DNA from: Desulfovibrio sp.
Lineage (GTDB): Bacteria; Desulfobacterota; Desulfovibrionia; Desulfovibrionales; Desulfovibrionaceae
Direction: 5' to 3'
Length of the DNA: 23,831 nucleotides
Assembly (NCBI GenBank): GCA_022837365.1
Contig: JALHHV010000026.1
Location: 1-23,831, forward strand
The notes under the pieces were generated by a model. It made no database searches and was not told the origin of the DNA. It was given only the letters and a program-made list of their open reading frames with translations. Each line of letters starts with the position of its first letter. Within the stretch, counting starts at the first letter, position 1. Below are positions 1 through 23,831 of this stretch, in pieces. Position numbers and translations under genes: made by a program.

Positions 1-108
1 GAACGCGCGTTCCGCGTCGTCGGCGACGACGGCTTCGAAATACTGGCCCAGCGTCAGGTTCAGGACGCGGGCGCTGAGGGTGTCGTCTTCGACAATGAGG
101 GCTCGCAT
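1..108 (-). CDS. Response regulator receiver domain protein (partial, N-terminus only)
   Basis: The minus strand reads ATG at 108-106 and stays open for 36 codons to the window edge, so only the N-terminus is visible. The protein starts MRALIVEDDTLSARVLNLTL, which is beta-1 and the acidic E-D-D pocket of a CheY-like receiver domain, followed by helix 1. A GGAGG Shine-Dalgarno sits 5-6 bases upstream of the ATG, which fixes the start. The gene lies downstream of rrf2 on the same strand, 204 bases away, with a possible terminator between them, so it is probably a separate transcription unit. Output domain and target cannot be known from this fragment. Confidence 0.85.
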   Translation of the reverse strand, partial: MRALIVEDDTLSARVLNLTLGQYFEAVVADDAERAF

Positions 109-265
109 GTGGCCTCCGGGCGCGCGCTGTCGTCGTTCCGTTCCCGCGCCGTGCGCGGAAACGTTGCGGATAGCCCGCGTAATGTAGCGTGGAATGCCCG
201 GAAAAAGGAAGGGTGATTTTGCCGCGACGGAAGCGGGGGCCACCACGGGCGGAAAAGCGGGCGCG

Positions 266-304
266 GGCCGTCCGTGCCGGGGGGATGGGGGGGGAGGGAC
301 GGCC
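266..304 (-). terminator. Candidate terminator after rrf2
   Basis: GGCCGTCC (266-273) is exactly complementary to GGACGGCC (297-304), giving an 8-bp stem just past the rrf2 stop at 313. In the minus direction the hairpin is followed by GC-rich sequence and a short TTTT about 10 bases on, so it is a weak intrinsic terminator at best. The loop contains runs of 6 and 8 G on the plus strand (279-294). It probably marks the end of the hmc-rrf transcript. Confidence 0.4.
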
Positions 305-312
305 GCCCCGGC

Positions 313-765
313 TCAGTCCTGGGCGTGGGGCGAGATGTGGCAGGCGTTCTTGGGGCAGAGGCTGGCGTCGCGCATCAGGTCGGCCAGGGTGAAGCTGTTG
401 AGCTTCTTGTACATGGCGCGCGAGGCCTCGTCCCAGATGGTGCGCGTCAGGCACACGGCCATGCGCGGGCAGCAGGGGTTTTCCTCGTCGCAGGTGTAGG
501 GGGCCAGCGATTCCTCCAGCGCGAACACCACGTCGCCCACGGGAATCTCCGAGGCGGGCTGGGTAAGCTGGTAGCCGCCGTGCGCCCCCAGTGTGCTGCG
601 GATGTAGCCGGCCTTGCGCAGCACCCGGATGAGCTTTTCCAGGTACTTGACGGAAATGCCCTGCCGCTTGGCAATGTCGCGGATGGACACGGGGGCTTCC
701 GTGCCGTGCATGGCGATGTCGAGCAGCATGCGGGTGCCGTAACGGCTGCGGGTGGTCAGTTTCAT
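313..765 (-). CDS. rrf2: Rrf2 family transcriptional regulator, regulator of the hmc operon
   Basis: A 150-aa protein of normal Rrf2/IscR length. An N-terminal winged helix-turn-helix (about residues 1-65, MKLTTRSRYGTRMLLDIA) is typical of the family. Cysteines at 92, 98, 99 and 105 match the IscR Fe-S ligand spacing (92/98/104), so a redox-active iron-sulfur cluster is likely. Two more cysteines (137, 142) lie in the tail. Last gene of the hmc unit, 65 bases after rrf1. The ATG at 765 is chosen because the family always begins with this MKLT/S-type sequence; its Shine-Dalgarno is poor. Literature on D. vulgaris describes rrf1-rrf2 as negative regulators of hmc. The palindrome at 8055-8074 is a plausible binding site (inference). 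Confidence 0.93.
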   Translation of the reverse strand: MKLTTRSRYGTRMLLDIAMHGTEAPVSIRDIAKRQGISVKYLEKLIRVLRKAGYIRSTLGAHGGYQLTQPASEIPVGDVVFALEESLAPYTCDEENPCCPRMAVCLTRTIWDEASRAMYKKLNSFTLADLMRDASLCPKNACHISPHAQD

Positions 766-830
766 GCGCGTAGGGTGTGGTTTGCGGCGGTGCCCTTCCG
801 CCGGGTCGCGTTGCGTGGCGTTGCGTCCCG

Positions 831-1217
831 TCATTCCCCGAGGGCCCGCCGCACGATGCCCAGCATCAGGTCCGGGTCGAACGGCTTGTCCACGGTGCCC
901 ACGGCGTTGGGCACCATCAGGTGCAGCCCGCCAAGGCCGGTCACCAGCACCACGGGGATGTGCGCGCCGCCGGGCAGGTCCATCAGTTCGCGGTACACGC
1001 GCGGACCCCACTGGCGGGGCATCTCCAGGTCCAGGGTGACCAGGTCGGGCCGCCGGGCACGGGCCATTTCCACGGCGTCGGGGCCTTCGGTGGCCGCGTC
1101 GGCCCGGTAGCCGTTGGTTCTGAACAGCGAGACGAGGTAGGCGGCTATGTCCGGGTCGTCCTCTACCACCAGGATGGCCTTGGCCGGGGTGTTCCGGTCC
1201 TGGGTGGCGTTGGCCAT
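831..1217 (-). CDS. rrf1: Single-domain response regulator Rrf1
   Basis: A 128-aa CheY-like protein made only of a receiver domain. Acidic residues E19-D20-D21, phospho-acceptor D63 (in TLDLEMP), the T/S switch region around T93 and K111 (VDKPF) are all present. There is no DNA-binding domain, so it must act through a partner. Start chosen at 1217 (MANATQD) because GGAG lies 7 bases upstream; an in-frame ATG at 1268 would add 17 low-complexity residues with no ribosome site. It sits between hmcF (173 bases upstream) and rrf2 (65 bases downstream). In D. vulgaris it is part of the hmc operon and involved in its repression. Its cognate kinase is not evident here. Confidence 0.92.
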   Translation of the reverse strand: MANATQDRNTPAKAILVVEDDPDIAAYLVSLFRTNGYRADAATEGPDAVEMARARRPDLVTLDLEMPRQWGPRVYRELMDLPGGAHIPVVLVTGLGGLHLMVPNAVGTVDKPFDPDLMLGIVRRALGE

Positions 1218-1296
1218 GCGTCGCTCCGGGCCTCCGTTTGCGGGCCGGGCCGGGGCCGCCGGTTTCACCTTGCGGCGGACGGGCGGCGTTCGGCGG

Positions 1297-1327
1297 GCCG
1301 GGCGGGGGGTGGCTCTCCCCGCCCGGC
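1297..1327 (-). promoter_or_regulatory. Intercistronic hairpin 2 between hmcF and rrf1
   Basis: GCCGGGCGGGG (1297-1307) pairs perfectly with CCCCGCCCGGC (1317-1327), an 11-bp all-GC stem with a 9-base loop. No T-run follows in the minus direction, so it looks more like an mRNA processing or stability element or a weak attenuator than a true terminator. It lies in tandem with the hairpin at 1345-1383. Confidence 0.5.
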
Positions 1328-1344
1328 GGCCATGCAGTCGCGTG

Positions 1345-1383
1345 CGGGGCGCGGGTCTTGTCGTGCAAGGCCCGCGCGCCCCG
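1345..1383 (-). promoter_or_regulatory. Intercistronic hairpin 1, just after hmcF
   Basis: CGGGGCGCGGG-T-CTTG (1345-1360) folds onto CAAG-G-CCCGCG(CG)CCCCG (1366-1383) with a 5-base loop, a G/T-type internal mismatch and a 2-base bulge. It starts 7 bases past the hmcF stop codon. The position suggests 3'-end protection of the hmcA-F message or partial attenuation before rrf1-rrf2; the sequence alone does not decide. Confidence 0.5.
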
Positions 1384-1390
1384 GCGCGCT

Positions 1391-2782
1391 CTATTCGTCT
1401 TCTTCCTGCGGCTTCAGGTGCTCGGGCACGATGACCATGCCGATGAGCAGCGGCTTCAGGAACGACCAGCGGATGCCGATCTCGTATTCTTCCTCAAGGT
1501 CGCGGATGGCGTCCCAGCAGTTGTGGCAGGGCGCCACCACCAGCTTGCAGCCGGTGGCCAGGATTTGGTCGCGCTTGGTCTTCAGGGCCACGTTGCGCTG
1601 GTGCCGGTAGCGGCCGATGCCGTTGAACCCGCCCCCGCCGCCGCAGCAGTAGTTGTGCTCGCGGTTGGGAGCCATTTCGTGGAAGTCTTCCGCGATATAG
1701 CTCATGATGATGCGGGTATGCCTGGCAAGGCCGTGGTTGCGCACGTAGTTGCAGGAATCCTGCAAGGTCACGGGTTCCTTGATGCGCTTTTCCGGGTCGA
1801 TCTTCAGCTTGCCGGTGGTCAGCGCTTCGGACACCCATTCCACGTAGTGCAGGAAGGGCACCGGGGTCCGGCCGTCGGGGCGGCCCGCCCAGTAGGGGCC
1901 TTCGATGACCGTGGCGCGGTGGGCGTGGCCGCACTCGGTGCCCACCACGCGCTTGGGCCGCAGCTTGTCCACGGCCGCGTACACCCGCTCCACCTGCATC
2001 TTGCAGCCCGCCCAGTCGCCGGCGAACATGGTCAGCGAGGTCTGTTCCCAGCCTTCGCTGGGCACGGTCCAGTTCTCGCCCGCGAGGTGGAACAGGATGG
2101 CGGCCTCGGCCAAGTCTTCGGGGTAGTGCTTGGGCTCGCGGGCGTTCAGCACGTACATGGTGTCCGCGTCTTCCTTGTCGACGGGGATCTCCAGGCCCGG
2201 CCATTCCTCTTGCTGTTCCTCGGCCATCCATTCGCAGGTTTCCACCCAGTCTTCGGTGGTCACGTCCATCTGCGCCCCGTACACGCGGTGCATGCCGGAG
2301 CCGATCTTCAGTTCCCACGGCACGAAGCCCTGCGAGAAGAGCAGGCCGCGCAGGTAGCTGAACATGACGCCCATGTCGATGCCGTGGGGGCAGTACATGC
2401 CGCAGCGGTTGCAGCAGGTGCACTGCGACCACGCCACTTCCATGGCGTGCATCATGAACGCGGTGTCCACCTCGCCCTTCTTGCGCACGATCTCGCCGAG
2501 GGTGGACTGGATCTTGTAGGCGGGCACCTGCTTGGGGTCGCGGTCGTTGACCCGGTACAGGAAGCAGCTGTCGGCGCACATGCCGCAGTGGGCACAGATT
2601 TCCAGCCACGTCTTGGTGCGCGATTGCAGGGTTTTCTGCAGCGAGGTCTTCAACGCCTCGACGTCGACCTCCAGCTCGGCCATTTCCTTGTAGTATTGCG
2701 CGCCGCCCTTGTCGCCGAGCAGGGACTTGAGGTCCTCTTCGGTGTTGACCGGGCGTCTGTTGCAGAACGTTCCTTCAGGCAT
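1391..2782 (-). CDS. hmcF: HmcF, cytoplasmic iron-sulfur subunit of the Hmc complex
   Basis: A 463-aa protein related to the HdrD/GlpC-type (CCG) iron-sulfur family. Two ferredoxin-like [4Fe-4S] motifs are visible: C63-C66-C69-C73 (CAHCGMC..C) and C121-C124-C127-C131 (C..CNRCGMYC). The C-terminal half carries cysteine-rich CCG-type signatures, [16 protein letters not shown] and APCHNCWD, that in heterodisulfide reductases bind a catalytic cluster. There is no signal peptide or membrane segment, so it should sit on the cytoplasmic face and pass electrons to or from an unknown cytoplasmic acceptor. ATG at 2782 is preceded by AGGAGC. It follows hmcE by 51 bases. Length and gene order match D. 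vulgaris HmcF. Confidence 0.95.
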
Positions 2783-2833
2783 GGGATGCTCCTTTCGTGT
2801 CCGTCACACGCAGATCATGGAACGGCCGGGCCG

Positions 2834-3514
2834 CTACCAGGGGAAGGCCGCCCCGCGGCTGTAGCCGCCGCGCTTGATGGCGTAGTCCATGCCGAGCTGG
2901 CCGCGCGACATGAAGAACAGCACGATGTGGGACAGCTTGGTGAACGGGGCCACGATGAGCAGCAGTTCGCCCGTGATGATGTGGGCGAGCAGCCACGCCT
3001 CGTAGTTGCCCACGTGCAGCCGGGCCACGAAACCGGTGACGAACGGCGCCGCCGAAACGGCGAGGATGAACCAGTCGTAGGCGGTGGTGAGGATGCGCAC
3101 CTCGGTGAGGGCGATGCGCCGCAGCGCGATCATGACCAGGCCGATGATGGCGGCCACCGTCAGCGCGTCGGCGATGCCCATGGGCAGCACCGGCAGGCTG
3201 AAGCCGAACCGCTCGGCCAGGATGATGTTGTGCCCCGCGAGGAACAGCGGCACCAGCACCGCGCCGATGTGGAACAGGAAGAACGCCACGGCGAAGTAGG
3301 GCTGTTCGCGCCAGCTGTAGGTGCCGAAGGGCACCATCCACTTCAGGGCGGAATGGATGCCGCCCTTCAGGCCGTGCGCCAGGTGCGGGCCGTAGGCCAC
3401 GCGGTCGAGCTGCCAGCTCAGGCCGCGCACGTACCAGACCACGCGCGCCGCGAGGCCGCCGAAGAAGACCAGCAGCGCCACCCACAGCATGGGACCGGTG
3501 AGGAATGCGTACAT
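2834..3514 (-). CDS. hmcE: HmcE, NarI-like membrane cytochrome b-type subunit of the Hmc complex
   Basis: A 226-aa hydrophobic protein with about five membrane segments (starting MYAFLTGPMLWVALLVFFGG) and several histidines in or next to helices, in HLAHG, FHIGAV, HNII and LAHIITGELLL. This resembles the nitrate reductase gamma/DsrM family, which binds b-type haem. It likely carries electrons across the membrane towards HmcF. The stop TAG at 2834 ends the protein in GAAFPW. A start at 3514 is supported by an AGGAG about 5 bases upstream. It lies downstream of an unusually long 119-base gap after hmcD that contains a palindromic element (see 3532-3622). Confidence 0.93.
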   Translation of the reverse strand: MYAFLTGPMLWVALLVFFGGLAARVVWYVRGLSWQLDRVAYGPHLAHGLKGGIHSALKWMVPFGTYSWREQPYFAVAFFLFHIGAVLVPLFLAGHNIILAERFGFSLPVLPMGIADALTVAAIIGLVMIALRRIALTEVRILTTAYDWFILAVSAAPFVTGFVARLHVGNYEAWLLAHIITGELLLIVAPFTKLSHIVLFFMSRGQLGMDYAIKRGGYSRGAAFPW

Positions 3515-3531
3515 GGTTTGCTCCTATGGCA

Positions 3532-3622
3532 GGCCATGTTTACAGGTGGATCTTTCGCCCGTTGGCGGCGTCAGGCTTCGCCAGCCATTCCAACGAACGA
3601 AATCTCTCACTGTAAACACGCC
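3532..3622. repeat. Long imperfect palindrome between hmcD and hmcE
   Basis: TGTTTACAG (3537-3545) is perfectly inverted as CTGTAAACA (3610-3618). Further in, CGTTGG pairs with CCAACG, TTTCG with CGAAA, and TGGCG with CGCCA, so almost the whole segment can fold into one hairpin. Outside, GGC (3532-3534) and GCC (3620-3622) add a few pairs. No reading frame is present. All other hmc junctions from hmcA to hmcE are 1-21 bases, so this looks like an inserted palindromic element or an intra-operon mRNA control element. It shares only short words with the 16816/21009 repeats and is kept separate. Confidence 0.6.
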
Positions 3623-3633
3623 CTGGTCACTGC

Positions 3634-3771
3634 TTAGTATTTGCGGATCTTCTTGTCGCGCCCGGTAAGGAACAGCCAGTAGCACACGAAGCCCACCAGG
3701 GTGGCGCCCATCAGCAGATAGGTGATGTTCTTGGTGTGCAGCATGAACTCGTGCAGGGTATGGATTTCCAT
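3634..3771 (-). CDS. hmcD: HmcD, small membrane subunit of the Hmc complex
   Basis: A 45-aa protein starting MEIHTLHEFMLHTKNITYLL and ending GRDKKIRKY. One membrane segment (about residues 17-36, YLLMGATLVGFVCYWLFL) is followed by a basic cytoplasmic tail. Gene order and size match the tiny HmcD subunit of D. vulgaris, whose role in the complex is unknown. The start at 3771 has a strong AAGGAG 6-7 bases upstream, and the gene begins 19 bases after the hmcC stop. Confidence 0.92.
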   Translation of the reverse strand: MEIHTLHEFMLHTKNITYLLMGATLVGFVCYWLFLTGRDKKIRKY

Positions 3772-3790
3772 AGCGTGCTCCTTGGCGGCC

Positions 3791-4957
3791 CTAGTGGGCA
3801 TCCTTGTATTCGGGATGCTCGTACAGCACCGGCATGCGCGTGGCGATGAACCGGTAGACCGTGATGATGAGCGTCACGATGAACACCGAAACGCCGATCT
3901 CCATCCAGTGCGGGAAGTAGCGGTCGGCGGCGGGCAGGTTCCAGTTGAAGGCGATGAGCGAGACGTTGAAGCGGTTCACCACGATGCCGAGCACCGCGAA
4001 GATCGACGCCACGCGCACCAGGATGATGTTCTTCTCGCGCACGCCGAGGGCGTACAGGAACGAGGGCAGCGCCACGAACCCGAACATCTCGACCAGGAAC
4101 CACGCCCCGTAGCCGGTGGCGAGGTAGGCCCAGTCGTTGTCCATGGCGATGTCCATGATCTTGATGAAGAAGTACCCGGCAAGCACGAACGAGGCGGCCT
4201 TGCCGAAGCCGAAGACCACGCCCTCGGCCTCCTTCAGGTGGGTTTCGTCCATCTTGTGGTGCAGGCCCCTGTGGGCCAGCGTGCCTTCGAAGATGACCAT
4301 GGAAAGGCCCGCCACCATGGACGAGATGAAGAAGAACACCGGCAGGAAGCTGGAGTACCACAGGGGGTGCAGCTTGCCGGGGGCGATCAGGAACAGCGCG
4401 CCCAGCGACGACTGGTGCAGGGTGGACAGCACCACCCCGAAGATGGTCAGCATCAGGGTCAGCTTGACGACCACGTTGCGGATCTTGCGCAGGCCCAGCC
4501 ACTCCAGCGCCGCCGGGGACCATTCCACGAACAGCACGGTGAGGTAGGTGGCCACGCACAGGCCCACTTCGAACAGCAGCGAGGTGGTGCCCTGCGAGTA
4601 CACCAGCGGGTAGGGCAGGCGCAGCGGGTGGCCCAGGTCGTAGTGCAGCGCCACGACCACGAAGAAGTAGCCGAGGAACGCCGTGGTGATGGCCGGGCGC
4701 ACCGCCGAGTGGTAGCGCTTCATCCCGAACAGGTAGCACGCGGCCGAGGTGACGTAGCCGCCGGCGGCCAGGGCCACGCCGCACAGCAGGTCGAACCCGA
4801 TCCAGATGCCCCACGGGTTGTTGTCGGACAGGTTGGTGACGGCCCCGATGCCCTGGGTGAAGCGGATGAAGGTGATCACCGCGCCCACGGCAAGGATGAT
4901 GCCCGTGATGATGTTGCCGGGCGTGAACAGGCCGCTCTTGGTGTTGGCGTCATGCAT
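3791..4957 (-). CDS. hmcC: HmcC, NrfD/PsrC-like integral membrane subunit of the Hmc complex
   Basis: A 388-aa polytopic protein with about ten hydrophobic helices and the family features of NrfD/PsrC/DsrP quinone-interacting or ion-translocating subunits, including FVEWSPAALEWLGL and GKLHPLWYSS. It pairs with HmcB as the membrane anchor of a CISM-type module. Two in-frame ATGs exist, at 4966 and 4957. The GGAGG at 4967-4971 abuts the first but is 9 bases from the second, so 4957 (MHDANTKSG) is preferred. With that start, hmcB ends at 4959, one base before hmcC begins, giving tight translational coupling. Confidence 0.94.
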   Translation of the reverse strand: MHDANTKSGLFTPGNIITGIILAVGAVITFIRFTQGIGAVTNLSDNNPWGIWIGFDLLCGVALAAGGYVTSAACYLFGMKRYHSAVRPAITTAFLGYFFVVVALHYDLGHPLRLPYPLVYSQGTTSLLFEVGLCVATYLTVLFVEWSPAALEWLGLRKIRNVVVKLTLMLTIFGVVLSTLHQSSLGALFLIAPGKLHPLWYSSFLPVFFFISSMVAGLSMVIFEGTLAHRGLHHKMDETHLKEAEGVVFGFGKAASFVLAGYFFIKIMDIAMDNDWAYLATGYGAWFLVEMFGFVALPSFLYALGVREKNIILVRVASIFAVLGIVVNRFNVSLIAFNWNLPAADRYFPHWMEIGVSVFIVTLIITVYRFIATRMPVLYEHPEYKDAH

Positions 4958-4958
4958 G

Positions 4959-6077
4959 TTATGCATCCTCCTTGCCTTCGCCGTCGTCGCCGGTTTCGGC
5001 GCTCTGGCCTTCGGCGCGCAGGGCGGCGAACTTCTCTTCGAACGCCTGCTCCGCCTGTTCCATGGCCTTCTTGACCTCGCGGGCCACCGCGGCGTCCTTT
5101 TCCTTGGCCGCCTTGGCCAGGGCGGAGTTCATGGCGCTCTCGGCGTCGGCCTTGGCCTTGGCCAGCGCCGCCTGCACGGCTTCCTCGCGCTCTTCGGCCG
5201 CGACCTTTTCCTTGCGCTTGGAGATGGCGTAGGCGCCGGTCAGCAGCACCGGCCAGATGCCCACCACCATGGGCACGGAGCCCAGGGCCCCGGCCGTATA
5301 CTCCGGCGCGGACTTGCTGCCCATTTCCTGCTGGCCCACGGCCTCGAAGGGCACGCCCGCCAGGTACATCCACGCCGTGCCGCCCATTTCCAGTTCACCG
5401 TAGATGTGGTCCTGGTAGCGGCCGGGGTTGGTGCGGATGCGGTCGCGCGCGATGCGCAGCAGGTCGTCGCGCTTGCCGAAGGTCAGGGCCTCCTTGGGGC
5501 AGGCCTCGACACAGCCGGGCAGCTTGCCCTCCTGGATGCGCGGGTGACACATGGTGCACTTCCGGATCAGCGGGTCGAAGGGCTCGTCGTACTGGAACGT
5601 GGGCACGTTGAACGGGCACGCGATCATGCAGTAGCGGCAGCCCACGCACAGGCTGCCGTCGTAGGTGACGGAGCCGTCGGGGTTCTTGGTGAACGCCTTG
5701 ACGAAGCAGGCCGAGGCGCAGGCGGGTTCCAGGCAGTGGTTGCACTGCTGCTTGCGGAACACCGGATGGTCCAGCCCGGCCACGTTGTACTTGTTGACCA
5801 CCGTCCAGTTGTCCGGGTCGGTACGGCGGGATTTCTCCAGCACGGTGAGGTCGTCGAACTTCACCTTGGGCGCGGGCAGGTCGTTCACCTCGTTGCAGCC
5901 CTGCTCGCACTTGCGGCAGCCGATGCAGCGGGTGGTGTCGTGCAGCACCCCGTAACTGTCCTTGTAGCCCTTGAAGCTCTGGTTGCCCGCCGCGACGGCC
6001 TTTTTCGCGCCAACAGCGCTCATGGCCGTGGAAACACCGGCGGTGCCCAGCAGGGTCAGGAATCTTCTCCTGTTCAT
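4959..6077 (-). CDS. hmcB: HmcB, periplasmic 4x[4Fe-4S] ferredoxin subunit of the Hmc complex
   Basis: A 372-aa protein. The N-terminus [11 protein letters not shown] is a twin-arginine-type signal, so it should be exported. Sixteen cysteines form four ferredoxin motifs: C51/54/57/61, C112/115/120/124, C144/147/150/154 and C174/177/189/193, as in DsrO/PsrB proteins. A single membrane helix lies near residues 263-285, followed by a charged alanine/glutamate-rich, probably coiled-coil tail (about 288-372). HmcB should relay electrons from HmcA to HmcC. AAGGAG lies about 6 bases upstream of the ATG. It starts 21 bases after the hmcA stop. Confidence 0.95.
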
Positions 6078-6098
6078 GGATAACTCCTTACCGGTTTC

Positions 6099-7747
6099 CT
6101 ATTTCGCGCGTTCCTTGTGACACTCGGCGCAGGCCGTATCCGCGGGCTTTTCCAGCTTCATGCGGTTGTGGCAGCCCATGCACTGCTGGTGGTAGGCAGC
6201 CTTCAGGCCGGGGCGGTCGCCCTTGGCCGGGTCGAAGGGCTTGCCATGGCAGCTGGCGCACTTGGGCGGCGTCTTGCTGACGGGGCTGTTGTGATGGCAG
6301 CCCGCGCACACGGTGGCCTTGTCGGTGTGGAACGTGGCGGCCAGCTTGTCGTCGCCGATGGCGGCCATCAGGGTGTTGATGATCTTGCGGTGCGGCAGCT
6401 TCGAGGGTTCGTACTTGTCGGACAGCACGCCGATGGTCACGAACTCGGGGATGTCGTCGGCGGGCAGGGTGCCCTTGGTGGTGCGGCGGACGGCCAGGGT
6501 GGCGGCGGCCACTTCGGCGCGCTGCTCCTTGGGGGCCTTCAGCAGGGCGCCGTCGGCCACGGCCTTGGCGTCCAGCGGGCCGGAGGGCCCGACCGGGTCG
6601 GCGTGGCACACCGCGCAGGCGGCGGCGGACTGGGGCTTGGCGCCGGTCTTCATGAAGCCGTGGCAGCCCGCGCAGGACGGGGTCTGCACCTTCTGGTTGT
6701 GGCAGCCCACGCAACTCTTCATGGAGTCGGGCTGGTGCATGGCCTTCTCGATCTGCACGAAGCTGCCGTCCTTCACGCCTTCCAGCGTGTGGCAGGTGGT
6801 GCAGTTGTCGATCTGTTGCTGGCCGCTTCGTGCACCTTGTGGTTGAAGGCCACGGGCTTCATGGTGCCCTTCATGCCCTTGGGCGCGTCCTTTCCGGTTT
6901 CGGGCAGGACCATGGCGGCGTCGGGCTGGCCGCGTTCCAGGCGGGGCACGTCGCGCACCACCTTGAACTTGGCCTGCATGGCCGGGTCGTGGCAGCCCGC
7001 GCAGGACACCGGGCCGGAATCGGCCTTGGCCGGGGCGGCGGCCACGCCGCGGTGGCAGGTGATGCACTGGGTGTGCGCCGCCTCGCGCAGCGAGGGCTTC
7101 TTCTCCACGCGCGCGGCGCCGTGGCAGGCGCGGCAGGAGTCTTCCTTGTTCTTGACCCACGCGAGCTTCTTGGCGGCCTCGTCGTACACGTGGTGGCAGG
7201 CGCCGCAGTTCTTCTGCGGGTCGTTCACCGGCGCGATGGCCTTGGCGGCCACGTGGCGGTAGTGCAGCGACTTGTCGAGGCCGATCTGCTTCCACGAGGA
7301 AGCCACGGGCTTCGGGTTGTGGCACGAGCGGCATTCGCCGTCCTGCGGCCCGGTCTTCCTGCCCGCCTTGGCCTGCTCGGTGTGACAGCCGATACAGTTG
7401 GCGTGGTAGATATTCTTGAGGTCGGCGGCGGTGGTGTCCTCAAGGCGCATGAACTTGAGCGACATCTTGCCCTTGTCGTCGTTCTTGTGGCAGGTGGCGC
7501 ATTCCTTGCCGGGCGCGGCGACCTTGGCCACGGCCTCGGAATGCCGATCGTGCGGGAAGGTGACCTTCGGCAACTCCAGGTCGCCGAATTTCGCCATGAC
7601 GCCGATCTCCACCAGGTCGGCGCGCTGCTCGCCCGTGGAGCCGGGAAGGGGCTTCGTCGTGCCCCGCGCATCCAGCCCGAAGACCGTGACCGCGGCCACG
7701 GCGACCAGAGCTCCCGCCCATCGCAGCAGTGATTTCGCGTTCATCAT
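6099..7747 (-). pseudogene. hmcA: HmcA, high-molecular-weight multihaem cytochrome c, with a frame-breaking deletion
   Basis: Periplasmic electron-accepting subunit of the Hmc complex. The N-terminus MMNAKSLLRWAGALVAV is a Sec signal peptide; the start at 7747 has AAGGA 8 bases upstream. The first frame (7747 to about 6820) carries seven CXXCH motifs: CATCH, CIGCH, CRSCH, CGACH, CRACH, CITCH, CAGCH. After KVHEAASN the frame must shift; the second frame (about 6815 to 6099) begins QQIDNCTTCH and carries eight more, CTTCH through CAECH, ending KERAK. The family has 16 haems. D. vulgaris HmcA, as I remember it, has an extra CRTCHH (haem 8) exactly at this junction. About 22 or 25 bases, a 3n+1 deletion, are therefore missing at 6813-6820. 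Both halves are otherwise well conserved with no stops, so a sequencing or assembly error is as likely as real inactivation. Confidence 0.9.
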
Positions 7748-7800
7748 AGTGGCAGTCCTTTGAGATGAGTGAAACGCTTCCTCTGACAACCCTCAGTCGT

Positions 7801-7841
7801 CGTGCCGCCAGCCGGTTCCCTGCGGCTTGCGCGGCGGCACG
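7801..7841 (-). promoter_or_regulatory. Leader hairpin upstream of hmcA
   Basis: CGTGCCGCC (7801-7809) pairs perfectly with GGCGGCACG (7833-7841), and GCCG (7811-7814) pairs with CGGC (7823-7826) inside. It ends about 54 bases before the hmcA start, within the presumed 5' leader. No T-run follows on the minus strand, so an mRNA stability or translational role is more likely than termination. Confidence 0.45.
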
Positions 7842-8020
7842 GTCGGACAGAGCCCTGCCACGAAGCGGAACTGCGCCGACGCCCCCCATGCCGGGGCGCC
7901 CGCGCTGGTCCGGGTCGTGGTTCCTCCCTGTGGCGTTCGCGCTGTTCCGGTGCGTATCCCCGATGTGTGCAGTGACGCCGTGTGGTTACGTGGCACCATC
8001 AGGTCCCCTCGCCGGGGTGT

Positions 8021-8045
8021 TTCCGGCCGTTGGCGTCGGCCGGAA
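8021..8045 (-). promoter_or_regulatory. Hairpin at the presumed 5' end of the hmc leader
   Basis: TTCCGGCCG (8021-8029) is perfectly inverted as CGGCCGGAA (8037-8045) with a 7-base loop. It lies immediately downstream, in the hmc direction, of the operator-like palindrome at 8055-8074. If transcription starts nearby, it would cap the 5' end of the hmc message. Confidence 0.5.
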
Positions 8046-8054
8046 GGCGCGCGA

Positions 8055-8074
8055 ATACCCTACCTCTAGGGTAT
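8055..8074. promoter_or_regulatory. Perfect palindrome, candidate Rrf2 operator of the hmc operon
   Basis: ATACCCTA (8055-8062), CCTC, TAGGGTAT (8067-8074): an 8-bp perfect inverted repeat with a 4-base spacer, 308 bases upstream of hmcA. The ATA outer ends and the size resemble IscR/Rrf2-family operators. Minus-strand promoter-like words lie upstream: TTGACG (8121-8116) and TTGATT (8110-8105), but with only weak -10 matches (TACCTC or TAGGAA). The site would then overlap or lie just downstream of the start of transcription, as expected for a repressor. The assignment to Rrf2 is inferred from context. Confidence 0.55.
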
Positions 8075-8542
8075 GGAATAATTCCTACTGCGGAGGTATG
8101 CGATAATCAAGGGTGCGTCAAGCACATTCTGCGAAAAATCGAGGCTGCTCCGTGGGACGGAGGATGTGTTGTTACATGATGAAATAATTGTTGAAAATTT
8201 TGTCTGCAAGCGGTTGCAAACTGGTCTTTTTCAGTCCGGATTAAGGCGGTACGCGGGGTAGCGGCGGGGTGTTTTTCCCTGAAGATCGGGAAAAAGGCGG
8301 GCTACACGAAAAAAGGGGGCGGCTGCGCGAAAACGGGCATCGGATGGGCGAAAATGGACGCACGAGGCGCGTGGAACGGGTGAGGGCGGGCGAAAACGTG
8401 GGGTGGGTCATTTTCCGGGGCGGCGTCTGGCGCGAACCGGCGGGATGCGGGGGGCTCGGGGCGGCCCGCGTGGTCCATCCCGCGTTGACCTGTCCTGAGT
8501 TGGGTGGTTGGCCCCGGACGGCCCCTGTGCTACACGCCCTAC

Positions 8543-9379
8543 ATGCGCACCTTCGTGAATCTTCCCCTCAGCTGGGTCGCCCGCGACCCCGCATGGCTCG
8601 ACCGTTTCGTGGCCGATGGGCTGGCCCCGGAACTGGGCATCGACACCTTCGCCGTGCAGGAGCTGGCCCCGGACTGGCACCGCGACACCGCGCGCCGCCT
8701 GTCCGAAACCGGACTGCCCTGCGCGGTGCACCTGCCGTTCTTCGACCTGCATCCCGGCAGCTTCAATGACAGTGTTCTGGCCGCCAGCCGCGACACCCTG
8801 TTTCGCGCGGCGGAACTGGCCGCATTGTACGGGCCGCGCCACATGGTGGGGCACGCCGCCTTCGACCACAGCCAGCACGACGGGGCCTTTGCCCAGTGGC
8901 TGGAGCGGGCTTGCGGCACGTGGACGGCGGTGCTGGCCGCGTGCGACGCGCCCGTGCGCATCGAGAACACCCACGAACGCGACCCCGAGCCGGTGGCCGC
9001 GCTGGTCGATGCCCTGGCCCTCCATTTCGGCGCCCGCGCGGGCATCTGCTTCGACGCCGGGCACTGGCACAGCTTCGCGCGCGGCGTGCAGCGGCGCGAC
9101 CTGCGGCGCTGGCTGGACGCCTTCGCCCCGCGCCTGGCCCACCTGCACCTGCACGACAACGACGGCAGCGACGACCAGCACCTGGGCCTGGGCACCGGGT
9201 CCATCCCGCTGGACGACCTGTTCGGCGGACTGCTCGCGCGCGGGCTGCACCCCACGGCCACCCTGGAGCCGCACGACGAGGCGTCCTTTGCCGTGTCCCG
9301 CGCCTGGCTGGCCGCGCGGAAACAGTACGCGGACGTGCTGACGCCCCCCAACGCGCCTGCCGACGCCCCAACTGCGTGA
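8543..9379 (+). CDS. Xylose-isomerase-like TIM-barrel protein (sugar phosphate isomerase/epimerase or AP endonuclease 2 family)
   Basis: A 278-aa protein with the AP-endonuclease-2/xylose-isomerase TIM-barrel layout. Likely metal ligands and catalytic residues are E141 (RIENTHE), D171/H174 (CFDAGHWH), H204/D205 (LHLHDND) and E242 (LEPHDE). These support a divalent-metal-dependent isomerase or hydrolase; the substrate cannot be read from sequence. Start set at 8543 (MRTFVNLPLSW), where similarity to the family begins; an in-frame ATG at 8504 only adds a proline-rich stretch, and neither has a good Shine-Dalgarno. Monocistronic, and convergent with the metallo-beta-lactamase gene, with a shared terminator between them. 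Confidence 0.85.
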   Translation: MRTFVNLPLSWVARDPAWLDRFVADGLAPELGIDTFAVQELAPDWHRDTARRLSETGLPCAVHLPFFDLHPGSFNDSVLAASRDTLFRAAELAALYGPRHMVGHAAFDHSQHDGAFAQWLERACGTWTAVLAACDAPVRIENTHERDPEPVAALVDALALHFGARAGICFDAGHWHSFARGVQRRDLRRWLDAFAPRLAHLHLHDNDGSDDQHLGLGTGSIPLDDLFGGLLARGLHPTATLEPHDEASFAVSRAWLAARKQYADVLTPPNAPADAPTA

Positions 9380-9435
9380 GGTCGCGTGAGGCGGCGGCGC
9401 ACCCCTTTCGGGCCCGCACCTCGTTTTCCAAGGCC

Positions 9436-9469
9436 AACGCGCCGCCCGGCACATGCCGGACGGCGCGTT
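9436..9469. terminator. Bidirectional terminator-like hairpin between convergent genes
   Basis: The 16-base arm 9436-9451 (AACGCGCCGCCCGGCA) pairs with 9454-9469 (TGCCGGACGGCGCGTT) with one C/A mismatch and a 2-base centre. It lies in the 136-base gap where the TIM-barrel gene (plus) and the hydrolase gene (minus) converge. T-tracts on either side are short (GTTTC on the plus strand), so termination may be partly Rho-dependent. Confidence 0.6.
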
Positions 9470-9515
9470 CCGCGTTGCGGGTTTCATTGACGGATAAGGC
9501 GCGGATGCGCGCGGC

Positions 9516-10556
9516 CTACAGCCCGTCGGCGTAGTTCACGGGCAGCCAGGCGTAGCCTCCCTTTCCTCCGTCCCTGGCCCGCACCCGGCCCAGACCGGGG
9601 AAGGGCAGGTGCGACCCGGCCACCCAGCAGCCTTCGGCGGCCACCTGGGGCAGCAGGCGCAGGCGGGTGGCCACGGCGGCCTTCTGGTCCACGTCGAAGT
9701 CGATGGACACTTCCGGCCGGGCGAACTGCACCGGCGTGCTGTGGATGATGTCCGCCCAGAACAGCAGCACCGTGCCGCCCGAGGTCACGCGGAAGCCGCA
9801 GTGCCCCGGCGTGTGACCGGGCAGGTCCACCGAGGTCACCAGCGGCAGATCGGGCAGGGGCGCGGCCCCCGGCGCGAAGGTGTGCAGCCGCCCGGCGTCC
9901 CTGTACGGGGCCAGCGCCTTGCGCAGGGCCAGCAGCCCGGCCTTGCGGCCTTCCGGCGCGGCGGCCAGGGTGGCGTCGCTGGTCCAGTAGTCCAGTTCCG
10001 GCGCGCTCACGTGCACGCTGGCGTTGGGGAAGACCCGCGCCCCCGCCGCGTCCACCAGGCCCAGGGCGTGGTCCGGGTGCAGGTGCGAAAGCAGCACGTG
10101 GTCGATGCCGCCGGGCGCGTATCCGGCCGCGCGCAGGTTGCCGGGCAGATACCCGCCCCGCGCGCCGAAGAAGCTGCCCGCGCCGGTGTCCATGAGCACC
10201 CGGCGCGTTCCCGCGTCCAGCAGGAAGCAGTTCACGTTGCTGGTGGCGGGCTGCCCGGCGGGGATGCCCGCGTCCTCCAGCAGCGCGTCGATGTCCTTGC
10301 GGTCCGCGCCGTGCAGGATGGCCGGATCGAGTTTGCCGTGGGCGTCGAACAGGGCGAACACCGTCACGCCGCCCACGGGCAGGCGGAAGAAGCCGGGCGC
10401 CTGCGTGTTGTGGGGCGTGGGCGGCGCTGCGGGCGCGCCGCCCCCCGTGCCTGTGGCCGGGCTGGCGGCATTGGCCGTGGCGGCGGTCATGGTGGTCAAG
10501 GTTGCCAGGGGGACGAGGGCCAGCAACGATTGCACGAAACGTCTGCGGTCAAGCAT
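9516..10556 (-). CDS. Exported metallo-beta-lactamase-fold hydrolase
   Basis: A 346-aa protein. MLDRRRFVQSLLALVPLA is a twin-arginine signal, followed by an Ala-rich cleavage region (about residue 31) and a Gly/Ala/Pro-rich linker. The metallo-beta-lactamase metal site is complete: H158-X-H160-X-D162-H163 (LSHLHPDHALG), H248 (DLPGHTPGH), D269 (FWADIIH) and H316 (VAGSHLPFPG). The layout fits quorum-quenching lactonase-like or YtnP/arylsulfatase-like members, but the substrate is not determinable. Start at 10556 has GGAGG about 6 bases upstream. It is on the same strand as the two-component genes but 251 bases downstream of them, past a hairpin, so co-transcription is uncertain. Confidence 0.92.
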   Translation of the reverse strand: MLDRRRFVQSLLALVPLATLTTMTAATANAASPATGTGGGAPAAPPTPHNTQAPGFFRLPVGGVTVFALFDAHGKLDPAILHGADRKDIDALLEDAGIPAGQPATSNVNCFLLDAGTRRVLMDTGAGSFFGARGGYLPGNLRAAGYAPGGIDHVLLSHLHPDHALGLVDAAGARVFPNASVHVSAPELDYWTSDATLAAAPEGRKAGLLALRKALAPYRDAGRLHTFAPGAAPLPDLPLVTSVDLPGHTPGHCGFRVTSGGTVLLFWADIIHSTPVQFARPEVSIDFDVDQKAAVATRLRLLPQVAAEGCWVAGSHLPFPGLGRVRARDGGKGGYAWLPVNYADGL

Positions 10557-10708
10557 GCAAGCCTCCGGGATGGTTGGGGGCGACGGATGACGGGGACGCC
10601 GGATGACGGGTGCGGGCAACGGGGATGCAGGCAGGGGGGCGGAACGGCAGGGGGGGATATCGGGTACCCGTTGTTCCAAGATAGCACGTGGCGGCGCACA
10701 GGCAAGCG

Positions 10709-10735
10709 GGTATCGGCAGGACACCGGCCGATACC
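10709..10735 (-). terminator. Hairpin downstream of the sigma-54 regulator gene
   Basis: GGTATCGGC (10709-10717) is perfectly inverted as GCCGATACC (10727-10735). It lies 73 bases past the regulator stop. No T-run follows on the minus strand, so it may be a weak terminator, or an operator for the hydrolase gene downstream. A second short palindrome, CGGGTACCCG, lies at 10661-10670. Confidence 0.4.
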
Positions 10736-10807
10736 GCGCCGAATGATGCCGGATGGGGCGGGACGGGGCCGGATGGCGCGGTCCTCCGCTCGTTCCCGGC
10801 CAAGCGC

Positions 10808-12208
10808 CTACTCCCGGCCCGCGCCGCCGATGCCCAGCCGCCGCAGGATCTTTTGCAGCGACACCCGCTCCAGCCCCGAGATGCGCGCCGCCTCCGAGAT
10901 GTTGCCCTCGGTGCGTTCCAGCAGCCGTTCCACGTAGCGCCGGGTGAAATCGTCCACCACGTGGGCCTTGGCGTCCTTGTACGGGGTCAGGGGCGGCTCG
11001 GCCGCGGGCGCGGCGCAGTCGGCGGGGCCGTCCACCAGCCGCAGGTGGGCCATTTCCACCGTGTCGCCGGGGCAGAATACCGCCAGCCGCCGGACGAAGT
11101 TCTGCAATTCCCGCACGTTGCCGGGCCATTCCCGGCCGCACAGGCAGGCCATGGCCTCGGGCGAAAGGCGCTTGGGGGCTATCTGCATCTCGCGGCAGGT
11201 CTGGGCCAGAAAGTGGTCGGCCAGCAGGGGGATGTCGTCGGCGCGGTCGCGCAGGGGCGGGGTGTGGATGGTCAGCACGTTGAGCCGGTAGAACAGGTCT
11301 TCCCGGAATTCGCCGCTCCTGATGCGCGCCTCCAGCGCCCGGTTGGTGGAGGCGATGATGCGCACGTCCACCTTCACCGTGCCGCTGGAGCCCACGGGGC
11401 GTATCTCGTGTTCCTGCAACACCCGCAACAGCTTGGTCTGGATGCCGGGCGAGATGTCGCCGATTTCGTCGAGCACGATGGTGCCCCCGGCGGCGGACAT
11501 GAACAGCCCCTTGCGCGAGCGCTCCGCCCCGGTGAAGGCCCCCTTCACGTGGCCGAACAGCTCGCTTTCCAGCAACTGGTCCGGGATGGCCGGGCAGTGC
11601 ACGCTGACGATGGGGCGCTGCGCCCGGCCGGACAGCCCGTGGATGGACGCGGCCACCAGTTCCTTGCCGGTGCCCGATTCGCCCCGCACCAACACCGTGT
11701 AGTCCGATGCGGCCACCGCCGCGATGGTCTCCTTCAGCCTGCGCATGGCCGGGGTTTCGCCGATCAGCGTCCGTTCCAGCCCCGTGCGCGACATTTCCTC
11801 GCGCAGGCGGCGGTTTTCGCGCAGCAGGCGGCAGCGCTCCAGCCCCTTGCTCACGGCGCGGTACAGGTCCTCGCGCCGCACCGGCTTGGTCAGGAAGTCG
11901 TAGGCCCCGTTCTTGAGCGCGGTCACCGCCGTCTCGATGGTGCCGTGCGCGGTGAGCAGGATGACGCTGGGCGCGGCGTCCTGGGTCTGGGCGTGGGCCA
12001 TCAGCTCCAGCCCGTCCATGTCGGGCATGCGCAGGTCGGTCAGCAGCACGGCCGGGTCGCTGCGGCCCAGCAGGTCCAGCCCGGCCCGGCCATTGGTGGC
12101 CACCAAGACCTCCGCATCCGGGAAGCCCGCGCGCAGTTGGCGGGCCAGGCCGTTGGCGAAGTCCGCCTCGTCGTCCACCACCAGGATGGTCTCGTGGGGC
12201 GTGGTCAT
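10808..12208 (-). CDS. Sigma-54-dependent NtrC-family response regulator
   Basis: A 466-aa protein with three domains. The receiver (1-120) has D12/D13, phospho-acceptor D58 and K108. The AAA+ sigma-54 activator domain (about 148-385) has Walker A GESGTGKE (176-183), the sigma-54 contact loop GAFTGA (223-228), Walker B GGTIVLDE (241-248) and the [10 protein letters not shown] motif. A Fis-type helix-turn-helix closes the protein (about 435-462, [23 protein letters not shown]). Phosphorylation should trigger ATP-driven opening of sigma-54 promoters. The start ATG overlaps the kinase stop as ATGA, so translation is coupled. A likely target is the sigma-54 promoter at 15014-15029 beyond the kinase gene (inference). 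Confidence 0.95.
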
Positions 12209-14795
12209 GCGTCGTGCTCCGTGGGCGCGGCCGGGTGGTCCCGGTTCGCCGCAGGCAGGTGAAGGGTGAACACCGCCCCGCGCGCCAGTTCGGCCGGGAA
12301 GCCGGACGCGTGGGGGCCGGACCCGCCGGGACCGGAGGATTCGGCGGACCCGGTGGATTCGGCGGACTCCGCAAATTCCGCGAAAAGGGCGGCCAGGTCC
12401 ACGCGGCAGGCCAGACCGCCCCGGGCGGCGGGGGCGAGGTCCGCCGGGGTCAGGTTGCGCGCCTCGATGCGCCCGCCCATGTCGCGCATGATGCCGAAGA
12501 CCACGGCCAGCCCCAGCCCGGTGCCGCGCCCGGCGGCCTTGGTGGTGAAGAACGGGTCGAACAGCCGGGGCAGGTGTTCTTCCGGGATGCCGGGGCCGTT
12601 GTCGATGACCTGCACCACCACCTCGTCCTGCCCGTGCGGGTCGGGAAGGCGGCGGGCGGACAGCACCACCACCCCGCGCCGCCGGGGGCGCGGGAATGCG
12701 GGCGAAGCGCCGGGGTCCGCGTCCGGGCCATCATCGGCGTCCGGGCGTCCAGCGCGTTGAGCAGCAGGTTGGTGAGAATCTGCTCCAGTCCGCTGCGGTC
12801 GGCCAGCACCGGGGGCAGCGGGGCGCACCCGTTGCCGCCGCCCGCCGTCCCGCCGGGCGTGTCGGGCAGATCGGGCAGGTCGGGCACGATGCGCGCCCGC
12901 GCGGCCCGCGCCCTGGGACGGAACACGTCGGCCAGGCCGGAAAGCACCTCGGCCACGTCGCAGGGGCCGCGTTCGGCCTGCTTGGGCCGGGCGAAGTCCA
13001 GCAGATCGCGCACCACCTTCCGGGCCTGCTCGGTGTGGCGCATGATCACGTCGATGTCCGCCTGGGCCTGCCCGTCGGGCGCGGTGGCGCGCAACAGGTC
13101 GGCGTAGCAGTGGATGACCCCCAGCGGGTTGTTGATCTCGTGGGCCAGCCCGGCGGCCAGCTTGCCCACGGCCACCAGCTTTTCGTGCTGCTGCACCCGT
13201 TCCAGCATGCGGCGCTCGTCGGTGGTTTCGCGCAGGTAGGCCACGGTGCGCCCGCCGCGTTCCAGCCGCCCGCCCAGCGGGTAGGCGTTCACCGCGAAGG
13301 ACCGCCCGTCGCGCAGGGTCACCGCCCGCGACACCGGGCCGTCGCCCATGCGCGCGGCGATGTCCGCGGCGTCCAGCAGTTCGTCGAGGCCCGGCCCCCC
13401 CTTTCCGCCAGCTCCGTCACGCCTGTGGTCGCCGGCCCCTTCCAGCGACCGGGTCAGCGACCGGGTGAGCCGAAGGGCGGAACTGTTGGCCAGCACCACC
13501 CGGCCGTCGCCGCCCAGCAGCAGCAGCGGGTCGGAAATGCCCTCGAAGATGGAGTCCAGCAGGGCGTTCTGGCGCAGCAGGTTGTCCAGCGCGTCCAGGT
13601 TGTCCATGGCGATGCCCAGCTGGCGTCCCACGGCCTGGGCCAGGTCGGCGGTGCCGGGGCCGCTGGCGTGGTCCGCGTCCCAGTACAGGCACAACAGGCC
13701 CCGCGTGGTGTCGCTGGTCTGCACCGGGATGAACCAGGTCCGCCCCGAAGCGCCGCGCGACCAGCGCCAGCGAGGCGGCCAGCAGTTCGCCCTTGCCGCT
13801 GCTGCGGTTCAGGCGGTCCAGCAGGCCCACGAACAACTCGACGTCGGTGCGCCGGGCCGTGGCCTCGGTGGCCAGGTCCACGGTGCGCTCGTGGACCATG
13901 CCTTCCAGGTTGGCGGCGTAGTCGCGCAGCTTGGCCCGCGCCTCGCTGAGATGCCGGGCCAGCGATTCCATGTCGCCCAGCAGGTCGTCGATGCCCACGT
14001 CCGGGTGGCCGCGCCGGGGCATGGTCATGTCCGCCTCGTCCGGGAAGTGGCGGCGCATCACCCCGCCCATGCGGCGCAGGTTGTGCACCACCAGCCGGTT
14101 GAAGAACACGTGGATCACCGCGAACAGCACCAGCGCCCCGGCCGCGAACAGCACCCCGAACGACACCACCGCCTCGGTCATGCCGCTGACGGCCTGGTCC
14201 ATGGGCAGGGCCACCATGGTCATGCCCGCGAGGTCGCCGGTCTTGCGCCAGAAGCCGCGCTCCGCCCCGTACATGGACAGCAGCACGGGCGGGGCCAGCG
14301 CAGGCACGAGGTTTCGAAGCGCACCGGCTTGGCCGTGATGAACAGCCGTTCCCCGTCCTCTTCGCTGACGTCCTCCACGCGGGTCAGTTCCGGGTCGTCG
14401 CGGAACCGGGCGATGATGCCGCGCTCGAACTCCGAGGCTTCGTAGGCGGGGTTGCGCGCGCCCACGGCCACCCGGCGGTAGGTGAAGCGGTCGTGGGCCA
14501 GGTTGTTGTCGTTCATCACCGCGCGGGTGACGAACGAGGTGGACATGGCCTCGATGACGAAGGTGTCGTCGGGCATGGCGCGGTACATGGCCGGGCGCAG
14601 GGTGTTGCGCACGTAGCTCTGCACCGCCTCGGCCTGCGAAAGGATGAGCGCCGCGCGGTCGCGGGCCTCGTTTTCCACCAGCCGTTCCAGGTGCATGAAC
14701 AGCGACAGGGCGAAGAACCCGCCCAGGCAGGCGAGGATGAGCAAAAGGCCCAGCAGGAAGCGGGCCTGGAGCGAATGGGGCGTGAGTCGAAACAC
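12205..14795 (-). pseudogene. Membrane sensor histidine kinase (Tll0287-like haem sensor, HAMP, GAF, PAS, HisKA, HATPase), broken by three frameshifts
   Basis: Reading right to left, GTG at 14795 (AAGGAG upstream) starts MFRLTPHSLQARFLLGLLL, membrane helix 1. A periplasmic DUF3365/Tll0287-like sensor domain runs to about 14315 and ends RFETSCLR. The frame then changes and continues APPVLLSMYGAERGF, membrane helix 2 (about 14190-14105), HAMP-like and coiled-coil sequence, and a GAF start. A second shift occurs near 13738 (ARRFG to TWFIPVQTSD). GAF, PAS (FEGISDPLLLL) and the H-box [12 protein letters not shown] follow. A third shift near 12755, after the N-box NLLLNALDA, leads to [13 protein letters not shown], the F-box DPFFTTK and GTGLGLAVV. 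The first shift removes the second half of the haem motif CLRCH expected in this family. No in-frame nonsense changes are seen, so draft-sequence indels are a strong alternative to true decay. Confidence 0.85.
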
Positions 14796-14865
14796 GGGGC
14801 TCCTTGCGCGGGCGCGTCAACAATAAAGGGGCGGGTCTGGCCGCGTGCCCGGCGCGGCATGGCCG

Positions 14866-14887
14866 TTGTCTAGCACAGGCGGGACAA
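14866..14887. promoter_or_regulatory. Candidate enhancer (activator-binding) inverted repeat
   Basis: TTGTC (14866-14870), 12 bases, GACAA (14883-14887). It lies about 130-150 bases upstream of the sigma-54 promoter, the usual distance for NtrC-type enhancer sites, and about 75 bases upstream of the kinase start, so it could serve both directions. The short arms make this tentative. Confidence 0.3.
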
Positions 14888-15013
14888 AGGGCAACCCGCG
14901 CGCCGCAAGCTGCGTTGCACCGGCTGCGGGTGCTGCCGCGAGTTAGCAGGCAGGCCGGGGAAGGCGCGGCGCAACACCACGCAATGCTTGAATCCTGACC
15001 TTTACGGCCCGGA

Positions 15014-15029
15014 TGGCCCGCGTCTTGCT
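15014..15029 (+). promoter_or_regulatory. Sigma-54 (-24/-12) promoter for the transporter operon
   Basis: TGGCCCG-CGTC-TTGCT matches the sigma-54 consensus TGGCACG-N4-TTGCW at all but one position. The GG and GC dinucleotides are separated by exactly the required 10 bases. Transcription would start near 15040, giving a leader of about 240 bases. The adjacent, divergently transcribed regulator at 10808-12208 is a sigma-54 activator, which makes this its obvious candidate target. Confidence 0.6.
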
Positions 15030-15161
15030 CTCGGGGCGGGCGTATCCGGCGCGCGGCGGCCGTGGCGGCGGGCATGGCCCGGCGGCGCAAAGGGGCGCCG
15101 CCATGGAGCCTGCCCGCGGTCTCCCCCGGCAGGGGGCGGCACCGGCGCCGCGCACGGATGC

Positions 15162-15200
15162 GGGAAAGACGCGGGAAAGACGAGGGAAAGGGAAAGGGAC
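15162..15200 (+). repeat. Polypurine GGGAAA tandem tract with quadruplex potential
   Basis: Five GGG runs on the plus strand: two spaced by AAAGACGC/AAAGACGA and three by AAA. The last three or four could form a G-quadruplex, though one loop is 8 bases. It lies in the transporter leader, directly before the 17-bp hairpin. Confidence 0.55.
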
Positions 15201-15243
15201 GATGCCCCGGCGGCGCGAATCGCGGTCCGCCGGGGCATCGTCC
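15197..15243 (+). promoter_or_regulatory. 17-bp perfect hairpin in the transporter leader
   Basis: The arm 15197-15213 (GGACGATGCCCCGGCGG) is fully complementary to 15227-15243, with a 13-base loop that itself contains CGCG-AAT-CGCG. It ends 18 bases before the GAGGAG ribosome site. There is no T-tract on the plus side. On the minus strand it is followed by a CCCTTT-rich pyrimidine tract. It may be an attenuator, an RNA stability element or a protein-binding site. Confidence 0.6.
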
Positions 15244-15277
15244 GGAAGTCACGCAACCCCCGAGGAGATGCAACGCA

Positions 15278-16387
15278 ATGGAAGACAAGGGGCTTTTCGG
15301 CAAGATCCTGGCCATCGTGCCCGGGCTCGCGGTGATGATCGGCACGCTGTACGTGCTGCGCGTGTACGTTGAACCGTGGATGAAGGACGCGGTGGTGTTC
15401 GGCAGGAAGGGCTGGCTGGTGCAGGTGCTGAGCCTGAACTACATCCTGCTGTCCATCCTTACCGGCATGTTCTACCGCAACATCCTGTTCGGCGGAAAGA
15501 TTCCGGCATGGGCCGAGGAAGGCTTCCGCACCACGCGCCTGTTCATCAAGACCGGCGTCATCATGCTGGGCTCGCTGTACACCTTCGACAAGCTGCTGAA
15601 GGTGGGCGGCATCGCCATCACGCTCATCGTGGCCTTCGTGTTCGGCACGGCCATCTTCATCCTGTGGCTGGGCAAGCGCCTTGACGCCGACCGCTCGGTC
15701 ACCGCCACCATGGCCGCCGCCTGCGGCGTGTGCGGCGTTTCCGCCGCCGTGGCCACCGCGCCCGGCGTGCGCGCGAAGCCGGTGGACCTGGCCCTGTCCA
15801 TCGCCACCATTCTCGGCTTCGGCATCATGACCATGTTCGTCAGCCCGTTCGTCGGCAAGATGCTGGCCCTGTCCGACTACCAGTTCGGCGCGTGGGTGGG
15901 CACGGGCATCCTGAACTCCGGCCAGGTGCTGGCCACCTGCCTTGCCTTCAACCCCAACTTCGCCCCCGGCACCGCCGTGGCCTACGGCGAAATCTGGAAC
16001 GTGGTGCGGGTCATCTGCATTCCGTTCGTGGTGTTCTTCATCACCGCCTGGTACTGGAAGGGCGAGGCCGACGCAGAACACGTCAGCCTCGGTTCCATCC
16101 TCGCCTCCAAGTTCCCCATCTTCGTGCTGGGCTTCGTGGGCATGACCGCGCTGTCCTCGCTGCACATCCTCGGCGCTGAAGGCTCCGAGACGCTGCACCT
16201 GATGCGCGACGTCATGGCCTGGGTATTCGGCGTGGGCCTGGTGGGCCTTGGCGCGTACATCGACGTGCGCGAGATCAGGGCCGCGGGCGGCAAGCCGCTG
16301 CGCATCGGCCTCATCGCGGGCGCCACCAAGTACGTTCTCGCCCTGATCATCATCCTGGCCTTCATTCCGAAGGAAGGCGCCTTCTAG
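15278..16387 (+). CDS. YeiH/UPF0324-family putative sulfate or sulfonate-type anion exporter
   Basis: A 369-aa polytopic membrane protein with about ten hydrophobic helices. The hallmark of the YeiH family is at residues 149-166, CGVCGVSAAVATAPGVRA, comparable to CGAAAVMAT-type motifs in other members; LGFGIMTM and GAYIDVREIR also fit. The family is annotated as putative sulfate exporters, and one relative (TauZ) is linked to taurine catabolism; no member is well proven biochemically. Start chosen at 15278 (MEDKGLFGKIL) because GAGGAG lies 10 bases upstream and hydrophobic family sequence starts there. The gene is followed 24 bases later by the biotinyl-like gene, and the pair forms one operon under the sigma-54 promoter. 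Confidence 0.85.
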   Translation: MEDKGLFGKILAIVPGLAVMIGTLYVLRVYVEPWMKDAVVFGRKGWLVQVLSLNYILLSILTGMFYRNILFGGKIPAWAEEGFRTTRLFIKTGVIMLGSLYTFDKLLKVGGIAITLIVAFVFGTAIFILWLGKRLDADRSVTATMAAACGVCGVSAAVATAPGVRAKPVDLALSIATILGFGIMTMFVSPFVGKMLALSDYQFGAWVGTGILNSGQVLATCLAFNPNFAPGTAVAYGEIWNVVRVICIPFVVFFITAWYWKGEADAEHVSLGSILASKFPIFVLGFVGMTALSSLHILGAEGSETLHLMRDVMAWVFGVGLVGLGAYIDVREIRAAGGKPLRIGLIAGATKYVLALIIILAFIPKEGAF

Positions 16388-16411
16388 GCCGCCGGCACGA
16401 GGAGCACGCAC

Positions 16412-16807
16412 ATGTCCGACAAGAAGAAGTCCCTTACCGTATTCAGGAGCGACCGCCACGAGGACGTGGCCGCCATCATCGCCTCGGCCCTCATCGTGGT
16501 GGTGGTGCTGACCTACATGGCCTTCATCGTGCCTTCGGTGGGCATCAAGGCCCCGCAGGACGGCAAACTGGTGGAGATCTTCGTGGCCGAAGGCGCCGAG
16601 GTGAAGAAGGGCGACCCGCTCTATTCGCTGGAAGTGGTCAAGAAGAAGTGGGTCAACAACGTGATGGAAGAGAAGGTCGCGGTCGAGAGCTTCACCGCCA
16701 AGGCCAACGGCAAGGTGCTGAAGGTTTCCGGCAAGCCCGGCGACGCCGTGAAGAAGGGCAAGCAGGCCATCGTGGTCATGGAGCACGAGAAGGGCACCCT
16801 GCCTTAG
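16412..16807 (+). CDS. Membrane-anchored biotinyl/lipoyl-attachment-like protein
   Basis: A 131-aa protein. A basic N-terminus is followed by one membrane helix (about 18-42, VAAIIASALIVVVVLTYMAF) and then a single barrel-sandwich-hybrid domain. The first half is APQDGKLVEIFVAEGAEVKK (47-66) and the second half AKANGKVLKV (96-105) through GDAVKKGKQAIVVME. In biotin carriers the turn between the halves is EAMKM; here it reads EVVKKK (74-79) and the loop is longer. K77 aligns with the modified lysine, but modification is unproven. No carboxylase or decarboxylase subunits are nearby, so it is either a carrier or an HlyD-like adaptor for the transporter upstream. AGGAG precedes the start. A long hairpin repeat starts 9 bases after the stop. 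Confidence 0.75.
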   Translation: MSDKKKSLTVFRSDRHEDVAAIIASALIVVVVLTYMAFIVPSVGIKAPQDGKLVEIFVAEGAEVKKGDPLYSLEVVKKKWVNNVMEEKVAVESFTAKANGKVLKVSGKPGDAVKKGKQAIVVMEHEKGTLP

Positions 16808-16815
16808 GGGGATTG

Positions 16816-16942
16816 GCGCTATGGGCCTTTTGCCCTCTGCCTGCGTCAGAAAGATTTTTTATTCCGGTCGAATACGATAAGAGTATACTCCCTTCATAAA
16901 AAATCTCTCTTCCTTGGCAGAGAACAAAAATCCGCATAGCGC
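16816..16942. repeat. Dispersed hairpin repeat, copy 1
   Basis: A 127-base segment whose two ends are complementary: GCGCTATG (16816-16823) with CATAGCGC (16935-16942), CTCTGCC with GGCAGAG, and GATTTTTTAT with ATAAAAAATC. The loop contains GGTCGAATACGATAAGAGTATACTC. It matches the element at 21009-21194 over TTTTG-CCTCTG-CGTCAGAA, TTATTCCGGTCGA, TACGATAAGAGTA, ACTCCCT, CATAAAAA, CTCTTCCTTG and CAGAGAACAAAAATC. No coding potential. It could terminate the transporter operon as well as being a mobile or repetitive element. Confidence 0.85.
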
Positions 16943-17021
16943 AATATCCCAAGATCGCAGGCAATGAGGGCGGCAGGATGATCCTTCCGCCCGGCCGAAC
17001 CATCACGCAAGCCAGACATCC

Positions 17022-17046
17022 GGCGGGCGGCCATGCGCCGCCCGCC
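17022..17046 (+). promoter_or_regulatory. Hairpin just upstream of the universal stress gene
   Basis: GGCGGGCGGC (17022-17031) is perfectly inverted as GCCGCCCGCC (17037-17046) with a 5-base loop. It ends 10 bases before the GGAG ribosome site of the gene at 17072. It could be part of the leader, controlling translation, or an upstream terminator lacking a T-run. Confidence 0.4.
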
Positions 17047-17071
17047 ATACGCCTACGGAGAACATGCCCCC

Positions 17072-17539
17072 ATGACGCCTCCCGTGACGCCCCCCATGAA
17101 GCTGCTGCTCGCCCTCGACGACGGCCCCGGCGCACGCCGCGCCGTGGACGAGGCCATCCGCATCGCCCGCGAGAAGGGCGCCACCCTGGACGCCCTGTTC
17201 GTCATCGACGCCACGTGGGACGTGTTCACCGGGCACGACTGGCTGTCCGGCTGCAATTCGCGCATCGGCTTTCTTGAATACATGCAGGGGCTGGAGGAAA
17301 AGGCGGCGGCGGAAAGCGCGCGCGCCTTCCTGGAACTCCGGGGCGACATGCCCGGCGAACTGCTGACCGCGCCCGGCGACGTGGTGGACGTGATCCGCGA
17401 GCAGGCCGCCAAGGGCTACGACCTGCTGGTGCTGTCCAACCCGTTTACGCGCGGGCTTGAGGTGATGCGCGACGCCGTGGCCCGGCTGACCCGCGACGCC
17501 CCCTGCGACGTGCTGCTGGTGCGGGCCGACACGAAATAG
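17072..17539 (+). CDS. Universal stress protein (UspA family)
   Basis: A 155-aa single-domain UspA-like protein. The N-terminal strand MKLLLALDDGPGARRAVDEA and the middle motif DVVDVIREQAAKGYDLLVLSN are typical. The ATP-binding signature near the C-terminus (normally G-2X-G-9X-G-S/T) is degenerate: the sequence reads SNPFTRGLEVMRDAVARLTR, lacking the GSxS element, so it may not bind ATP. Start set at 17072 (MTPPVTPPMK), with GGAG 11 bases upstream; M9 at 17096 is an alternative without a ribosome site. It follows the hairpin repeat, so it is probably transcribed separately from the transporter pair. Confidence 0.85.
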   Translation: MTPPVTPPMKLLLALDDGPGARRAVDEAIRIAREKGATLDALFVIDATWDVFTGHDWLSGCNSRIGFLEYMQGLEEKAAAESARAFLELRGDMPGELLTAPGDVVDVIREQAAKGYDLLVLSNPFTRGLEVMRDAVARLTRDAPCDVLLVRADTK

Positions 17540-17626
17540 TCCGGTATCGCACGGGAATTTTGCCGCCCGGCCGCCCCTGCCTGCCGCACCCACGTGCCGG
17601 GCGGCCGCTGCGGTTGCCCACGGGCC

Positions 17627-17658
17627 TGCCGCCGCCGGAGACCGCTCCGGCGGCGGCA
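17627..17658. terminator. Strong bidirectional terminator hairpin between usp and mscL
   Basis: A 14-base arm (17627-17640, TGCCGCCGCCGGAG) is perfectly complementary to 17645-17658 with an ACCG tetraloop. It is followed on the plus side by TTGCGTTTG. It lies between the convergent usp and mscL genes. Confidence 0.7.
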
Positions 17659-17714
17659 TTGCGTTTGCGGCCGGGCGCCCGCCCGTGAAGCGGCACGGGC
17701 TGCCCGGCCGGTTC

Positions 17715-18167
17715 TCATGCCTGCGTGATGCCCGCGGTGCAGTGCGGGCAGCGGGTGGCGCGCACGTCGATCTTGCTGAAGCAGAACGGGCAGTCCTGCT
17801 GCTTGGGCGCGGCCGGGCCTTCCAGGCGCGTGCGCAGGGTGTTCACGCCGCGCACCAGCAGGAACACGGCAAAGGCCACGATGAGAAAGCTGACCACCGT
17901 GTTGGCGAACACGCCCGCGTTCAGCGTCACCGCGCCCGCATGCTTGGCGGCGGCCAGGCTGGCGTACGGGCCGGGGGTGGCCCCGTCGCGCAGGGTGACG
18001 AACAGGTCAGAGAAGTCCACGCCGCCCAGCACCAGGCCGATGGGCGGCATGATCACGTCGTCCACCAGCGACTTGACGATGGTGCCGAACGAGGCGCCCA
18101 GAATGACGCCCACGGCCATGTCCAGCGCGTTGCCCTTGACCGCGAATTCCTTGAATGCCTTCAGCAT
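17715..18167 (-). CDS. mscL: Large-conductance mechanosensitive channel MscL with C-terminal zinc ribbon
   Basis: A 150-aa channel subunit. The N-terminal helix and first membrane segment (MLKAFKEFAVKGNALDMAVG, then VILGASFGTIVKSLVDDVIMPP) and the second segment (about 88-106) match MscL, which opens under membrane tension to release solutes during osmotic downshock. A short insertion-rich periplasmic loop (55-80) separates them. The C-terminus replaces the usual bundle with a zinc ribbon, C126-X2-C129...C140-X2-C143, a variant known in some MscL proteins. AGGAGG lies 4-5 bases upstream of the ATG. Single gene, convergent with usp. Confidence 0.96.
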   Translation of the reverse strand: MLKAFKEFAVKGNALDMAVGVILGASFGTIVKSLVDDVIMPPIGLVLGGVDFSDLFVTLRDGATPGPYASLAAAKHAGAVTLNAGVFANTVVSFLIVAFAVFLLVRGVNTLRTRLEGPAAPKQQDCPFCFSKIDVRATRCPHCTAGITQA

Positions 18168-18873
18168 GGGTACCTCCTGCTGTACCGGGAATATGTATGG
18201 TATGCACCCTTCGGCGCGCGGCGGCAACCCGTGGATATCGAGATCGGTCCCCCCGGGCGGCGGTAGGGCCGGTGGGGCGGAATGGGGGCGGGGACAGCGG
18301 CGATGGGGCATCGCCAGCGGTGCGGGCTGGCCGCGCAAGGCCGGGAAACGCCAGCGGGGGCCGTCGCGGAGGGCGTTGCGCCCGCGTGACGGCGGAAACG
18401 GGAAATCTGCCGTGGCGCTCTTGACGGATGAAGCGATGCAAGGGTAGGGCAGTGCGCCCGGTTCGAAACGAGTGGGCGGCCCGCCCCCCGTCCCGTGCCC
18501 GGCGCGAGCGGGTACGGCAGGTCCGGAGCGCGTGCGCCGCATGCTGCTGGAACGGCGTATGCAACCCTGCGGGCGGTTGCTCCGGACGCCGTCAGGACGG
18601 GCCGCGAATCCGGCGCCGGGTTTTCCGGGACGAAGTGATGCCAAAAATGACAACGCGCGGCGTGCGGCCTGAATTTTGCCGCAACATCGCATGGTTGCCA
18701 TAACCGGGAGCATTTGACAGCCTTCCGGATTCCGTGGCATCAAAAAGTGTTGGTCGATGGTGGCATTCCTGCCCGACGCGCTGCATTGCCGTGCGTGCGC
18801 GGGGTGGTCGCCGTTGCGGCAATGTCTTTACAATATTGTTCACTCGTTTCGTCAACATTTCGGAGGATCGAGC
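18168..18873. other. Divergent intergenic region between mscL and livK
   Basis: 706 bases with no convincing gene on either strand; open frames here are arginine/proline-rich shadows. The mscL side has its Shine-Dalgarno and AT-rich CATACCATACATATT (18202-18188, minus strand), a possible -10 zone. The middle (18240-18600) is GC-rich with no clear structure. The livK side has a perfect -35-like TTGACA at 18714-18719 without a good -10, and a -10-like TACAAT at 18829-18834 overlapping the palindrome ACAATATTGT (18830-18839). Confidence 0.5.
18829..18839 (+). promoter_or_regulatory. Candidate livK -10 box overlapping a palindrome
   Basis: TACAAT (18829-18834) matches the -10 consensus at 5 of 6 positions, 39 bases before the livK ATG. 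The 10-base palindrome ACAATATTGT overlaps it. No matching -35 is present at 16-18 bases upstream (GGTCGC), so an activator may be needed, or the real start may be elsewhere. Confidence 0.35.
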
Positions 18874-19992
18874 ATGCGTAAAGGATGGTTCAAGGTCCTT
18901 GTTGCGGGTCTTGCCGTGGCCGTCATGGCCTGCCCGGCGTTTGCGGCGGATACCATCAAGTTCGGCGTGGCCGGCGCCCACAGCGGCGACCTGGCCTCCT
19001 ACGGGCTGCCCAGCGCCAACGCCGCCAAGCTGGTGGCCAAGATGGTCAACGCCAAGGGCGGCGTGCTCGGCAAGCAGGTGGAAGTCATTCCCCAGGACGA
19101 CCAGTGCAAGCCCGAACTGGCCACCAACGCGGCCACCAAGCTGGTGTCCGACGGCGCCGTCGTGGTGCTGGGCCACATCTGCTCCGGCGCCACCAAGGCC
19201 GCGCTGCCCATCTACAAGGAAGCCAACATCGTGCTGATGTCGCCCTCGGCCACCAACCCGGCCCTGACCCAGAGCGGCGACTACCCCAACTTCTTCCGCA
19301 CCATCGCCTCCGACGACCAGCAGGCCAGGCTGGGCGTGGACTTCACCATCGACAAGCTGGGCAAGAAGAAGATCGCCGTGCTGCATGACAAGGGCGACTA
19401 CGGCAAGGGCTACGCCGAATACGCCAAGCAGTTCATCGAAGAGGGCGGCAAGGGCACCGTGGTGCTCTTCGAAGGCGTGACCCCCGGCGCGGTGGACTAC
19501 TCCGCCGTGGTGCAGAAGATCCGCAACTCCGGCGCCGAAGCCGTGATGTTCGGCGGCTACCATCCCGAAGCCTCGAAGATCGTGCAGCAGCTGCGCAAGA
19601 AGCGCATGGACCTGCCCTTCGTGTCCGACGACGGCGTGAAGGACGACACCTTCATCAAGGTCGCGGGCAAGGACGCCGAAGGCGTGTACGCCTCCAGCTC
19701 CAGGGACGTGAGCTCGCTGCCCCTGTACAAGGAAGCCATCGAGGCCCACGTGAAGGAATTCGGCGCCGAGCCCGGCGCGTTCTACAAGGAAGCCTACGCC
19801 GCCTCGCTGGCCCTGCTGAACGCCATCGAAAAGGCCGGTTCCACCGATTCCGCCAAGATCATGAATGCCCTGCGCACCGAATTCGTCGAGACCTCGGTGG
19901 GCAAGATCAAGTTCGACAAGCGCGGCGATGCCGAGGGCGTCGGCTTCTCCATGTACCAGGTGAAGAACGGCAAGTACGTGGAACTCAAGTAG
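18874..19992 (+). CDS. livK: Branched-chain amino acid ABC transporter, periplasmic binding protein
   Basis: A 372-aa type I periplasmic binding protein of the LivJ/LivK family. The signal peptide (1-24) ends CPAFA before ADTIKFGVAG. The cysteine pair in DDQCKPELA and GHICSG fits the conserved disulfide of LivK, and SPSATNPALT is a typical ligand-site segment. It captures leucine, isoleucine or valine (or a related amino acid; specificity is inferred) for the LivHMGF permease. GGAGG lies 7 bases upstream of the ATG; an upstream in-frame ATG (18757) is rejected since it would bury the signal peptide. A terminator-like hairpin follows, suggesting livK is expressed above the permease genes. Confidence 0.95.
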   Translation: MRKGWFKVLVAGLAVAVMACPAFAADTIKFGVAGAHSGDLASYGLPSANAAKLVAKMVNAKGGVLGKQVEVIPQDDQCKPELATNAATKLVSDGAVVVLGHICSGATKAALPIYKEANIVLMSPSATNPALTQSGDYPNFFRTIASDDQQARLGVDFTIDKLGKKKIAVLHDKGDYGKGYAEYAKQFIEEGGKGTVVLFEGVTPGAVDYSAVVQKIRNSGAEAVMFGGYHPEASKIVQQLRKKRMDLPFVSDDGVKDDTFIKVAGKDAEGVYASSSRDVSSLPLYKEAIEAHVKEFGAEPGAFYKEAYAASLALLNAIEKAGSTDSAKIMNALRTEFVETSVGKIKFDKRGDAEGVGFSMYQVKNGKYVELK

Positions 19993-20017
19993 TTCACGGA
20001 AAGCATCCGATATGACA

Positions 20018-20051
20018 GGGGGGCGGGCCGCAGGCCCGTCCCCCGAGTTTT
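20018..20051 (+). terminator. Terminator/attenuator between livK and livH
   Basis: GGGGGGCGGGCC (20018-20029) pairs with GGCCCGTCCCCC (20033-20044) with one mismatch and a 3-base loop, followed by GAGTTTTG. It lies 26 bases past the livK stop and 45 bases before livH. Partial read-through would give much more binding protein than permease, as is common in liv operons. Confidence 0.7.
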
Positions 20052-20095
20052 GACGACGGCGCGGCCAGGTCCCGCGCATGCACGGGAAGGCACCA

Positions 20096-21004
20096 ATGGA
20101 TTGGCAGTATTTCTGGGAACTCTTCTTCGGCGGGCTGACGCGCGGCTCCATCTACGCGCTCATCGCGCTCGGCTACACCATGGTGTACGGCATCATCGAG
20201 CTGATCAACTTCGCCCACGGCGAGGTGTACATGCTGGGCGCGTTCACGGCGCTGATCGTGGCCGGTGCGCTCGGCATCTACGGCTTTCCGGCCCTGGCCA
20301 TCCTGATCATCGCCGCGGTGGTGGCGGTCATCTACTGTGCCGCCTACGGCCTGACGCTCGAAAAGATCGCCTACAAGCCGCTGCGCGACGCGCAACGCCT
20401 CTCGCCGCTCATCTCGGCCATCGGGATGTCCATCTTTCTCCAGAACTACGTCATCCTGGCCCAGACCTCGGACTTCATGCCGTTTCCCAACCTGGTGCCG
20501 CAGCCCGAATTTCTCGAACCCATCGCGCACATCATGGGCGCCAGCGAAGTGCTGATCATCGTCACCTCGGCCGTGGCCATGGCCGCGCTGACGCTGTTCA
20601 TCAAGTACACCCGCATGGGCAAGGCCATGCGCGCCACGGCCCAGAACCGCAAGATGGCCATGCTGCTCGGCATCGACGCCGACAAGGTAATCTCGCTCAC
20701 CTTCGTCATCGGCTCGTCGCTGGCGGCCGTGGGCGGCGTGCTCATCGCCTCGCACGTGGGGCAGGTGAACTTCGCCATCGGGTTCATCGCGGGCATCAAG
20801 GCGTTCACCGCCGCGGTGCTCGGCGGCATCGGCTCCATTCCGGGCGCCATGCTGGGCGGCCTTGTGCTCGGCTGGTGCGAAAGTTTCGCCACCGGGTACA
20901 TTTCGAGCGACTACGAGGATGCGCTGGCCTTCGCGCTGCTTGTGCTCATCCTCATCTTCCGGCCTTCGGGCATCCTGGGCAAGGCCAAGACGCAGAAAGT
21001 CTAG
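20096..21004 (+). CDS. livH: Branched-chain amino acid ABC transporter permease LivH
   Basis: A 302-aa inner-membrane permease with about eight hydrophobic helices. GSIYALIALGYTMVYGIIELINFAHGE near the N-terminus and ALGGIGSIPGA-type sequence (AAVLGGIGSIPGAMLGG) near the C-terminus are LivH hallmarks; the latter is in the region that contacts the ATPase. Start at 20096 (MDWQYFWELF) has GGGAAGG 6 bases upstream; an in-frame ATG at 20078 lacks one. It is separated from livM by 283 bases occupied largely by hairpin repeat copy 2, which is unusual in this otherwise tight operon. Confidence 0.95.
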   Translation: MDWQYFWELFFGGLTRGSIYALIALGYTMVYGIIELINFAHGEVYMLGAFTALIVAGALGIYGFPALAILIIAAVVAVIYCAAYGLTLEKIAYKPLRDAQRLSPLISAIGMSIFLQNYVILAQTSDFMPFPNLVPQPEFLEPIAHIMGASEVLIIVTSAVAMAALTLFIKYTRMGKAMRATAQNRKMAMLLGIDADKVISLTFVIGSSLAAVGGVLIASHVGQVNFAIGFIAGIKAFTAAVLGGIGSIPGAMLGGLVLGWCESFATGYISSDYEDALAFALLVLILIFRPSGILGKAKTQKV

Positions 21005-21008
21005 CGGC

Positions 21009-21194
21009 GCCGCCACAAGGTGCCTTTTGTCCTCTGTCTTCGTCAGAACGCCTTTTTATTCCGGTCGAGTACGATAAGAGTACGCGCTGCGGTCGCCATC
21101 CGTAAGGCTCGCAAACTCGCCTAACGGCTGCCGCACTCCCTGCATAAAAAGTCGCTCTTCCTTGACAGAGAACAAAAATCCCGCTTGTGACGGC
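21009..21194. repeat. Dispersed hairpin repeat, copy 2, with a nested palindrome in the loop
   Basis: A 186-base element starting 5 bases after livH. Outer ends pair (GCCG 21009-21012 with CGGC 21191-21194; CACAAG 21014-21019 with CTTGTG 21184-21189), then CTCTGTC with GACAGAG, and CTTTTTAT with ATAAAAAG. Compared with copy 1, the loop carries 52 extra bases (21083-21134) between GATAAGAGTA and ACTCCCT. This insert is itself palindromic: GCGG/CCGC, CCGT/ACGG and AGGC/GCCT around TCGCAAACTC. It lies inside the liv operon between livH and livM, so it is probably transcribed and does not block expression completely. Confidence 0.85.
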
Positions 21195-21287
21195 ACCGCC
21201 AAGCTTGCGGTAACTCGCAGGCCACGGGCCGCCCCGCCGGATGCCGGAACACGCGGGACATAACGACGCATTCCGAGGAAAGTCTTC

Positions 21288-22534
<1,247 letters not shown>

Positions 22535-22535
<1 letters not shown>

Positions 22536-23374
22536 TGTCCGCAACCACCGGCAACGCCGCCACGCCCGTCAACTCCGCCAGTGGGACCGCCGCCGTGCTC
22601 GACGTCCGTTCCATTTCCATGAACTTCGGGGGCCTGCGCGCCCTGAACGAGGTGGACCTGCAGGTGCGCCTGGGCGAGATCGTGGCGCTCATCGGCCCCA
22701 ACGGGGCGGGCAAGACCACCTTCTTCAACTGCATCACCGGCATCTACGTGCCCACCGAGGGCACGGTGCACGTGACCCCGCGCGACGGCCGCACCGTCAC
22801 CGTCAACGGCCTGAAGGCCAGCCAGGTCACCGAACTCGGCATGTCGCGCACGTTCCAGAACATCCGGCTGTTCCCCACCATGAGCGTGCTGGAAAACGTG
22901 ATGATCGGCCGCCACTGTCGGACCAGGGCGGGCATTCTGGGCGCGCTGCTGCGCGATTCCCGGACGCGCGCCGAGGAACAGCGCATCGTCGAGGAAAGCT
23001 ACGCGCTGCTCAAAAGCGTGAACCTGCACCAGCACTACAAGGACCAGGCGCGCAACCTGCCCTACGGCGCCCAGCGCAGGCTGGAGATCGCCCGCGCGCT
23101 GGCCACCGACCCCTTCCTGCTCTGCCTCGACGAGCCCGCCGCAGGCATGAACCCGCAGGAAACCCACGAACTCAAGGAACTCGTCATCGAGATCCGCGAG
23201 CGCCACCAGCTTTCCGTGCTGCTCATCGAGCACGACATGAGCATGGTCATGTCGCTGTCGGACCGCATCTACGTCATGGAGTACGGTTCGAAGATCGCCG
23301 AGGGCACCCCGGAGGAAGTGAGCAAGAACCCCAGGGTCATCAAGGCATATCTGGGCGAGGAATCCCATGCTTGA
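22535..23374 (+). CDS. livG: Branched-chain amino acid ABC transporter ATP-binding protein LivG
   Basis: A 279-aa ABC ATPase. Walker A is GPNGAGKT (about residue 54), the Q-loop is in SRTFQNIRLF, the signature motif is degenerate as LPYGAQRR (usual for LivG, in place of LSGGQ), Walker B is LLCLDEPAAG, and the H-loop is LIEHDM. The first 20 residues are a Ser/Thr/Ala-rich extension before the domain. GGAGG lies 9 bases before the ATG inside the livM tail, and translation is coupled by TGATG. It pairs with LivF to drive transport. Confidence 0.96.
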
Positions 23375-23831
23375 GCTGCGTAACGTCAACGCCTTCTACG
23401 GCAACATCCAGGCCCTGCGCGACATCAACCTGACCATCGGGCAGGGCGAGATCGTCACCCTCATCGGCGCCAACGGCGCGGGCAAGACCACCACGCTGAT
23501 GACCGTGTGCGGCGCGGTGCCCCCGCGCAGCGGCGAGGTGCTCTTCGAGGGCAGGCCCATCCACGCCATGAAGCCCAACGAGATCGTGCGGCTGGGCATC
23601 AGCCAGGTGCCGGAAGGGCGGCTGATCTTCCCCGACCTGACGGTGCAGGAAAACCTGGACCTTGGCGCGTTCCTGCGCAACGACAAGGACGGCATCGCCC
23701 GCGACCTGGACTACATCTTCGGCCTGTTCCCCATCCTGGCCCAGCGCCGCAAGCAGGCCGGGGGCACCCTTTCCGGCGGCGAGCAGCAGATGCTGGCCAT
23801 CTCGCGCGCCATCATGGGGCGGCCGCGCCTG
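23367..23831 (+). CDS. livF: Branched-chain amino acid ABC transporter ATP-binding protein LivF (partial, 3' end outside window)
   Basis: ATG at 23367 overlaps the last 8 bases of livG, and the frame stays open for 155 codons to the window end. It starts MLELRNVNAFYGNIQALRDI. Walker A is GANGAGKT, the Q-loop region reads GISQVPEGRLIF (the LivF-specific VPEGR), and the signature motif is LSGGEQQ. Walker B lies just beyond the edge. As the second ATPase of the complex it completes livKHMGF. Confidence 0.95.
   Translation, partial: MLELRNVNAFYGNIQALRDINLTIGQGEIVTLIGANGAGKTTTLMTVCGAVPPRSGEVLFEGRPIHAMKPNEIVRLGISQVPEGRLIFPDLTVQENLDLGAFLRNDKDGIARDLDYIFGLFPILAQRRKQAGGTLSGGEQQMLAISRAIMGRPRL

Follow-up and report, generated by a model that had tools for sequence, protein, structure and literature searches.

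A dispersed ~143-bp palindromic repeat of Desulfovibrio-like bacteria, probably mobile and probably kept paired at the DNA level

Where base changes in a stem compensate each other, a functional RNA is usually regarded as proven. Two hairpins found in the window, which is the whole 23,831-nucleotide stretch of a Desulfovibrio sp. contig analysed here, have loop and arm sequences in common, and differ in one stem in such a way that pairing is maintained. Do they reflect selection for the folded form, as inferred in an earlier note on this DNA, or the history of a non-autonomous mobile element, suggested in the same note?

Both hairpins are real. Copy 1 folds at -48.4 kcal/mol and copy 2 at -75.5 kcal/mol, far better than dinucleotide shuffles (z -7.0 and -4.6, respectively), and the exchange of CTCTGCC/GGCAGAG for CTCTGTC/GACAGAG is exact at the positions listed below. 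The copies lie behind stop codons as had been noticed, without the gaps of 9 and 5 bases: the arms start at the next base. Boundaries were set by arm extension, replacing simple folding, which overshot, and the ends of both copies have been corrected. The palindromic insert of copy 2, described as 52 bases long, measures 51 bp by comparison with insert-free orthologues; among the other genomes of the genus, only G004 has a related insert at this position. The features are:

3535..3620, + strand: third copy, internally deleted (model match 35.3 bits, E 2.5e-8)
16805..16807, + strand: TAG stop of a biotin/lipoyl-attachment gene (16412-16807); the next base is the start of copy 1
16808..16950, + strand: copy 1, A type, 143 bp palindromic element (model match 136.8 bits)
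16835..16841, + strand: copy 1, 5' strand of P2, CTCTGCC, pairs with 16916-16922
16844..16847, + strand: copy 1, CGTC motif, unpaired, at the 5' foot of P3
16866..16892, + strand: copy 1, core GGTCGAATACGATAAGAGTATACTCCC, apical hairpin and flanks
16910..16915, + strand: copy 1, TTCCTT motif, unpaired, at the 3' foot of P3
16916..16922, + strand: copy 1, 3' strand of P2, GGCAGAG, pairs with 16835-16841
21002..21004, + strand: TAG stop of a permease gene (20078-21004)
21005..21200, + strand: copy 2, A type with nested insert, 196 bp (model match 96.3 bits)
21032..21038, + strand: copy 2, 5' strand of P2, CTCTGTC, pairs with 21164-21170
21041..21044, + strand: copy 2, CGTC motif
21063..21082, + strand: copy 2, core as far as the insert, GGTCGAGTACGATAAGAGTA
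21085..21135, + strand: copy 2, 51-bp insert, member of a second palindrome family
21164..21170, + strand: copy 2, 3' strand of P2, GACAGAG, pairs with 21032-21038

The third copy has a full-length orthologue in G007 (L288:3058-3195), the listing of orthologous pairs from which it was drawn containing artefacts from neighbouring and reverse copies. Copies also decay via internal deletion.

The element is a palindromic repeat of ~143 bp. In its own draft genome it occupies 113 places according to a covariance model, and 48 stretches according to BLASTN, numbers which exclude chance and extend the family well beyond the two sites first seen. From 82 to 121 copies are found in each of 8 genomes of the genus, and the family is present in 39 of 119 sampled genomes of the taxonomic family. 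Many copies share a 27-base core, and many host the second palindrome family, nested at three fixed sites; the modularity guessed from copy 2 is supported. Short, non-coding, dispersed and bounded by terminal inverted repeats, the element is MITE-like, and can be placed with an already known kind, the MITE/ERIC/BOX-like repeats.

Stop codons, mostly TAG, are found directly 5' of the element. Of 270 copies monitored for orientation, 170 are sense and 16 antisense, 6 of them both. Such a location could recall look-alike intrinsic transcription terminators, as could a single terminator-like match, found within the 5' arm of copy 2; copy 1 gave no such match. This identity is extremely improbable, and was rejected on position and conservation: P1 is not followed by a T-run in either copy 1 or copy 2, two permease genes of the same strand flank copy 2, distinct G+C-rich hairpins with T-runs of their own stand downstream of some copies (L114, L241), and the common core and the private insertions described below are at odds with it.

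Two copies, C123 and C339, are private to the genome under study, the orthologous site being unoccupied in 7 of 7 cases, so the element is mobile, as had been suggested. Both lie in a stop codon, and in these two polarised cases the element has inserted there; its first base, a G, follows the TA and so leaves the gene with a TAG stop. A TA duplication is consistent at C123 and has one mismatch at C339; it is less clean at L077 and L180, where TG replaces TA, and none was seen at L159. Of the private pair, one is inserted in antisense. The GGTC...GAGTA core is absent from C123, having been lost either prior to insertion or later. Both carry B-type arms, which indicates that the outer arms travel with the element. 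Bare P1 hairpins were considered as pre-existing targets, and six regular-expression matches were found, none convincing by eye. More occupied/unoccupied orthologous pairs exist beyond the two private loci. In sister species the same gene end may bear differing element types or remnants, and only 2 of 32 clusters of gene ends are common to several genera; the livH gene end carries the element in 8 of 8 genomes.

Covariation was measured on 97 copies picked by the core motif alone (102 pattern matches minus 3 at edges or with N, and 2 duplicates). A first set, A1, made of the 50 of 97 sequences past a fold filter, was biased, and the unfiltered set was used instead. In this, 88% of pair cells pair, a share that drops to 38-48% on sliding, and changes on both sides are seen in 31 of the 38 pairs. 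Similarly, P1 arms have a mean pairing score of 10.8 within copies (225 copies), and 2.7 when swapped. The compensatory stem changes noticed earlier are thereby supported.

That they denote selection for the folded form is not borne out by wobble pairs. In the inner stems P2-P4 of 199 distinct copies, G-U is found in 55 cells and A-C in 78, a count from which displaced-arm copies (<26/38 or <20/25 paired cells), and with them decayed ones, were removed. For tRNA stems, taken from 1.2 Mb of another genome in the genus, the figures are 9 and 0, the stems coming from ARAGORN, which itself favours paired stems. The inner stems of the element show no preference for G-U over A-C, which speaks against RNA-level selection as the cause of pairing. 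At 38 orthologous sites, 26 double Watson-Crick changes were found beside 38 single departures (G-U 7, A-C 15, other 16). Transitions make up 21 of the 26 double changes, a result that selection through mismatched intermediates would give likewise, and 11 of the 26 stem from two sites, possibly replaced copies. In the outer arms P1 the summed counts, one G-T column left out, are 64 G-U and 42 A-C. The wobble pattern fits arm-to-arm correction in DNA, combined with the spread of well-paired copies.

A structured 3'-UTR RNA, in which a transcribed hairpin behind the stop would stabilise or process the mRNA and the fold be selected, has to be weighed against these data. Sense orientation directly behind stop codons, strong covariation, the constant occupation of the livH gene end, the conserved unpaired motifs and the P1 wobble counts would all suit it. 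We regard it as rather unlikely, because the inner stems lack the G-U excess of tRNAs, orthologous genes feature unoccupied or decayed sites, and few gene ends are common between genera. Rfam had nothing at gathering score in the window, and within 16780-21210 neither copy was matched even with E values as high as 5 allowed; no tRNA or tmRNA was detected in the window.

Enzymes able to move the repeat were searched for. Y1_Tnp transposases (IS200/RAYT, PF01797) had no match in the genome under study (G000), G003, G006 and G007, all rich in copies; IS630-type DDE_3 had none in 8 genomes; IS4/IS5-type DDE_Tnp_1 matched once per genome in 4 of the 8, at loci without element motifs. No long autonomous version with the ends of the element was found among 159 loci; in 96 of them the two halves, 5' and 3', pair at a spacing of 70-190 bases. 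Many of the 76 orphan halves are insert-bearing or diverged copies, and others are chance matches in genes. One B-type copy used as query found no match at E 1e-3 in phage and plasmid collections. Viral contigs yielded a single match to the core pattern, L290.

If an enzyme akin to integron integrases or IS200/IS605 transposases moved the element as a single folded strand, with a strand-specific target, this would account for the sense bias and for the conservation of unpaired bases next to stems free to vary yet paired. The slight sense A-C excess over G-U, equal to bottom-strand G-T over A-C, would weakly agree. Such a process, for which the comparison with integron attC covered fold and position, seems quite unlikely, as Y1_Tnp was not found in the four copy-rich genomes and one private insertion is antisense.

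The element is best compared with known palindromes. According to excerpts of PMC2229807, ERIC/IRU, Correia and RUP are TA-inserting MITEs, non-coding imperfect palindromes of 100-160 bp with many copies per genome, ending in TA and duplicating their target. The repeat described here is similarly a non-coding palindrome of such a length, present in many copies, with a TA duplication that fits some of its sites better than others. It differs, ERIC being compared by description, in the mostly sense docking at stop codons, in terminal arms that vary freely yet pair, and in that no IS with matching ends was found. YPAL/RU-2 of Yersinia, in the same excerpts, is a ~168 bp palindrome with filled and empty sites, targeted at or adjoining dyad symmetries, without TA termini and with duplications of 3-26 bp; here TA lies in the stop codon. 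Pneumococcal BOX, as outlined in parts of PMC3049150, is likewise modular, folded, dispersed and bounded by terminal inverted repeats; here each module is an entire palindrome, lodged in the other at one of three fixed sites.

CGTC-tagged REPs, as defined in portions of PMC3733652, have an unpaired CGTC at the 5' foot of the hairpin, a first pair nearly always A-T, and no known transposase. The element has the unpaired tag at the same place, its G, T, C and A columns reaching a conservation of 90% or more across 97 copies (the leading C stays lower because insert-bearing copies read GGTC), and the first P3 pair is A-U in 188 of 199 copies. In those portions the REPs are 20-40 bp long, with stems of 8-9 bp starting with two A-T pairs and a CCA-like tail; the element is ~143 bp long, has two further outer helices, its second P3 pair is A-U in 101 and G-C in 88 of 198 copies, and its unpaired 3' tail reads TTCCTTG, so it falls outside the definition. 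Unlike the GTAG REP/RAYT system, no resident Y1 transposase accompanies it in the four genomes named above.

We conclude, at a probability of roughly two in three, that the copies are those of a non-coding, non-autonomous mobile palindrome, whose pairing is kept by a DNA process and not by selection on an RNA fold. Family size and spread, private insertions, further occupied/unoccupied pairs, differing types or remnants at one gene end, the scarcity of cross-genus clusters, the inner-stem and tRNA wobble counts and the 26 double changes beside 38 single departures all count in favour of this reading. Against this stand the lack of a partner enzyme in the searches, the missing core of C123, uneven TA duplication, the transition-rich double changes, many from two sites, the P1 excess of G-U, and the sense bias, unexpected for plain TA insertion, although one private copy is antisense. 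On the folded strand, CGTC, GGTC...CTCCC and TTCCTTG, all conserved and unpaired, may be the marks by which a putative enzyme recognises it, with TA as the presumed target. Complementarity of the stems would be maintained at the DNA level, one arm serving as the template for its mismatched partner, by template switching at replication or by repair of a hairpin intermediate.

A wider proposal, possible though doubtful, is that of two tiers of mobile hairpins served by a putative enzyme, neither IS200/RAYT nor IS630, reading unpaired motifs including CGTC. One palindrome would be aimed mostly one way at stop codons; the second would have as its targets three fixed unpaired sites within the first, as well as the loops of other hairpins. 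Every move or replication slip would restore the pairing in DNA. Were this true, orphan CGTC-tagged repeats would gain a mechanism.

For the mobile palindrome that we favour, no partner enzyme has come to light, and landing on stop codons leaves genes unbroken. A large family, with about 100 copies in each of eight genomes, features strong covariation without the RNA wobble signature in its inner stems, and provides a natural setting in which to gauge to what extent template switching or hairpin repair can by itself imitate RNA selection.

Several copies of a palindromic repeat of about 143 bp lie in the window, which is contig C216 of a draft genome of 589 contigs, 75% complete. From the outside inwards, the element consists of a stem P1 of about 17 bp, a run of T opposite a run of A, a 7-bp stem P2, an internal loop carrying CGTC in its 5' strand and TTCCTTG in its 3' strand, a stem P3 of at least 12 bp, and an apical hairpin (P4) with the words GGTC, AAGAGT and CTCCC. 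Two main types are found, A, marked by a CTCTGCC stem, and B, marked by a CGTTGGC stem and outer arms starting with GGGGCTGTTTC; others exist.

Copies and insert in the window
16808-16950, copy 1, behind the TAG stop of a biotin/lipoyl-attachment gene, ahead of a universal stress protein gene
21005-21200, copy 2, between two branched-chain amino-acid permease genes
21085-21135, second-family palindrome, a 51-bp insert in copy 2
3535-3620, third copy, with an internal deletion; full-length orthologue in genus genome G007

Folding of copies 1 and 2 is far stronger than that of their dinucleotide shuffles. The stem words assigned to them in the earlier note, CTCTGCC/GGCAGAG and CTCTGTC/GACAGAG, are exact in the window sequence; the insert noted in copy 2 is also present, but measures 51 bp against insert-free orthologues, and not 52.

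The repeats had been proposed to form a dispersed family, and searches of the own genome and of other Desulfovibrionaceae bear this out. BLASTN with copy 1 as query matched the own genome in 48 stretches. A covariance model built from 50 copies found at least 113 places there at E 0.01 (150 of 719 candidates scored), at least 82-121 places in each of the eight genus genomes at E 0.001 (150 candidates scored per genome) and, under a stricter filter with 27 candidates scored per genome, at least one place in 39 of the 119 family genomes sampled and 15 of 44 genera. These counts from the model are lower bounds, because a limited number of candidates was scored. A degenerate core pattern matched at least 99 stretches in public species genomes, and almost all of these records are assigned to Desulfovibrionaceae by title or placement; hosts among the matches listed include Nitratidesulfovibrio liaohensis, N. 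oxamicus, Desulfovibrio sp. A2 and MAGs, some from termite gut. Two records titled Betaproteobacteria derive from a single MAG; its 8416-base contig is found again as G037, which belongs to Desulfovibrionaceae. One record among those listed is titled Clostridia. Two diverged adjacent copies were seen in a MAG titled uncultured Clostridia (L050:4239-4493), which may reflect either misbinning or a wider host range. The core pattern occurs also in one viral contig (L290:6350-6376), and three tandem elements (L207:1350-1786, genome G090) lie beside short reading frames that look phage-like to us.

The element is docked on stop codons. On the sense side, 140 of the 214 copies with enough flank have an open reading frame of 150 codons or more that stops 0-40 nt outward of the inner P1 end, versus 4-11 of 190-225 at positions displaced by 300 or 700 nt; 17 nt is the most frequent distance, and TAG accounts for 105 of the 140 stops. 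The same count on the antisense side gives 39 of 207 copies, versus 4-11 in controls. Among 270 unique copies, the 5' boundary carries a sense stop in 170 and the 3' boundary a stop in antisense in 16, with 6 copies counted in both groups; 90 have neither, in part through displacement of the 5' arm by inserts. CTAGG is the commonest word at the stop-codon boundary. CTAG is rare in 1.2 Mb of G007 (loci L230-L289), where it occurs 299 times, versus 2291 for GTAG and 2059 for CTAC. Gene ends are shared between genera in only 2 of 32 clusters. One encodes what we take to be an outer-membrane-like protein; the other, found in G105, G046 and MAG STF2_171, an apparent DNA polymerase I. Five tandem elements spaced by 152 bases lie behind a polA-like gene in G105 (L187:1501-2244), and in L198 and L088, too, the element lies behind that gene.

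The element is also mobile. Orthologous comparison within the genus yielded 95 occupied pairs and 29 in whose second genome the element is missing or decayed, or the site reads differently; both lists include artefacts. Two sites, C339 and C123, were looked up in all eight genomes. At C339 the element is inserted antisense between CTCAAGTA and AAGCTGG in the own genome, and the other seven feature unoccupied sequence like CTCAAGTAGCTGG. At C123 the own genome has the element between GCGTCGTA and TAACGG, and in the other seven the gene ends, free of the element, with TAG (5), TAA (1) or TGA (1). As the own genome alone is occupied, these are insertions into stop codons, and the junctions agree with duplication of TA, apart from one mismatch at C339. 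Because the first base of the element is G, insertion turns a TAA stop into TAG. B-type outer arms are present in both private copies, therefore P1 moves with the element. A second-family palindrome is found in both, and the GGTC...GAGTA core is missing from the C123 copy. Junctions at L077, L180 and L159 are less clean.

The copy 1 site holds the same A element in the own genome and G006, a B element at the stop codon in G005, and apparent B remnants with a deleted interior in G001 and G002; the gene end is present without element in G003 and G004, and was not found in G007. The copy 2 site is occupied in all eight genomes, by A in seven and by B in G007, and a related insert is found only in the own genome and G004. 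The most plausible reading of such changes of type at a single gene end is independent insertion combined with loss.

The second palindrome (core CCGTA...CTCG...TAACGG) was detected at 35 loci in the same 1.2 Mb of G007, 26 of them in or beside the element by a motif rule that assigned at least one (L286:5514) wrongly. Within elements it occupies three fixed sites, one preceding CGTC, one preceding GGTC and one lying between GAGTA and CTCCC; some elements have all three filled (L286 near 11600, L235 near 8750). Among the palindromes outside elements, two (L252, L286:5514) are placed in loops of other strong hairpins.

Pairing was assessed in 97 sequences chosen by core pattern alone, without fold filter, in which core columns are invariant partly because the core was the search pattern. 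Pairing holds in 88.1% of 3624 cells, versus 38-48% with the partner slid by 1-3 columns and 70.7% with letters shuffled among sequences. Two-sided changes are found in 744 cells versus 138-212 slid, and in 31 of 38 pairs versus 23-26. Outer arms unrelated between copies yet complementary within each, described earlier for two copies, are general across the family: in 225 copies the mean score is 10.8 within copies (75% reach 8), versus 2.7 between different copies (10%).

The earlier note ascribed such covariation to selection for the folded form. In a maintained RNA fold, G-U pairs would be expected to be common and A-C pairs rare. In P2-P4 of 199 distinct copies, 55 G-U cells were counted versus 78 A-C, 11 of the latter from one column (68 versus 108 on 267 rows), so that the wobble test in inner stems does not support selection; for tRNAs detected in 1.2 Mb of G007, the acceptor and anticodon stems as drawn gave 9 G-U and no A-C among 230 pairs, a lenient control because ARAGORN selects for pairing. 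Like-typed copies at 38 orthologous sites show 7 G-U, 15 A-C and 16 other single departures, and 26 double Watson-Crick changes, when by our estimate from the single rate well under one is expected under independent substitution; two sites, where copies may have been replaced, contribute 11 of the 26. Transitions make up 21 of the 26. Double changes lacking a wobble signature fit the idea that one arm was copied from the other; template switching can create and repair stems, according to PMC8794818. Two results count against this reading: in P1, leaving aside a column whose consensus is G-T, 64 G-U cells exceed 42 A-C cells, and the surplus of transitions among double changes is equally expected from selection.

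A partner enzyme was sought in the genomes. IS630-type DDE_3 gave no match in any of the eight genus genomes. IS200/RAYT Y1_Tnp has matches in 38 of 118 family genomes, with a single weak match apiece in G004 and in G005 and none in the own genome, G003, G006 and the one-contig G007, all element-rich. DDE_Tnp_1 has one match in each of four of the eight genus genomes, at loci free of element motifs. No long version of the element was found among the loci examined.

Element copies have no match in Rfam, and among the titles and abstract starts listed for open-licence PMC papers on repeats in Desulfovibrio, Desulfovibrionaceae or Nitratidesulfovibrio, none describes the element. Noncoding RNAs have reportedly been studied in Oleidesulfovibrio alaskensis G20 (PMC11124144). 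The main text of a stem-loop family survey (PMC2267715) makes no reference to Desulfovibrio. To judge from the relevant passages of the respective papers, the element resembles ERIC, Correia and RUP as a TA-inserting palindromic repeat (PMC2229807) and BOX in being modular (PMC3049150), and shares the CGTC foot with CGTC-tagged REPs, but is much larger (PMC3733652). The family is real and large, and is undescribed in the open-licence titles and abstract starts covered.
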